DNA from: Gammaproteobacteria bacterium
GTDB taxonomy: Bacteria; Pseudomonadota; Gammaproteobacteria; HK1
Direction: 5' to 3'
Length of the DNA stretch: 64,000 nucleotides
Assembly: GCA_021773795.1 (NCBI GenBank)
Contig: JAJFJT010000032.1
Coordinates: forward strand, 1 to 64,000
Below, piece after piece: positions 1-64,000 of this stretch (within the stretch, counting starts at the first letter, position 1; each line of letters starts with the position of its first letter). Below the pieces are notes generated by a model. That model was not told the origin of the DNA, made no database searches, and saw only the letters and a list, made by a program, of their open reading frames with translations. The position numbers were made by a program, and so were the translations under genes.

Positions 1-465
1 AAAAGCCTCCAGTTCACCCAGCGCACGCTGATACACCTCACGCTTGAAAACAATCACCTGGGTAGGCGGGTGCCAGTAATCGACCCATTTCCAATGGTCA
101 AATTCCGGCTTTTCGTAGGCGTCCAGTTGCAAGGCCTCTTCGCCGGCGGTGAGGCGTAGCAGAAACCAGCGTTGCTTCTGACCAATGCAGACGGGCCGAC
201 TATGGTGACGGATGTAGCGTTTGGGGAGTTTGTAACGTAACCACTCGTGGGTGGAACCCAGGATTTCTACGTGTTCCGGGGCCAGGCCCAGTTCTTCCTC
301 AAGCTCTCGATAGAGGGTGTCCTCCGCGCTCTCGCCGGATTTCATGCCACCTTGGGGAAACTGCCAGGCATCCCGCTGGCCCAGGCGTCGGGCCCACAGC
401 ACCTTGGCCTCGTGATTCGAGACGATAATGCCGATATTCGCTCTATAACCTTCCGAGTCAATCAC
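1..465 (-). CDS. rppH: RNA pyrophosphohydrolase (Nudix), 3' end cut by window edge
   Basis: This Nudix hydrolase removes pyrophosphate from 5'-triphosphate mRNA ends and so starts 5'-dependent RNA decay in the cytoplasm. The reverse strand encodes 155 codons without a stop. They begin [14 protein letters not shown], and a full Nudix box lies near residues 38-60 ([20 protein letters not shown], then LGL). The closing WVDYWHP and [13 protein letters not shown] segments are typical of RppH. I chose the GTG at 463-465 because the conserved family N-terminus begins there and GGAG lies about nine bases upstream. The C-terminal tail lies outside the window. The gene is divergent from the HAD hydrolase. 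Identification is firm; only the 3' end is missing. Confidence 0.93.
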
Positions 466-621
466 TTAGAATAGCTCCGCCTGTCGGGAGTGGGCGCAGC
501 TACCAGCGCGATCGACAACCGGAGGCAAATCCCACGCGTCGTATTCTTCCATGTTCTACCGGAGCCGGCAACGACGGATGCCCGCCGGGCCGCTCCCCAT
601 CACCCCATAAGAGAGAAAAAC

Positions 622-1278
622 TTGAGCCTGAGTATTTTTGACCTCGACAACACCCTGATTGGTGGTGACAGCGACTACCTGTGGGGAGAATATCTGGTGG
701 AGATCGGTGTGCTCTCGGGTAATGACTATCGCGGGCAAAACGAGCGTTTCTACGAGGACTATAAGCAGGGCCGGCTGGATATCTACGAATTTCTCGCCTT
801 TGCATTAAAGCCGTTGGCCACCCATCCTCTGGCCGATCTGCTTAGCTGGCGGGAGGATTTCATTGCCAGCAAAATACAGCCGATTTTGCTCCCCCGTGCC
901 GCAGAACTCATCGCCCGCAATCAGGCCGAAGGTCGTCGCCTGTTAATCATTACCGCCACCAACCGTTTTGTCACCGAGCCTATTGCCACGTTGCTGGGCA
1001 TCGATGAATTGATTGCCACGGACCCGGAGTTTGACGGTGCGGCCTATACGGGTCGTCCAGAGGGCATTCCCTGCTTTGCCGAGGGCAAGGTCACACGGCT
1101 TAACACCTGGTTAGAGGAGCAGGCCCTGGATCTGCAGGACAGTCGCTTTTATAGCGACTCCCACAACGATCTGCCGCTGCTGGAAAAGGTGACAGAGCCC
1201 GTAGCCGTGGACCCGGACGACCGCCTGCGAGAAACGGCCGAAGCCCGGGATTGGGAAATTATCAGCCTGCGAGACTAG
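622..1278 (+). CDS. HAD-superfamily hydrolase, subfamily IB (SerB-like)
   Basis: This is a predicted cytoplasmic phosphatase that uses an aspartyl-phosphate intermediate. The reading frame opens earlier (490), but similarity to the family starts at SLSIFDLDNTLIGGDSDYLW, so I placed the start at the TTG at 622, behind a purine-rich AAGAGAG. Seen: motif I DLDNT near residue 7, motif II in IITATNR, and motifs III/IV in SDSHNDLPLL. At 218 residues it fits HAD-IB proteins with a small helical cap. The substrate is unknown; relatives include phosphoserine phosphatase-like enzymes. In related genomes this family is often found beside rppH, as here. The start codon is the least certain part. Confidence 0.8.
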   Translation: MSLSIFDLDNTLIGGDSDYLWGEYLVEIGVLSGNDYRGQNERFYEDYKQGRLDIYEFLAFALKPLATHPLADLLSWREDFIASKIQPILLPRAAELIARNQAEGRRLLIITATNRFVTEPIATLLGIDELIATDPEFDGAAYTGRPEGIPCFAEGKVTRLNTWLEEQALDLQDSRFYSDSHNDLPLLEKVTEPVAVDPDDRLRETAEARDWEIISLRD

Positions 1279-1351
1279 CTTTGGCCATGGATGGCCTTAT
1301 GTCGCAGAGCACAAGGATGTGCGAGAGCGACCACGCCTTCACCCCATAAGA

Positions 1352-1462
1352 TAGGTCGGATTGGCGCAGCGTTTTGTGCAAGGATGCTGAAGGGTGATAA
1401 TCCGACAATAAACCGCCTGCTCAGCCAAAGCTGTCGGGTTACGCTAACGCTAACCCGACCTA
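1352..1462. repeat. REP-like inverted repeat between HAD hydrolase and adk
   Basis: The outer ends are inverted copies (TAGGTCGGATTGGCG on the left; CGCTAACCCGACCTA on the right). The right half is itself a palindrome at 1433-1459. A related hairpin occurs at 47149-47174, so this is a dispersed motif. It lies between genes converging from both sides and could help terminate transcription or protect RNA ends. The rest of the 1279-1560 gap holds one more hairpin (1517-1540) and no gene that I can support. Confidence 0.6.
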
Positions 1463-1516
1463 CCTACTCGCAGGGGGGACCATGTCCACCGTTTCCTTGC
1501 CCAAACCAGCGGTGCA

Positions 1517-1540
1517 CGGCGCACATGGTGCGCCCTACAA
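1517..1540. repeat. Hairpin of REP type downstream of adk
   Basis: The sequence contains a near-perfect stem GGCGCAC / GTGCGCC with a three-base loop, just downstream of the adk stop on the minus strand. It has no clear T-run, so a classical terminator is not shown. It resembles short dispersed palindromes common in gammaproteobacteria, but no second copy is evident here. Confidence 0.4.
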
Positions 1541-1560
1541 CCGCGATGATGGGAAAACCT

Positions 1561-2385
<825 letters not shown>

Positions 2386-2442
2386 TACAGAAGGCGCTTA
2401 TTATGCCGATGCATCGGAGGGGTCGCCAGCGACAACACACAG

Positions 2443-2820
2443 ATGAAATTAAACCTGGAACAAGATGTTCAGAGCCACCGGATAACCGCCTACGGAATCG
2501 GTTATGTCGCCCTGGGAGAAAAGAAGCTGGAACGCAGCCTGATTCTCACCCCTCGCAGCGTGCTCGAAGACTGGGACCCGCAGAGGGCGGAGGAAATTAA
2601 TGCGGAAACTATGGCGGCACTACTGGAACTTGATGCCGAGGTGGTATTACTCGGTACCGGCAAACAACAGCAATTTCCTGATGCTGCCGTTTTCGCCCCG
2701 CTGCTGGCGCGCGGGTTGGGGGTGGAGGTCATGGATACCGCGGCCGCCTGTCGAACCTTTAATATCCTGGCCGCGGAGGGGCGCCGGGTAGCTGCTGCCC
2801 TGCTGATGATCGAAAAGTAG
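2443..2820 (+). CDS. Mth938-like domain protein (DUF498 family)
   Basis: This is a small cytoplasmic protein of 125 residues in the Mth938/DUF498 family, which includes the mitochondrial complex I assembly factor NDUFAF3. Its bacterial role is not established. Seen: the family pattern with SLILTPRSVLEDWDP, then EVVLLGTGKQQQFPD, then GVEVMDTAAACRTFNILAAE and a final RRVAAALL strand. I chose the ATG at 2443 (MKLNLEQD) over the earlier in-frame ATG at 2365. The upstream 26 codons lie partly in a family 1 element and have no family similarity. The stop codon abuts a family 2 element. Confidence 0.85.
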   Translation: MKLNLEQDVQSHRITAYGIGYVALGEKKLERSLILTPRSVLEDWDPQRAEEINAETMAALLELDAEVVLLGTGKQQQFPDAAVFAPLLARGLGVEVMDTAAACRTFNILAAEGRRVAAALLMIEK

Positions 2821-2977
2821 GGAAGCTCTGATTTATTCTGGACGAAACAGATTGTGATTCAAAATATTCAGATTTGAGGCGCTGATCGCACGTGAGCTAG
2901 CTATTGCGAAGAACCCTAACGAAAAATCCGGGCGTTTTGGACGCAAGATGCGAGTTCACGAATAGATCAGAGCTTCC
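2821..2977. mobile_element. MITE-like element family 2, copy 1
   Basis: This is a 157-bp element with terminal inverted repeats GGAAGCTCTGATTTATTC and GAATAGATCAGAGCTTCC. It starts at the first base after the Mth938-like stop codon and ends six bases before the rpoS stop, so it fills almost the whole gap between two convergent genes. It is full-length, like the copy at 5497-5656. Shorter derivatives are at 16137, 26442 and 31887. The long terminal palindrome could fold into a hairpin in either direction. Confidence 0.85.
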
Positions 2978-2983
2978 CCCAGG

Positions 2984-3901
2984 CTACTCGAAGGCCCAGT
3001 CTCCCGAAAAACCCTCGCGCTCAAGGATGTCCCGCAGCCGGCGCAGGGCCTCAATCTGAATTTGGCGTACCCGTTCCCGGGTCACACCCAATTCGTTACC
3101 GACCTGCTCCAGAGTCGCGATCTCACGCCCATGCAAACCAAAGCGGCGCTCTACCACGGAGCGTTGCTTGTCACTCAACTTGCCAAGCCAGGTATCCACA
3201 TGCAGCTGGACATCGCGGTCCTGTAGGAGCACCGCGGGGTCCGGAGTAGAAAGGTCGGGAATGGAATCAAGCAGAGGCCTGTCAGAACCCGGGCCCCGGG
3301 GCGAATCCACCGAGGCAATGCGTTCATTGAGCCCCAGCATCCTTTTCACATCCTCGATAGGCTTGTCCAGCATCTCAGCCACATCCTCAGGGCTGGGCTC
3401 GCGATCCAGCGACTGTGCCAGTTGCCGCGCAGCGCGCAGGTAGACATTGATCTCCTTGACCACGTGGATTGGGAGGCGAATGGTGCGAGTCTGGTTCATC
3501 AGCCCACGCTCAATGGTCTGGCGAATCCACCAGGTAGCATAAGTAGAAAAGCGAAAACCACGTTCGGGGTCAAATTTTTCCACCGCACGAATGAGGCCGA
3601 GATTACCCTCCTCAATGAGATCGAGCAGTGGCAAGCCGCGATTCATATAACGCCGTGCAATCTTGACCACCAGGCGGAGATTGCTCTCGATCATGCGCTT
3701 ACGCGCGGCTTCATCACCTTTTTGCAGCAAACGGGAGAAATAAACCTCTTCCTCGGCGCTGAGTAACGGAGAAAAACCTATCTCCCCGAGGTACAGACGT
3801 GTGGCATCCAGCTCTCGTGGCTGTACATCCTCTAAGGATGCCTTGAATGAAAATGGCTTTGCCGGGCCTGTCGTTTTCTGCTTCGCGTCTGTTTCGCCCA
3901 T
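2984..3901 (-). CDS. rpoS: RNA polymerase sigma factor RpoS (sigma-38)
   Basis: This is the general stress and stationary-phase sigma factor. At 305 residues it is slightly shorter than the enterobacterial protein. Seen: region 1.2 ([18 protein letters not shown], residues 32-49), region 2 with [17 protein letters not shown] and the -10-recognition segment [17 protein letters not shown], region 3 with [14 protein letters not shown], and region 4 with the helix-turn-helix [18 protein letters not shown]. Its place directly downstream of nlpD is the classical gammaproteobacterial arrangement, in which rpoS promoters often lie inside nlpD. A family 2 element abuts its 3' end. Confidence 0.97.
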
Positions 3902-3960
3902 TCACTTATCCCGTTAGGTTTCTTGTTTTTATATACAACATCTTAAGGCCTGATAAATTC

Positions 3961-4728
3961 CTAACCTGGCAGGTAACGCATGGGGTCGACGGGCTTGCCA
4001 TCTCGCCGCACCTCAAAGTGCAACATGACGCGCCTGGCCCCACTTCGCCCCATCTGGGCGATCCGATCCCCCGAGGCCACTCTCTGCCCTTCGGCCACCA
4101 GTAACTTTTTATTGTGCGCATAGGCACTTAGGAAGTGTTTATTATGCTTGATGATAATAAGCCTCCCATAACCACGCAGTCCACTCCCGGCATAAACCAC
4201 CCGCCCACCAGCTGCGGCCACCACTGCCTGACCGGATTTTCCGGCGATGTTGATACCCTGTTTTTCCGGCAGTTTAAAGTGCGCAATCAACTTGCCGCGC
4301 GTCGGCCATTTCCAGCGCCGAATCGGGATTCCCTTGGTCGGTTCCCGACTGCGGCTGGTGCTTTTGGCTGATTTTTTTGTGGCGGTGCGATGTTTGGGCT
4401 GAACCTTACTGCGGCGGCTTTCAATCACGCGCTTGCGCTTCACCACCTTGCCGCTAACACGCAGTTTTTGCCCTGGATATATCGTGTAGGGAGTGGCTAT
4501 CCCGTTCCAGCGCGCCAGATCACGATAATCGAGACGATAGCGCCAGGCGATGGAATACAGGGTCTGACCACCACGAACCACGTGCCGGAATGTGGCCTTC
4601 TTTGCCGCCACCGGGGTGCGCCCCAGAGGCGCATGAAATTCGGAAGAAGCACAGCCCGGTAGCAACAGCACCCCGCTACAGAGCAATAACAGACCTGCGA
4701 GCCGGCTGGATTTAACTGCGGCGTTCAA
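3961..4728 (-). CDS. nlpD: NlpD-like lipoprotein: LysM plus degenerate M23 domain
   Basis: This predicted envelope lipoprotein activates peptidoglycan amidases at division. Seen: a signal peptide with lipobox LLPGC and lipidated Cys26, one LysM domain at about 49-92 (HVVRGGQTLYSIAWRYRL), a basic linker, and a LytM/M23 domain at about 159-251. The zinc ligands are missing: the first His/Asp positions read INIAGKSGQ and the final HxH reads MLHF. This matches NlpD/EnvC-type activators rather than active endopeptidases. It overlaps the pcm stop by four bases and precedes rpoS by 59 bases. EnvC is the alternative assignment; the gene order favours NlpD. Confidence 0.92.
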   Translation of the reverse strand: MNAAVKSSRLAGLLLLCSGVLLLPGCASSEFHAPLGRTPVAAKKATFRHVVRGGQTLYSIAWRYRLDYRDLARWNGIATPYTIYPGQKLRVSGKVVKRKRVIESRRSKVQPKHRTATKKSAKSTSRSREPTKGIPIRRWKWPTRGKLIAHFKLPEKQGINIAGKSGQAVVAAAGGRVVYAGSGLRGYGRLIIIKHNKHFLSAYAHNKKLLVAEGQRVASGDRIAQMGRSGARRVMLHFEVRRDGKPVDPMRYLPG

Positions 4729-5372
4729 ACACCCGCCGTCGGGCCACTACCCGCCAACATAGGTACGAAGCGCACCAGTTCCAGCACCTCTTCGTGATAC
4801 TCATCGCCCTCACGACGCACCAGCATCAGGCGTTGCACACCCTGTTCTCCCACGGGGATCAGCATGCGACCACCATCTGCCAGCTGCTGCTTGAGGGTTT
4901 CCGGCATTTCTGCAGGTGCTGCGGTAACGATGATGCCATCATAAGGGGCGTGGGCAGTCCAACCTTCAAAACCATCACCCTCCCGAATACGAACGTTGCC
5001 TATGCCCAACACGTGCATGCGTTCGCGTGCCCGGCTGGCTAGCACCGGCAGTCGTTCAATGCTGTAAACCGTATCTGCCACATGAGATAACACCGCGGCC
5101 TGATAGCCACAGCCGGTACCTATTTCCAGCACTTTTTTCAAATGCCGCCCGGCAATCATCGCCTCGGTCATACGCGCCACGATATAGGGTTGGGAAATGG
5201 TCTGTCCGTGACCTATGGGCAGCGCATTATTTTCGTAAGCCCGGCTGGCTAAGGCCTCGTCTACAAAGATGTGCCGTGGCACTTCAGAGATGATGTCCAA
5301 TACCGTGGCATCACTAATGCCCTCGACACGGAGGGTCTCCACCAAGCGGTCACGAGTGCGTTGTGAGGTCAT
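4725..5372 (-). CDS. pcm: Protein-L-isoaspartate O-methyltransferase
   Basis: This enzyme methylates isoaspartyl residues in damaged proteins using S-adenosylmethionine, which starts their repair. Seen: LPIGHGQTISQPYIVARMTE (substrate loop) and the SAM-binding motif VLEIGTGCGYQAAVLS, with RMLIPVG later. The frame allows a start at 5405, but I chose the ATG at 5372. MTSQRTRDRLVETL is the usual N-terminus, and a G-rich stretch precedes it. The stop overlaps the nlpD start (ATGA), which indicates translational coupling. surE, the usual upstream neighbour, is absent: upstream lie about 90 bases without a recognisable gene and then a family 2 element. Confidence 0.95.
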   Translation of the reverse strand: MTSQRTRDRLVETLRVEGISDATVLDIISEVPRHIFVDEALASRAYENNALPIGHGQTISQPYIVARMTEAMIAGRHLKKVLEIGTGCGYQAAVLSHVADTVYSIERLPVLASRARERMHVLGIGNVRIREGDGFEGWTAHAPYDGIIVTAAPAEMPETLKQQLADGGRMLIPVGEQGVQRLMLVRREGDEYHEEVLELVRFVPMLAGSGPTAGV

Positions 5373-5496
5373 CCCCACCCCGCGATAGGAACGGTTCGTA
5401 ATCATCAGAGAAGGTTTTTCAGCTGGCCGGTATCGATGTGTTCATCTCCAGGGTGCCCTCCAAAAGATAAGTGCCCATCACACGCGTTTTTGCTAA

Positions 5497-5656
5497 GGAA
5501 GCTCTGGTTTATTCTGAGCGAAGTAGATCGTGATTCAAAATGTTCAGCTTTGAGGCGCTGGTCGCACGGAATAGTCAATCTATTGCGAAGAGCAGCAACG
5601 ATAAAGAGGGACATTTTGGGCACAAGATACGAGTTCACGAATAGATCAGAGGTTCC
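5497..5656. mobile_element. MITE-like element family 2, copy 2
   Basis: This is a 160-bp full-length copy. It has a perfect 4-bp flanking duplication CTAA at 5493-5496 and 5657-5660, which is the clearest boundary evidence for this family. The right duplication abuts the stop codon (TAA on the minus strand) of the ABC ATPase gene. The inner sequence matches copy 1 closely (GATTCAAAATGTTCAG, CAAGATACGAGTTCACGAA). It carries no open frame of interest. Confidence 0.87.
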
Positions 5657-5660
5657 CTAA

Positions 5661-6728
5661 TTAGCGGGATGCAGTCTGGTCCACAGGAAAGGCCACCAGA
5701 TGCTCGGCACTCACGCGGATGCCGACCTTGTCACCCAAGGCCAATTCCTGGCTGCTTGGCGACAGCGACAGCAGCGTCGTGCCGGAAGCGAGGGTCAGAG
5801 AATAAAGGATCTTGGGGCCGATGAAAGCCCTGTTGGAAACCGTCGCTGTTACCGTGGCATCGGTATCTTGCTGCACATCATCCGGTCTTAACAGCACATC
5901 CACGGCACTACCTACCGGCCAGTCAAAACTCCGCTGACCACGAATAATTCCCGCCTCGGTCTCGACTCGCTGGGGGTCGATCAACTTGCCGCGCAGAAAA
6001 ACCCCCTGACCGATGAAGTCTGCCACAAAGCGTTCTGCAGGCCGATGATAGAGGTTATAGGCACTATCCCATTGCAGGATCCGGCCTTCATGCATCACAC
6101 CGATATGCTCTGAAAGTGCAAAGGCCTCGTTCTGATCATGGGTCACGAGGATTGCCGTAGTGGCACGCTCACGCAGAATCTCTTGTACCTGAGCACTGAG
6201 GCGGGAACGAAGATCGACATCGAGATTCGAGAAAGGCTCGTCGAGCAATAGCAGATCGGGGTCCGGAGCAAGGGCCCGGGCCAAGGCCACACGTTGCTGT
6301 TGGCCACCGGAAAGCTCATGTGGATAACGCGCTTCGTAGCCCGCCAGATCGACCACCTCAAGCAACCCACTGACGATATTCCGCTGCTCCCGACGCGAGC
6401 ACCCGCGCAAACCGAAAGCAATGTTTGCGGCTATATCGAGATGAGGAAACAGGGCGTTGTCCTGAAACACCATGCCTATGCGTCGCTGCTCCGGCGCCAG
6501 GGTGTAAGCAGCGCGGGAAACCACCTGCTGACGCAGCCGAATCTCACCACCCTTCACGGGGGTAAAGCCACCTATGGCACGCAATACGGTGGTTTTTCCG
6601 CAGCCACTGGGGCCAAGCAGACAAACTATATCTCCCGCCTGAACCTGCATGGAAAGGCCGCGGATTACCCGATGCTCCGGATAGCCCGCATGCATCTCGA
6701 CTATCTCCAGGAGGGTATCTGTACTCAT
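5661..6728 (-). CDS. FbpC-like ABC transporter ATP-binding protein (iron/anion import type)
   Basis: This is a 355-residue ATPase subunit of an importer. Seen: Walker A GPSGCGKTT near residue 38, a Q-loop in VFQDNALFPHLD, the signature LSGGQQQRVALARAL, Walker B LLLLDEPFSNLD, and the H-loop THDQNEAF. A C-terminal TOBE-type regulatory region follows from about residue 240 (FIGQGVFLRGKL). The layout resembles the FbpC/PotA/CysA group and is closest to the ferric-iron FbpC type. No permease or binding-protein gene is nearby, so the substrate is not settled by context. It is transcribed toward pcm-nlpD-rpoS but is separated from them by a mobile element. Confidence 0.88.
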   Translation of the reverse strand: MSTDTLLEIVEMHAGYPEHRVIRGLSMQVQAGDIVCLLGPSGCGKTTVLRAIGGFTPVKGGEIRLRQQVVSRAAYTLAPEQRRIGMVFQDNALFPHLDIAANIAFGLRGCSRREQRNIVSGLLEVVDLAGYEARYPHELSGGQQQRVALARALAPDPDLLLLDEPFSNLDVDLRSRLSAQVQEILRERATTAILVTHDQNEAFALSEHIGVMHEGRILQWDSAYNLYHRPAERFVADFIGQGVFLRGKLIDPQRVETEAGIIRGQRSFDWPVGSAVDVLLRPDDVQQDTDATVTATVSNRAFIGPKILYSLTLASGTTLLSLSPSSQELALGDKVGIRVSAEHLVAFPVDQTASR

Positions 6729-6777
6729 CGGCGCTCTATCGGCTGCGTTGGGGGGGTGCTATCCCGAGATTATGAAA

Positions 6778-7683
6778 CTAGGAGGCCATGAGTCTTTCCA
6801 GCAAGGCCTTCTGTGCATGCAGACGATTTTCCGCCTCGTCCCAAACCACACTTTGGGAACCATCGATCACCGCGGTGCTCACTTCTTCGCCCCGGTGTGC
6901 CGGTAAGCAGTGCATGAACAGGGCGTCAGCCTTGGCGCAGGCCATCACTTTGCTATTCACCTGATAGGCATCAAAGGCGCGCTCACGCTTCATCTGCTCC
7001 TCCTCCTGCCCCATGCTGGCCCACACATCCGTTACCACCAGATCCGCCTGCTCAGCAGCCTGCAAGGGATCACGCACGATCTCCGCCACCGCAGCAGACT
7101 CAGCGAGCAAACCACTATCGGGATCAAAACCCTCGGGGCAGGCAATCCGTAATTTGAAACCAAAACGCAGCGCCGCCTCCATATAGCTGTGGCACATATT
7201 GTTGCCATCACCGATCCAGGCCACCGTGCGCCCAGCCATGGAACCGCGATGTTCCACATAGGTCTGGATGTCTGCCAGCAACTGGCAGGGGTGAGAATAA
7301 TCCGTTAGCGCATTGATCACCGGCACCGAGGAGCTGGCGGCAAAACGCTCGATCTTCTCGTGGGCAAAGGTGCGCACCATCAGCCCATCGACCATCCGCG
7401 ACAGCACACGAGCGGTATCCTCCACCGGCTCTCCCCGCCCCAACTGGGTATCCCGGGGGGAAAGAAAGATAGCGCCCCCTCCCATCTGAATCATCGCTGA
7501 CTCGAAAGAGACACGGGTACGGGTAGAGGCCTTCTCAAACACCATTCCCAATACTTTATTTTGTAGCGGAGCGTGCTGCTCGCCACGTTGGCGCATAGCC
7601 TTCAACTCGATGGCGCGCGCCACCAGCTGCTCCAGCTTCGCGCTACTCCAATCAGCCAGATTGAGAAAATGATGAACACTCAT
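6778..7683 (-). CDS. argF: Ornithine carbamoyltransferase
   Basis: The enzyme converts ornithine and carbamoyl phosphate to citrulline in arginine biosynthesis. At 301 residues it has family length. Seen: the carbamoyl-phosphate site [13 protein letters not shown] at about residues 50-62, the conserved [11 protein letters not shown] near residue 130, and the ornithine-binding motif [13 protein letters not shown] near residue 260. It lies 39 bases downstream of argD on the same strand, so the two probably form an argD-argF operon for consecutive or near-consecutive steps of the pathway. Confidence 0.97.
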
Positions 7684-7722
7684 AGAAAAACTTCCCTGAA
7701 CATGGTGGAGGACACCTGAATC

Positions 7723-8913
7723 CTAACTGGCAGGCTGGGGGGAACTGAGAAAGTCCTGAATCAGCCGGCTCACGCCCTCGGCCACCTGATGTGCCTCATC
7801 GTCACTGAGAATCAATGGCGGCAGCAAACGGACCACACGCCCCGCGGTGACGTTGATCAATAGCCCTGCCTCCAGTGCCTTGGCAACGAGTTCTCCACAA
7901 GGGCGATCCAGCTCTATACCCAGCATCAAACCAAAGCCACGAATCTCACGCACACCCGCCACGCCATCAAGCCCGGCTTGCAGCTCGGCCAGCAGCCTGG
8001 CACCGAGAATCCCGGCCCTGGCCACCAAATCCTCCGCTTCAATAGCATCGAGCACCGCAAGCGCGGCACTGGCGCACAGCGGATTACCGCCGAAGGTAGA
8101 ACCATGATTGCCCGGATGAAACAGCTCCGCCGCCACGCCACGAGCCAAACAAGCCCCGATGGGGACGCCATTACCCAGGCCCTTGGCCAGGGTCATCACA
8201 TCCGGTTGAGCTGTCGTATGTTGCCAGGCAAACCAGCGCCCGGTACGTCCGCTGCCGGTCTGCACCTCGTCAAGCATCATCAGCCAGCCGTGCTTATCAC
8301 ACAGCGCCCGCACACCCTCAAGGTAAGCGGCATCGGGAATCACCACCCCGCCCTCACCCTGGACCGGCTCCAGCAACACCGCCGCCACATCGCTGCGACA
8401 CTCGGCAACCCGGGCAATGGCCTCAAGATCGTCATAGGGCACCCGCACGAAGCCCTTTACCAGTGGCTCAAATCCGGCATGTACCTTGCGGTTTCCAGTG
8501 GCACTCAGGGTGGCCAGAGTGCGCCCATGGAAGCTGCCATTGGCGACAATGATGGCCGGGGTGTCTATCTCCAGACCGTGGCCATGCAGGCGAGCGAGCT
8601 TGATCGCGGCCTCATTGGCCTCGGCACCGGAATTGGCAAAAAACACCCGGTCCATGCCGGAAATAGCCGCCAGACGCTCTGCCAATAATTCCTGCTTCTC
8701 GATCCCGTAAAGATTCGATGTATGTAGCAGCTGGCTGCTTTGCTCGCAGATAGCCCGACTCACGCCTGGGTGCGCATGCCCAAGGCCACAGACTGCAATC
8801 CCCGCCAAGGCATCAAGATACTGTTTGCCATCGGTATCCCACAGCCACGCCCCCTCCCCCCGGCTAAAGCTCACCGGTAGTGGGGCATAGGTGGACATCA
8901 GTGCATCACTCAT
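7723..8913 (-). CDS. argD: Acetylornithine aminotransferase
   Basis: This PLP-dependent class III aminotransferase makes N-acetylornithine and may also serve as succinyldiaminopimelate transaminase. The 396 residues match ArgD. Seen: the PLP phosphate site NSGAEANEAAIKLAR, the glycine-rich GSFHGRTLATLSATGN, and the Schiff-base lysine in MTLAKGLGNGVPIGA after LDEVQTGSGRTG. It is the first gene of the argD-argF pair. Upstream on the minus strand is an AT-rich stretch around 8946-8965 that could hold a -10 box and an ArgR half-site. The match to an ARG box is only partial, so I did not list it as a site. Confidence 0.96.
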   Translation of the reverse strand: MSDALMSTYAPLPVSFSRGEGAWLWDTDGKQYLDALAGIAVCGLGHAHPGVSRAICEQSSQLLHTSNLYGIEKQELLAERLAAISGMDRVFFANSGAEANEAAIKLARLHGHGLEIDTPAIIVANGSFHGRTLATLSATGNRKVHAGFEPLVKGFVRVPYDDLEAIARVAECRSDVAAVLLEPVQGEGGVVIPDAAYLEGVRALCDKHGWLMMLDEVQTGSGRTGRWFAWQHTTAQPDVMTLAKGLGNGVPIGACLARGVAAELFHPGNHGSTFGGNPLCASAALAVLDAIEAEDLVARAGILGARLLAELQAGLDGVAGVREIRGFGLMLGIELDRPCGELVAKALEAGLLINVTAGRVVRLLPPLILSDDEAHQVAEGVSRLIQDFLSSPQPAS

Positions 8914-9008
8914 ACAAATCCCTGCAAATCTTTGGCGAAACGGGAAATTTTATATTTATGCAGGCCATTCAGCAAATTTGGCAGACAGAATACGGATGCA
9001 AGACTTTC

Positions 9009-9037
9009 TTGACCCCCTTCCGTCAGGGCCGTTAGCA
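9009..9037 (+). promoter_or_regulatory. Possible sigma-70 promoter of sodB
   Basis: TTGACC at 9009-9014 is followed after 17 bases by TTAGCA at 9032-9037, about 90 bases before the sodB start. The -35 box is good and the -10 box is weak. I saw no convincing Fur box. Confidence 0.35.
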
Positions 9038-9127
9038 TGCGTCGCTCGCGCACATTCATTTATAGAAGGCTCCTTCGACGGCTTCGGCGCGTGACACATC
9101 AATAAATAAGCAACTAGAGAAACTACA

Positions 9128-9703
9128 ATGAGCTTTAAACTACCTGAACTACCCTATGCCATCGATGCCCTGCAGCCACATATCTCGCAGGAAACCCTGG
9201 AATATCACCACGGCAAGCATCACAACACCTACGTGACCAATCTGAATAACCTCACCAAAGGCGGTGAGTTTGAAAACGCCAGCCTGGAGGACATAATTGG
9301 CAAGGCCTCCGCCGGTGTCTTCAACAACGCCGCACAGATCTGGAACCATACTTTTTACTGGAACTCGCTGTCTCCCAATGGTGGTGACGAACCCACTGGC
9401 GCCATTGCCGCAGCCATCGAGCGTGATTTTGGCTCCTTTACCGCCTTCAAGGAGGCCTTCACCACCGCAGCCCTGACCCTGTTCGGCTCTGGCTGGGTTT
9501 TTCTAGTGAAAAATGGCGACAAACTGGAGATCCGCCAGGAAAGCAATGCCGGCAATCCGCTGACCAGCGGCCTGACCCCCATTTTGACCTGCGACGTGTG
9601 GGAACACGCCTACTATGTGGATTACCGGAACGCGCGTCCGAGCTACGTGGATGCCTTCTGGAATCTGGTTAACTGGGAATTTGCCTCAGCCAACCTGGGC
9701 TAG
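9128..9703 (+). CDS. sodB: Superoxide dismutase, iron type
   Basis: The enzyme dismutates superoxide to oxygen and hydrogen peroxide in the cytoplasm. At 191 residues it has the usual FeSOD size. Seen: the metal ligand region [19 protein letters not shown], the second ligand in [11 protein letters not shown], and [20 protein letters not shown], which holds the Asp and His ligands. Gln-containing NAAQIWNHT is the FeSOD-like form; metal choice between Fe and Mn remains inference. Its stop codon overlaps the left end of a family 3 element, and a strong terminator lies beyond that element. Confidence 0.96.
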
Positions 9704-9888
9704 GAGCCTGTCGAATTTAGGCACCCGTAGCGAGGGAAAGCGATATTGAGACAGATTTTTTGGTCGTTTGAGTGTTTGAGCGTTTGAGCGTTTGAGGATA
9801 ATAGTCATTCTATTAGACGAAAAGGACCGGACAATAGGGCCAATACGGCTTTTCCGCAGTAGGGCAGTCCTAAATCCAACAGACTCCT
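9702..9888. mobile_element. MITE-like element family 3, copy A
   Basis: This 187-bp non-coding element has inverted ends (AGGAGCCTGTCGAATTTAGG; CTAAATCCAACAGACTCCT) and is related along its length to 24410-24571. It starts inside the sodB stop codon. A short tandem array at 9765-9796 makes it longer than copy B. The gap between sodB and asnB (9704-9990) otherwise holds only the terminator at 9898-9929. Confidence 0.8.
9765..9796. repeat. Four tandem 8-bp units inside family 3 element
   Basis: Four consecutive copies of CGTTTGAG occur, one with a T in the first position. Copy B of the same element has a single diverged unit here. Replication slippage is the simplest explanation. The units are too short and have no spacers, so this is not a CRISPR array. 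Confidence 0.8.
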
Positions 9889-9897
9889 GGGACAAGC

Positions 9898-9929
9898 ACC
9901 GGGAGCAGTCACTGACAGCTCCCGGTTTT
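9898..9929 (+). terminator. Rho-independent terminator of sodB
   Basis: A nine-base perfect stem ACCGGGAGC / GCTCCCGGT with an eleven-base loop is followed by TTTT. It lies 195 bases after the sodB stop, with the family 3 element in between, which suggests the element inserted between gene and terminator. Confidence 0.8.
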
Positions 9930-9990
9930 CCCTACCGCTCGGCCAAAACCCCACCCATTCCAAGCGCCTCTCACTTCACCAAAACCGCCT

Positions 9991-11769
9991 ATGTGTGGAA
10001 TCTGCACCGAACTTCGCTTTGATGGCCAAACACCCGCGGCCGCCCCCATGCAGAGCATGCTGGACCAGCTCGCGCGCCGGGGACCAGATGATGATGGCCT
10101 GCACATAGCCGGCCCAATAGCCCTTGGGCACCGTCGTCTCGCCATCATCGATCTATCCGCCCGTGGGCATCAGCCCATGCAAGACCCCGATACCGGCAAT
10201 GTGCTTGCCTTTAACGGCATCATTTATAACTACCGCGAATTACGCACCCGCTTGCAGGCCAGGGGGCATTCTTTCACTTCCAGCAGCGACACCGAGGTCA
10301 TACTCAAGGCCTATGCTGAATGGGGCGAGCACTGCCCGGAACAACTGGACGGGATGTTCGCCTTCGCCCTCTGGAATGCCCGCGAGCAGCGCCTTTTTCT
10401 GGTACGCGACCGCCTCGGCATCAAACCGCTTTATTACAGCTGTAATAACAAGCGCATTCGCATCGCCTCCAATACCCAGGCCTTATTGGCCGCCGGCGGC
10501 GTGGATACAGAAATCGACCCCGTCGCCCTGCATCACCATCTGAGCCTGCATGCAGTGGTGCCCGCGCCCAGAACCCTGCTAAAAGGTATCCGCAAACTGC
10601 CTCCAGCCACCACCCTGAGCATTGATGCTTACGGGCAGCAACACCAACGCAGCTACTGGCAACTGGATGCCACTCGACCGCAGCAGGCACTGGATGAAAA
10701 ACAGTGGATCGAGGCGACCCATGCCAGCCTCGCCCAGGCAGTGGACAAACGCATCCACGCCGCCGATGTCCCGGTGGGCGTGTTACTTTCCGGAGGGCTT
10801 GATTCCAGCCTGCTGGTGGCCCTGCTGGCCGAGGCCGGACATCCCGACATCCGCACCTTTTCCGTGGGCTTTGAAGACTCTCTGGAGGAGGCCGGCAGCG
10901 AGTTCGAATATTCCGACCAGATAGTGGAGCACTTCGCTACCCGACATCACCGCTGGCGGATACCCAACTCAGCCGTGCTGGAGCGCCTGCCAGAGGCGTT
11001 GGCCCACATGAGTGAACCCATGGTGGGGCAGGATGCAGTGGCCTTTTATCTGCTTGCGGAGCGGGTTTCCCAGGACATAAAAGTGGTGCTCAGCGGTCAG
11101 GGGGCGGACGAGGTATTTGCCGGCTACTTCTGGTATCCGCAGATGCAGGCCGCCAATGGCAGCGACCTTGATCGTTTCCGGCGACACTATTTTGATCGCA
11201 GCCACGAAGAATTGCTGACGGCCATCAATCCCCGCTATCACGGCGCGGACCACACTTCGGAACTGGTTCGCAAGCGGCTCGCGCAGCCCGTTGCGGACAG
11301 CTTCATGGACCGCGTGCTACACATGGATGTCAACATGCTGATTGTGGATGATCCGGTTAAACGGGTGGACAACATGACCATGGCCTGGGGCCTGGAGGCA
11401 CGCGTGCCTTTCCTCGACTATCAGCTGGTGGAACTGGCGGCACAGATGCCACCGGAGCTAAAATTGAAAAGGGGCGGCAAGTTTCCTCTTAAGGCGATTT
11501 CCCGCGGTCTGCTCCCGGACAGCGTCATCGACCGACCCAAGGGCTATTTCCCCATGCCCGCACTCAAATACGTGCGTGGAGACTTCCTTGAGTTGATGAC
11601 CGATATCCTCAATTCCCGAGCCTGCCGTGAACGAGGGCTATTTCAAACCAGCCATATCGAGGCACTGCTAGCGGCACCGGAGAGCCATCTTAGCCCGCTA
11701 CGCGGCAACAAACTGTGGCACGCGGCGTTGCTGGAATGGTGGCTACAGCTCAACGTAGACGGTCATTAG
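9991..11769 (+). CDS. Asparagine synthase (glutamine-hydrolysing), N-acetylglutaminylglutamine-type possible
   Basis: This AsnB-family amidotransferase has 592 residues. The N-terminus MCGI gives the Cys2 glutaminase nucleophile, with the class II amidotransferase domain at about 2-210 (RRGPDDDGLHIAG, GHRRLAIIDLS). The synthetase domain follows with the ATP-pyrophosphatase loop SGGLDSSLL near residue 265 and SGQGADEVFAGY. The ATG at 9991 is fixed because Cys must be residue 2. Relatives of this length make asparagine or the osmolyte dipeptide N-acetylglutaminylglutamine amide. No ngg partner gene is adjacent, so I left the symbol empty. It stands alone between a terminator and grxD. Confidence 0.88.
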   Translation: MCGICTELRFDGQTPAAAPMQSMLDQLARRGPDDDGLHIAGPIALGHRRLAIIDLSARGHQPMQDPDTGNVLAFNGIIYNYRELRTRLQARGHSFTSSSDTEVILKAYAEWGEHCPEQLDGMFAFALWNAREQRLFLVRDRLGIKPLYYSCNNKRIRIASNTQALLAAGGVDTEIDPVALHHHLSLHAVVPAPRTLLKGIRKLPPATTLSIDAYGQQHQRSYWQLDATRPQQALDEKQWIEATHASLAQAVDKRIHAADVPVGVLLSGGLDSSLLVALLAEAGHPDIRTFSVGFEDSLEEAGSEFEYSDQIVEHFATRHHRWRIPNSAVLERLPEALAHMSEPMVGQDAVAFYLLAERVSQDIKVVLSGQGADEVFAGYFWYPQMQAANGSDLDRFRRHYFDRSHEELLTAINPRYHGADHTSELVRKRLAQPVADSFMDRVLHMDVNMLIVDDPVKRVDNMTMAWGLEARVPFLDYQLVELAAQMPPELKLKRGGKFPLKAISRGLLPDSVIDRPKGYFPMPALKYVRGDFLELMTDILNSRACRERGLFQTSHIEALLAAPESHLSPLRGNKLWHAALLEWWLQLNVDGH

Positions 11770-11882
11770 GCCCCGCACCGGAAAGCCCATACATAGGTCA
11801 AGTGTTTGGGCGGAGCGTTTCGTATTACAATTCGTCGGCTCAGGAGACATACCTGAACCTAAATTAACAGAGAGGAAGTTTG

Positions 11883-12218
11883 ATGGACGCTTTAGAAACA
11901 ATCGGCCAGCAGGTCGCGGAAAACCCCGTCATTATCTACATGAAGGGCACCCCGGAATTCCCCCAGTGCGGTTTTTCCTTCCGCGCTGTCCAGGCCCTGC
12001 AGGCCTGTGAGGTGGAGTTTTCCCACGTCAATATTCTTGCAGATCCGGAAATTTTCAACGCCCTGCCAAAATTTGCCGACTGGCCTACCTTTCCGCAAAT
12101 TTATATTGATGGAGAGTTGATTGGTGGCTGTGATATCACCGTTGAGATGTATCAAAAGGGTGAGTTGCAGACCATGGCAGCTGCGGCCGTTGCCAAGTCC
12201 CAGGCGGCAGCGGACTAA
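11883..12218 (+). CDS. grxD: Monothiol glutaredoxin, CGFS type
   Basis: This protein binds and transfers [2Fe-2S] clusters in the cytoplasm. The 111 residues begin with the ATG at 11883, behind AGAGGAAG. A TTG one codon upstream could also serve. Seen: the CGFS active site at residues 29-32, preceded by MKGTPEFPQ, and then WPTFPQIYIDGELIGGCDI, which forms the glutathione-binding face with a cis-proline. Its stop is only three bases from the stop of the convergent dnaQ gene, so there is no room for a separate terminator. Confidence 0.96.
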   Translation: MDALETIGQQVAENPVIIYMKGTPEFPQCGFSFRAVQALQACEVEFSHVNILADPEIFNALPKFADWPTFPQIYIDGELIGGCDITVEMYQKGELQTMAAAAVAKSQAAAD

Positions 12219-12221
12219 GCA

Positions 12222-12938
12222 CTAGCCGGACTCCAGGCGTTTCCACAGACAGTCCCCACCACTGGCCTCGTCGATCGCCAGCAGGCGATCGGCGTGCGCC
12301 GCACGTTCATCAGCATCGGCCCTCAGCACCCTTAACGGGCCACGAGCAGCGTTTGATGATTCTGTCCCCGGGCTCTGACCCTGCAATGCAGATTGCTGAA
12401 TCCCGAGTTTGAAAGCCACCTGCCCGCCGGTCATTGCCACGTAGACATCGGCGAGGATTTCGGCATCCAGCAGAGCGCCGTGCCGCTCACGCTGGGAATT
12501 GTCCACCATGTAGCGCTTGCACAGGGCATCCAGATTGTTTTTCTGCCCCGGATGCATCTTGCGGGCAAGGATCAGGGTGTCGAGCACACTGCAATATTGC
12601 TCGAAGCATCCCCGCTTCCCACCCAGCAAACTGAGCTCCTTATCGATGAAACCCACATCGAAGGGGGCGTTGTGTATAACCACCTCGGCATCGCGGACAA
12701 AATCCAGAAACTCGTCCACGATGTCGCCAAAGTGCGGCTTGTCCTTGAGGAACTCGGCGCTGATGCCATGAACCTCTTCGGCACCAGCATCGATCTCCCG
12801 ATCAGGCTGTAAATACTGGTGAAATGTCCGCTGGGTAAGGCGTCGGTCCACCAGTTCTACACAACCGATTTCGATAATCCGATGCCCCTGCCCCGGATCC
12901 AGACCGGTGGTTTCCGTATCCAGCAATATCTGACGCAT
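12222..12938 (-). CDS. dnaQ: DNA polymerase III epsilon subunit (proofreading exonuclease)
   Basis: This is the 3'-5' exonuclease of the replicative polymerase. It works in the core complex with the alpha subunit. Seen: Exo I LLDTETTGLDP at residues 5-15, Exo II around VVIHNAPFDVGFIDKE, and the ExoIII-epsilon motif HGALLDAEILADVYV. The C-terminal tail beyond about 185 is poorly conserved, as expected for the alpha-binding tether. The start ATG directly follows the rnhA stop on the same strand. The pair is therefore co-directional here, whereas in Escherichia coli rnhA and dnaQ are divergent. Confidence 0.96.
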   Translation of the reverse strand: MRQILLDTETTGLDPGQGHRIIEIGCVELVDRRLTQRTFHQYLQPDREIDAGAEEVHGISAEFLKDKPHFGDIVDEFLDFVRDAEVVIHNAPFDVGFIDKELSLLGGKRGCFEQYCSVLDTLILARKMHPGQKNNLDALCKRYMVDNSQRERHGALLDAEILADVYVAMTGGQVAFKLGIQQSALQGQSPGTESSNAARGPLRVLRADADERAAHADRLLAIDEASGGDCLWKRLESG

Positions 12939-13385
12939 TCAGCCTTCTCCCCGGATCGATTCCGCCGCCTCACGAGCTAGATCATCCACCCGTTCATTCT
13001 CCACATGGCCAGAATGGCCACGCACCCAAATCCACTCGATTTCGTGTCCTCCCCGAGCCTGATCCAGACGCTTCCAGAGATCCGAATTCTTCACCGGCTT
13101 ATTGCCTGCGCGTTTCCAGCCACGGCGCTTCCAGCCCGCCAGCCACTGGGTAATACCTTGGCGCACATACTGTGAATCAGTCATCAGGTGGACACTGCAG
13201 GGGCGTTTCAGGGCTTCCAGCCCACGGATCGCCGCCATCAACTCCATGCGGTTATTGGTGGTGCCCGACTCGCTGCCACTCATACTCTTTTCCACCCCAT
13301 TGCAACGCATCAAGGCGGCCCAGCCCCCAGGACCCGGGTTTCCCAGGCAGGAGCCATCGGTAAAAATTTCAACCAACCCATTCAT
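12939..13385 (-). CDS. rnhA: Ribonuclease HI
   Basis: The enzyme cuts the RNA strand of RNA-DNA hybrids. The 148 residues contain the full catalytic set: [18 protein letters not shown] (first Asp), [12 protein letters not shown] (Glu), [10 protein letters not shown] (second Asp) and [15 protein letters not shown] (loop His and last Asp). The basic protrusion [20 protein letters not shown] is present. It overlaps the upstream methyltransferase gene by four bases and abuts dnaQ, so the three genes form one tightly packed transcription unit. Confidence 0.97.
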
Positions 13386-14155
13386 TGTTTCACAACCCTC
13401 GTTGAAGGCTCCATGATGCCAGCGCCGCTTAATTGCCGGCGCGGTCGCCAGCGATTGGGGAGCGGGGTCAAGGTAGTCACCCTCTTTTTAGCCTGCAGTA
13501 AATAACAGCCGCCAAAAATCGGCCAAAAACGCGGCCCCAGCCGCTCCAAAAATTTCAGTTTCTCCAACATCCGCTCATTCCCAAAGGGAGGGCGGTAGAA
13601 AAAACGGTCTACACTCAGAATTTCGAAGCCCAGCAGCGCCAGCCAATCACGAATCCTGGTCTCCGAGAAAAAATGTCCCTGCCAGCGCCGCGCCGGGCCA
13701 CAGGCACTGACCAGGCGCCGAATCCCCACCAGGCTCCAGGGATTAAAGGCACTCACCAGCAAATGTCCCTCGGGCCTCAACACCCGCCCGGCCTCACGCA
13801 ACACCGCATGGGGCTCACGCTCATATTCAAGCAAATGGGGCAAGACCACGACATCCACACTATCACTGGCTATGGGCAGCGACTGCACGTTGCCGCAGAC
13901 CGTTGCATAGTCATCCACTGGGCCATCCATACTGACGCACAAACGCACCCTGTTGCGAATTCGACTGGCATCAAGCGACGAACCCCCACCCCCGATACAG
14001 CCAATTTCCAGCGCATGGTAACCGAAGATATTGGGTAAACGCGCACCCAGAATGTCTCCCTCAGCTAACCGCATCAAACGCCCGGCATCACTCTCAAACC
14101 AGCGACCCGGTTGAGGTGAAGCAGAACCGTGCTGATCATGGGTGGAATGCATCAT
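13382..14155 (-). CDS. Class I SAM-dependent methyltransferase (YafS-like)
   Basis: This is a predicted methyltransferase of 257 residues with unknown substrate. Seen: motif I as [15 protein letters not shown] at about 48-62, an acidic loop SMDGPVDDY, and the post-motif region [23 protein letters not shown], followed by [21 protein letters not shown]. The same kind of gene (yafS) lies beside rnhA in enterobacteria. The weakened motif I (ExGCIGGGG instead of ExGxGxG) is still compatible with SAM binding. Its stop overlaps the rnhA start (ATGA). The first ATG is used, and the second codon is also ATG. Confidence 0.8.
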
Positions 14156-14240
14156 TCAGGGGCCTCGCCTGCCTCAAACCGGGAGAATTGTATCTGATCG
14201 TCGGAGGATCGCCGGTTAATTATGGACCAAGTCGATTGGA

Positions 14241-14381
14241 GGCCACCGCTAAAAATACACTATCGTCGCAATATGGCGTTTCTTGCAAAAAAAACTTTCG
14301 CTTACATATCAATCATATGCTGCGCTCAACTTTTTTGCTCATGCCTCGTCTTGCATGGAAACTTGTATACTAGCGGCACCC
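14241..14381. mobile_element. MITE-like element family 1, copy 2 (inverted)
   Basis: This is a 141-bp copy in the opposite orientation to copies 1, 3 and 4. Ends read GGCCACCGCTAAAAATA and, reversed, GGGTGCCGCTAGTATAC, so this is the most diverged member. The flanking bases TGGA and TTGA match at three of four positions, which suggests an old insertion. It lies in the 307-base gap between the divergent starts of the methyltransferase and mltD. Confidence 0.78.
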
Positions 14382-14462
14382 TTGATTTCAAACTATTTGG
14401 CTTTGAAACAATGTGAAGCACCCGCTTGACCCTGGAAGAGCCCTTCCCTAGCATGGCTGCCG

Positions 14463-16136
14463 ATGTATAGCCCTCAACTTTTAAAGTCCTTGTGCCTCAT
14501 TGCCGCCCTCATGAGCACTGGCTGCGCGCCCGGACCACAAATCCATAACGACACCACGGTCTTGCCAGAGGCCTCCACAACTGCCTCGAACACCACACAA
14601 AAAGACATCACGATAGCGCCCCTACCGCTGGAGGAGATCCAGGCCACCAGCTTGGCGGCGCTCGCGACACTCCCGCAACAGGAAGTTATACCCGCGGAAG
14701 ATGATGGCCTGTGGAGCCGCATCCGTGCCGGTTATACCATCCCTGCAGTTGATTTGACCCATTACCGCAGGGAGCTCGAATGGTACCGCCGGCGCCAGGA
14801 TTTTCTCCTGCGGGTAGGCAAGCGCGCTCAGCCCTATCTCCATCATTTGATGACACAGATAGAGCAGCGCGGCATGCCGGCGGAACTGGCTTTACTACCG
14901 GTGGTGGAAAGTGCCTTCCAGCCCTTTGCCTATTCCTCAGGACGCGCATCGGGCATCTGGCAATTTATCCCGGCCACGGGCAAGCACTACGGGCTGCGCC
15001 AAAACTGGTGGTATGACGGACGTCGGGACATCGAGGAATCCACCCGCGCCGCGCTGGACTATCTGAGCAAATTGCACCGGGAATTTAATGATGACTGGCT
15101 GCTGGCCATTGCCGCTTACAATTGTGGTGAAGGCAATGTACGTCGTGCTCTGTCCCGTTATAAGGGCAGCGCCCAACACCCTGATTTCTGGCAGATTCGC
15201 AAACAGTTACCGCGGGAAACGCGAGGCTATGTCCCCCGCCTGCTGGCCATCGCCGCGGTAGTCGCCGAACCTGCACGCTACGGACTGAAACTGGACCCCA
15301 TCGCTGATGAACGCTACTTCCAGCGGGTAGAACTCGATGGCCAGATCGACTTGGCGCTGGCGGCCAGCCTGGCAAAGATTTCCCTGGATGAAATCTACCG
15401 GCTAAACCCAGGCTTTAATCGCTGGGCGACAGACCCCGACGGTCCTCATCGGCTACAGCTGCCGGTGGAACGGGTAGCGGAATTTCAAACCGCTCTGGCG
15501 GCCTATCCGCGCGAGCAACGCGTCCACTGGCGCCGGCACCGCATCCGCTCCGGGGAAACCCTTGGCGGCATTGCCCATAAGTACCGCACTACGCCCACGG
15601 TGTTGAAGCAGGCCAATCGGCTACGCGGCAACCTCATTCGTGCCGGCCGCAATCTGCTTATTCCGGTGGCCAGGAAATCCCTGCAAAGCTATCGCCAGAG
15701 CGCCGACCGACGGCACCAGCGTGCGATCAAAAGCCCCTCCTCGGGCAGCCGCCAGATTTATCGGGTAAAGAAGGGAGATAGCCTGTGGAGCATTGCCCGC
15801 CACAAAAACCTCCGGATTTCACAGATTAGCGCCTGGAACGGCCTGAACCGGGGCGACCCCATCCGCCCGGGCCAACGCCTCACCCTGTGGCAGACCAGCA
15901 ACAAAACCCTCAGTGTAGTTAATGCCCCCACAGCGGGTGCCGAACGAACCGGTCTGACGCGCCAAAAACTGCACTATACGGTCCGCCGTGGCGATTCCCT
16001 GTGGCGAATTTCCAACCGCTTCAAGGTCAGCATTGCCGCACTCAAGAGCTGGAATAAACTGGGCGGGAAACGCCTGCTCCAGCCCGGCCAGCGCATCAAG
16101 CTGTTTGTTGATGTTACCGCCAGCGGAGACAGTTAA
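14463..16136 (+). CDS. mltD: Membrane-bound lytic murein transglycosylase D with three LysM domains
   Basis: This outer-membrane lipoprotein cleaves the glycan strands of peptidoglycan to anhydromuropeptides. Seen: a signal peptide with lipobox LMSTGC and Cys21, an SLT domain with catalytic Glu149 in LLPVVESAFQPFAYS, the SGRASGIWQFIPATG motif, and AIAAYNCGEGNVRRAL. LysM domains start near residues 360, 434 and 503 (SGETLGGIAHKY, KGDSLWSIARHK, RGDSLWRISNRF). The three LysM repeats bind peptidoglycan. The 557-residue length is somewhat above the two-LysM enterobacterial form. A family 2 element begins at the base after its TAA stop. Confidence 0.94.
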   Translation: MYSPQLLKSLCLIAALMSTGCAPGPQIHNDTTVLPEASTTASNTTQKDITIAPLPLEEIQATSLAALATLPQQEVIPAEDDGLWSRIRAGYTIPAVDLTHYRRELEWYRRRQDFLLRVGKRAQPYLHHLMTQIEQRGMPAELALLPVVESAFQPFAYSSGRASGIWQFIPATGKHYGLRQNWWYDGRRDIEESTRAALDYLSKLHREFNDDWLLAIAAYNCGEGNVRRALSRYKGSAQHPDFWQIRKQLPRETRGYVPRLLAIAAVVAEPARYGLKLDPIADERYFQRVELDGQIDLALAASLAKISLDEIYRLNPGFNRWATDPDGPHRLQLPVERVAEFQTALAAYPREQRVHWRRHRIRSGETLGGIAHKYRTTPTVLKQANRLRGNLIRAGRNLLIPVARKSLQSYRQSADRRHQRAIKSPSSGSRQIYRVKKGDSLWSIARHKNLRISQISAWNGLNRGDPIRPGQRLTLWQTSNKTLSVVNAPTAGAERTGLTRQKLHYTVRRGDSLWRISNRFKVSIAALKSWNKLGGKRLLQPGQRIKLFVDVTASGDS

Positions 16137-16194
16137 GGAAGCCCTGCTCTATTCGTGAACTCGTATCTTGCGCCCAGAATAAATCAGAACTTCC
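16137..16194. mobile_element. MITE-like element family 2, copy 3 (short, inverted)
   Basis: This 58-bp derivative keeps both ends (GGAAGCCCTGCTCTATTCG; AATAAATCAGAACTTCC) but has lost the middle. The flanks TTAA and TTCA match at three of four positions, and the left one includes the mltD stop codon. The same internal deletion product, 58 bp, occurs at 31887-31944. Confidence 0.8.
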
Positions 16195-16245
16195 TTCAAT
16201 CTCCAGGCTGTTTGCCCCTGTTGGGAAACAGCTCATAATCCACTG

Positions 16246-17109
16246 ATGAGCGAACACCCCCTCAAGATAGGCAAGTTTGAGATCCTTGGCCTGTTGGGTC
16301 AGGGCAGCATGGGAACCGTCTATCTGGCTCACGACCCCTATCGCAACAACAAGGTTGCGCTCAAGGTTTGCACGCTCGACAACTCCGACCGCATTGGCCA
16401 CAAATTATTTTTTAACGAAGCACGCAGTGCCGGTAGCTTGCATCACCCGGGCATTCTCCGCGTCCTGGATGCCCGCGATGGTAGCGAGGGCCCCTATCTG
16501 GTGCTTGAATATGTGGCGGATGCCGAGCCCCTTACAGCACACTGTCGAGCCAACGGATTGTTAGCCCTGCCGCAAGTTGTGGCTATTCTCTTTCGCCTGG
16601 CCAAGGCACTGGATTACGCCCACCGCCACGGCGTCATCCACCGTGACATCAAACCGGCCAACATCCTCTTAACACGAGAATTAAGCCCTAAGATCTGTGA
16701 TTTCGGGATTGCGCGGCGCACCCAGTCCGATACCACCCAGTTACTCGGCGTCTTCGGCTCGCCTCGCTATATGGCTCCCGAACAGGCCCTGGATGCACCC
16801 ATCAGCCCACAGACGGATCTCTATTCCCTCGGGATGGTGATGTTTGAATTACTCACGGGTCAGGCCCCCTTTATCGCGGCGGGCTTTTCACAATTGCTGA
16901 AAAAGCTCATGCATGAGGCTCCTCCCAGCCTAAACCAGGTCCGTCCGGAATTACCACCAGGCCTGGACGATATCGTGCAGCGAGCACTGCAAAAGGCCCC
17001 TCAGGATCGCTATCCCTCCGGCAAGGCCATGGCCGCAGATCTGGCCCTGATATACCAGGACCTGCATCTGGGCGAGGTGCGCCCGTCACCAGAAGAAATG
17101 GGCAGGTGA
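16246..17109 (+). CDS. Ser/Thr protein kinase (Hanks type), truncated from a kinase-CNBD fusion
   Basis: This is a soluble eukaryotic-like kinase of 287 residues. Seen: the glycine-rich loop LGQGSMGTVY at about 18-27, the ATP-anchoring Lys40 in VALK, the catalytic loop HRDIKPANIL with Asp134, DFG at 152-154, APEQ, and the DLYSLGMVMFELLTG segment. All catalytic residues are intact. The frame ends at a TGA (17107-17109). Beyond it, broken pieces of a cyclic-nucleotide-binding domain continue (17110-17502), so the ancestral protein was longer. The kinase may still be active but should lack its sensor. An FHA-domain protein that could read its phosphothreonines is encoded at 23708. Confidence 0.85.
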   Translation: MSEHPLKIGKFEILGLLGQGSMGTVYLAHDPYRNNKVALKVCTLDNSDRIGHKLFFNEARSAGSLHHPGILRVLDARDGSEGPYLVLEYVADAEPLTAHCRANGLLALPQVVAILFRLAKALDYAHRHGVIHRDIKPANILLTRELSPKICDFGIARRTQSDTTQLLGVFGSPRYMAPEQALDAPISPQTDLYSLGMVMFELLTGQAPFIAAGFSQLLKKLMHEAPPSLNQVRPELPPGLDDIVQRALQKAPQDRYPSGKAMAADLALIYQDLHLGEVRPSPEEMGR

Positions 17110-17502
17110 GCACAGAAACTGAGTTTTTTCAGTAATTTCCCCATGAGGAAATCACTGGAATTATCAAAGCGTGCCTCGGGAACACTATGCTCTGGAGGAG
17201 CAAATCATCGCTGAAAGAAACCTCGAACAGGCCTTTTTCATCATAGTTTCCGGAGAAGTATCGGTGCTGAAGGGAGATAGACTCATCAGCACCCTTGGCA
17301 ACAGTGATTGTTTTGGAGAAATGGGATATTTGGCCAAGGCACGCGGTACCGCCACCATCGTTTCCCGCACAGAAGGCTCTCTCATCAAGATCAACGCCAC
17401 CTTAATGGAGAAAACATCCACCGGTTGCCAGCTCCATTTTAGCAAACACTGATTGAACGCCTGGCACGCACCAGCGAGCAGCTCGCTCATAAGGTGGGCT
17501 AG
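17110..17502 (+). pseudogene. Decayed cyclic-nucleotide-binding domain of the kinase gene
   Basis: After the kinase TGA, the same frame reads AQKLSFFSNFP. A one-base shift near 17142 continues as HEEITGIIKA. A second shift near 17170 gives PREHYALEEQIIAERN, then the cNMP-binding-domain core FFIIVSGEVSVLKGD, FGEMGYLAKARGTATIV and IKINATLMEK. This frame stops at TGA near 17450, but LIERLARTSEQLAHKVG continues in another frame to the TAG at 17500. The pieces join into one typical kinase C-terminus. The damage is therefore one nonsense change, two single-base losses and a short deletion. Sequencing error is possible but would need several independent events. Confidence 0.85.
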
Positions 17503-17662
17503 AAACGCATCAGCGCTTCCCCAAGTTTCCTCCCTATACTTTTCGCCGCGAACACGAGAAAATGCGCGGTCGCTTTAACCGGCACAACAAACACACCTGA
17601 CATATGGCAGTTCCCGGCCACTGGGCCAAACTGGGCGTAAAGCTTAAAGAAGGAATAAATAC

Positions 17663-18451
17663 ATGGGTTTTTTGCAGGGTAAAAAAGCTTTAATCGTGGG
17701 TCTGGCGAGCGATCGCTCCATTGCCTGGGGAATCGCCAAAGCGATGCAACGCGAAGGTGCGGAACTCGCCTTCAGCTATCAAAACGACAAGTTGAAAACG
17801 CGCGTAGAAAAATTCGCCAAGGCACTGGACGTGAAAATCACCCTGCCCTGTGATGTCAGCAGTGACGAAGAGATAGATGCGGCCATGGCCACCCTGAAAG
17901 ATGAGTGGGGACACCTGGACATACTCGTCCACTCCGTTGCCTTTGCAAACCGCGAGGAGCTTGATGGAGACTATCTGGACAAGGTGACCCGCGAAGGCTT
18001 TCGGCTTGCTCACGAAGTCAGTTCCTACAGCTTTGCCGCACTGGCAAAAGCCGCTCGTCCGCTGATGCAGGGGCGCAACGCAGCACTGCTGACCATGACC
18101 TATCTGGGTTCCGTACGTGCCATCCCCAATTACAACGTCATGGGGCTGGCAAAGGCCAGTCTGGAGGCCAATGTCCGCTACATGGCACGCGCCATGGGGC
18201 CTGAGGGAATCCGGGTTAATGGTCTGTCGGCGGGACCCATACGCACCTTGGCCGCTGCGGGCATCAGCAACTTTCGCAAACTACTGGATATCGTCGCCTA
18301 TAACGCCCCGCTCAAGCGCAACGTAAATATCGAGGAAGTAGGTAATGTCGCCGCCTTTCTCTGCTCCGATCTCGCCTCAGCGATTACCGGGGAGATCACC
18401 TACGCCGATGCCGGCTTTAACTTCTCCTACGACGACGCCGACGTAAAATAG
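17663..18451 (+). CDS. fabI: Enoyl-[acyl-carrier-protein] reductase, NADH
   Basis: The enzyme carries out the last reduction of each fatty acid elongation cycle and is the triclosan target. The 262 residues match FabI. Seen: the atypical SDR nucleotide site [20 protein letters not shown], the FabI-specific [14 protein letters not shown], and the catalytic pair in [20 protein letters not shown] (Tyr-x6-Lys). [13 protein letters not shown] also marks the family. AAGGA precedes the ATG at good spacing. The gene stands alone. The 160-base leader from the kinase remnant holds no other gene. Confidence 0.97.
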
Positions 18452-18502
18452 CGGACTCTTGCCCCCCCAATCAATAAGTTGTCAGGCCAGAAGCCTGATG
18501 AC

Positions 18503-18988
18503 TCATTGAAAACCGGATTCCACTTGCTGCAGCTTTGAACTCAGGGCTCGACTTTGAAAAGACGCGTCCTCGCGCGCGCAGATCGCATACATACGCTGCT
18601 TGATCTCGTTCACCGTCTTCCCACAAGGCCCCGCAGGCAATCCGTCATCAACCGGGGCCATTAACGGTTCGCCATCGTAGGTTCCAAAGATAAGAATCTG
18701 GAACTCGTCACTCCCGTCCTCACTCCGCGCCTCGTCAAAGATTGCAAAGGCCTCCAGCAACAACAGGCGATTACGAAATAATTCCCGCATCGTCAGGGTC
18801 TGCTTACCTGTTTCATTCAGAAAGTGGTAGACAACCTCCACCGCTCCGTGCTCATCCCGGGCGAGATGGTCCGCTGGCCCGATATAGAGATTGGCATCCA
18901 TATCAAGCACATAGGGATTTTCCTTGAAACCGCCCTCAAACGTGCGACTGACAAAACGCAGGGCGCCGAGAAGTTTTTTTTCACTCAT
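18503..18988 (-). CDS. Uncharacterised small acidic protein
   Basis: I do not recognise this 161-residue protein. It has no signal peptide, no membrane segment and no cysteine cluster. Visible segments include GALRFVSRTFEGGFKENPYV at the N-terminus, RNRLLLLEAFAIFDEA in the middle, and PCGKTVNEIKQRMYAIC near the C-terminus. The composition is acidic in the middle (DEARSEDGSDEFQ). It converges on fabI with a 51-base gap and diverges from the HNH nuclease gene. It looks like a real gene because codon use and length are normal and no better frame overlaps it, but no function can be given. Confidence 0.65.
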   Translation of the reverse strand: MSEKKLLGALRFVSRTFEGGFKENPYVLDMDANLYIGPADHLARDEHGAVEVVYHFLNETGKQTLTMRELFRNRLLLLEAFAIFDEARSEDGSDEFQILIFGTYDGEPLMAPVDDGLPAGPCGKTVNEIKQRMYAICAREDASFQSRALSSKLQQVESGFQ

Positions 18989-19161
18989 TAGACCGGGGAG
19001 ACTCCGAGGAAACGCAGTTCGTCGAAATTACCTTTGCCCCCGCCGCAATGCAACCGGGAGCCGCATTCCAGCGCATAGGAGTTGGCGTTGAAATAGCCTA
19101 TTGTTCATGCAACATTAAGGAGCACAATCATCACGGTGGGAAATACATCCAGGTAATCACC

Positions 19162-19734
19162 ATGAGACCGCTTATCCTCAGGTTAGAAATCACAGGCCAC
19201 CCCGTACGCTGGGTGCCCTGGCAGGAGGCAGTTACCTTGCGCGCACGGAACATGATTGCGTGGGATGCGGGGGATACCGTGTTTACCTTTCGTGGTGGCA
19301 TCAACCGGCTTACCGGCACGCGCTCCGAAGTCAGCGTCAGCTCGATCATTGCCGTCGCCGGTACCGCGCACCATCCGGCCTTCTACCGGGCCGTCCCGCC
19401 ACTTTCCAACCGCCAACTCTTCTCCCGTGATCAACACCTTTGCATGTACTGTGGCGAGGTGCTTGCAGGCTATCAACTAACCCGCGATCACGTCATCCCG
19501 CTCTCACGTGGTGGCAGGGATTACTGGAGTAATGTGGTGGCCGCCTGCAAATCCTGTAATCATCGCAAGGGGGCCCACACGCCGGAAGAAGCCGGAATGA
19601 GACTACTCGCAGTCCCCTATGTGCCCAATCGGGCGGAATATCTGGCCCTCAGTAACCGCCGAATTCTCGCCGATCAAATGGATTTTCTTAAGAAGCGTTT
19701 TGCCACACGGAACCGCCTGCGCAGAATTTTATAA
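19162..19734 (+). CDS. HNH endonuclease family protein
   Basis: This 190-residue protein carries a C-terminal HNH nuclease domain. Seen: the zinc-binding CMYCG pair, the [10 protein letters not shown] core with the catalytic His, the Asn in [17 protein letters not shown] with the second cysteine pair, and [10 protein letters not shown] chose the ATG at 19162 ([10 protein letters not shown]), because the 38 in-frame codons before it show no protein-like character. Such stand-alone HNH proteins are widespread in proteobacteria with no settled role. It is not next to restriction or phage genes here. The 193 bases between it and metH hold no recognisable riboswitch. Confidence 0.85.
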
Positions 19735-19927
19735 GCCGGTCGGCGTTATAGCAGCACGCTTTCCCCATCCTTGGGAATACCCCCTGCCGAATTCCTGTGT
19801 AAGGCTCTGTATAAAAGCGCCAAATATGGGAAAATGCGCCACATCGTTATTCTCCCGGGAGCCTACCCCGTACTTGATATGGGGCGGGAATCCAGATTCC
19901 TCAGCTTCACCTTTTAAAGTCAGTCCT

Positions 19928-22900
19928 ATGCCGCAAACCAATTCGCTACGCTCCACTCTTTTTTTACGCACCCTCGAACAACGCATACTTGTCCTCGATG
20001 GCGCCATGGGGACGATGATCCAGGGCTATGGCCTTGATGAGGCAGGCTATCGGGGAGAACGCTTTGTCGATTGGGGGCAAGACGTCAAAGGCAATAACGA
20101 CCTGCTCACCCTGACCCAGCCAAAAATCATCGGCGAAATCCACCACGCCTTCCTGGAGGCAGGCGCCGATATCCTGGAAACTAATACCTTCAACTCCCAG
20201 ACCATTTCGCTGGCCGACTACGGCATGGAGTCACTGGCTTATGAACTGAATCGGGAAGCAGCGATATTGGCCCGAGCCTGCGCCGATGAAATGAGCGCGC
20301 AGACCCCCAACCAGCCACGCTTCGTCGCGGGTGTACTAGGCCCGACCAATCGCACCGCCAGTATCTCACCGGATGTGAACAATCCCGGATTTCGCAACAT
20401 CAGTTTTGAACAACTGGCCACCGCCTACGATGAATGCCTGCATGGACTGATAGATGGTGGCGCCGACATCATTCTCATCGAGACCATCTTCGACACCCTC
20501 AATGCCAAGGCAGCAGTGTATGCGGTAGAGCACTATTTCGAGACCCATAACCTGCGCCTGCCGGTGATGATCTCCGGCACCATCACCGATGCCTCGGGAC
20601 GTACCCTCTCGGGCCAGCTCACGGAGGCCTTCTGGTATTCGCTACGCCACGCCCGCCCGGTCTCCATTGGATTGAACTGCGCACTGGGCGCAAAGCAATT
20701 GCGTCCCTATGTGGAAACCCTTTCGCGCATCACCGATACCCATGTCTCAGCCCATCCTAATGCCGGCTTACCCAATGAGTTTGGCGAATACGAGGAAGAG
20801 CCCGAAACCATGGCGCGGGAAATCCGCGAATGGGCCGATGCCGGGCTACTCAATATCGTTGGTGGCTGCTGTGGCACCTCGCCGGCCCATATCCGTGCCA
20901 TCAACGAGGCGATGCAAGGCGTTGCCCCGCGCAAGGTGCCAGCTAATCCTGGCCACTGTGCCCTGTCCGGCCTGGAGCCCCTGACCATTACTCCGGATTC
21001 GCTGTTTGTAAATGTCGGAGAGCGCACCAACGTTACCGGTTCCGCCCGCTTTCGCAGGCTGATTCAGGACGAGGACTACGAGACTGCACTGGAAGTGGCT
21101 CGCGAGCAGGTGGAAAACGGCGCTCAGATCATCGATATCAACATGGACGAGGGCATGCTCGACTCGCCCGAAGTGATGGCATGTTTTCTGGATTTAGTGG
21201 CTGCTGAGCCGGAGATCTCCCGCGTCCCCATCATGATCGACTCTTCGCGCTGGGACGTACTGGAAATCGGCCTCAAGCACATCCAGGGCAAGGGGGTGGT
21301 GAATTCCATCAGCCTCAAGGAAGGTGAAGAGGAATTTATCCGCCGTGCGCGTCTGGTTTATAGCTATGGTGCCGCAGTCATCGTTATGGCCTTTGACGAA
21401 GCCGGACAGGCGGAATCCACTGAGCGACGCGTAGATATCTGCAGCCGTGCCTACAAGCTACTGACCGAGACCGTTGGTTTTGACCCATCGGATATCATTT
21501 TCGACCCCAATATCTTCGCCGTCGCCACCGGCATCAAGGCCCATAACCGTTATGCCCTCGACTTCATCGAGGCCACTGCCATCATCAAGAAAAAGCTGCC
21601 GGGTTGTCTGGTTTCCGGCGGTGTGTCCAATGTTTCCTTCTCCTTCCGCGGCAACAACCCGGTACGTGAGGCGATGCACGCGGTATTCCTCTATCACGCC
21701 ATCCGTGCAGGCATGGACATGGGCATCGTCAACGCCGGTCAACTCGCCATCTATGAGGAGATTCCATCAGAACTCCGCGAGCGAGTAGAAGACGTGATCC
21801 TCAATCGCCGCGAGGACGCCACCGATCGGCTGTTGGAAACCGCTGAGGAGTATGTGGGCGGAAAGGCCCGTAGCGGTGCAGGAGAGGATACCGCATGGCG
21901 AGATGCCCCCGTCAACGAGCGCCTGAGCCATGCCCTGATCAAGGGCATCGTGCAGTTTATTGAAGAAGATACCGAAGAGGCCCGCCTCGCCGCCACGCGA
22001 CCGCTGGACGTCATCGAAGGTCCGTTGATGGACGGTATGAATATCGTTGGCGATCTCTTTGGCGCGGGAAAAATGTTTCTGCCACAGGTCGTTAAGTCAG
22101 CTCGCGTCATGAAAAAGGCCGTAGCCCATCTGCTGCCCTACATGGATGACGACAAAGAGGGCAGTAGAAGCAGCAAGGGCTGCATTCTCATCGCCACCGC
22201 CAAGGGTGATGTTCACGACATCGGCAAGAATATCGTTGCCGTGGTATTGCAGTGCAACGGCTACGAGGTCATCGATCTCGGCGTCATGGTACCCGGGGAG
22301 CGCATCCTTGAGGCAGCACGCAAGGAACGCTGTGACATCATTGGCGTCTCCGGCCTGATTACCCCCTCACTAGAGGAAATGGTGTATCTAGCCAAAGAGA
22401 TGGAGCGCCAGAACTTCACCCTGCCGCTGTTGGTTGGCGGTGCCACAACATCACGAATCCACACCGCGGTGAAGCTGGAACCCGTCTATAGCGGGCCGGT
22501 GATGCACGTGCTTGACGCCTCACGCGCTGCCGGCGTGGTGAGCAATTTACTCAATGATGAAAAGTGTGAAAACTACGCAGCGGCAGTACGCAGCGACTAT
22601 CAAAAGCTACGGGAGGAAAGAAGCCGCCAACAGAAAAACCGCAACAGCCTCTCCCTCGATGCCGCCCGTGCCAACCGCTTGGCAACGGACTGGACGAGCT
22701 ATCAACCCCCGCGCCCGACTAAAACCGGACTGACCGTTTTCCGTAACTTTCCGTTGGCCGACCTGGTGGACTACATCGACTGGACCCCCTTCTTCCAAAC
22801 CTGGGAGCTATCGGGCCGCTTTCCCGGGATCCTTGAGGATGCGGTGGTGGGTGAAAGCGCACGCGGCCTGTACCGCGATGCACGGGAGATGCTGGATCGT

Positions 22901-23623
22901 ATTGTTGCGGAGAAATGGCTAACCGCGCGTGCGGTACTGGGAATTTTTCCCGCCAACTCTACGACCAATGATGATATCGAGATCTATGGCGACGAAAGCC
23001 GTTCACAAACCGTAGAGAAATTTCACTTTATCCGTCAGCAGATGCAACGGCGAACCGGGGTACCCAATCTTTGCCTGGCTGACTTTGTCGCCCCTATGGA
23101 AAGCGGGGTGGCCGATTATCTCGGGGCCTTCGCGGTCACCACAGGGCTCGGCATTGAGCGCCATCTGGCTGCCTTTGAGGCCGATCACGACGATTACCAT
23201 TCCATCTTGTTGAAATCCCTTGCTGACCGGCTGGCCGAGGCCTTTGCCGAACACCTGCACATCAAACTGCGCAAGGAGTTCTGGGGCTATGCCGCGGACG
23301 AACAGCTCGATAACCAGGCTCTCATCAAGGAAGACTATCGTGGCATTCGTCCGGCACCCGGTTATCCGGCCTGCCCCGATCACAGTGAGAAAGAGCGCCT
23401 CTGGCAGCTGCTCTCAACTCAAATGAATGCCGATATCAGACTCACCGAAGGCTTTGCCATGTTGCCTGCGGCCTCGGTCAGTGGCTTTTATTTTTCCCAC
23501 CCCGAGTCATGCTATTTTGGCACCGGAAAAATCGGCCGTGATCAGGTAGCCAACTACGCCCAACGCCGCAATGCAAAAATCAGCCAGGCTGAGCGCTGGC
23601 TAGCCCCGATACTTGGCTATTAG
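19928..23623 (+). CDS. metH: Cobalamin-dependent methionine synthase
   Basis: The enzyme transfers a methyl group from methyltetrahydrofolate to homocysteine through methylcobalamin. I chose the ATG at 19928 ([17 protein letters not shown]), giving 1231 residues, close to the 1227 of the enterobacterial protein. The open frame reaches 309 bases further upstream without similarity. Domains in order: homocysteine-binding barrel with zinc ligands in LNCALGAKQ and VGGCCGTSP; pterin-binding barrel ([16 protein letters not shown]); cobalamin-binding cap and Rossmann domain with the ligand motif [11 protein letters not shown] near residue 760; and a C-terminal reactivation domain ending in [14 protein letters not shown]. 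It implies that cobalamin is made or imported. Confidence 0.97.
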
Positions 23624-23707
23624 TCAGCTCTCGCACGGCAGCCTATTACATGATAATCTTGCGCCTAATCATGCGCTTATAGCTTTTTCTTAACAGGGAA
23701 TCTGGAA

Positions 23708-24388
23708 ATGGAAAATGGCATCAACGATAGCAATACTCCAGCTACCCCTGCTGATGCAGCCCAGGCAGGCTCCGGGGCTCGCCTGGAGTGTCAGAATGAA
23801 GGCCTTGCCGCACATCCCGTTTTGGGAAAGATTCAACTCGCGGGCAGCGAACTCACCATTGGACGGGGTGACAGCAACGCCATCACCCTCAAGGCCGACG
23901 GGGTTTCTCGCGCCCATGCCCGACTCTACGCGGGTGATGGCGGTTGGGGTATAGAGGATCTCAATAGCACCAATGGCGTATTGGTGAATGGAAGTAGAGT
24001 CAAGAAAAGTTGGCTCAAATCCGGCGATACCGTGCTCATCGGCACCGTGACCTACAAATACCTCACCTCCGCCCAACAACCGCCAAGTTCAGCGAGCCCT
24101 GCAGAGTCAGAGGAAGATCCATTCGAAAAAACCGTGATTATGCGTCCCACGATCAAGCAACAGGTCACGGCACAGGCAGGACGGCAACAAGCAGCAGCTC
24201 CACCCCAGGTGCCTCACGCCAAAGCTACGGCCCCCACGCCTACCCCAAAGCCGGTTGTAAAGCCTCGTGCAGGCACCACCCCGGCAAGAAAGCCTGCACC
24301 ACGGCCAAAACCCACCGAGAGCCGTGGACACTTGTGGATGATGATTATCGGAGTAGCCCTGGTTCTCGGCTTTTTGTTCCTGCTGTAG
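23708..24388 (+). CDS. FHA domain protein with C-terminal membrane anchor
   Basis: This is a predicted phosphothreonine-binding protein of 226 residues. Seen: an FHA domain at about 38-115 with the signature GRGDSNAITLKADGVSRAHA and LNSTNGVLVNGSRV, then a low-complexity Pro/Ala/Lys linker (about 150-205), and a single hydrophobic C-terminal segment MMIIGVALVLGFLFLL. The FHA core keeps the Arg, Ser, His and Asn residues that contact phosphothreonine. It is probably tail-anchored with the FHA domain in the cytoplasm. The nearest kinase gene is at 16246; a link between them is inference. Confidence 0.85.
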   Translation: MENGINDSNTPATPADAAQAGSGARLECQNEGLAAHPVLGKIQLAGSELTIGRGDSNAITLKADGVSRAHARLYAGDGGWGIEDLNSTNGVLVNGSRVKKSWLKSGDTVLIGTVTYKYLTSAQQPPSSASPAESEEDPFEKTVIMRPTIKQQVTAQAGRQQAAAPPQVPHAKATAPTPTPKPVVKPRAGTTPARKPAPRPKPTESRGHLWMMIIGVALVLGFLFLL

Positions 24389-24409
24389 TCCCATGGATAG
24401 CGGCCTGCT

Positions 24410-24571
24410 AGGAGTCTGTCGAATTTAGGTGCTCGTAGCGAGGGGAGCCATTTTGAGATAGATTTTTCGATCATTTGAGGATAATAGTCAGTCTATTAGA
24501 CGAAAAGGAGCGAAAAATATGGCCAAAATGGCTTTTCCGCAGCAGAGCAGTCCTAAGTCCGACAGACTCCT
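24410..24571. mobile_element. MITE-like element family 3, copy B; supplies aminopeptidase start
   Basis: This 162-bp copy has inverted ends AGGAGTCTGTCGAATTTAGG and CCTAAGTCCGACAGACTCCT, which match at 18 of 20 positions. It lies between the FHA gene and the aminopeptidase gene. Its right third contains AAGGAG, an eight-base spacer and the ATG of the aminopeptidase, so the element and the coding region overlap by 53 bases. Confidence 0.82.
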
Positions 24572-25943
24572 GGATGCGGGGACACCCGCTGCGATTCCGC
24601 TGGAACCCATCCTCACCGATGAATTCAAGGGCTGGCTAACCCACCAGAAAAGCAAAACAAAACGCTGGCTAAAGGCCGCCGGCTTCAACGCCGAATCTGG
24701 ACAGTTTTGCCTCATACCCAATGACCGGGGTGAACTACAGAGGGTTTTGGTGGGGATCAGCGAGGTGGAGGACCCATGGTCGCTGGCAGCGCTGCCGCAT
24801 AGTCTTCCGCCTGGGGCCTATGTCATCGATAGCGACTGGAAATCCGGGGTCCTCGAACGTGCCGCCATCGGCTGGAGCCTGGGTGCCTATACCTACTCCC
24901 GTTACCGCACACAGAAACAAGCTCAGGCACAGCTGGTACTCGATTCCGATTGTGATGCTGCTCTAGTCACCAATCAGGTAATGGCCCTGCGCCTGGTCCG
25001 TGATCTGATCAATACCCCCGCTGGCGATCTTATGCCAGCCGATCTGGCAGCAAGCACACACTCACTGGCGACAGAATTTGGTGCCGAGGTAGTAGAAATT
25101 TCCGGCGATGCCCTGCTGACCGCCAATTATCCCGCCATTCACGCGGTGGGGCGGGCAAGTTGCCATGCTCCGCAACTCATTGAGCTGACCTGGGGAAATA
25201 CGGACCATCCCTGTGTCAGTCTCGTGGGTAAGGGTGTGTGCTTTGACAGCGGCGGACTGGATCTCAAATCATCGGCGAATATGCGCCTGATGAAAAAAGA
25301 TATGGGTGGTGCTGCTCATGCCCTGGGCTTGGCCCACATGATTATGGCGGCAAGGCTCCCGATTCATCTGCGGGTACTCATCGCCGCGGTGGAAAATGCG
25401 GTAGCGGGAAACGCCTTTCGCCCAGGTGATGTCCTGGCCTCACGCGCCGGCATCAGCATTGAGGTGGAAAATACCGATGCTGAGGGCCGCCTGGTGCTGG
25501 CAGATGCGCTCACCGATGCGGTAGCGGAAAAGCCAGAATTACTGCTCGATTTTGCCACTCTCACCGGGGCTGCACGAGTGGCTCTAGGCACTGAATTACC
25601 GGCATTTTTTTGCAACGATGACAAGCTTGCACACAGCCTCATGGAATCGACTCAAGCGGAAATTGATCCCATTTGGCGCCTGCCCCTGCATACTCCCTAC
25701 CGCCGCCTGTTGAACAGTCAGATAGCCGATATCTCCAGTGCCGGCAAGACACCCTACGCCGGCGCCATTACTGCAGCCTTGTTCCTGCAGGAATTTGTTC
25801 CCGAGGACACGCCCTGGGCTCACTTTGATCTGATGGCATGGAATCTTGAAAACCAGGCGGGCCGTCCGGTAGGCGGTGAGGCCATGGCCTTGAGGGGTAT
25901 TTTTTCCTATCTGCGAAAACGCTTTGCTCTTGTGCCGGATTAG
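24519..25943 (+). CDS. M17 leucyl aminopeptidase family protein
   Basis: This is a cytosolic two-metal exopeptidase that removes N-terminal residues from peptides. The 474 residues include the catalytic domain with the metal and catalytic lysine segment LVGKGVCFDSGGLDLKSS, KKDMGGAAHALGLA, and the signature NTDAEGRLVLADAL with the bicarbonate-site Arg. LLDFATLTGAARVALG follows. The first 18 codons, and the ribosome binding site AAGGAG, come from the family 3 element. No ATG, GTG or TTG occurs in frame in the codons just after it, so translation appears to begin inside the element. PepA and PepB forms cannot be told apart firmly. Confidence 0.9.
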   Translation: MAKMAFPQQSSPKSDRLLDAGTPAAIPLEPILTDEFKGWLTHQKSKTKRWLKAAGFNAESGQFCLIPNDRGELQRVLVGISEVEDPWSLAALPHSLPPGAYVIDSDWKSGVLERAAIGWSLGAYTYSRYRTQKQAQAQLVLDSDCDAALVTNQVMALRLVRDLINTPAGDLMPADLAASTHSLATEFGAEVVEISGDALLTANYPAIHAVGRASCHAPQLIELTWGNTDHPCVSLVGKGVCFDSGGLDLKSSANMRLMKKDMGGAAHALGLAHMIMAARLPIHLRVLIAAVENAVAGNAFRPGDVLASRAGISIEVENTDAEGRLVLADALTDAVAEKPELLLDFATLTGAARVALGTELPAFFCNDDKLAHSLMESTQAEIDPIWRLPLHTPYRRLLNSQIADISSAGKTPYAGAITAALFLQEFVPEDTPWAHFDLMAWNLENQAGRPVGGEAMALRGIFSYLRKRFALVPD

Positions 25944-26029
25944 TGTCTCTAAGGCACTTGCTCCGCACCAAACAATAACCTACTATAAATTCTTGAAAGA
26001 TAATATAAGCGATTGAATTGACGATAGAA

Positions 26030-26452
26030 ATGTCTTCATCAACAGAATACACATCCGCCTTGGGCCTGACTTTTCTGCTGCTCGTGCTGTTTCAGTTCAA
26101 GCACTTTGCCGCGGATTTCCCTTTCCAGACCCAGTACATGCTCAAAAAGGTTCGGCCCGGTTGGGATTTTGTGCCTCCGCTGGCCCTCCACTGCGCCTTC
26201 CATGCCGTACTGACCCTTGCCATCGTCGTCACATTGACGCCATGGCTATACTGGCTGGCAGCCTTGGATTTTGTCATCCACTTTCTCATGGACCGAATCA
26301 AATCAGGGCCGCGTTATCTTGGACGCTTCAATAATTTATCCAAAAAAGCCTTCTGGAACTGTCTTGGCTTCGATCAGATGGTCCATCACCTGACCCACTT
26401 TTATATTATCTGGATGTTGGTAACCAGCCGTTATCCTCTCGGGAATCTCTGA
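26030..26452 (+). CDS. DUF3307 integral membrane protein
   Basis: This is a small inner-membrane protein of about 140 residues with unknown function. Four hydrophobic segments are visible: GLTFLLLVLFQFKHFAADF, PLALHCAFHAVLTLAIVV, WLYWLAALDFVIHFLMD and HLTHFYIIWMLVTS. The histidine-rich motifs (KHFAADFPFQ, HFLMDRIK, DQMVHHLTHF) are typical of DUF3307. I chose the ATG at 26030 over the TTG at 26018. The last codons and the TGA stop lie inside the left end of a family 2 element (from 26442), so the C-terminus was probably rewritten when it inserted. Confidence 0.8.
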   Translation: MSSSTEYTSALGLTFLLLVLFQFKHFAADFPFQTQYMLKKVRPGWDFVPPLALHCAFHAVLTLAIVVTLTPWLYWLAALDFVIHFLMDRIKSGPRYLGRFNNLSKKAFWNCLGFDQMVHHLTHFYIIWMLVTSRYPLGNL

Positions 26453-26543
26453 TTTATTCTGGGCCAACTAGATTGTGATTCAAAATGTTCAGCTTTGAGG
26501 CACTGAGCGCAAGATACGAGTCCACAAATAGATCGTAGCTTCC
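26442..26543. mobile_element. MITE-like element family 2, copy 4
   Basis: This 102-bp derivative has ends GGAATCTCTGATTTATTC and GATCGTAGCTTCC and a shortened middle. It lies between two convergent genes: it contains the DUF3307 stop codon and ends four bases before the lipoprotein gene stop. Flanking duplications are not visible. Confidence 0.78.
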
Positions 26544-26547
26544 CCGA

Positions 26548-27159
26548 CTAGTGGCCATCCGACAAAACTTTGCGGGCATCCTGAACAAAGTCAGCATAGA
26601 TACTGGACAGCGCTTTCCCAAAGGCAACAGCACCTGCCGAAAATGACTTTCCAGACGGTATAGCGGCTTCATATTCCCTGACTAACAATGGGGCTTTCCC
26701 CCCGCTTCCCTCACGGAGCAAACGTAACTCCAGCCCCACTACGGCCCGCACAGAACCACCCACCAGTTCACGCTCAAAGCGAAGAATTCGTCCGCCTACA
26801 ATCAAACCTCCCGAGGCCAACTGGCCTTCGCTCCGTACCATGGGGGAAAATCCAACAACCCGCAGATAACGTACCAGATGGCGTTGCAATAGGCGCGGTG
26901 GCGGTTCTAGCCAGAAATGATAGTGGTGCTGCTGCAGGCGGATACCCTCAGCATGCTCGGTATAAACGATCGCCCGCTCCCGGTGGACGCCATCACTTTG
27001 CAGGACATTTACCAACACACTCTCAGCCACGATGGGACTGTTCAATACCACGGCCGGCTGTGCTAATGGCAAGCGATAAAATTGATCCGGGGGCACCGGT
27101 GCTTGTCGGCCACAAGCACCCAGCAGCAGGAAAAACCCGAAGGCGAGCAGCTTTTTCAT
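26548..27159 (-). CDS. ABC-type transport auxiliary lipoprotein (PqiC/YmbA-like)
   Basis: This is a predicted outer-membrane or periplasmic lipoprotein working with an MCE-type lipid transporter. The 203 residues start with a signal peptide and lipobox LLLGAC (Cys16). They then show the ABC_trans_aux fold with FYRLPLAQPAVV, SVLVNVLQSDGVHRERAIVY and HYHFWLEPPPRLLQRHLVRYL. It is the last gene of the transporter operon, and its start overlaps the stop of the MlaD-like gene by four bases (ATGA). This composition, with a PqiC-like lipoprotein and no MlaC, sets the system apart from the classic Mla pathway. Confidence 0.88.
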   Translation of the reverse strand: MKKLLAFGFFLLLGACGRQAPVPPDQFYRLPLAQPAVVLNSPIVAESVLVNVLQSDGVHRERAIVYTEHAEGIRLQQHHYHFWLEPPPRLLQRHLVRYLRVVGFSPMVRSEGQLASGGLIVGGRILRFERELVGGSVRAVVGLELRLLREGSGGKAPLLVREYEAAIPSGKSFSAGAVAFGKALSSIYADFVQDARKVLSDGH

Positions 27160-28163
27160 GGTTTGGCTTTTCCTTTGGCTTCCTGCGGCGTGGGTGCGCT
27201 GATAAGCAATGCCGGATTTTCTCTAATCTGACGGGAAAATTCGTGGAAATTACGGCTGCTGCCCTCAAGGTGATAACTCACGGTTTCCACACGCTGGGAG
27301 AGCACATCCAGAATCTGACGAAGGTCCTTGACCGCAAAACGCAGGTCCTCCCGATTTTCCCCTACCATGCCTTCCACACCGATTAGCACCCGCTCTGCAT
27401 GCTCACGCAGCTGCTCCACCTCTCCTAACACGATGCGGAGCTTTCCCGATGCCTTCTCCAGGTTGGAGAGGGTCGTCGTCGCGCTGCGACGGTTGTCCTC
27501 CCCCAATAGCTGTTGCAAGGAAGCAGCCGCCTCATTCAACCGTGCCAGCACGTTCCCGGCCTCGGTCACTAGATCTGCGCGCTCCAGGTCGCTACGCAAC
27601 TTGTCCATGAGGGGGCGAACACTGTCCCTGCTAAGCCCACGCAATTCCTCTAGCAAGCCCGTCAACTGTTCCTGAAAACCCTTGATCAGGGGGCGAATGG
27701 TATCCCTCGATAAGGCGCGAAAATCTTCGGCAGTGTCATTCAATGTGGCCAGAAGATTAACCCTGGGAGCCCCTTTAATTTCATCCCCGGGAGCAAGGAC
27801 ACGGCCACTCTGCCCACCCGTGATTTCGATGGAGATAGCCGATAGCAAACCGGAGGCTATCATCCGGGCAACGCTATCTTCGGGAATGGGCCAGTCATGA
27901 CGGACATGCAGCCGCAGCCGGTAACGCAGGCCATCCGCCTCACGTCGCGGTTCGATCTCCTCCACCTGCCCCACCTGAAAGCCCTCGTAGAAAACAGGGG
28001 TCCCGAACTTAAGGCCCGCCACATTCTGGTAGTAGAGATAGTAGGCATCCGCCGCCCCGGTGCGCCCGTTGAGCAGGGCAATACCCAGCAGTAACGCGGC
28101 CAAGGCGATGAGCACGAAGCTGCCCACTGCCAGATAATGTACGTTGTCACGTTTCACGAGCAA
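27156..28163 (-). CDS. MCE (MlaD) family substrate-binding protein
   Basis: This is the inner-membrane-anchored periplasmic component of an ABC lipid transporter. The 335 residues show one N-terminal membrane helix (VGSFVLIALAALLLGIALLN, about 12-31), an MCE domain at about 40-118 (YYQNVAGLKFGTPVFYEGF, then GQVEEIEPRR), and a long helical C-terminal region with heptad character from about 135 to 310. MCE proteins form hexameric rings that bind lipids. The gene abuts the ATPase gene and overlaps the lipoprotein gene. Confidence 0.9.
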   Translation of the reverse strand: MLVKRDNVHYLAVGSFVLIALAALLLGIALLNGRTGAADAYYLYYQNVAGLKFGTPVFYEGFQVGQVEEIEPRREADGLRYRLRLHVRHDWPIPEDSVARMIASGLLSAISIEITGGQSGRVLAPGDEIKGAPRVNLLATLNDTAEDFRALSRDTIRPLIKGFQEQLTGLLEELRGLSRDSVRPLMDKLRSDLERADLVTEAGNVLARLNEAAASLQQLLGEDNRRSATTTLSNLEKASGKLRIVLGEVEQLREHAERVLIGVEGMVGENREDLRFAVKDLRQILDVLSQRVETVSYHLEGSSRNFHEFSRQIRENPALLISAPTPQEAKGKAKP

Positions 28164-28979
28164 TTACTCTCCAGTAAGGCGTGCAAGGTAAGCGTCGGCA
28201 TCCAGTTCCTCCTCCCGAGGCCGGCGATTGAGCAAATCCTGGACCCGTGAATTGGATGAACTGCGCACCTTGTCTACCGTATCGCTGATCAGTATTTTTC
28301 CGCCGTCCAGTACGGTAATACGGTCAGCAATACGAAATGCACTCTCCAGTTCATGGGTAACCACCACGATACTCATGTGCATGGCATCCCGCAGGCGCAG
28401 AATGAGTTCGTCGAGTTCCGCCGACACCACCGGATCGAGACCCGCCGAAGGCTCATCGAAAAACAATAATTTTGGGTCCATAACGATGGCTCGTGCAAGG
28501 GCCGCACGCTTGGTCATACCGCCTGATAGCTGGGCAGGCATAAAGTGTTCGAAGCCACCCAGTTTCACCACCTCCAGCTTCATCCTCGCCATAATCGCCA
28601 TGGTGCTTTCATCCAGCCGGGTATGCTCTCGCAGCGGCAGGGTGACATTCTCCCCCACGGTCATGGAACTCAACAGGGCGCCTCCCTGGAAGGACACGCC
28701 AATTTGCTTGCGCAGTTCCAGCAGTGCCTGCCGGTGAATCCCCTCGATCTCCTGCCCGAGCAAACTAATCCGACCTGAAGTCAGGCGCCGAAGCCCCAAC
28801 AGGTGGCGCAGCAAGGTGCTCTTACCCGAGCCACTGCCACCCATAATGATGTGAATTTCGCCGGCCCTTACCGTAAGGTTTATGCCATCCAGTACCTTGT
28901 GACGACCGTAATGAGCCACCAGGTCCTGAACCTCGATTACCAGTTCGGCATTACCTTTCTGTGGTTCTGGGGTGAGCAC
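28164..28979 (-). CDS. MlaF-like ABC transporter ATP-binding protein
   Basis: This is the cytoplasmic ATPase of the MCE transporter. The 271 residues contain Walker A GGSGSGKSTLLRHLLGL, the Q-loop in SFQGGALLSSM, the signature LSGGMTKRAALARAI, Walker B KLLFFDEPSAGLDP and the H-loop VVTHELESAF. The GGMTKR signature is diagnostic for the Mla/Mkl-type ATPases. A short C-terminal extension (RRPREEELDADAYLARL) may touch a partner subunit. In Escherichia coli the C-terminus of MlaF and the STAS protein MlaB cooperate, and a STAS gene is in this operon too. Confidence 0.93.
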   Translation of the reverse strand: MLTPEPQKGNAELVIEVQDLVAHYGRHKVLDGINLTVRAGEIHIIMGGSGSGKSTLLRHLLGLRRLTSGRISLLGQEIEGIHRQALLELRKQIGVSFQGGALLSSMTVGENVTLPLREHTRLDESTMAIMARMKLEVVKLGGFEHFMPAQLSGGMTKRAALARAIVMDPKLLFFDEPSAGLDPVVSAELDELILRLRDAMHMSIVVVTHELESAFRIADRITVLDGGKILISDTVDKVRSSSNSRVQDLLNRRPREEELDADAYLARLTGE

Positions 28980-28983
28980 GGGA

Positions 28984-29787
28984 TTAACGGTTCAAAAACC
29001 AGGTAAAGACCATATCGGCAATGACAATACCGGAAATAGCCAACACCACAGAACGGGTAGTTGCCCGCCCCACTCCCTCAGCCCCTCCCGTGACCGTAAA
29101 ACCATTGGCAACGCCGATGAGGGTGATCACCGTGGCGAAGACACAGCTCTTGCTAAGCCCCTGAAAGATATCCCCCGTCTTGAGCACGCTGATGACCCGA
29201 TCGGCATAAGCTGCATAGCTGATGCCAAGATCCATAGCGCTGTATACTGCGCCGCCCAGCAAGCCGGCAAAATCCGCCATGACGGTTAGTGCAGGCAGCA
29301 TAACCAGCATGGCCAGCAACACCGGTGAGACCAAATAGCGCACCGGCTGGATCCCCATCACCCGCAGGGCATCGATCTCCTCTGATACCACCATCGTCCC
29401 GATACGTGCCGCCAGAGCGGAACCAGTACGTCCGGCGACCACGATGCCAGTGATGAGTGGCCCAAATTCCCGGGTTATGGAGAGCGCGATGCCGATCACT
29501 ACCTGGGATTCGGCACCAAAGGTGCGCAGGGTATGAATTCCCTGGATAGCCAGCATGATACCGATGGAGAAGGAGAGCAGGAACACAATGGGGATGGCGC
29601 TGACCCCGGTGCGCATCATCTCGGAAAATACCGCACTCACTCGCACCGGTTGCCGTTTAAAGCTACCGGCTACCAGCCAGTAAAGACTCTCCACCAACAA
29701 AGCCGAGAGGTAACCAACCTCCGCTATCAAGCCAAGCGTGCGCTTCCCCAGTTGTTCGACCCACCCCAGCCGGGCCTCAGCCATCAT
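28984..29787 (-). CDS. MlaE-like ABC transporter permease
   Basis: This is the membrane permease of the MCE transporter. I chose the ATG at 29787 (MMAEARLGWVEQLGKRTLG), giving about 267 residues. An earlier in-frame start at 29871 would overlap the STAS gene by 95 bases. Seen: the family motif region VVAGRTGSALAARIGTMVVSEEIDALRVMGI, with hydrophobic segments at about VIGIALSI, LAMLVMLPALTVMADFAGLL and VFATVITLIGVANGF. The start overlaps the STAS stop, which indicates coupling. Expression together with the STAS protein should give equal amounts of both. Confidence 0.92.
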   Translation of the reverse strand: MMAEARLGWVEQLGKRTLGLIAEVGYLSALLVESLYWLVAGSFKRQPVRVSAVFSEMMRTGVSAIPIVFLLSFSIGIMLAIQGIHTLRTFGAESQVVIGIALSITREFGPLITGIVVAGRTGSALAARIGTMVVSEEIDALRVMGIQPVRYLVSPVLLAMLVMLPALTVMADFAGLLGGAVYSAMDLGISYAAYADRVISVLKTGDIFQGLSKSCVFATVITLIGVANGFTVTGGAEGVGRATTRSVVLAISGIVIADMVFTWFLNR

Positions 29788-30109
29788 CCGCAATCCGTGT
29801 ATCCAGATCAGCGTGAATAGGAAAGACCTGATCAAGACGGGCCAGGCGCAAGACATTAAGCGCGGCCTCACTAACCCCGATAAGGCCGAACTTCAAGCCT
29901 TCCTTTTTTGCCATCTGGTATCCCTCTACCAGACTGGCGACACCAGAACTATCGATATAGGCGACTTCCGAGAGATCCACCAGTAGATCATTCTTCTTCT
30001 CCAGGCACTGGAGTATCAGTGCACGCGCCTCGGGAGAGCGTGCGAGATCCACATCACCACGCAACTCCACCACCGCATATCCTTTTTCTACTCTATGCCC
30101 AAAGCTCAC
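29777..30109 (-). CDS. STAS domain anti-sigma-antagonist-like protein
   Basis: This is a 110-residue single-domain STAS protein of the SpoIIAA/RsbV/MlaB type. Seen: VELRGDVDLARSPEARALIL, then LLVDLSEVAYIDSSGVASLV. The serine after Asp53 (Ser54) aligns with the phosphorylated serine of SpoIIAA and RsbV. Its place is telling: 17 bases downstream of a phosphatase/kinase-like gene and overlapping the permease gene of an MCE transporter. Escherichia coli MlaB is a STAS protein that binds MlaF. Here it may act as a phosphorylation-controlled MlaB, as an HsbA-like signalling protein, or both. The choice is inference. Confidence 0.9.
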   Translation of the reverse strand: MSFGHRVEKGYAVVELRGDVDLARSPEARALILQCLEKKNDLLVDLSEVAYIDSSGVASLVEGYQMAKKEGLKFGLIGVSEAALNVLRLARLDQVFPIHADLDTRIADDG

Positions 30110-30125
30110 CTTAATGCTCCCTGAT

Positions 30126-31823
30126 TCAAGTGATACGTTTCGTTAGCGTCAAGCAATTCCCGCATCCCTGCGGGGCCTCATCAAAAACCCAGTCATCCAT
30201 CAATTCATCAATAAAGTGCGTGCCGAGCCCCCCTGGCCGCAACTCTTCCAGTGAACGAGGCTGAATGCGACCAGGATCTACGGTTGCCGCCCAGTCCTTC
30301 AGTACGCAAACCAGCTCGTCGCCATTATTGTGTATCTCCAGCAGGATTTCACCGGAGTAATCCCCTTCATCAGCGTGCTGCATGATATTGGTACAGGCCT
30401 CGTCGACCGCCAATACTATCTGCGCTACCACCCCCGCACTACACCCGGCCAGCAGGGCTGCCGACCGCACCTCAGCTCGAACATCCTGCAGGCGTTCTGG
30501 CTGTGCCGGAAATCTCCGCTCCATCAGCTTTTTGCTTAGCTGGTGGCATCTGCTGGTGATCAGCATCATGGTGATGTCATCCCGCTGGCGGGTATCGGGG
30601 CGTCGAATTTCGGCGACGATATTTTCCAGCTGATCACTGGATTCCAGTTCTGACATACGCTCAATGAGCCCGATAAGACCCGCCACATCCAGTGGCTTGC
30701 GCTCCGCTGTCAGGCTCTCGGTAACCCCGTCGGTAAAGAGATACAGGCTCCCGCCCGCCAGCGATACCTCGCTTACTGGAAATTCTGTTTCGGGGGTCAC
30801 GCCCAGTGGCGGCGCACCGGCAGGGATCTCGGAAAAGCTCCCATCACAGCCACGCTGTAGTGGAGGCTGGTGCCCGGCATTGGCAAAACAAATCCGCTCG
30901 CTCTGCGGGTCGATATAGCCCGAAACAATGGTGACAAACATCCCGTGGGAAGCCGTTTCACACAAGGCCTGATTAACGCGTTCCAGCAGTTTCCCCGGGT
31001 CCGTGTAATCCCGGGCTAGGCAACGCAGCAAGCTGCTGGTTTGAGCCATCAGCAATGCCGCATTCATGCCCTTGCCGGAAACATCGGCAAGATTAAAGTA
31101 GATGCGCCCGTCGGGCAGCCGAAAAAAATCGTAGAAATCTCCGGAGACCTCATATGCGGGAAAATTGACTCCGGAGACCGGGAAATAAGGCGCGTGGGGA
31201 GCCGGCAATAACTTACGCTGAATCTCCCGGGCAAGTTCCAGTTCGCGTCGCAGGCGTTCGTGCTCCACCAGTGAGTCCGCCATGCGCGCATTGTGGATAG
31301 CCAGCGCTGCCGCCGAGGCCAACACACGAACCAGAGTCTGATCCTTGGGGTCGAACAAGCCGTCACCACTACGCTTGTTGACCAGTTCCAACACCCCGAG
31401 GCAATCGCCGCGCACGCTTAGGGGAGCGCACAGCAACGAACGAGTCGCAAAGCCGGAACTGTGGTCAATGGTAGCGCTGAAATCACGACTGCGGCGTACA
31501 TCCCGAACCATCTGGCAGGCCTGCTCACGCACGCATTTGCCGACGATACCCTCGGCCACATCCATACGCAGGCCGGCAATATCTACCGGGCCCACGCACT
31601 TGTAGCACACCAGCTCCCGATCTTCGTTTTCCAGCAGAAAGATGGACGCCGCCTCGGCGTCCATATACATCATGAAACGCTCGATAGTGGTCTGCAGTGT
31701 CTCGTCGAGATTAAGGGAACTGGCAAATTCCTGAATCAGCTCGGCCAGCAGGGCAAGTTGCTCGACCACATCGTGATCAGCCTCGTTTCCGATAGCGCGT
31801 AACGACGGGCGATTCAGCTCCAT
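30126..31823 (-). CDS. GAF-SpoIIE phosphatase fused to HATPase (RsbU/RsbW-like)
   Basis: This 565-residue signalling protein has three parts. A GAF sensor lies at about 25-178. A PP2C/SpoIIE phosphatase at about 205-424 keeps metal-binding acids in GDFYDFF, LADVSGKGMNAAL, FTDGVTES and DDITMM. A GHKL ATPase at about 435-560 has the N-box AVDEACTNIMQHA and a G-rich box GGLGTHFIDELMD. The phosphatase half resembles RsbU, which dephosphorylates STAS proteins. The ATPase half resembles RsbW, the opposing kinase. It is the first gene upstream of the STAS gene, so that STAS protein is its likely substrate. Confidence 0.9.
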   Translation of the reverse strand: MELNRPSLRAIGNEADHDVVEQLALLAELIQEFASSLNLDETLQTTIERFMMYMDAEAASIFLLENEDRELVCYKCVGPVDIAGLRMDVAEGIVGKCVREQACQMVRDVRRSRDFSATIDHSSGFATRSLLCAPLSVRGDCLGVLELVNKRSGDGLFDPKDQTLVRVLASAAALAIHNARMADSLVEHERLRRELELAREIQRKLLPAPHAPYFPVSGVNFPAYEVSGDFYDFFRLPDGRIYFNLADVSGKGMNAALLMAQTSSLLRCLARDYTDPGKLLERVNQALCETASHGMFVTIVSGYIDPQSERICFANAGHQPPLQRGCDGSFSEIPAGAPPLGVTPETEFPVSEVSLAGGSLYLFTDGVTESLTAERKPLDVAGLIGLIERMSELESSDQLENIVAEIRRPDTRQRDDITMMLITSRCHQLSKKLMERRFPAQPERLQDVRAEVRSAALLAGCSAGVVAQIVLAVDEACTNIMQHADEGDYSGEILLEIHNNGDELVCVLKDWAATVDPGRIQPRSLEELRPGGLGTHFIDELMDDWVFDEAPQGCGNCLTLTKRIT

Positions 31824-31886
31824 CTCAACAGCGCTTCATGGCAATGCCCTTTCTTTGCATACGATCACAGCCCACAAAAGCTTTGG

Positions 31887-31944
31887 GGAAGCTCTGATTT
31901 ATTTTGGGCGCAAGATACGAGTTCATGAGTAGATCAGAGTTTCC
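31887..31944. mobile_element. MITE-like element family 2, copy 5 (short)
   Basis: This 58-bp derivative has ends GGAAGCTCTGATTTATTTTG and GTAGATCAGAGTTTCC. The flanks TTGG and TTAG match at three of four positions. It ends immediately before the stop codon of the DUF1244 gene (minus strand). It lies 63 bases upstream of the GAF-SpoIIE gene start, so it is also part of that gene's leader. Confidence 0.8.
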
Positions 31945-32256
31945 TTAGCCTTCCTCATCTCCAACAGCGGCCGTACGGGCATTAAAGGCCGCCAATTGCT
32001 CCTCTGTCGCCTTTTTCTGGTAGCGCTTTTTCCATTCCCCATAGGGCATACCGTAGATCGCCTCTCTGGCCTCATCGTAGCTCATGTCCTCCGACTGCTC
32101 CTCGGCAGCGGCCAGGTACCACTTAGACAGACAGTTACGACAAAAACCTGCGAGATTCATCAATTCGATATTCTGCAACTCGGGGTGTTCTCTCAGGTAG
32201 ACCACAAGGGCGCGGAAGGTCGCAGCCTCCAGTTCGATACGGGTTTTTTCATCCAC
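31945..32256 (-). CDS. DUF1244 family protein
   Basis: This is a small cytoplasmic protein of 103 residues in a family restricted mainly to proteobacteria, with no assigned biochemical role. Seen: FRALVVYLREHPELQNIELMNL, then the hallmark GFCRNCLSKWYLAAAEE with two cysteines, and EAREAIYGMPYGEWKKRYQ. The paired cysteines could bind metal, but this is not shown. It lies between two phosphatase genes on the same strand, separated from each by a modest gap. Confidence 0.85.
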   Translation of the reverse strand: MDEKTRIELEAATFRALVVYLREHPELQNIELMNLAGFCRNCLSKWYLAAAEEQSEDMSYDEAREAIYGMPYGEWKKRYQKKATEEQLAAFNARTAAVGDEEG

Positions 32257-32364
32257 CTGAACATCTCCTGATTTCCAGAATCCAGGGTGATTGTAACAGG
32301 CTGGAAAATGCGTGCGGCACCACTATCCACCCCTGGACAGTGGTAAAAAACCAAGGGTAATGAA

Positions 32365-34188
32365 TTAATTCCAGTCAAGCACCGCGGTAACGGAATTACC
32401 CTTACCATGGTAAACAAGGGACTGACACAAGGAACGCATCAGGGGAATGCCCCGGCCGGAAAGGCCCAGATTTTCAGTGGCTTCGGCCGGTACCGCGTCA
32501 AGGTCAAAACCGGGTCCGCTATCCTTAAATCTGATGGTCAGCCTGCCCCCTTCTCCATGAACAACGTGCTGCAGCTTGATTGTTAGCCTTCCGTTTTCCA
32601 GGCTCGATAGCCTCTGTTCCCGCTGAGCATAGTATTGGCTAAAGCCCTCGGCGGAATCCTTCATCCCGGAATCCAGCCCGAGAATGCCGTGGTCCAGAGC
32701 ATTAGTATAGAGCTCAGTTAGAACGGTGAAAATCCGGCTCCAATGGCCCCTCAATCCCTGATAGTCCAGCAACATCTGGGTCAGCAGCGGTATGGGCTCC
32801 GCACTGCGCAACATATCTGCCTCGAATTCGAGCTGAAAGCGCCAGTGCATGGGTGGGCGGGTATTCTTCTTTTCCTGCTTTTCCTTGCCCCGCGCCACCA
32901 TCACCTCAGGATCGCAATATAACTCCACCAGGGTGAGATCATCCGACTGGGATTCGTCCCCACAAAATTCCGCCGCACCATCGGTTATGCGTGCATAAAT
33001 CCTGTCAGCCGGCATCGCGGGATCAAAACATGCCTCCAGGCGGGTCTGTCCGTACATATCTCCGGCTGGATTTTCTGCTTCAATGATGCCATCGGAATAG
33101 GCAAAGACACGCTGTCCCGGGAGAATCTCGCACTCCTCAACACCCGTATTCACGCGCTCCGTTGGCACCGCGCCCAGGGGTAAATTCCGCGAGGGCAAAC
33201 GATGCACCAGACGCCCATCGTCGTCGGAAATCAGGACCTCGGGCAAACCTCCATTCCACACAGAAAGTCGTGATTCCTCCCAGATCCAGTCCATCACACT
33301 GGCGCAAAAGAAACGCCCCACTGGCAGCAATCTTCGGAGCTTGCGGTTGATTTCCTGGATCAGATCACCGATCGCAAAACCCTTGGCGGACATGCCATTG
33401 AATATCTCGGCCACCGGCAAGGCTCCAATGGAAGCAGCCAAACCATGGCCGGTAAAATCACCCACCAGAACCCGCAGGGCACCACCGGGTAATTCCGTGG
33501 CGAGCAACAAGTCTCCATTAAAAACCGACATGGCCGAATGGAGGTAGCGCAAATTCGACAGTTCATCTAGGCAGGCAGAATGCACAACATTGGAAAACAA
33601 GCGCTCCGCCACCTCAAACTCTCTCTCCTGCTCCTCTTTGTGACTGGATAGAGACCGGTACTGTTGCCTCACCATGCCGTACAGGTCGGAAATTCTTAGC
33701 AAGGCATCAAGCTTGGCCTTAAGGATAATCCGCTGTACCGGCTTGTTAAGGAAATCATCCCCACCCGAGCGTACACAGCGAGCCAGTGCTTTCTCATCAG
33801 TCTGGCCAGTAAGAAACAATATAGGCAGGAAAGAGTCCCCGATATCATCCTTGATATGACGTGCCGCTTCGTAGCCATCCATCACCGGCATGTTGATTTC
33901 CATGAGGATGACATCCGGGCGTTTAAGTCTGACCCGCTCGACGGCCTCCAGCCCATTTGCGGCCAGTTCCACTTGAAAACCGTCGTCCTCAAGGTAAGCC
34001 TGCAACAACATCTGGTTTGATTTACTGTCGTCCACCACCAAAATGGTGCGGGCGTTCGCAGAGACCGACTGCTTCAGATCCAACGGCATCACGTCTACCA
34101 GTGGCTTGGTATTTTCCATCGGCAACAAACTCTCCCCATTAGGCAGATCATCTATTTTTCTTGACGAGACCCGATATCCCTTCACCAC
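32365..34188 (-). CDS. Receiver-SpoIIE phosphatase-HATPase protein (HsbR-like), receiver Asp replaced by Glu
   Basis: This 607-residue protein has the layout of Pseudomonas HsbR: a receiver domain (about 48-165), a PP2C/SpoIIE phosphatase (about 230-430; VGDFTGHGLAASIG, FAYSDGIIEAE, SDDLTLVELY), and a GHKL ATPase (about 455-605; VLTELYTNALDHG, DSGPGFD, SGRGIPLMRSL). The receiver keeps the acidic pair VVDD and Lys in LNKPV. The phospho-acceptor position reads LMEINMPVMDG, so residue 97 is Glu (GAA at 33898-33900), not Asp. It may be locked in an active-like state. The first in-frame ATG is used; MENTKPLVDV at residue 24 is an alternative start. Confidence 0.9.
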   Translation of the reverse strand: MVKGYRVSSRKIDDLPNGESLLPMENTKPLVDVMPLDLKQSVSANARTILVVDDSKSNQMLLQAYLEDDGFQVELAANGLEAVERVRLKRPDVILMEINMPVMDGYEAARHIKDDIGDSFLPILFLTGQTDEKALARCVRSGGDDFLNKPVQRIILKAKLDALLRISDLYGMVRQQYRSLSSHKEEQEREFEVAERLFSNVVHSACLDELSNLRYLHSAMSVFNGDLLLATELPGGALRVLVGDFTGHGLAASIGALPVAEIFNGMSAKGFAIGDLIQEINRKLRRLLPVGRFFCASVMDWIWEESRLSVWNGGLPEVLISDDDGRLVHRLPSRNLPLGAVPTERVNTGVEECEILPGQRVFAYSDGIIEAENPAGDMYGQTRLEACFDPAMPADRIYARITDGAAEFCGDESQSDDLTLVELYCDPEVMVARGKEKQEKKNTRPPMHWRFQLEFEADMLRSAEPIPLLTQMLLDYQGLRGHWSRIFTVLTELYTNALDHGILGLDSGMKDSAEGFSQYYAQREQRLSSLENGRLTIKLQHVVHGEGGRLTIRFKDSGPGFDLDAVPAEATENLGLSGRGIPLMRSLCQSLVYHGKGNSVTAVLDWN

Positions 34189-34268
34189 CTATTAGTCGGC
34201 AGACGGACGCAAATCTTGAACACGCACCGGGAGCCTGTGGGACTTGGAAGTGCTCGAAAAAAAGGTGC

Positions 34269-35405
34269 CTAAGCTTTGCCACAGGAGGGGCAATTCGGGT
34301 TTGAGTTCAGTTTAAGAATGCAAAAATCGGTACTCAGAGCATCGTAATAGAGCAGTTTCCCGACCAGTGGCTCACCCACCCCGAGCAGTAGCTTAAGCGC
34401 CTCTACGGCCTGCAACAGGCCGATAACGCCCGGTAACACACCCAACACCCCGGCCTCGGCGCAAGATGGCGCCATTTCTGCTGGCGGGGGCTCCGGATAC
34501 ATGCAGCGGTAGCAGGGCCCCGGTTGCTCTGAGGCGGGCCAGAATACACTCACTTGGCCCTCAAAACGGTAAACCGCACCATACACGTTAGGAATTCGGT
34601 GGCGTACACAGGCATCGTTCACCAGATAGCGGGTGGGAAAGTTATCTGACCCGTCGATCACCAGCTCATAGCTGGAAAAAATTTCATCCGCGTTACTGCT
34701 ATCAAGGTGCAGCTTATGCTCCACGACTTTGACCGTAGGATTGAGGGCCTCGATAGCCGTGTGGGCGGAAGCGACCTTGGATAATCCGACCCGGGCTTCG
34801 GTATGCAGGATTTGGCGTTGCAAATTGCTGCGATCCACCACGTCGTGATCGACGATTCCCAGGGTGCCCACACCCGCCGCCGCCAAATACAAAGCAGCCG
34901 GTGAACCCAGCCCGCCAGCACCGATGAGTAGCACCTTGCTCTCCAGCAATCGTAGCTGCCCCGCCTCTCCGACCTCCGGCATGCGCAGATGGCGGGCGTA
35001 TCGCTCACGCGCATTAACATCCAGTATGCGTGGCATTTCAAAGGCCAGACCCTCATTCTTCCAGCGCTCGAAACCACCCGCTATCGAACGGACATCGGCG
35101 TAACCCAATTGCCCCAGGGCCTCGGCTACGAACAGGGAGCGCAAACCAGAACTGCAGAGGACCAGCACGGTGCATCCGGGGTCGGGGAGCTTGTCCTCCA
35201 CTTCCAGTTCGAGAAAACTGCGTCCCAGATGCACCGCCCCCTTGGGGCTTCCCTGAGCGATTTCCCCAGCATCCCTCACATCGAGCAGGATTGCTCCTTG
35301 TTGCTGCAAGGCCAGGGCCTCAGCAGGGCTCGGCTCGGAAATACTTTCCCTCAATTCAGTGAGGCGCAGGTCCCTTCGTTTTGGCAATGGAAGATTCCCT
35401 ACCAA
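34269..35405 (-). CDS. Rhodanese-ThiF/MoeB adenylyltransferase fusion
   Basis: This is a predicted activator of a ubiquitin-like sulfur carrier (MoaD or ThiS type). It has an N-terminal rhodanese domain at about 20-118 with active-site Cys84 in VLCSSGLRS, and a ThiF/MoeB domain at about 130-370 with the nucleotide loop LIGAGGLGSPAALYLA and the VDRSNLQRQILH motif. The zinc cysteines occur as CYRCMYP and CPSCGKA. The order is the reverse of MoeZ and MOCS3, where the rhodanese is C-terminal. The start is uncertain: TTG at 35405 overlaps the sulfotransferase stop, and TTG at 35387 has a better upstream AGGGA. Confidence 0.85.
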   Translation of the reverse strand: MVGNLPLPKRRDLRLTELRESISEPSPAEALALQQQGAILLDVRDAGEIAQGSPKGAVHLGRSFLELEVEDKLPDPGCTVLVLCSSGLRSLFVAEALGQLGYADVRSIAGGFERWKNEGLAFEMPRILDVNARERYARHLRMPEVGEAGQLRLLESKVLLIGAGGLGSPAALYLAAAGVGTLGIVDHDVVDRSNLQRQILHTEARVGLSKVASAHTAIEALNPTVKVVEHKLHLDSSNADEIFSSYELVIDGSDNFPTRYLVNDACVRHRIPNVYGAVYRFEGQVSVFWPASEQPGPCYRCMYPEPPPAEMAPSCAEAGVLGVLPGVIGLLQAVEALKLLLGVGEPLVGKLLYYDALSTDFCILKLNSNPNCPSCGKA

Positions 35406-36487
35406 GCCTCTACAACCTGTTCCAGCGGGAATTCCAGCCCCACCCGGGTCCAGATCTCGTGCACCCGGCGCACCACCGGCTCCGCCTGCCTGAACCAGTC
35501 CGGGTGGCGGTCACGCTTATCGAACACCTTGAATTCCTCCGGCTGGGGATTTCGGTTGCCAAAGCGGTAATGATAATCCAGCACGGTATCCATCATCGCC
35601 TCGCTGCTGTAAGGCACAATGCGGGTCAACTTGTTGGCACTCAGCCCAGTGGTCGCAACGTAATAGTGGTATTGCTCCCAGTAGCGCAAATAGGCATCGA
35701 AATAGTCCATCTGCGTAATTTCCTCAGTGGACATACCAGTATATTCCAGGTCCCGTCGCACCCATTCCTCAATATTTCCCCTGATACGAAACTTGCCATC
35801 ATCAGGTAAACCACCGGATTTCTCATAGGTAGAAATACACGAGGTAACCGGATGGCGGATGGTGAGAATGTTCTCCACCGAGGAGCCGAGGATGCGGTGG
35901 AAAAATCCGCCGGCGTAGGTGCCCTTGGTGAGCTTCTTCGGCACCACGATTTTTCCGGTGTGGGGGCGCTCCTTTCCAAAATAAATTTCCACCATGGTGA
36001 GAAACTCCGCCATGGTCTGCAGACTGGTCATCCAGCTATTGACGCCCTTGTCAAAGCGAAAGGGAGCCGCCTCCGGAAAGCCGTCATGGGCCACCACGTT
36101 GGGTACCTTTTCCGGATCGTGACCCAGGGAACGATAGACCTCCTTGGTGAGATAGGAGCCACCGTTTCTTGGCACGCCGATGATATTGATGAAGTGGAAT
36201 TTAAGCTGGATGTCCTTAATCTTTTCCAGATCCCCCGTCATCAGGCACACCAGGAGTTCGTAGGCCCTACCGATATAGCGCTGCCCCTCCGGCTTGGCCA
36301 TCACTACTTTGGCATTTTCTGCTGCCTGTTCCAGGATCTGTTTCTGGTTTGAGGACAGTTCCTCGCTTAACTGGTCACCCCACTTGGCGGTCTCAAAAGG
36401 CTTTTCCTCCACCACATGAGCGAGAAAATCCATGAATACAGGCGAAACCGGTAGTTCCCTGTCACTTAGCTTGATATCAACGCCCAT
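35399..36487 (-). CDS. Sulfotransferase family protein
   Basis: This is a predicted PAPS-dependent sulfotransferase of 362 residues. The 5'-phosphosulfate loop appears as IIGVPRNGGSYLTKEVYRSL at about 102-121, a variant of the PRSGTT motif. A 3'-phosphate segment near ILTIRHPVTSCISTYEKS includes the usual Arg and Ser. No signal peptide or membrane segment is seen. The substrate is unknown. It lies downstream of SapC, FecR and the TpsA exoprotein on the same strand and overlaps the rhodanese-ThiF gene by a few bases. A role in decorating a surface product is inference. Confidence 0.78.
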   Translation of the reverse strand: MGVDIKLSDRELPVSPVFMDFLAHVVEEKPFETAKWGDQLSEELSSNQKQILEQAAENAKVVMAKPEGQRYIGRAYELLVCLMTGDLEKIKDIQLKFHFINIIGVPRNGGSYLTKEVYRSLGHDPEKVPNVVAHDGFPEAAPFRFDKGVNSWMTSLQTMAEFLTMVEIYFGKERPHTGKIVVPKKLTKGTYAGGFFHRILGSSVENILTIRHPVTSCISTYEKSGGLPDDGKFRIRGNIEEWVRRDLEYTGMSTEEITQMDYFDAYLRYWEQYHYYVATTGLSANKLTRIVPYSSEAMMDTVLDYHYRFGNRNPQPEEFKVFDKRDRHPDWFRQAEPVVRRVHEIWTRVGLEFPLEQVVEAW

Positions 36488-36615
36488 AAAATAATTTCCA
36501 TAGCGAAATAATGAGAGAGATCATAAGGATTCGCGGGATAGGCACAAGCGCGACTTTCCACGAATCCCGCAAAACGCTATCCCATGGCCGCATCTATACC
36601 GGCCTGTATCTTGGC

Positions 36616-37377
36616 TTACGAGGAAACGGAAAGATCGAGCAAGCGACCAAAATTATCCAGCGACATGAGATGTGCATAAATACGGGAGAGATGCCCTTGG
36701 GACATCAATTCCCGAATGGTCTTTCCCGACAGCCGGTTGAGGCGCTCCTCGCTCACCCGATAGAGGCCACCCAGTCGCAGGGGCTCTCCCGCTTTGGGGT
36801 GGGTCTGGGCCTCAAAGGCTTCGAACAATTCCAGCTCTTTTAAGCGCTGGCTAAGCGCTACCGTACGCGCCCGGGCCACGGCAACCTCTTCCAGCAATTT
36901 CTCAATGGGCTGCCACGCGGATGTGGGCTCCCCTGACGCACCCAGCAACGCTTCCTTTGCATGGCTATCAAGCGCTTCTTCGTCCACGCAGATGACCCGC
37001 TGCGCTCCATCACCCACCTCATCCCTGACCTCTACTCCAAAGAAGGGATGGCATCGCACATAGGCGGGAATATAGTTGTCTTCCCTCCAGGACCCCGCCT
37101 CATTAACAAACAGATTCTGCCCGGCCCGCATGCCGGTTACCGATACTGGCACAAAGCTGTCACTGACCTCGTCCCGAGCAAAAGCGATGGGATAGTCGCG
37201 TGCCGCCACGAAAAACTCCTCGGCCGAGACATAGATGAGGTGTAGTGAACTTGCGAAACGATAATTCCCGGGGTCGCTTATTCCCTGGCCACGATGCCGG
37301 GTACGGTCAAGGGGAACCAGGCTCCGGTAGCCCGCCGGGGCTGTCAGCTCCACGGCAACGCCCGGGCTGATCTGCAT
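36616..37377 (-). CDS. SapC family protein
   Basis: This is a 253-residue protein of the SapC family, first named from surface-layer export loci. Its molecular function is not established. Seen: the N-terminal GYRSLVPLDRTRH, then FASSLHLIYVSAEEFFVAARDYPIAFARDE, with FVNEAGSWREDNYIPAYVRCHPF in the middle, all characteristic. A helical C-terminal half follows. It has no signal peptide. It is 49 bases downstream of the FecR gene, and 128 bases separate it from the sulfotransferase. These gaps allow one transcript for the whole surface-protein locus. Confidence 0.82.
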   Translation of the reverse strand: MQISPGVAVELTAPAGYRSLVPLDRTRHRGQGISDPGNYRFASSLHLIYVSAEEFFVAARDYPIAFARDEVSDSFVPVSVTGMRAGQNLFVNEAGSWREDNYIPAYVRCHPFFGVEVRDEVGDGAQRVICVDEEALDSHAKEALLGASGEPTSAWQPIEKLLEEVAVARARTVALSQRLKELELFEAFEAQTHPKAGEPLRLGGLYRVSEERLNRLSGKTIRELMSQGHLSRIYAHLMSLDNFGRLLDLSVSS

Positions 37378-37426
37378 AGCTTAATCGTAGGTGCGATGAT
37401 CGTAGGTAACTGTTGGGAAATGCCAG

Positions 37427-38089
37427 CTAATTGACCGGACAACCTTCCGGGTTGGCAGGAGGCATGGGCTCATCAGTGAGGGGTTTTGCCTGCTGGCTAC
37501 CAATATTTTGGGGCGGGGTATTGGGGTCGGGCACATGATAAAACTCTCCAGGATTTCCGGAGTGGCTACCACCCGGATTGGAAAGCTCAGTTCCACCCAC
37601 AAAAACCCGGTGGTAAAGACCATCTGGCCCATCGCAATCTCCCTGGCAATACCGCGCCTCAAAGTCCGTGCCACGAATGCCAATGGTAGCCACAGGGGTA
37701 CGCACGCGGAAATTCCGACGGTTGAGTTTTCCCACCAGACCAGTGACGGCGCGGAAGCCACCCCGTAGCAATGAGAAAAAGCCCTTCTCCTGACGGGGTA
37801 CTCCGGTGTGGCGGTATTCCTCGATAACAAAGCGGGTATTGGGACGGAGCACGATAAAACCTTTGTCCGTCAGGGCCATGCGGACATAACTGTTGGGGCC
37901 GGTGGTGATGGTCTCTCCAGAATACAACGGCCCCCCCCTTTTCAGCACCCGAATATCACCATCCGGCGAGGCCGCCATGGAACGACCAATAGAAGTATGT
38001 ACCTTGCCAGCGCGGGTCGCCGCCTGAGTCGCAGGAAGAAACAGCAACAGGGTAAACAGCACCGTCAAACTACGCATATTCAGGTACAC
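37427..38089 (-). CDS. Secreted FecR-domain protein
   Basis: This 220-residue protein has a signal peptide (LTVLFTLLLFLPATQA) and a FecR domain at about 35-160 (GPLYSGETITTGPNSYVRMALTDKGFIVLRP shortened here, then VRTPVATIGIRGTDFEARYC). In other bacteria, this secreted, stand-alone form is common next to large exoprotein genes, rather than acting as an anti-sigma regulator. The GTG at 38089 is preceded by GGAGGGG and overlaps the TpsA stop. An ATG at 38077 is the alternative. A C-terminal Pro/Gly-rich tail ends in NPEGCPVN. Confidence 0.83.
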   Translation of the reverse strand: MYLNMRSLTVLFTLLLFLPATQAATRAGKVHTSIGRSMAASPDGDIRVLKRGGPLYSGETITTGPNSYVRMALTDKGFIVLRPNTRFVIEEYRHTGVPRQEKGFFSLLRGGFRAVTGLVGKLNRRNFRVRTPVATIGIRGTDFEARYCQGDCDGPDGLYHRVFVGGTELSNPGGSHSGNPGEFYHVPDPNTPPQNIGSQQAKPLTDEPMPPANPEGCPVN

Positions 38090-41000
38090 ATTCCCTCCCC
38101 ACCCGTCTTCTTCACGATAGACGTGTCTTCCTGCTTTTCCTGTTCTTCGTCCTCTACCACTTCATCCTCATTGTCGTCGTCTTCGCCGTCTTCCTCCCCC
38201 TCCTCATTCTGGGGAATGACAAAGACTGAACCACCGAATACCGGGTCGATCACCAGCACCCGACCATCGGTTACTACCTGCCCCAAACCACCTACATCCT
38301 CCGCCACCGCCGTCTGGGTAATGTTGTCATAACCGATGACGTTCTGGGTCCCGCCTGCCACCATGAACACTGCATTCTGCGTGCCCATGTTGATCGGACC
38401 CACGTGGATCGACCCCGTCTGCAAAGCATCACCCACAACGATGGTGGTTCCGGGAAATTTTGAGAAGTGACTTGCATTGCTCAAGCTCAAGCCGCAGGCC
38501 GCACCACCACACAAACTACCCCCAATCTCTATCCCGATGGTGGCCGACGGGCTGGGGTGGAAAAACTGTGCAGTCAAGTCGGAAGGTGCGTTGGTAACAC
38601 TGCCAAGTGCGATGGAAGTGCCCTGAAATACGAGATAACTGGCAGGAACACTCTGTAGATCAAGGGTACCGAGAATGAGTTGCCCGCCGGCATTGAAGCT
38701 GCCATTCGGAGCTCCCGGCAACTGCCCCAATTCTGCCTCCGCTATAGCCGCTGCCAATATCGGATCGGTCACCGTTCCCGGTGCCGCGCCACTGCCAATG
38801 CTGAGGGTGGTGGCCCCGAGCGACACATCTCCCTGTGCGGCAATGGTCATGCCACTCGCACTCAGGCTCGTTGCTGCCACATTCTGGATGTTACCCACGG
38901 CGCTCACCAACAGGGTGGAGGCACTGATGTTCGCCCCGCTGAGCAACGCATTTCCACCGGCCATCAACTGCGCCGGGCCGGTAACACTAATCGTCCTGTT
39001 CTGTACATCCAGATTTCCGCCCGTTTGCAGGGTGAAATTGGTCGCTGAGATGTCGGTATTCAGGATGCCATTAACAGTAGAAAGGAGGTTGACCGCGTCG
39101 AAGCCGCCGGGCACGTCTAACGAGAATACCCCGGCGGTGGCGTTGAGTGTGCCGAATACCTCACCCCCTGCAGGGCTACCAGAACTTTCAAGACCGCCGC
39201 CGCCAACCCCTATTACTCCGCCCCCCGGGCCATCACGCGCGGTCAGGCTCCCGTTTGCCCCTACGGTGAGGTCACCATCAACTCCGATCAAAATCTGTGC
39301 CCCCGATCCCGCCTCTGCCAGTGCTTTAACCGGCGCATTAAGGGTCATGTCACCGCCGACGGCCGCCACGTTTACCGAGGCCGACCCGCCCACCAATGCC
39401 TGGGCGGTAAGGGCCGCGTTAACGAGTACGCTGCCCGATGAGGCCCCGATCGACAGGAGGGCAGCATTTGCGCCGGCACTCCCCGTATCTACCGCCTGCA
39501 CCGGGCCATTGATGGTCACGGTGGGGCCCTCACCCTGACCCGAGATGGTGACCCAGACATTGGAGTCGCCGCTGGCCTTGACCGAACCGGCGGCACCGAT
39601 GGTGATATCACCGGATGAGGCAACGAACTGCACCAAGGCATCAAGATCGGGACCCGTGGCGATCGCCTCGGCGACGCCATTGATCGTCACCGAGCCACCG
39701 GCATTCACTTCAATCCACGGACTGAAATCCTGAGCGTGCACGGTCAGGGGGCCATTGGCGACGAAATCTCCCCCCGCATCGATATCTATCCAGATAATGC
39801 TGTTGGAAGGGCTGGAGGTACCACTGCTGGTGAGGCTGACGCCACCCAGGGTGACGTCGCCGCCGCCGCTGATCTTTACCAGACTGCTGGCCGCTACAAC
39901 AGGGCCAAGACTGATATTGCTCCCCGCCGTCACGACCACGTTGCCACCGGCGTTGATGGGACCAGCCGTCACGCTTCCGCTGGCGGCAGCGATAGACACA
40001 CCGGATCCGGAGACCACTGGCCCGAGGGTAACGCCATTGAAGCCAGTGACGGTAACGGCACCTCCCGGATTGGTAATCGCCCCCGCAGTCACACCACCAC
40101 AAGGCGCTCCGCAACCGCCATCGGCGAAAGCAAAGACCGCCGTCTTGTTATAGATGCTGTTAGTAATGGTCTGCACGCCACCTATATTGTGGACAGTGAC
40201 CAGCGCGCTACCGGCAGTGCCGATGGTGACATTTCCCACCACCACATTTTTAACAACCCGCCCAATATCCAATCCGGCGGTGGTACCCGCACCCGTTCCC
40301 GCAACCATGGAAATCGCGCCAATCGTCACTCCACCACCCACATCGTGGACCGACACACGGCTATCTATGCCACTGCCTACGTCAAAGTTGAGGGGGCCGC
40401 TGATAGACACATCGCCACCCACATCGCTGAAATCGAATTTGGCCAGTGCAGCCACACCGGCAGGTGCGGCAATAAGGGTTTGGCCCGAGACCGTGACGTT
40501 GCCGCCCACCTGGTCAAGATTAAAACGAATGCCGTCACCCGTGCTCGCGGCCGTCGGGCCGGCGGCCAGAGCCAAGTCCAACTTGCCGCTCACCAGGACA
40601 TTGCCGGCCACATTGTTGATATCCAGCGAGGCATCTCCGCCCGATCTGGCACGCATCACCAGGTCACCAGTAAAACTTGCATTGCCGGCCACACCAAAGG
40701 TGCCCACGCCGCCACCACCGATGTCGAACTCTGCGGTACCCCCGCCGCTACCAGCGGTGAAGACCATGCGACCGCCCACAGTGACATTGCCGAGCACTGC
40801 ATTGACATCGATCTGGGCGTCGCTATCGCCCTTTGCAAAGGCAGGGTTGGAATTGACAGTGATGGTGACAGGAGCGTTGAGAGCCAGATTGGCGGTACCG
40901 CCCGGTGCAAAGGCGAAGACCGCACTGCCTCCAAAGATGTTGCCTGAGGTAACGGTAACCGTACCGCCAACACGGTCGATATCCATCTGGGCATCCAGAT

Positions 41001-44000
41001 TATTGCCCGCCTCGATCAGCACAGCACCATTGATAGCGACATTGCCACCGATATCCTCGATATCGATCTCCACATCGTTATCTGAACCAGTCAGAGCGCG
41101 ACCGGCACGAAGTGTGATCGCCCCGTTCAGGGCCACATCGCCGCCGATGGTATCGAGGCTCAACTCCCACGATGACTCACCCGCACCCACATTACCAACG
41201 GTGAGATTGACCGCACCGTCCACGATCACATTACCAAGAATATTGCCAAACTTGATGTCTGCATCCACGTCAGTGCCGGAGCCAACATTAACCGTGAGTG
41301 CCTGGCTAACCAACACATGACCACCCACCGAACTGATCTCGATTTGGCCATCACCCTGAGCCACATTGGCGTTGGCGGTCATGGGCCCACCAACGGTGAC
41401 ATTACCCCCAACTCGCCGCGCGGAAACATGGGCATTACCGTTGAAAACGGCACTGCCAAAACCATTATTGCCGAGAGTTAAGCCCCCACCAGCCACATTA
41501 GCAGTAGCCACCACAGCGCCATCCACAGCGAGATCATTGCCGGCGGTAAAGTTCACCATAACAGCAGGGCCGGTGGCATTTACGGTGTTGCCGACGGTCA
41601 GATCGTTTCCGGCACGGGCATAGACCGAGGCAAAGCCGCTGGGACCCGCAGTGGCCGCCATGGCGCCACCAACAGTCACATTGGTCGGTGGGGGATTGGT
41701 CTTGCCCAACCAGATATTGGCATTATCCCCACGGGCAAACGCCGTCAAGGCCCCGCCAGCACCCACGGTGAGATCGCCCGCAGTCACATCAATACGTATT
41801 TGGGCATCCGCAAAAGTCGACGTTCCACCGGTAACGGTGATCGGCCCGTTGATGGTCACGCCGTCCCGCGCGGAGATGTCCACCGTGGCGCCATCAGAAA
41901 CAGCGGTCGCCGAAATCGGGCCATTGACAAACACGCTGCCATGGATTGCATTAATCCACACCTGAGCGCTGTCGGTGGCAGAACCGCCCACCACCACCTC
42001 CAGGGCACCATCCATGACCACGTCAAAACCGAGCGGCTGGGGCACCCCCTGGTCGGAGGCACGAATATCAATGGAGGCCTCTGCACTATCCGATGTGGAG
42101 GCACGTGATACGAACAGGGCGCCCGCCTGAACCTCCACCCTTCCACCCCGGACATTGATTTCCACGGAGCCTGAGTCACTGCCGATCTGGGCGCTCGCCA
42201 GCAAGGCAATCTTGCGAGGAACTCCGGTCAACGGGTCTACCACGGCAGTAGTGGGTGGTGCGATAGACACAAGCCCCTTGGCAGCAAAGCTCAATTCCAG
42301 ACTACTGTCAGAATCAATGGACCCCATGGCTGCCACCATCGGTCCGCTCATGGTGATACGTCCATCCCCTGCAGTAAGACCGTTGGCATTCACCCAGACA
42401 TCCGGCGACTCGCTACCAACAGCGAGAATGAGGCCATTCACACCCCGCGGATTGGCACCATCAGGCTGGAAGGGTGCATTGAGGAGGACATTCTTGCCGG
42501 TGATCTGGACATGGGGTTCATCCCCCCGAATAGCGAAATCGGGAAAGACCACCGCCCCGCCCGCACTGACGCCAAAAGCAACAGGATTCTCACCATTATC
42601 CAGTCCGTCGCCAAGGGCCAGGATATTGCCGTTGTTAAATACGAAATCATCGCTTCCGGCATTCATGTTGATGCGGGTAAAGGCACCCCCTCCACCCACC
42701 GCCTCCACCGAGGCGTTAACGGTGATACCGTTACCGTTCACGTCCACACGACCCCGGCCCTGGGTCGCCTGGGACAGCAGGCGGGCGTCAAGGGTCACGG
42801 CCCCACCCGCATCCAGATCGATAAAGGCGCTATCGCCCGGGCGAGTGGTATTCACCGTAAGCGGGCCATTAACGTCCAGCACCCCGCCGGCATCCACGTC
42901 AATGAGAATGGTCTTGGACACACCCGTGCCACTGCTGCTCAGTGTCACGCCACCCAAGGTCAGATCCCCACCACCACTGATTTTTACCAGGCTGCTGGCG
43001 GTCACAACAGGGCCGAGGGTAATGTCTTGTCCCGCCGTCACCGTGACATTGTTACCCGCGTTGACTGAACCCAGACCCACGGAGTTATTAGCCCCGGTTC
43101 CGGCCTGGGCAATAAAACCACCATCCACCAGGATTTTCACCGCACCCAGGTTAATGTCGCCGGTCAGCCCTGGGGTGAAACCCAAGGGGCTGCTGGTATC
43201 CGCCGAACAGACGCCAAAGCTGGCGCATTGCGGCCCCGCTTCACTACTTGGGCCCAAGGACCCGCCAGTACCAACCCAGCCGACAGTCCCCACCTTGATT
43301 TCCAGCCCACCGCCCGCGCCAGCGTTACGCCCGTCGATGGTCATGGTGCCGGTTGTGCAGTTTCCACCACCGGTATTACAGGTGATATCACCGTTAGCGA
43401 CGAGGACAACGCTGGTGCCCCCCTTCAACTGGGTCTCGACAAAGCCCTTGCCGACCCGATTATTCGTGGTACCACTGCTACTGCTACCGGTACTAAAGAA
43501 AGTGCTGTTGGGCGCAGCGCTGCCATTCGTGATAATGAGCCTTTCCGGGTCAATGGCAAGCCGGCCACCCTGCCCCAGTTCCACTTGACCGCGAAGCGCC
43601 AGCCCGCCGTGGCCGGAGACCTCTACAAAGCCACCCGTTCCGGCCGAATCCTCTGCCCTAGCACTGATACGCGCATCCTGCTGGAAGCGGAGATTCTCCT
43701 CTGCAATGACCCGTACGTTGCCGCCAGCATTCAGGCCGTCGGCACGAATTTCACTTTCGGGAGCCAGCGTGATGTTCTGGTTGCCCGCAATATGTACCCG
43801 GCCGCCATCAGCGCCACCCACCCCCGAGGCATCCACGGTACCGTGGTGCTCGATATCGCCGCCACCGGCGAGGATGAAGACGCCGCCCGGACGCTCCTGC
43901 ACGCTGCGCGCCTGCACTAGGCCCTCGTTGTTGACCACGGTGCGCATGAGGTCCGCGGCCACCCGGGCGCTCATCAGCACTCGCCCACCGTCAGCGAGTA

Positions 44001-44724
44001 GCTGCCCGGTGTTTTTCACCCCGGCGGCCTGACTCAGTGCCGCCTGATCCACCGCAAAACTGATGAGGCCGTCACCGTCCAGATCAAGCGTCACACTTCT
44101 GCCGGAGGCCAGCACCACGGAACCGAGGCGAGCCTGTATGAGACCGTTGTTGACGACTTCTTCACCGGCAAGTATGACGAAACCCCCGTCCGCGCTGCGG
44201 ATGGTGCCGTCATTAACCACCGACGTTCCCCCAGGGGCATCAGGAGATTTATTGAAGCGGTAATTGCGGTTGAGAAAATCGGCATTGCTGATGTTGTGGA
44301 CACTGGCCACCAGTCCACCCACATCCACCTGTGCGCCAGGACCGAAATAAACTCCGCGGGTGTTGACCAGAAAGACCTGGCCATTGGCGGAAAGGCGACC
44401 GAGGATTGCGGATGGACTACCCCCGACAACCCTGTTTAAGGCTAAGGAGGTACTGTCGGGTTGGCGAAACTGGACGTACTGCTGGCTGCCGACAGAGAAG
44501 CTCTGCCAGTCGATGATGGTCTGGGCAGAAGTTTGATCGATGCGGAGGTTGTTGGGATCGAGGCTTGTGATGGTAGCCGAACCGGCCACCACATCACCTC
44601 CGCTGGGATTGGCAATGGCGAGCCCGGGAACGCAGGCAAGCAAAGCCCAAGGCAGTTGTGGGCTCAGGGCCTCACGCACTCTGCTGGCTAGTTCACCCGG
44701 CTTGAAGCGGGGGACTCCCTTCAT
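38080..44724 (-). CDS. Giant two-partner secretion exoprotein (TpsA, filamentous haemagglutinin type)
   Basis: This is a secreted adhesin-like protein of about 2214 residues. A long signal region ends near GLAIA. The TPS domain follows (about 40-280) with IDWQSFSVGSQQYVQF, LGRLSANGQVFLVN and DVGGLVASVHNIS. The body is a glycine/valine/asparagine-rich beta-helix with many GNVTVGG-like turns, and it ends in an acidic tail (EEGEEDGEDDDNEDEVVEDE). The ATG at 44724 has GGGAGGA just upstream, so I prefer it to the GTG at 44739. The matching transporter TpsB is encoded upstream. No cysteine pair or toxin domain is visible, apart from the terminal MCT, so adhesion or biofilm is the likely role. Confidence 0.9.
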   Translation of the reverse strand: MKGVPRFKPGELASRVREALSPQLPWALLACVPGLAIANPSGGDVVAGSATITSLDPNNLRIDQTSAQTIIDWQSFSVGSQQYVQFRQPDSTSLALNRVVGGSPSAILGRLSANGQVFLVNTRGVYFGPGAQVDVGGLVASVHNISNADFLNRNYRFNKSPDAPGGTSVVNDGTIRSADGGFVILAGEEVVNNGLIQARLGSVVLASGRSVTLDLDGDGLISFAVDQAALSQAAGVKNTGQLLADGGRVLMSARVAADLMRTVVNNEGLVQARSVQERPGGVFILAGGGDIEHHGTVDASGVGGADGGRVHIAGNQNITLAPESEIRADGLNAGGNVRVIAEENLRFQQDARISARAEDSAGTGGFVEVSGHGGLALRGQVELGQGGRLAIDPERLIITNGSAAPNSTFFSTGSSSSGTTNNRVGKGFVETQLKGGTSVVLVANGDITCNTGGGNCTTGTMTIDGRNAGAGGGLEIKVGTVGWVGTGGSLGPSSEAGPQCASFGVCSADTSSPLGFTPGLTGDINLGAVKILVDGGFIAQAGTGANNSVGLGSVNAGNNVTVTAGQDITLGPVVTASSLVKISGGGDLTLGGVTLSSSGTGVSKTILIDVDAGGVLDVNGPLTVNTTRPGDSAFIDLDAGGAVTLDARLLSQATQGRGRVDVNGNGITVNASVEAVGGGGAFTRINMNAGSDDFVFNNGNILALGDGLDNGENPVAFGVSAGGAVVFPDFAIRGDEPHVQITGKNVLLNAPFQPDGANPRGVNGLILAVGSESPDVWVNANGLTAGDGRITMSGPMVAAMGSIDSDSSLELSFAAKGLVSIAPPTTAVVDPLTGVPRKIALLASAQIGSDSGSVEINVRGGRVEVQAGALFVSRASTSDSAEASIDIRASDQGVPQPLGFDVVMDGALEVVVGGSATDSAQVWINAIHGSVFVNGPISATAVSDGATVDISARDGVTINGPITVTGGTSTFADAQIRIDVTAGDLTVGAGGALTAFARGDNANIWLGKTNPPPTNVTVGGAMAATAGPSGFASVYARAGNDLTVGNTVNATGPAVMVNFTAGNDLAVDGAVVATANVAGGGLTLGNNGFGSAVFNGNAHVSARRVGGNVTVGGPMTANANVAQGDGQIEISSVGGHVLVSQALTVNVGSGTDVDADIKFGNILGNVIVDGAVNLTVGNVGAGESSWELSLDTIGGDVALNGAITLRAGRALTGSDNDVEIDIEDIGGNVAINGAVLIEAGNNLDAQMDIDRVGGTVTVTSGNIFGGSAVFAFAPGGTANLALNAPVTITVNSNPAFAKGDSDAQIDVNAVLGNVTVGGRMVFTAGSGGGTAEFDIGGGGVGTFGVAGNASFTGDLVMRARSGGDASLDINNVAGNVLVSGKLDLALAAGPTAASTGDGIRFNLDQVGGNVTVSGQTLIAAPAGVAALAKFDFSDVGGDVSISGPLNFDVGSGIDSRVSVHDVGGGVTIGAISMVAGTGAGTTAGLDIGRVVKNVVVGNVTIGTAGSALVTVHNIGGVQTITNSIYNKTAVFAFADGGCGAPCGGVTAGAITNPGGAVTVTGFNGVTLGPVVSGSGVSIAAASGSVTAGPINAGGNVVVTAGSNISLGPVVAASSLVKISGGGDVTLGGVSLTSSGTSSPSNSIIWIDIDAGGDFVANGPLTVHAQDFSPWIEVNAGGSVTINGVAEAIATGPDLDALVQFVASSGDITIGAAGSVKASGDSNVWVTISGQGEGPTVTINGPVQAVDTGSAGANAALLSIGASSGSVLVNAALTAQALVGGSASVNVAAVGGDMTLNAPVKALAEAGSGAQILIGVDGDLTVGANGSLTARDGPGGGVIGVGGGGLESSGSPAGGEVFGTLNATAGVFSLDVPGGFDAVNLLSTVNGILNTDISATNFTLQTGGNLDVQNRTISVTGPAQLMAGGNALLSGANISASTLLVSAVGNIQNVAATSLSASGMTIAAQGDVSLGATTLSIGSGAAPGTVTDPILAAAIAEAELGQLPGAPNGSFNAGGQLILGTLDLQSVPASYLVFQGTSIALGSVTNAPSDLTAQFFHPSPSATIGIEIGGSLCGGAACGLSLSNASHFSKFPGTTIVVGDALQTGSIHVGPINMGTQNAVFMVAGGTQNVIGYDNITQTAVAEDVGGLGQVVTDGRVLVIDPVFGGSVFVIPQNEEGEEDGEDDDNEDEVVEDEEQEKQEDTSIVKKTGGEGMCT
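39841..39957 (-). repeat. Intragenic direct repeat in tpsA, copy 2
   Basis: This 117-base stretch resembles 42949-43065 closely at the DNA level. It encodes about residues 1590-1628, including LGPVVAASSLVKISGGGDV. The two copies are about 3.1 kb apart in the same frame. They point to a past duplication of a module and could recombine. Confidence 0.75.
42949..43065 (-). repeat. Intragenic direct repeat in tpsA, copy 1
   Basis: This is the partner of 39841-39957. It encodes about residues 554-592, including LGPVVTASSLVKISGGGDL. The similarity extends some codons beyond the listed borders on both sides (TLGG and a following LTV module), with more divergence. Confidence 0.75.
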
Positions 44725-44739
44725 TATTCCTCCCAACAC

Positions 44740-45040
44740 GTTGCTCCCACAACGCTACATCCTGCAAATATCACACCAAAACCACATTGCCAGCATTATT
44801 ATTATTCGTTTCAGTTGCTTGCAATGCAGACCGGAGAACCAATGGGTGCCACCTTCAGCCATGTGTAAAGGCTACTGACACCCTTGTAATCCCGGTTTTT
44901 TATAATAATGTCTATGAAATCATGCTGGTAGCAAGTCTATACCCGGAATGAGCCTAATGCGAGACGGCTTGGGTATACGAGAGGCGTAAGAAATCCTGAC
45001 AGAAAACCTCAGCCAGCGCCTGTTTTCAAATAGAGGCCCC
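44740..45040 (-). other. Intergenic region between tpsB and tpsA
   Basis: These 301 bases hold no gene. An imperfect inverted repeat pairs TATACCC near 44940 with GGGTATA near 44974, with GAGCC / GGCTT inside. AT-rich stretches (TTTTTTATAATAATG near 44900) could provide a separate tpsA promoter. The gap suggests tpsA is not expressed only by read-through from tpsB. Neither promoter nor terminator can be fixed from sequence alone. Confidence 0.4.
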
Positions 45041-46711
45041 TCAGAACGAGGCACCAATCTGTGCCCAAATCCGGTCATTCTGGCGACCATCGCTCACGCG
45101 GTGAGCATTAGTGGGTTTACTCCATTCCAGGTCAACGGTATAGCGTTTTGAGATCTGCGCCGACAAGCCCAGGCCAATGCTGCTGAGGGATGCCGTCTTG
45201 TCGGTCCCCGCCGCCGGAACTCGTCGGTGCACCATGCCTGCATCAGCAAAAACACGCCAGGTGGTCGGCACTCCCGAAAATACGTCCTGTCGCCGATTAA
45301 GCTGCAGGCTTGCCATAAAGCCCTGATCGCCAGCCAATTCAGCCGACGGGAAACCCCGCACATTACCCGGACCACCTATGCGGAAACTCTGGATATCCAT
45401 TAGAGGGTCAAGGGAGGCGACGCCATTCAAGCGGCCTAATACCGACCAGCCGCCAGCAAAGGTCTTGAGGTGACTGGCATCCACCTGCAACTTGCCCCTT
45501 TGTGCATTGTTTCGGGTACCGTCCCGGTTGCGGGTGAAATTACTGGAAAAAGTGGCCGTCAGACGGCTCACGGAATTATCCACGTGGCTAAGATTCCAAA
45601 GTGCCGAAGCGCTTAGCAGATTGACAAAAGTACCTTTGGTCCCCGGCAACACTAGAGAGCCAGACTGTCCCGACTCGTTACGACTAAGCGCGACCCCAAA
45701 GATGAGATCCTCGCGCCGACTGCGGAGCCAGGGATAACTGAGATCCACACGGTATTCATTGCCATCACCAGCCAGGGTGCGGCCAACAAATGTCGGTCCC
45801 AGCTCTTCGGTAATTACATCATAGAGAAAGCGTGAATAACTGGCCGCTACGCGCGCTCCACGCACCCCGACGGGATGACTGTAACGGAGCCGACCATGAC
45901 GCAGAGAGGCACCCTGTGAGTGCACCAGCGAGACTTCAAGCCGGTCACCGCGCTCCAGGGGATTATTAAGGGCGAAATCACCCTCCAGGCGCCATTCACC
46001 AATCCCCTTTCGACCATAGTTATTTAGTCGCAGGTTGCCCTCGGTACGGGTCTCCTGGGTGTGTATAACGAGATCTGCCGCCCCGTACTCTGCTCCCGGC
46101 TGAATAACCGCCCGTGCAGTCAGGCCAGGCATGTCGTTGAGAAACAGTAACTCCTGTTCGAGTGCCGCCTCAGTAAGCACATCACCCGGCAATAAGCTAT
46201 CCAAGTGATGACGGAGAAATTCACTGGAATAACGCGCATTTCCCTTGAAATGAATGGCACCCACACGTCCTTCGATCACCTCAAAGCGCACCGTGCCCGT
46301 GGAAATCTTCTGTGCTGGCACCACCACACTGGCCAGCTTGTATCCCTTGCTGCGGTAAAAATCACTCAGCTTGTCTGAAACCTCGTATATCTCCAGCAGG
46401 GTGAGACGCTTGCCCTTGAATTGAGAGATCACCGCCAGCAATTGTTCATCGCTGAACAGAGTATTGCCGTTGAAGATAAAGTTCCGGATCGGAATCTGCG
46501 GCCCCCCAGCGGGAACAGAAGGTTTCACAGGCTTGGGCACCACGGTCTCGGGAAGACGACCAGCAGGCGCCTCAATGGCAGGCTTGCGTAGCGGAGTCTC
46601 TACTGTCCCCGGGGTGGGAACGAGCTGGGCCTGCGCGGATTGGGTCCCGATGAACAGAACAGGAACCCATAACGCTGCGTACCAACAAACGGTTTTCCAG
46701 TGCTTACCCAA
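45041..46711 (-). CDS. Two-partner secretion outer-membrane transporter (TpsB, FhaC/ShlB type)
   Basis: This Omp85-superfamily beta-barrel exports the TpsA protein. Seen: a signal peptide (WVPVLFIGTQSAQA), a proline-rich linker, a POTRA_2 domain (about residues 70-150; IRNFIFNGNTLFSDEQLLAVI), a second POTRA with VEGRVGAIHFKGNARYSSEFL-type sequence, and a barrel with RIGGPGNVRGFPSAELAGDQG, which is the conserved VRGY/F-like loop motif. The protein ends in Phe (WAQIGASF), as outer-membrane barrels do. I chose the TTG at 46711, which has GGAGG five bases upstream. A GTG at 46744 is possible. It precedes tpsA on the same strand. Confidence 0.9.
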   Translation of the reverse strand: MGKHWKTVCWYAALWVPVLFIGTQSAQAQLVPTPGTVETPLRKPAIEAPAGRLPETVVPKPVKPSVPAGGPQIPIRNFIFNGNTLFSDEQLLAVISQFKGKRLTLLEIYEVSDKLSDFYRSKGYKLASVVVPAQKISTGTVRFEVIEGRVGAIHFKGNARYSSEFLRHHLDSLLPGDVLTEAALEQELLFLNDMPGLTARAVIQPGAEYGAADLVIHTQETRTEGNLRLNNYGRKGIGEWRLEGDFALNNPLERGDRLEVSLVHSQGASLRHGRLRYSHPVGVRGARVAASYSRFLYDVITEELGPTFVGRTLAGDGNEYRVDLSYPWLRSRREDLIFGVALSRNESGQSGSLVLPGTKGTFVNLLSASALWNLSHVDNSVSRLTATFSSNFTRNRDGTRNNAQRGKLQVDASHLKTFAGGWSVLGRLNGVASLDPLMDIQSFRIGGPGNVRGFPSAELAGDQGFMASLQLNRRQDVFSGVPTTWRVFADAGMVHRRVPAAGTDKTASLSSIGLGLSAQISKRYTVDLEWSKPTNAHRVSDGRQNDRIWAQIGASF

Positions 46712-46918
46712 AACCCCCTCCTGCCCCTCGATGCCCTTTAGCACACCAGACTGGCCACCCTGTGTTATTGAAAGCTACGCGCGAAGAATACCGTATATGT
46801 AATTGATTTTACAGGGCTACCTCAAGAAGAATCACGCCCACCCCGGTGCATTGTCAGAAAGCCTCCAAGACTCGCCCATAATAGCGAGAAAAGGGGGGGA
46901 AACACCATTTCAATCTTT

Positions 46919-47090
46919 CCGTCATCCCGGCCAAGCCGCGCATCGTGGTGTGGGGCAGACTGCGCGCATGCCGAGGTCCAGGGAATGGAGGCACGGAAAG
47001 GGCAAGTCCTTGCTCTTGTCGGGTTGTGGCCCGGAGGATGAGTGGCTTTACTGGCGCCATCTGGGTCCCCGCGTTCGCGAGGATGACGAG
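46919..47090. repeat. Degenerate dispersed inverted repeat
   Basis: CCGTCATCCCGG on the left is mirrored by CGCGAGGATGACG on the right, with GGTCCAGGG-like words between. This is the layout of the widespread CGTCATCC...GGATGACG class of intergenic repeats, here badly decayed. Together with the hairpin at 47149 it fills the 46745-47236 gap, in which I see no gene. Confidence 0.5.
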
Positions 47091-47148
47091 GATTGTTTGG
47101 AAAGGACGGGACTGCTTGGGAATAAGGGGATTGTCTGGCTTAATCGCC

Positions 47149-47174
47149 GGATTACGCTGTCGCTAATCCGACCT
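47149..47174. repeat. REP-like hairpin upstream region of tRNA-Pro 3' side
   Basis: The palindrome GGATTACGCTGTCGCTAATCC is followed by GACCT, and is related to the repeat at 1352-1462 (CGGGTTACGCTAACGCTAACCCGACCT). It could end transcripts coming from tRNA-Pro on the minus strand. Confidence 0.5.
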
Positions 47175-47236
47175 GCCGATCCTGATCCGTTTGCTGAATC
47201 AGCTGCAGGAACCGACGCTTGGGAAAGTTTAGATAA

Positions 47237-47313
<77 letters not shown>

Positions 47314-47324
47314 AAAGGAAACGG

Positions 47325-47353
47325 ATTCTATGGGATACGTGGCGGCGTGTAAA
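47325..47353 (-). promoter_or_regulatory. Sigma-70 promoter of tRNA-Pro
   Basis: On the minus strand, TTTACA (47348-47353) and TAGAAT (47325-47330) are 17 bases apart. The -10 box lies 11 bases before the tRNA 5' end. The family 1 element ends 26 bases upstream of the -35 box. Confidence 0.7.
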
Positions 47354-47379
47354 TTCTTTATGCCACGTGTACGACTAAT

Positions 47380-47520
47380 GGGTGCCCCTATAAATACAAG
47401 TTTCTAGGCAAGACAAGGCATGAGTGAAAAAGTTGAACGCAGCATATGTTTGATATGTGAGCGAAACTTTTTTGCGAGAAACGCCGTATTGCGACGAAAA
47501 TTAGGTTTTTAGAGGTGCCC
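47380..47520. mobile_element. MITE-like element family 1, copy 3
   Basis: This is a 141-bp copy with a perfect 4-bp duplication TAAT at 47376-47379 and 47521-47524. It inserted into the stop codon of merR: with the duplication the minus strand still reads CAT TAG, so the gene was not lengthened. It separates merR from the tRNA-Pro promoter. Confidence 0.87.
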
Positions 47521-47876
47521 TAATGCTTCAGGATAGAAAGTACATCCTCAAGCTCCACCCGAAGTTGGTGGATAATTTGCTGACTTTGATTGACGTCCAC
47601 CTTGGCCTCTTCTCCGGAAAGGCGTTGGCGCGCGCCACCGATGGTAAAGCCATGTTCATAGAGCAGACTACGGATCTGGCGAATCAGAATGACGTCCTGA
47701 CGCTGGTAATAACGGCGGTTACCCCGTCGCTTAAGAGGTTTTAGCTGCGGGAATTCCTGTTCCCAGTAACGCAACACATGCGGTTTTACCGCGCACAGGT
47801 CGCTAACTTCACCGATGGTGAAATATCGTTTGCCGGGGATAACCGGCAGTTCGCTACCGCTCGAGGGATCCAGCAT
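47520..47876 (-). CDS. MerR family transcriptional regulator (ihfA-linked)
   Basis: This is a 118-residue DNA-binding protein. Seen: the MerR helix-turn-helix [28 protein letters not shown] shortened to its core [20 protein letters not shown] (about 19-38), the wing [20 protein letters not shown], and a short C-terminal coiled coil. No cysteine metal site is present. A MerR gene in this exact place after ihfA is common in gammaproteobacteria. Its start overlaps the ihfA stop by 23 bases, so the two are coupled. Its target genes are unknown. Confidence 0.92.
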
Positions 47877-48156
47877 AGGCTTCTACTCGGGTTTTTAGTT
47901 TCCGGCCTGGCCTAAAAGTCACAACCCGACGGGCGGAGATAGGAATCTCTTCGCCAGTTTTGGGATTACGCCCAGGACGCTCATTTTTCTGGCGCAGGTC
48001 AAAATTCCCAAAACCGGAAAGTTTGACCTGATCACCGCTCTCCAACGCAAGCTTCATTTCCTCGAAGAACATTTCCACAAGTTCCTTCGCCTCACGCTTG
48101 TTGAGACCAAGTTCCTCGTAGAGCTTTTCACCCATATCAGCCTTGGTTAACGCCAC
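47854..48156 (-). CDS. ihfA: Integration host factor alpha subunit
   Basis: This DNA-bending protein forms a heterodimer with IhfB. It acts in recombination, replication and activation of sigma-54 promoters, including possibly the one at 59466. The 100 residues match IhfA closely: [26 protein letters not shown] at the start, [30 protein letters not shown] in the beta arm with the intercalating Pro, and [17 protein letters not shown] at the end. It starts one base after the pheT stop. Confidence 0.97.
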
Positions 48157-48157
48157 A

Positions 48158-50536
48158 TCAACTCCTCAGCAAGGCACCCAGCTGTTCTTCCAGGGCACAT
48201 ACGATGGCCTTTAGACCACCATCCACTTCTGTATCATCAAGAGTGCGTGATACATCCTGAAAGGTCAAGCCAAGTGCGAGACTTTTTTTCTCTGAATCAA
48301 TACCTTCGCCACGATACACATCAAACAACTCTAAGTTCATCAAGCTCTCTGGAGCGGCCTTTCGAACGCAGGAAAGTACCCTTTCCGCGGAAACATTCTC
48401 ATCCAGACTGATAGCAATATCCCGAGATACGGCGGGATACCTTGAAAGCTCGAGACTACGTGGCAGACGTCCTTTTCCGATTTCTGCCAGCCTCAGTTCA
48501 AAGAGGAAAACTTCACCACCAATTTTCAGCTTGCGTGCAATTTCCGGGTGCAAACCGCCCAACATGCCCACCGTCTGCTCGCCCTTTCGGATCTCAGCAG
48601 ACTGTCCCGGGTGCAAGCCCGGATGGCTTGCCGGGAAAAAGGCATATTCCTCATCACCTCCCCCCAGAAGCAACAATGCTTCAACGTCTCCTTTAAGATC
48701 GTAGAAATCCACCATACGTTCCGAGGACCCCCACTGAAGCGGTTCCAGCGGACCGGCAATAATTCCGCCCAGACGCTTTTCCTGCAGCAAGCTGCCATCG
48801 GCCTGGGGCCGGAATACCAAGCCCGATTCGAATAACCGCACCCGTGGCTGTTGGCGCTTGCGATTATAAGCCAGGGCCTGGAGTAATCCGGGCCAGAGGC
48901 TGGTGCGCATGACCGATAATTCCGTGGAAATCGGATTGGCCAGTGCCAGCGGCTGTAGCTCAGGATCGATGCGGGACTGCAACGCCGGATCTACAAAGCT
49001 GTAGCTGATGGCCTCCTGGTATCCCCGCTCCACCAGCACCTGACGCTGACGCGGCAGACCCACCATTGCCTCATCCCGCGCATCGGAAGCAAAACCGAGG
49101 TTGATACGTGTGCTGGGAATATGGTCATAGCCCACCAGACGCGCGATCTCTTCTATAAGGTCGGCCTCCAGGGCTATATCAAAGCGAAAACTCGGTGCAG
49201 TGACTCGCCACCCGTCCTCCAGCGTTAGCACCTGCATTTCCAACCGCTTGAGGATATCCACCACCTCGGTATCGGCAACCTTTAGTCCTAGCAGCCGCTC
49301 TATGCGCTCGGCACGCAGATGAATAGCAGGACGTTCGGGTAAATAGCGAGGGACACGCTGCTCAATAATTGGACCTGGCTCACCACCAACTATCTCCATT
49401 AGTAAAGCGGTCGCACGCTCCATGGCACGCTCTTGCAACTCGGGGTCCACGCCGCGCTCAAAGCGCAGGGAAGAATCCGTATGCAGACCATAGCTTCGGG
49501 CGACGCCACTAAGCCGCTCCGGGACGAAATAAGCACTTTCAAGAAAAAGTGTACGAGTCCCTACCACCACGCCCGATTGAGCTCCGCCCATGATGCCGGC
49601 CAGTGCCAATGGCCCCGACTCATCGGCAATCACCAGGCTTCCGGCCTGAAGTTCCAGCTCCTGCTCATCCAGCAGTGTGAGCCGCTCGCCTGAAGTAGCA
49701 CGGCGTACATGAATTGCCCCCTCCAAACGATCCAGATCGAAGGCGTGCATGGGCTGACCCAGCTCCAGCATCACATAATTGGTGACATCCACCACCGGAT
49801 GGATGGCCCGCAAGCCACTGCGGCGCAGGCGTTCCTCCATCCATAGCGGGGTCCGGGCCGTGGCATCGATATTGGCAATGACCCGCCCCACATAATGAGG
49901 GCAATCCTCCGGGGCATCCAGATGGACCGGGAAACGGGTAGAAACAGCCTCTTTTACCGCTGACAGGACAGGCCACTCGGCGGTGCAATGGTTTTTTGCA
50001 CCCACCTCGCGGCCGATACCCGCGATGCAAAAACAATCACCCCGGTTGGGCGTAAGATCCACATCAATAGAGACATCATCTAGCTTGAGATATTCACTCA
50101 GCGGGGTACCGGGAACTGCATCATCCGGGAGTTCCAGCAGCCCATCGGCACTATCAGCCAGCCCCAATTCTCGAGCAGAGCACAGCATCCCCGAGGACGC
50201 GACCCCACGCAGCTTAACTGGCTTTAATTTCATGCCATCAGGCATCACCGTGCCCAAGGTTGCCAAGGGGAAACAGCGGCCGTCCCGCACATTATGGGCA
50301 CCACATACCACGCTCTGTGGATCACTACCCGTGTCCAGCTCGACGATACGCAGCTTATCGGCATTGGGATGCGGGCTGAGTGCCGTCACCCGCGCAACGA
50401 TGACACCGTCCAACGAGGGCGCCACAGGCTCCGCACCGTCCACCTCAAGTCCCACGATAGTAAGCTGTGCCAACAGTTCCTCACTGGAAACCGGCGGGTT
50501 AACCCATTCTCGTAACCACTGTTCACTGAATTTCAT
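48158..50536 (-). CDS. pheT: Phenylalanine-tRNA ligase beta subunit
   Basis: This is the large subunit of the alpha2-beta2 synthetase. It provides tRNA binding and editing. The 792 residues match the long proteobacterial form. Seen: an N-terminal EMAP/OB tRNA-binding domain (about 39-150; [22 protein letters not shown]), the B3/B4 editing region ([29 protein letters not shown]), the B5 domain, the catalytic-like core, and a C-terminal FDX-ACB domain ([19 protein letters not shown]). It lies 15 bases after pheS. Confidence 0.97.
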
Positions 50537-50551
50537 GGCTTGGCCTACAAA

Positions 50552-51584
<1,033 letters not shown>

Positions 51585-51594
51585 TTGGCTAAAG

Positions 51595-51734
51595 GGTACC
51601 TCTAAAAGCTCGAGTTTCCAGGCAAGACAAGGCATGAGTAAAAAAGTTGAGCGCAGCATATGTTTGATATGTAAGCGAAACTTTTTTGCGAGAAACGCCG
51701 TATTGCGACGAAAATTGGGTTTTTAGAGGTGGCC
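51595..51734. mobile_element. MITE-like element family 1, copy 4
   Basis: This is a 140-bp copy with a perfect 4-bp duplication TAAA at 51591-51594 and 51735-51738. It splits the rplT-pheS junction of the translation operon. Its long terminal inverted repeat would be transcribed within the operon mRNA and could fold. Confidence 0.87.
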
Positions 51735-51794
51735 TAAATAGCAGAAGCAATCAAGAGAAAATGCGCCACGGACAGACCGCGGCACGTATCCCGG

Positions 51795-52148
51795 CTAAAG
51801 AGCAGCCTTGGCTTTTTCCACAAGTGCTGCAAAAGCGAGCTGATCATGCACTGCAAGATCGGCCAGGACCTTGCGATCCAGCTCAATACCCGCCTTCAGC
51901 AAGCCATTGATGAAACGGCTATACGACAGACCGCATTCCCGTGCACCTGCATTGATCCGGGCAATCCATAATGCGCGAAACTGGCGCTTGCGTTGGCGAC
52001 GATCGCGATAAGCATACTGGCCAGCACGGATAACGGCCTGCTTGGCAACCCGATATACGCGGCTGCGGGCACCGTAATAACCCTTGGCCTTCTTTAAAAC
52101 TTTTTTGTGACGGGCACGAGCAGTCACCCCACGTTTTACCCTAGGCAT
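51795..52148 (-). CDS. rplT: 50S ribosomal protein L20
   Basis: This early-assembly protein of the large subunit binds 23S rRNA and often represses its own operon. The 117 residues match the family: [20 protein letters not shown], then [29 protein letters not shown] with the basic N-terminal helix, and [19 protein letters not shown]. It follows rpmI by 14 bases. Confidence 0.98.
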
Positions 52149-52162
52149 GATTCATTCTCCTG

Positions 52163-52363
52163 TTAAACGCTGTACGGCAACATGCGCCGTACGGCGGGAG
52201 TATCCGCCTGGGCAACCAATTCTCCGGAACGGAGATGGCGCTTACGCTTGGTGCTTTTCTTGGTAAGGATGTGGCTGGTGTGAGACTGTCCGCGCTTAAA
52301 GCGCCCACTACCCGTCCGTTTGAAGCGCTTGGTAGCGCCACTAAGACTCTTTATTTTAGGCAT
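52163..52363 (-). CDS. rpmI: 50S ribosomal protein L35
   Basis: This is a 66-residue protein of the large subunit. Seen: the family N-terminus [20 protein letters not shown], the basic middle [22 protein letters not shown], and the end [13 protein letters not shown]. It lies between infC and rplT in the standard order. The 118-base infC-rpmI gap contains a stable hairpin (52391-52414). Confidence 0.98.
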
Positions 52364-52390
52364 GTCCGTTTCTCTCTCTCGTTAATGGTG

Positions 52391-52414
52391 CCGGCACGGA
52401 TGCCGTGTGGCCGG
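52391..52414 (-). promoter_or_regulatory. Stable hairpin upstream of rpmI
   Basis: On the minus strand CCGG, a three-base bulge, CACGG, loop CAT, CCGTG and CCGG form a two-part stem about 30 bases before the rpmI start. In many bacteria L20 binds RNA structures in this leader. Whether this hairpin is its operator is inference. Confidence 0.4.
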
Positions 52415-52481
52415 AAACCAATAGGGGTTATTCGCAACAATAACTGCTAGCAAGTAACCGGTGACAGGGTAATTTCAACCC

Positions 52482-53006
52482 TTACTTTTTTGGATTTCTG
52501 GGGGCCATTACCATAAACAGCCTCCGTCCTTCCATGTGGGGAAAGTGCTCGACCTTGGCGATTTCATCCAGGTCTGCCTCCACCCGTTTCAATAGCTTGA
52601 TACCCAGCTCCTGGTGGGCCATTTCCCGCCCCCGGAACCACACGGTAACCTTGATTTTGTCACCGTGGCCCAGAAAACGCCGCAGATTTCTGAGTTTGAC
52701 GTTGTAATCGCCAATCTCTGTGCCAGGGCGGAATTTCACTTCCTTAATCTGCACCTGCACCTGCTTCTTGCGTGCCTCCTGGCGCTTTTTATTGAGCTGA
52801 AACTGGAACTTACCAAAATCCATCACCCGGCAAACGGGTGGCTCGGCATTGGGTGAAATCTCTACCAGGTCCACACCCGCCTCAGCGGCCATGGCCAGCG
52901 CCTCTTCCCGGGAAACGATGCCAACCTGCTCCCCATCAATCCCAATCAATCGCAGGTTTTCCGCCTGAATATCTTCATTAAGCCGATTCTTCTTTGATGC
53001 AGCGAT
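52482..53006 (-). CDS. infC: Translation initiation factor IF-3, AUC start codon
   Basis: This factor binds the 30S subunit, checks initiator tRNA pairing and prevents early subunit joining. The protein should be 174 residues, beginning (M)[20 protein letters not shown]. No ATG, GTG or TTG serves this N-terminus. Instead GGAGG is followed after seven bases by ATC at 53004-53006. Rare start codons let IF-3 repress its own translation, as with AUU in Escherichia coli. The first ATG (52949) would delete the conserved N-terminal segment. Seen: [19 protein letters not shown] and [12 protein letters not shown]. The ATC lies two bases after the thrS stop codon. Confidence 0.95.
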
Positions 53007-53008
53007 AC

Positions 53009-54934
53009 CTATTCCTCCAAACGAGAGCGGCCGCGGCGCGCGATATCTTGGGAAAGCTGTTCGGCAAAGGCATCCAGCCCCATGCCGCCCAAGTCCTCCC
53101 CACTTCGCGTGCGTACGGCCACCTGGTAGTTTTCCACTTCCCTATCGCCTACAACCAGTAGGTAGGGAACACGTTGTAATGTGTGCTCGCGGATCTTAAG
53201 GCCGATCTTCTCGTTTCTCAAGTCCGTTTTTACCCTGAAGCCTTGATTCTTCAGGCGATTAGCAATCTCGGTACAATATTCCGCCTGTCCATCGGTGATA
53301 TTCAGCAATACCGCCTGTACCGGTGCCAGCCAGGCTGGAAAACGCCCGGCGTACTCCTCGATTAATACGCCGATAAAACGCTCCAGTGAACCGAGAATGG
53401 CGCGGTGCAACATCACTGGGACCTGACGACTGCCATCCTCAGCCACATACTGCGCGTCGAGGCGTCCGGGCATGGAAAAGTCCACCTGGATAGTGCCGCA
53501 CTGCCAGATCCGGCCAATACTGTCCTTCAGCGAGAAATCCACTTTGGGCCCATAAAAGGCGCCCTCACCCGGTTGCAAAGTCCAATCGAGCCCCTTGCCA
53601 TCAAGGGCCTGCTGCAGTGAGTTCTCCGCTTTATCCCAGATGCCATCTTCGCCAACGCGCTGCTCGGGACGGGTGGAAAGCGCCACCATCACCTCATCAA
53701 AGCCGAAATCCCGATACACCTCGAACACCAGGTCGATGAGGCTCGAAACCTCACCCTGAATCTGATCCTCAGTACAAAAAATATGGGCATCGTCCTGCAC
53801 AAAGGCCATCACCCGCATGAGGCCGTGGAAGGCACCGGAGAGCTCACGACGATGACAGGAGCCAAACTCAGCCATGCGCAAAGGCAATTCCCGGTAGCTG
53901 CGCAGACCCTGGTTAAAAATCTGGATATGACAGGGGCAGTTCATCGGCTTGACCGCGTAGTCGCGATTTTCCGACTCCGTGGTAAACATCATGTCCTGGT
54001 ACTTGTCCCAATGCCCGGAACGCTCCCACAGGGATCGGTCAACGATCATCGGGGTATGCACCTCCTGATAATCATTTTTGCGCAGTATGGTGCGAATGTA
54101 CTGCTCCACTTCCTTGTAGATTATCCAGCCACGGTCATGCCAGAAGGCCATGCCCGGCGCCTCTTCCTGAAAATGAAACAGGTCGAGTTCCTTGCCAATG
54201 CGACGGTGATCACGCTTCTCAGCCTCTTTCAAACGATGGAGATAACCCCGGAGCTGCTTCTTATCGGGCCAGGCGGTGCCATAGAGGCGCTGCAGCATTT
54301 CATTACGGGAATCCCCTCGCCAATAAGCACCCGCCACCTTGGTGAGCTTGAAGGCCTTGAGCAGGCCGGTGCGGGGCACATGGGGGCCACGGCAAAGATC
54401 GATGAAATCGCCTTGGCGATAGAGAGAAATCTCCTCACCGGCGGGAATATCACTAATGAGCTCTGCCTTATAAGCCTCACCCATCCCCGCGAAAAACTCG
54501 ATGGCAGCCTCACGCGACAGGGTCGAACGCACAATGGCGTGATCCGCAGCCACCAGTTCCATCATGCGTTTGTCGATAGCCTCCAAATCCTCCGGCGTAA
54601 AGGGCCGGTCAAAGGCAAAGTCATAATAAAACCCGTTCTCCACCACTGGACCAATGGTGACCTGGGCCTCGGGAAACAACGCCTTCACTGCCTGTGCAAG
54701 CAAGTGGGCAGTGGAATGGCGAATAACCTCAAGCCCCTCAGGGTCGCGGGGAGTGATGATGCGAATTTCCGCGTCGCTATCTACGCGGTAGGAGGCATCC
54801 ACCAGACGCCCGTCCACCATCCCGGCCAAGGTGGCCTTGGCGAGTCCCGGCCCTATGCGGGCCGCAACCTCCAGCACACTGACGGGTTGCTCAAAATCCT
54901 GGACGGAGCCGTCCGGAAGCTTGATAGCTGGCAT
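53009..54934 (-). CDS. thrS: Threonine-tRNA ligase
   Basis: The enzyme charges tRNA-Thr and edits mischarged serine. The 641 residues contain all domains: TGS (about 1-62), the editing domain with [20 protein letters not shown] (HxxxH), the class II core with [21 protein letters not shown], the zinc ligands in [10 protein letters not shown], motif 2 [19 protein letters not shown], motif 3 [15 protein letters not shown], and the anticodon-binding domain. The infC ribosome binding site lies in its last codons. A tRNA-Val gene lies 83 bases upstream of its start on the same strand. Confidence 0.98.
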
Positions 54935-55017
54935 GAAGGTAACCTAAAAGGGTGTGGCGGGGACTATTTTCAAGGTACGTCCGCGTGTATCGGAAAATCC
55001 GGAAAGGATGATGATAT

Positions 55018-55092
55018 TGGTAGGCGCGGGCGGGGTCGAACCGCCGACCACTACCATGTCAAGATAGTGCTCTACCACTGAGCTACGCGCCT
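55018..55092 (-). tRNA. tRNA-Val (GAC)
   Basis: A 75-base tRNA with encoded CCA. The acceptor stem AGGCGCG / CGCGCCT pairs fully. The D arm is GCTCAGTGGTAGAGC, the anticodon stem-loop CTATC-TTGACAT-GGTAG gives GAC, and the T arm has GGCGGTTCGACCCCGCC. Confidence 0.96.
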
Positions 55093-55106
55093 ATAAACGG
55101 CGGCAA

Positions 55107-55135
55107 ACGATACAGTGGAGCTAGCCTGGAGGCAA
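55107..55135 (-). promoter_or_regulatory. Sigma-70 promoter of tRNA-Val
   Basis: On the minus strand TTGCCT (55130-55135) and TATCGT (55107-55112) are spaced by 17 bases, and the -10 box lies 14 bases before the tRNA. Because no terminator is evident after the tRNA, transcripts may continue into thrS. Confidence 0.65.
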
Positions 55136-55178
55136 GCGCTTCCCGGCATTGATCTATCGCTGCCGCAAACGAAAAATC

Positions 55179-57218
55179 TCAACCGGGATCCAGCACTGGA
55201 TCGACGCCCAGGTTCAATTCCGAAATACGCTGAATGCGATCGCGTAATTCCGCAGCCTGTTCGAACTCCAGATTTTCGGCGTGACCAAACATCTGCTTCT
55301 CCAATCGTCGCAGCAAGGCCGCCAATTTTGCTGGCTTCATGGCGCGATATTCCACCATTTCATCAGCCACCTGAGAAAATCTCTGCGCACTCCCCTTGTG
55401 ATCGGTACTGGCGGATTCCAGAATATCCACCACTGCCTTGCGGATACCCTGCGGGGTGATCCCGTGGGCCTCGTTATGCGCCAGTTGTTTTTGACGCCGG
55501 CGCTCAGTTTCGTCTATTGCCCGTTGCATGGAACCGGTTATCCGATCCCCATAAAGGATGGCCTTGCCGTTGAGGTTACGCGCGGCGCGACCAATGGTTT
55601 GGATGAGCGCCCGCTCGGAACGCAGAAAACCCTCTTTGTCCGCATCCAGAATAGCCACCAGTGAAACCTCCGGCATATCCAGACCTTCACGCAACAGGTT
55701 GATGCCCACCAATACGTCGAATATACCCAAACGCAGATCACGGATGATCTCCACCCGCTCCACGGTATCGATATCGGAATGGAGGTAACGCACCTTAACC
55801 CCGTGCTCGGCCAGATATTCGCTCAGGTTTTCCGACATGCGCTTGGTCAGCGTGGTGACCAGCACGCGCTCGGACTGTGCTACCCGCAGATTGATTTCTG
55901 ACAGCAAATCATCCACCTGGGTCGAGGCCGGACGCACCGTGATCTCCGGGTCAAGCAGACCCGTGGGACGCACCACTTGCTCCGCCACGGCGCCAGCGTG
56001 TTCCGCCTCATAAACACTTGGCGTAGCCGAAACAAAGATGGTTTGTGGTGAGATCCGCTTAAACTCGTCGAATTTTAGTGGCCGATTATCCAGCGCAGAG
56101 GGCAAGCGAAAGCCATACTGCACCAGCGTCTCCTTGCGCGAGCGATCGCCCTTATACATACCGCCGATCTGCGGCACCGTCACATGACTCTCGTCGATGA
56201 ATATCAGTGCGTTGTCCGGCAGGTAATCAAACAGCGTCGGTGGTGGCTCCCCCGGCGCACGGCCGGAGAGATAACGTGAATAGTTCTCAATTCCCTTGCA
56301 ATACCCCAACTCTCGCATCATCTCCAGGTCAAAGCGGGTGCGCTGCTCCAGCCGCTGTGCCTCCACCAGAAGATTAGCCTCGTAGAGATGGGCTAGCCGC
56401 TCCTTCAGCTCAACCTTAATCTCCTCAACCGCTGCCAATACCTTGGAGCGCGGCGTCACGTAATGGCTTTTGGGGTAGATGGTCAAGCGTGGCAGGCGCT
56501 GCAAGACTTCACCGGTCAGTGGATCGAAGCGAGCAAGGGACTCCACCTCGTCGTCGAATAACTCGATACGCACCGCATCACGCTCAGAATCCGCCGGGTG
56601 TACGTCGATAACCTCTCCTCGCACCCGGTAACAGCCACGCCGCAGCTCCGTATCGTTGCGGGTATACTGCATCTCGGCGAGACGGCGCAGAATGGCACGC
56701 TGATCCGCGCGCTCCCCGCAACTCAGGTGGAGCACCATCTGATGAAAAGATTCGGGGTCACCCAGACCATAAATGGCCGACACCGTCGCCACGATCACAG
56801 TGTCTTTTCGCTCCAGCATGGCTTTGGTGGCGGACAGCCGCATCTGCTCTATCTGCTCATTGATCGCGGCATCCTTCTCTATATACATATCCGAGGCCGG
56901 AACATAGGCTTCTGGCTGGTAATAGTCGTAATAGGAAACAAAATACTCCACCGAGCTATTGGGAAAAAAGGCCCGCATCTCCGCATAAAGCTGGGCTGCC
57001 AGCGTTTTGTTGGGCGCCATCACCAATGCCGGACGCTGCACCGCCTGGATGACGTTGGCCATGGTAAAGGTCTTACCCGAGCCGGTTACGCCCAGCAAAG
57101 TTTGATGGGATAGCCCATCCCGCAGCCCCGCCACCAGCGCGGTGATAGCCTCCGGTTGATCCCCTGCTGGAGAAAAATCGGCCTTGAGGTTAAACAGCGA
57201 ATGTGTGGTGTTTTCCAT
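55179..57218 (-). CDS. uvrB: Excinuclease ABC subunit B
   Basis: This is the helicase-like damage-verification subunit of nucleotide excision repair. The 679 residues contain Walker [16 protein letters not shown] near residue 39, the beta-hairpin region [12 protein letters not shown] with tyrosines, the DEAD-like box [12 protein letters not shown], motif [11 protein letters not shown] and a C-terminal UVR motif ([21 protein letters not shown]) that contacts UvrC. It is divergent from the aminotransferase gene, with 83 bases between the starts. Confidence 0.98.
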
Positions 57219-57301
57219 TTAGGGGCTTGCTTGAGTAGAATCGCGGTGCTTCCCTTAAGCTGGAAGCGAAGCCACCATTTTGACATCAGGAGTATGCGAA
57301 A

Positions 57302-58483
57302 GTGAATCTATCCGAGCGCGCCCAGGCAATTAAGCCTTCCCCCACCCTCGCCGTTACCGCCCGTGCCGCGGCACTGCGCGCCGAAGGCAAAGATATTATT
57401 GGCCTTGGTGCCGGGGAGCCGGATTTTGATACCCCGGAGCACATCCGTGAGGCCGGTAAGAAAGCCCTGGATGATGGCTTTACCCGTTACACTGCTGTGG
57501 ATGGCCGGATCGAACTGAAACAGGCGATCATCGCCAAGTTCTCCCGCGACAACGGCCTGGATTACGCACCGGAGCAGATCATCGTCTCCTGTGGCGCCAA
57601 GCACTCCATCTACAACCTCATGCAGGCACTGCTCAATCCGGGCGACGAGGTGCTGATCCCCGCACCCTACTGGGTCTCCTATCCGGATATGAGCCTGCTG
57701 GCCGGTGCCAAGCCCGTCGTCATCGAAGCTGGTATCGAGCAGGGATTCAAGATTACCCCCGCCCAGCTAGAAGCGGCCATCACCCCGCGCAGCCGTCTGT
57801 TATTCCTCAACAGTCCCTCTAACCCCACGGGAGTTTGTTACACCCCCGAGGAAATGGCGGCATTGGGAGAGGTATTGCTAGCGCATCCGAATATCATTAT
57901 CGCCTCGGACGATATCTACGAGCACATCCTGTGGGAAGGCGGCTTCTGCAATATCGTCATGGCCTGCCCGGAGCTTTACGACCGTACCGTCGTCATCAAT
58001 GGCGTGTCCAAGGTCTACGCCATGACTGGCTGGCGCATCGGCTATGCGGCCTGCAATGCTGATCTGGTAAAGGGAATGAAAAAGATTCAGTCCCAAAGCA
58101 CCTCCAATCCCACCACCATGGCTCAATTGGCTACCGAGGCCGCCCTCAACGGTGACCAGAGCTTCGTGGCACCCATGGCAGAGGTCTTCGAAGAACGCCA
58201 CGCCTATGTCCTCAAGCGCCTCAACCAGCTCAAAGGCGTACGTTGTCTGCCGGCCCAGGGCGCCTTCTACGCCTTCCCGGAAATGAGCGAGGCCATCGCT
58301 GCTCTTGACGGTGTGGCCAATGATGTCGCCCTGGCAGAGCATTTCATCGAACACGCAGGCGTTGCCATGGTGCCCGGCTCCGCCTTCGGCGCCGCCGGCT
58401 ACATGCGCATCTCCTACGCTACCAGTATGGATAAGCTGACTACTGCCCTGGACCGTATTGAGAGCGTACTGGGGACCAAGTAA
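57302..58483 (+). CDS. Aspartate aminotransferase, class I-beta type
   Basis: This is a PLP enzyme that exchanges amino groups between aspartate and 2-oxoglutarate; relatives also act on prephenate. The 393 residues match the Thermus/Rhizobium-type AspAT rather than the enterobacterial AspC. Seen: LGAGEPDFDTPEHI, TRYTAVDGRIELKQAI, SNPTGVCYTPEEM, ASDDIYEHILW and the Schiff-base lysine in NGVSKVYAMTGWRIGYA. The start is GTG at 57302, with AGGAG nine bases upstream. An ATG between them is out of frame. A tRNA-Asn gene follows. Confidence 0.93.
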   Translation: MNLSERAQAIKPSPTLAVTARAAALRAEGKDIIGLGAGEPDFDTPEHIREAGKKALDDGFTRYTAVDGRIELKQAIIAKFSRDNGLDYAPEQIIVSCGAKHSIYNLMQALLNPGDEVLIPAPYWVSYPDMSLLAGAKPVVIEAGIEQGFKITPAQLEAAITPRSRLLFLNSPSNPTGVCYTPEEMAALGEVLLAHPNIIIASDDIYEHILWEGGFCNIVMACPELYDRTVVINGVSKVYAMTGWRIGYAACNADLVKGMKKIQSQSTSNPTTMAQLATEAALNGDQSFVAPMAEVFEERHAYVLKRLNQLKGVRCLPAQGAFYAFPEMSEAIAALDGVANDVALAEHFIEHAGVAMVPGSAFGAAGYMRISYATSMDKLTTALDRIESVLGTK

Positions 58484-58498
58484 GCGGATAACAGCCAT

Positions 58499-58548
58499 CG
58501 GGAATGGGAGACCGCGAAACAAGCGCTCATGGCGGTTGACCATTCCCG
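58499..58548 (+). other. Inverted repeat after aminotransferase gene, overlapping tRNA-Asn promoter
   Basis: CGGGAATGG (58499-58507) pairs with CCATTCCCG (58540-58548) around a 32-base loop. No T-run follows, so this is not a standard terminator. The right arm overlaps the -35 box of the tRNA-Asn promoter. Confidence 0.5.
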
Positions 58549-58564
58549 ACCACCGCAATAACAT
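58536..58564 (+). promoter_or_regulatory. Sigma-70 promoter of tRNA-Asn
   Basis: TTGACC (58536-58541) and TAACAT (58559-58564) are spaced by 17 bases. The -10 box ends 14 bases before the tRNA. Confidence 0.75.
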
Positions 58565-58578
58565 ACGCGCCCTGCAAT

Positions 58579-58654
58579 TCCCCTGTAGCTCAGTTGGTAG
58601 AGCGGGTGACTGTTAATCACTAGGTCGGCGGTTCGAGCCCGTCCGGGGGAGCCA
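58579..58654 (+). tRNA. tRNA-Asn (GTT)
   Basis: A 76-base tRNA with encoded CCA. The acceptor stem TCCCCTG / CGGGGGA contains one T-G pair. The D arm is GCTCAGTTGGTAGAGC, the anticodon loop CTGTTAA gives GTT, and the T arm includes GGTTCGAGCCC. Confidence 0.96.
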
Positions 58655-58787
58655 TATTCCGTAACAACATTAGCACTCAACCGTTCCCCCTTACCCTGCT
58701 TTATGGGAAAAAGCTTGAGTCTTTGGAGGCACCACTACTTGAGAGGCCTGCGCGACTAATTGGGTGTGGACGCGAGGTAACTTGGGT

Positions 58788-58817
58788 ACAAAACAAAAGT
58801 CCCGCACTGAGGGGGGA
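58788..58817 (-). terminator. Rho-independent terminator of the PEP-CTERM gene
   Basis: On the minus strand AGTCCC and GGGACT form a stem, followed by TTTTGTTTT. It lies 29 bases after the stop of the PEP-CTERM gene. The rest of the gap to tRNA-Asn (58655-58787) shows nothing recognisable. Confidence 0.75.
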
Positions 58818-58845
58818 CTGTAGTCAGGTAGATAACTTAGGCTGG

Positions 58846-59415
58846 TTACCTTGCTTTACGCCGGCTGAATCCTATACCAACTAGACCAAGGCCCAGGAGG
58901 GCAAGGGTGACTGGCTCAGGAGCAGCAGGTTCGACGGTGGGTAGTGGGTCAATTACATTGGTCAGTCTGAACATGAAATCGTTGTAATCCCGGTCGCCTC
59001 CGCCCAGCAGGTCTTCAAATCCTACCGTTGTCACAAAGACATCATCCACAAGGCTTGTGATTGCCTGAGCATGCGCCAGGCCATCAGGATTGCGAGCACT
59101 GTCTCCACTAAAGAAGCTCAACCCCGTATTGCGGACATAGATCCTGAATTCCAGTTCCGTGCCCGCACCGAAAGCCCCCAGATTGACCAGTTCGCCATCC
59201 ACAGGACTGGACTTATTGAATATTTCGTTTTCGCCCAGATACAGGGTATTGAAATACCCGGCGTCGCTGCCCAGGAATTCGGCATAGACGTTGCCATCGC
59301 TGGCGACCAGCAGAGCGCCGCCCAGGATCGGCGTATCAAGTATCGGGTCGGCCTGGGCCATCCCGGTTAGCAGAAAGGCGTAAAAGAATGCCAACAATTT
59401 CATTTTTAATTTCAT
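58846..59415 (-). CDS. PEP-CTERM sorted extracellular protein with DUF4114 domain
   Basis: This is a secreted protein of 189 residues that should be processed by an exosortase. Seen: a signal peptide (LLAFFYAFLLTGMAQA), a beta-rich domain with the DUF4114 motif VGFEDLLGGGDRDYNDFMF (about 130-148, acidic residues that may bind calcium), and a C-terminal sorting signal: Pro-Glu-Pro, hydrophobic VTLALLGLGLVGIGF, then basic SRRKAR. No exosortase gene is in the window. A sigma-54-type promoter lies about 50 bases upstream, as is usual for this protein class. Function is probably in the exopolysaccharide matrix. Confidence 0.92.
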   Translation of the reverse strand: MKLKMKLLAFFYAFLLTGMAQADPILDTPILGGALLVASDGNVYAEFLGSDAGYFNTLYLGENEIFNKSSPVDGELVNLGAFGAGTELEFRIYVRNTGLSFFSGDSARNPDGLAHAQAITSLVDDVFVTTVGFEDLLGGGDRDYNDFMFRLTNVIDPLPTVEPAAPEPVTLALLGLGLVGIGFSRRKAR

Positions 59416-59845
59416 AATTTTTAATCTTCTAGAAAAAACCGAATTCAGGAGTATATGTCTAGCGTTGCAATTCTTATGCCGACATCATAAAAAATGTTAT
59501 TTATCAGCCGCATATGAATAGACATAAGAGAGCCAAACAGAAAGCAAGCGGGAAAGTGTAAAAAATCCTGACGCTTTTCGTCCTATTTCAAAGCCGAAAT
59601 TTCAGAAAACATGCCCCATCGCACACTAATCCTTTATTTATCAACAGATTACAATAATAAGGGCATGTAAAGAACCTCAAAAAGAAAGGCCTATGAGTGC
59701 ACTGAAAGGCGTCCTTCCAGACAAGAAACCACGACATAACGAACTGTTCCAGTGGTGTGCTTCTTCTCTGGCCCCACCCTCCCTGTTAAGCCTGCAATGA
59801 GGTCCTATCTGCTGACCGGGTTTACGAAAGAACCTCGCCCATACA
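59416..59845. other. Gene-free region between PEP-CTERM and alcohol dehydrogenase genes
   Basis: These 430 bases are AT-richer than their neighbours. They hold the sigma-54 promoter at 59466-59481 and AT-rich sequence upstream of it (AAAAAATGTTATTTATC) that could bind IHF. I see no gene, terminator or repeat in the remainder. Confidence 0.6.
59466..59481 (-). promoter_or_regulatory. Sigma-54 promoter (-24/-12) of the PEP-CTERM gene
   Basis: The minus strand reads CGGCATAAGAATTGCA: the invariant GG and GC are separated by exactly ten bases, and it fits TGGCAYRNNNNTTGCW except for the first base. It is about 50 bases before the start codon. PEP-CTERM genes in other proteobacteria are controlled by sigma-54 with PrsK/PrsR. 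Confidence 0.75.
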
Positions 59846-60940
59846 TTACGGTTTAACGGCCACGCGATAGGCGCCGGAGGTGTGTGCCGCTGCAAAGGCT
59901 TCATTGGCCTGTTCCAGTGGGAAACTCTGCGAAACAAGCTCTGCGAAGGGAAACGCCTCGGCATGGGCCTCGGTGAATGCCAGTGCAGTGGCCAGATCCT
60001 CGGGTGCATAGTTGTGAACGCCCACGATTTTCGTCATGCGCCGCACCACGGTTTCTGCATTGAGTGCGATGGGCCGAGCTGGATGCACGGCTCCAATCCA
60101 AATACAGACACCACCGATACGTAGCTGCGCCAGCGAGAGTTCCATGGCATCAGCCACGCCGGTCAGGTCCATGGCGAGATCGACACCACGTCCATCAGTG
60201 GCCTCGGCAATAATGCCCTCAAGTACTTCAGACGCCTCTCCTACGCGGAAAACTTGCGTCGCACCAAAGCGTCTTGCCTGTTCCAGGCGATCGGCCTGGA
60301 CATCGCAGACAATCACCTCACGTGCTCCACCCGAGCGCGCCATGGCCGTCGCCATCAGCCCCAGCATCCCGGCGCCGATAACAAGAACCGACGCACCGGC
60401 CACCGACAAGCCCGCGAGCCGAAAGCCGGCAGCCACGGTGGCGGTCGCGCAATTGACTGGACAGGCGATCTCATCCGGCAGCGCATCAGCCACCTTGAGG
60501 ATCGCCGTGCCCGGCGCGAGGTGGCAATATTCGGCGAGCCCACCACTGAAGGGATGACTATGCGAAACCCGCTGATGACCGTATTTGAAGAGGCTTTCGC
60601 ATTTCTGTGGCAAGCCGTTTTTGCAGTAGAAACAGATCTCGCAGTTCGCGGCGACGGTCCAGGTCACACGGTCACCAACGGCCAGCGCCTTGCCCCGCCA
60701 GTCGCGCGGGGGGGCGACTTGGGCAAGCCACTCGATGTGACCAATGATCTCATGCCCGAGAATCGTGGGGGTTGGCGCTGTACGGCGCCCGAAGAAGGTT
60801 CCTACGTCGCTGCCGCATAGCGTCGAACAGGTCACTCGCACCAGCGCCTCGCCGGCTTCGAGCGTGGGCAATGCAAATTCGGCAGGCCGCAATGGTTTAC
60901 CCGGCTCATCGAAAATCATGGCTTTACCAGTTTTACGCAT
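59846..60940 (-). CDS. Zinc-dependent alcohol dehydrogenase linked to phosphonate catabolism
   Basis: This is a medium-chain dehydrogenase of 364 residues. I chose the ATG at 60940 (MRKTGKAMIFDEPGKP), because the open frame upstream has no similarity. Seen: the catalytic zinc site with Cys in CSTLCGSDVGTF and GHEIIGHIEWL, the structural zinc cysteines in CEICFYCKNGLPQKC, and the NAD site VIGAGMLGLMATAMA. It fits the family described as phosphonate-catabolism-associated alcohol dehydrogenase. It closes an operon with phosphonoacetaldehyde hydrolase and an aldehyde dehydrogenase. The substrate is not known. Confidence 0.85.
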   Translation of the reverse strand: MRKTGKAMIFDEPGKPLRPAEFALPTLEAGEALVRVTCSTLCGSDVGTFFGRRTAPTPTILGHEIIGHIEWLAQVAPPRDWRGKALAVGDRVTWTVAANCEICFYCKNGLPQKCESLFKYGHQRVSHSHPFSGGLAEYCHLAPGTAILKVADALPDEIACPVNCATATVAAGFRLAGLSVAGASVLVIGAGMLGLMATAMARSGGAREVIVCDVQADRLEQARRFGATQVFRVGEASEVLEGIIAEATDGRGVDLAMDLTGVADAMELSLAQLRIGGVCIWIGAVHPARPIALNAETVVRRMTKIVGVHNYAPEDLATALAFTEAHAEAFPFAELVSQSFPLEQANEAFAAAHTSGAYRVAVKP

Positions 60941-61070
60941 GGGTGGCACCTTGTCCGAAAGGGATTGAAGCCATTTGCAGTAACACGGGGCTCCCGGCTG
61001 TTTGCACAGGGGATTTTTGAATTCCCGGTGCAAACAGCCGGGAGTCTGAAGCTCAGAAAATCTCGTCGGG

Positions 61071-62576
61071 CTACTGTTCGGCACCGCTTTTGAAGTGAAA
61101 CTGTGCACCCGTGCGGATGCCCGACGGCCAACGCGAGGTAATCGTTTTAAGGCGGGTATAGAACCTGACGCCCTCCATGCCGTGGACATGGTGGTCGCCC
61201 ATCAACGAACGCTTCCAGCCGCCGAAGCTGTGATAGGCCACGGGCACCGGGATCGGCACATTGATGCCGATCATGCCAATGTTGGCACGCGAGGAAAAAT
61301 TGCGCGCGGCATCACCGTCGCGGGTGAAGATGGCCGCGCCGTTACCGTATTCGTGATCATTGACCATCTTCAGCGCATGTTCGTAATCATCGGCACGAAC
61401 GACCGCAAGTACGGGGCCAAAGATCTCATCGGTGTAGATGGACATATCCGTAGTCACCCGATCGAAGAGGCAACCGCCGATAAAAAATCCGTCCTCATAA
61501 CCTTGCGGCGAGACGGCCCGCCCGTCGACTACCAATTCGGCGCCGGCGGCGATGCCTTGGTCAATATAGCCGAGGACTTTGTCACGGGCGGCAGCGGTGA
61601 CCACCGGCCCCATGTCCGAAGTCTCGTCGTTCCAGGGACCCACTTTAAGGCCCTGGACCTTCGGTGATATACGGCGAATGAATTCGTCGCCGGTTTCCTC
61701 GCCCACAGCGATAATCACCGAGATTGCCATGCAGCGTTCCCCCGCCGATCCATAGGCCGCGCCCACGGCGGCATCGACAGCCTGCTCCATATCCGCATCG
61801 GGAAGTACGACCATGTGGTTCTTGGCGCCACACAAAGCCTGCACCCGCTTGCTGTGCCGGCATCCAGTTTCGTAGATGTACTGGCCGGTGGCCGTGGAGC
61901 CGACAAAGCTGACAGCGGCAATGGCCGGATTGCTTAACAACTCATCCACGGCTTCCTTATCGCCATTGACGACGTTGAGACAGCCCTTGGGTAGCCCGGC
62001 TTCAAACATCAGCTCAGTGAGCCGAAGACCGCACGACGGGTCCCTCTCTGACGGCTTCAGGACAAAGGTATTACCGCAGGCCAGCGCCACCGGGAACATC
62101 CACAGGGGCACCATGGCTGGAAAGTTAAACGGCGTGATTCCTGCACAGACGCCAACCGGCTGGCGCATGGAATAGGTGTCGACGTCCGTAGCAACCCCTT
62201 CGGAAAACTCACCCTTGAGTAAATGCGGTATGCCGCAGGCAAATTCCACAACCTCCAGTCCCCGGGTGATTGACCCTCGGGCATCGGGTACGGTTTTGCC
62301 ATGCTCGCTGGACAGCATTTCCGCCAGTTCGTCCATGTCCCGGATTAACAATTCACGAAACTTGAACAACACCTGGGCACGCTTCGCTGGCGGTGTTGCC
62401 GACCAGCCAGACAAAGCCGCCTCCGCTGAGGCGATGGCTGCACGAGTTTCCCCACTTGACGCCAACGGTACCCGCCCCATGGTCTTTCCCGTTGCCGGGT
62501 CATAAACATTGCCGAAACGGCCGCTTTTTCCCTTGACCCGCTGGCCGTCAATGAAATGGGAAAGTTCTTTAGTGAT
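61071..62576 (-). CDS. CoA-acylating aldehyde dehydrogenase (MmsA-like), apparent AUC start
   Basis: This aldehyde dehydrogenase has 501 residues if it starts at ATC 62574-62576. It resembles methylmalonate-semialdehyde dehydrogenase: GITPFNFPAMVPLWMFPVAL, FVGSTATGQYIYE, and the catalytic Cys in GSAGERCMAIS. The N-terminus TKELSHFIDGQRV, typical of the family, lies upstream of the first in-frame ATG (62480). The frame before it has no ATG, GTG or TTG, but ATC follows AAGGAG by eight bases. In this operon it probably oxidises the acetaldehyde released by PhnX, perhaps to acetyl-CoA. That role is inference from context. Confidence 0.85.
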   Translation of the reverse strand: MTKELSHFIDGQRVKGKSGRFGNVYDPATGKTMGRVPLASSGETRAAIASAEAALSGWSATPPAKRAQVLFKFRELLIRDMDELAEMLSSEHGKTVPDARGSITRGLEVVEFACGIPHLLKGEFSEGVATDVDTYSMRQPVGVCAGITPFNFPAMVPLWMFPVALACGNTFVLKPSERDPSCGLRLTELMFEAGLPKGCLNVVNGDKEAVDELLSNPAIAAVSFVGSTATGQYIYETGCRHSKRVQALCGAKNHMVVLPDADMEQAVDAAVGAAYGSAGERCMAISVIIAVGEETGDEFIRRISPKVQGLKVGPWNDETSDMGPVVTAAARDKVLGYIDQGIAAGAELVVDGRAVSPQGYEDGFFIGGCLFDRVTTDMSIYTDEIFGPVLAVVRADDYEHALKMVNDHEYGNGAAIFTRDGDAARNFSSRANIGMIGINVPIPVPVAYHSFGGWKRSLMGDHHVHGMEGVRFYTRLKTITSRWPSGIRTGAQFHFKSGAEQ

Positions 62577-62611
62577 AACCCTGACTCCTTGAAGTTGAGG
62601 AAAACCCCAGC

Positions 62612-63460
62612 CTACGGTTTTTCACCACGCCGGAGACGTTCCTCTATGTCGTCCAGCACCGGCATCAGATCCGCGATGGAGTCAATCACGTAGTGGGCAC
62701 CGCGCTGGTACATAGTCGGATAGATGCGGTCGCGATGGGCCTGTTTGACCTCCCTCGAAAAAGCATTCCATTCCTTCAGAGAAACCCCGACCTCGTTACC
62801 CGAAATGGCCAAACCGACAGCCCAACCACCGGCGTTAAGGCCCTCTTCAATTCCGGTCAAGGTATCGTCAATCTTGACCACTGACTGGACCGGTGAAACA
62901 TCCAGTTTGAGGATGTTGCGCAGCACCATGTGCCCAAAGGGCCGTCCCCGGGCAACATCGCCCGCGCCGTAGGTGGCGTCAGGAACATAACCCTGTTTTT
63001 CGGCATCCGCCAGATTGATGGCCAACATGCCGGGAAGGTACCCGGAGGTAGAGCCAATTTTGTAACCGCGCTTGCGACACTCGGCAACGACCTCCAAGGT
63101 CCCGGGTATCAGGGCTGAATAATTGGAGAGGCAAGCCTCCTGCAGGGGCACGAAGTCAGCAAACATCTTGTCCACGTCTTCATCCCTCGGTTCACTGCCG
63201 TGGGTTTCGACCCAGCGACGGCGGACACTTGGAATCTGGGCAATCAGGCCGATATGGACCTTCTTGTGGGCGCCCATAGGGCCGCGGGCCTCCTCCATGG
63301 AAATGGGCACGCCGGCCTTCTCATAGACCTTTTGGAAAACCACGGCGGGCGCCATGCAGCCGAAATCCATAGTGGTTCCGGCCCAGTCGAATATCACGGC
63401 ACGGATGGGGCCCCGGTAACTGCGGTTGTAACTGAATTCCCGTTCATGAGTAAATTTCAT
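62612..63460 (-). CDS. phnX: Phosphonoacetaldehyde hydrolase (phosphonatase)
   Basis: The enzyme splits phosphonoacetaldehyde into acetaldehyde and phosphate in degradation of 2-aminoethylphosphonate. The 282 residues show the HAD nucleophile motif VIFDWAGTTMDFG near residue 20, the Schiff-base lysine in MGAHKKVHIGL, GSTSGYLPGML and KIDDTLTGIEEG. An N-terminal extension of about 15 residues (KFTHEREFSYNRSYRG) precedes the usual start. The ATG overlaps the stop of the upstream YkgJ-type gene (ATGA). PhnW, the aminotransferase that makes its substrate, is not in the window. Confidence 0.95.
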   Translation of the reverse strand: MKFTHEREFSYNRSYRGPIRAVIFDWAGTTMDFGCMAPAVVFQKVYEKAGVPISMEEARGPMGAHKKVHIGLIAQIPSVRRRWVETHGSEPRDEDVDKMFADFVPLQEACLSNYSALIPGTLEVVAECRKRGYKIGSTSGYLPGMLAINLADAEKQGYVPDATYGAGDVARGRPFGHMVLRNILKLDVSPVQSVVKIDDTLTGIEEGLNAGGWAVGLAISGNEVGVSLKEWNAFSREVKQAHRDRIYPTMYQRGAHYVIDSIADLMPVLDDIEERLRRGEKP

Positions 63461-64000
63461 GTTCCGTCCTTTTCGTGGAGAATATTTGCGTAGCGAGCCC
63501 GGAAGCTGGTCAGCTGCCTTAATGATGCCGTGCCCATATTTTCACCGGCTGCGGCCAATTCCCTATCAATCATTGCCAACTGATTCCGGTAAAACACCTC
63601 GCTGATCTGCGCATTTCCGTTGCTGAGATATTTTACCGCAGGAGAAAAATCAGTGACTTGAGGAAAGCCGGATTCGGATGCATTCCAGAGCTTCTCTGGA
63701 GTCATGTCCATAGTATCTATGAGGTGGCTGTCAATCAGTTGTTCTGCCACATCACACTTGGCCGTCGTCTGTAGCCATGCCTTCCGATCCGCCTCCGCCG
63801 CGATGCGCGTGCCATCGAACATTAACGGGGCGGGCGTCCCGAAATCGCACTCTCCGTCCTCTGCGCTAGTGATATATCCCTGAAAAAAGGCCAGTGCCTC
63901 TCCCTGGAATGCCTCGGGCACAGTACCGTCAAGGGGAACCGTTTTACAAACAGAGGGCCGGCTCTCGTAGATGGAACAGGCCTTGTCAGCCAGTGCCGGA
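63457..64000 (-). CDS. YkgJ-like cysteine-cluster protein, 5' end outside window
   Basis: Only the C-terminal 181 codons are present, since the gene runs off the right edge. Near the edge the frame reads ACSIYESRPSVCKTVPL, which resembles the CxIYExRPxxCR end of the YkgJ metal-chelating cluster. The remaining 150 residues are not recognisable and include MFDGTRIAAEADRKAWLQTT and QISEVFYRNQLAMIDREL. The stop overlaps the phnX start, so it belongs to the phosphonate operon. The earlier cysteines needed to confirm the family lie outside the window. Confidence 0.65.
   Translation of the reverse strand, partial: PALADKACSIYESRPSVCKTVPLDGTVPEAFQGEALAFFQGYITSAEDGECDFGTPAPLMFDGTRIAAEADRKAWLQTTAKCDVAEQLIDSHLIDTMDMTPEKLWNASESGFPQVTDFSPAVKYLSNGNAQISEVFYRNQLAMIDRELAAAGENMGTASLRQLTSFRARYANILHEKDGT

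Follow-up and report, generated by a model that had tools for sequence, protein, structure and literature searches.

Within the window, by which we mean the whole 64,000-nucleotide stretch of contig JAJFJT010000032.1 analyzed here, the genes of a lipid transporter of the Mla type lie directly downstream of genes for a phosphatase-kinase and a STAS protein, raising the question of whether such a transporter could be controlled by partner switching. Six genes are transcribed leftwards (31823-26548), separated by no more than 16 bp or overlapping slightly, and this spacing, together with the Pfam domains of the products, confirms the tightly packed minus-strand operon of the original prediction. 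The genes, and a neighboring regulator gene, are as follows.

30126..31823, minus strand: GAF-SpoIIE-HATPase protein, 565 aa (Pfam)
29777..30109, minus strand: STAS protein of the RsbV type, 110 aa (Pfam, conserved Ser54, AF2 model)
28984..29787, minus strand: MlaE-family permease, likely start ATG 29787 (Pfam MlaE, 1e-70)
28164..28979, minus strand: MlaF-type ATPase, 271 aa (Pfam ABC_tran, 1e-30; best PDB matches are MlaF chains)
27156..28163, minus strand: MlaD-like protein, 335 aa (Pfam MlaD, 8e-13, residues 40-117)
26548..27159, minus strand: PqiC-like / ABC_trans_aux lipoprotein (weak Pfam ABC_trans_aux match, below cut-off)
32365..34188, minus strand: neighboring REC-SpoIIE-HATPase protein, outside the conserved unit (Pfam)

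Organization of the operon and its products

The 565-residue product of the first gene includes a GAF domain (residues 37-177), a PP2C phosphatase domain (237-423) and an RsbW-like kinase domain (438-562), with Pfam matches to GAF, SpoIIE (5e-43) and HATPase_c_2 (2e-24); the nearest PDB sequence to the HATPase domain is B. subtilis RsbW (2e-10). The metal-binding residues of the PP2C/SpoIIE domain (D47, D65, D183, D233 and D234 in domain numbering) are 100% conserved in 103 sequences, as are the N/G1/G2-box residues of the HATPase domain (E47, N51, H55, D82, G104 and G106) in 114 sequences, and overall the metal-binding Asp and the box residues are conserved in 97–100% of relatives. The GAF input of the original suggestion is only one of several: the phosphatase input domain is HDOD in 21 of 38 cases and GAF in 17, and one relative outside this set has a REC domain. 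In an alphaproteobacterial MAG (L153), HATPase and STAS are encoded by a single reading frame, an apparent fusion.

The STAS protein (Pfam STAS, 3e-17) contains the motif YIDSSG, and the phosphorylatable serine reported after Asp53 is indeed present, as Ser54, encoded by the AGT codon at 29950-29948. The residue is invariant in all 114 STAS sequences, but we rejected this conservation as proof of phosphorylation because canonical MlaB, which has no linked kinase, keeps a serine at the same site (15 of 15 sampled). By sequence the protein is closest to TM1442 and to further anti-sigma-factor antagonists, RsbV among them, and its AF2 model (pLDDT 92.5, with a C-terminal helix at 102-109) has as its best fold match the RsbV of the RsbV/RsbW complex (TM 0.83), compared with TM 0.66 for E. 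coli MlaB. Its clade is separate from canonical MlaB in the tree, with support of 1.0. The STAS protein, whose gene is linked to mlaF in the window and in relatives, occupies the place of MlaB yet is RsbV-like in sequence and fold and falls outside the MlaB clade; since its fold is nearer to RsbV than to MlaB, homology by itself does not imply that it binds MlaF.

The permease, the MlaF ATPase and the MCE-domain protein are encoded together in this one operon, as judged by Pfam, and MlaA and MlaC are absent from it. The permease gene probably starts at ATG 29787 (MMAEARLGW...) and not at the GTG at 29871 chosen previously, because relatives are homologous to the longer ORF only from about its residue 30 onwards; the STAS and permease genes do overlap as described, but with the ATG start by about 11 bp rather than 95 bp. 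The MlaD-like protein has one MCE domain and a long C-terminal helix region. The label PqiC-like suits the last gene by position and by the lipoprotein-like N-terminus of its product, but the match to ABC_trans_aux is weak (E 0.003; 17.6 bits, where the cut-off is 26); a homologue ends most related operons.

MlaF carries a C-terminal extension in which Y264, L268 and T269 are 99–100% conserved, with the same spacing as Y261, L265 and L266 of E. coli MlaF, which sit between MlaB and MlaF (PMC7367683). This sequence likeness offers indirect support for binding of the STAS protein to MlaF. As a marker of STAS dependence the extension is not clean: two loci without a linked STAS gene keep it, both in genomes with HATPase and STAS genes elsewhere, and only one further STAS-less MlaF sequence could be obtained, from family f67.

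The source assembly (2.56 Mb, 99% complete) does contain a separate MlaB, which the original prediction had named as a point against itself, but this MlaB sits in its own canonical mlaFEDCB operon on another contig (G000:C20, L001/L116), and the transporter operon has only its STAS gene. A promoter scan gave nothing above chance.

Beyond the region covered by the original prediction lies the REC-SpoIIE-HATPase gene (32365-34188), and a second SpoIIE gene is also found upstream of the operon in the loci of both congeneric genomes. This neighbor is possibly a second input to the operon.

Linkage of the switch genes to the transporter and to MlaF

The survey of related loci took the permease as its sole seed, which kept the regulator from biasing the sample; this comprised 55 relatives, 369 class genomes, 398 phylum genomes and a named genome collection. 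The permease subfamily was found in 45 of the 369 class genomes, with four more outside the class in the phylum set, and the best 80 loci were taken from the named collection. Profile HMMs built from the window proteins served to score the loci, and after removal of identical permeases 121 distinct loci were left, 103 of which have at least 3.5 kb upstream and could be judged. SpoIIE, HATPase and STAS are encoded immediately upstream of the permease in 92 of the 103, HATPase and STAS without SpoIIE in seven, and none of the three in four. The adjacency is not chance, and the presence of HATPase and STAS upstream of the permease in 99 of the 103 loci rules out the outcome that would have told against the original prediction, a phosphatase gene adjacent in this genome alone. 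Two of the four cassette-less loci (G099 and G460) are in genomes with HATPase and STAS genes elsewhere; the other two, from one genus, seem to be in genomes without an RsbV-type STAS or an RsbW-type HATPase anywhere. Because a few transporters with this permease type have no linked STAS, the transporter may not always need one. The named loci are mostly from Gamma- and Alphaproteobacteria, plus the betaproteobacterial Azonexus, with a few MAGs labeled Myxococcota, Deltaproteobacteria, Nitrospirota or Marinimicrobia; cultured carriers are Azonexus hydrophilus, Paramagnetospirillum, Insolitispirillum, Terasakiella and Tahibacter.

In the reverse direction, the HATPase domain was used as a query against the 369 class genomes (E <= 1e-12) and gave 59 matches in 58 genomes. 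Mla/MCE transporter genes adjoin 52 of these, including 42 that adjoin the permease subfamily; of the rest, two run up against a contig edge, and next to the other five there is no transporter gene. HATPase and STAS stay paired even without adjacent transporter genes (L270, L279 and L280). Module-type MlaF, defined as E <= 1e-72 to the window MlaF by a threshold set before the search, is present in 59 of the 369 genomes, and co-occurs with the HATPase in 56 (MlaF only in three, HATPase only in two, neither in 308; phi 0.95). The spread over 33 families is a better guide to this association than the Fisher value of 5e-60, because the latter ignores kinship. The exceptions are G027, G082 and G249 (MlaF only) and G230 and G328 (HATPase only); in G027 and G230 the contig concerned stops at the operon, and G328 has HATPase and STAS without a module-type MlaF. 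Covariation between STAS and MlaF (MI-APC, 124 pairs) picked out the same STAS columns against every partner, negative controls included, with phylogenetic signal dominant.

The switch genes are also found on canonical Mla operons. In G061, G194 and G211, SpoIIE-HATPase-STAS-MlaF-MlaE-MlaD is followed by MlaC (and MlaA is also present in G061 and G194), and in G168, G278, G373 and G099, phosphatase-HATPase-STAS-mlaE-mlaD is followed by mlaA and mlaC, with mlaF convergent next door; MlaC and MlaA at cassette-bearing loci were recognized by Pfam in several and by profile in the rest. In trees, the permeases of these seven operons group with canonical MlaE, and their STAS and MlaF proteins group with the module type (support 0.99-1.0), which stands apart from all canonical MlaF and MlaB proteins sampled. 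Three other genomes (G038, G185 and G320) have SpoIIE-HATPase-STAS-MlaF with no other transporter gene adjacent; elsewhere each carries an mlaE-D-A-C operon that lacks MlaF and MlaB, and in G320 this operon has the only MlaE found in the assembly. A further arrangement is seen in G059, G134, G199, G201 and G356, where mlaFED(A)C operons have a module-type MlaF and no adjacent STAS, with STAS/HATPase genes elsewhere, although the G199 contig breaks off too early to reveal a STAS gene.

The conserved unit is phosphatase-kinase-STAS-MlaF, with variable membrane and periplasmic parts; it behaves as one evolutionary unit across operon types, including those where the permease, MlaD and lipoprotein have been swapped or are missing. 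The linkage is broader than originally claimed in that it extends to canonical Mla operons, whereas the biochemical switch that formed part of the same interpretation, and its direction, are things we infer.

A putative phosphorylation switch on MlaF

We propose, with a rough probability of 0.72, that the phosphatase, kinase and STAS protein together make up a partner-switching module directed at MlaF, the ATPase of the transporter. The HATPase domain would be an RsbW/SpoIIAB-type kinase that phosphorylates the STAS protein at Ser54 and, in addition, holds its unphosphorylated form, and the SpoIIE domain, under the GAF input (HDOD or REC in relatives), would strip the phosphate. Free unphosphorylated STAS protein would take the place of MlaB on MlaF, at the helical subdomain and the C-terminal extension, and the STAS-bound MlaF would assemble and hydrolyse ATP, turning lipid transport on; with the STAS protein phosphorylated or kinase-bound, MlaF would have no activator and transport would be off. 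Phosphorylation of Ser54, binding of STAS to MlaF and the direction of control are thus all predicted steps, and activation by unphosphorylated STAS is the simplest reading because of the gene linkage and the data on E. coli MlaB, which is required for both assembly and activity of MlaF (PMC5016091, PMC7367683). The genetic tie, across dozens of bacterial families, between MlaF and this signalling trio, which is best known for its control of gene expression in bacteria, suggests that envelope lipid transport is switchable by phosphorylation.

In a scheme resembling the Hsb and Sia systems, the STAS protein could instead signal to another target (a diguanylate cyclase, or a sigma or anti-sigma factor), with the transporter a co-expressed output or a second client. 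The gammaproteobacterial partner switches SiaABC-SiaD and HsbA-HsbD do act on diguanylate cyclases (PMC7647112), the STAS protein is RsbV-like, and a second REC-SpoIIE-HATPase gene is present upstream of the operon. We nonetheless think this unlikely: ORFs and Pfam reveal no sigma-factor or cyclase gene in the window operon, MlaF stays the partner from one operon type to the next, also where other genes have replaced those for the permease, MlaD and lipoprotein or where these are missing, and apart from this STAS protein just two free-standing ones were seen in the genome, the canonical MlaB and a protein encoded in a CheY/CheX-like operon.

That MlaF is controlled with the opposite polarity, phosphorylated STAS activating it and SpoIIE switching transport off, is quite unlikely, given that in known partner switches it is the unphosphorylated STAS protein that binds the target, as with SpoIIAA/RsbV. 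The E. coli data point both ways: Thr52 of MlaB is at the center of the MlaF interface and the phosphomimetic T52E weakens MlaF binding (PMC7367683), but the non-phosphorylatable T52A abolishes ATPase activity without disassembly (PMC5016091), which would fit this polarity and is at odds with a simple phospho-switch.

It is very improbable that the STAS protein is a constitutive structural MlaB, linked for transcriptional reasons to a kinase and phosphatase acting elsewhere; the serine of MlaB proteins without a linked kinase and the role of E. coli MlaB as an assembly factor (PMC5016091, PMC7367683) would agree with it, but HATPase and STAS remain paired in the seven loci where SpoIIE is lost and in those without an adjacent transporter, one transporter-bearing genus is without both, and the STAS protein is closest to RsbV as in the RsbV/RsbW complex.

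Relationship to known systems and implications

Control of MlaF by partner switching would combine features of several known systems. As in E. coli MlaFEDB (PMC5016091, PMC7367683), a STAS protein accompanies an MlaE permease, an MCE protein and an MlaF-type ATPase whose C-terminus bears a Y...L(L/T) extension, and E. coli MlaB likewise has a Ser/Thr at the phospho-site; however, E. coli MlaB is a short form that lacks the C-terminal strand and helix, and no kinase or phosphatase is known for it, whereas the window STAS is RsbV-type, with both. With RsbU/RsbW/RsbV and SpoIIE/SpoIIAB/SpoIIAA the module shares a PP2C phosphatase, a HATPase kinase and a STAS substrate with a DSSG-type motif, but the known output of those switches is a sigma factor, and the linked output in the window is an ABC transporter with no sigma gene. 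A linked sigma gene is unnecessary for membership in the partner switches because known enzyme-targeting switches are also without one. Among these are SiaABC-SiaD and HptB-HsbR-HsbA-HsbD of Pseudomonas aeruginosa (PMC7647112, PMC5085249), where the target is a diguanylate cyclase; the proposed target here is the MlaF ATPase, with GAF, HDOD or REC as phosphatase input. HsbR-HsbA has a REC-PP2C-HATPase regulator and a cyclase partner, and the window operon has GAF in place of REC and no cyclase gene. STAS is also tied to MCE transporters in STAS-fused MlaE permeases (about 370-410 aa), but these have STAS in cis, no kinase, a variable phospho-site (T, S, F or L in a rough alignment) and, in two inspected, no recognizable MlaF extension. 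By membership, the cassette counts as a partner-switching module, one whose target is unusual, and its STAS protein lies outside the MlaB clade.

We further lean towards regarding SpoIIE-HATPase-STAS-MlaF as a self-contained, exchangeable cassette, which would bring reversible phospho-control, through a STAS protein truly switching between kinase and ATPase, to PqiC-type MCE transporters and to Mla proper. In a search that left subscription journals and preprints outside, we found no paper combining MlaB or MCE with SpoIIE or partner switching, a provisional result. Two E. coli papers pose MlaB phosphorylation as an explicit open question, neither naming an enzyme (PMC5016091, PMC7367683). The operon and its more than 100 relatives, cultured species included, offer a candidate kinase and phosphatase beside the STAS gene, and how cells raise or lower lipid traffic to the outer membrane becomes directly testable. 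If the proposal is true, partner switching would extend to ABC transporters, and this would be the first known case of an ABC transporter under a partner switch of the sporulation/stress type.

Further phosphatase-kinase and STAS genes in the window genome

The following genes lie outside the six-gene transporter operon:

32365-34188 of the window, minus strand: REC-SpoIIE-HATPase protein, a second phosphatase-kinase
L363 (G000:C30:65110-65385): the other free-standing STAS seen in this genome besides the canonical MlaB, in an apparent STAS-CheY-CheX-like operon

The REC-SpoIIE-HATPase gene is located two genes upstream of the module operon, with a DUF1244 gene in between, and in both congeneric genomes a second SpoIIE gene is likewise upstream of the operon. 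A ParA-like gene adjoins the STAS-CheY-CheX-like operon.

Variations in transporter operons

In genome G099 the partner switch is on the Mla operon (L251), and the place expected for STAS in the PqiC-type operon (L107) is occupied by an HD-GYP-like protein gene (4362-5474; Pfam HD_5), which overlaps the start of the permease gene. Second MlaE-MlaD pairs are found directly 3' of the module operon at two loci (L084:9668-11133 and L090:8748-10062).

HATPase-STAS pairs and a putative fusion

Loci L270, L279 and L280 contain HATPase-STAS pairs without an adjoining transporter, with an FHA-domain-like gene opposite and a recurring small protein (~140 aa) beside the pairs; a similar small protein, together with FHA-like and PP2C-like genes, flanks the STAS-less operon of L072. 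In an alphaproteobacterial MAG, a single reading frame with no stop (L153:5237-5980) apparently spans HATPase and STAS, and possibly represents a natural fusion of the kinase with its substrate.
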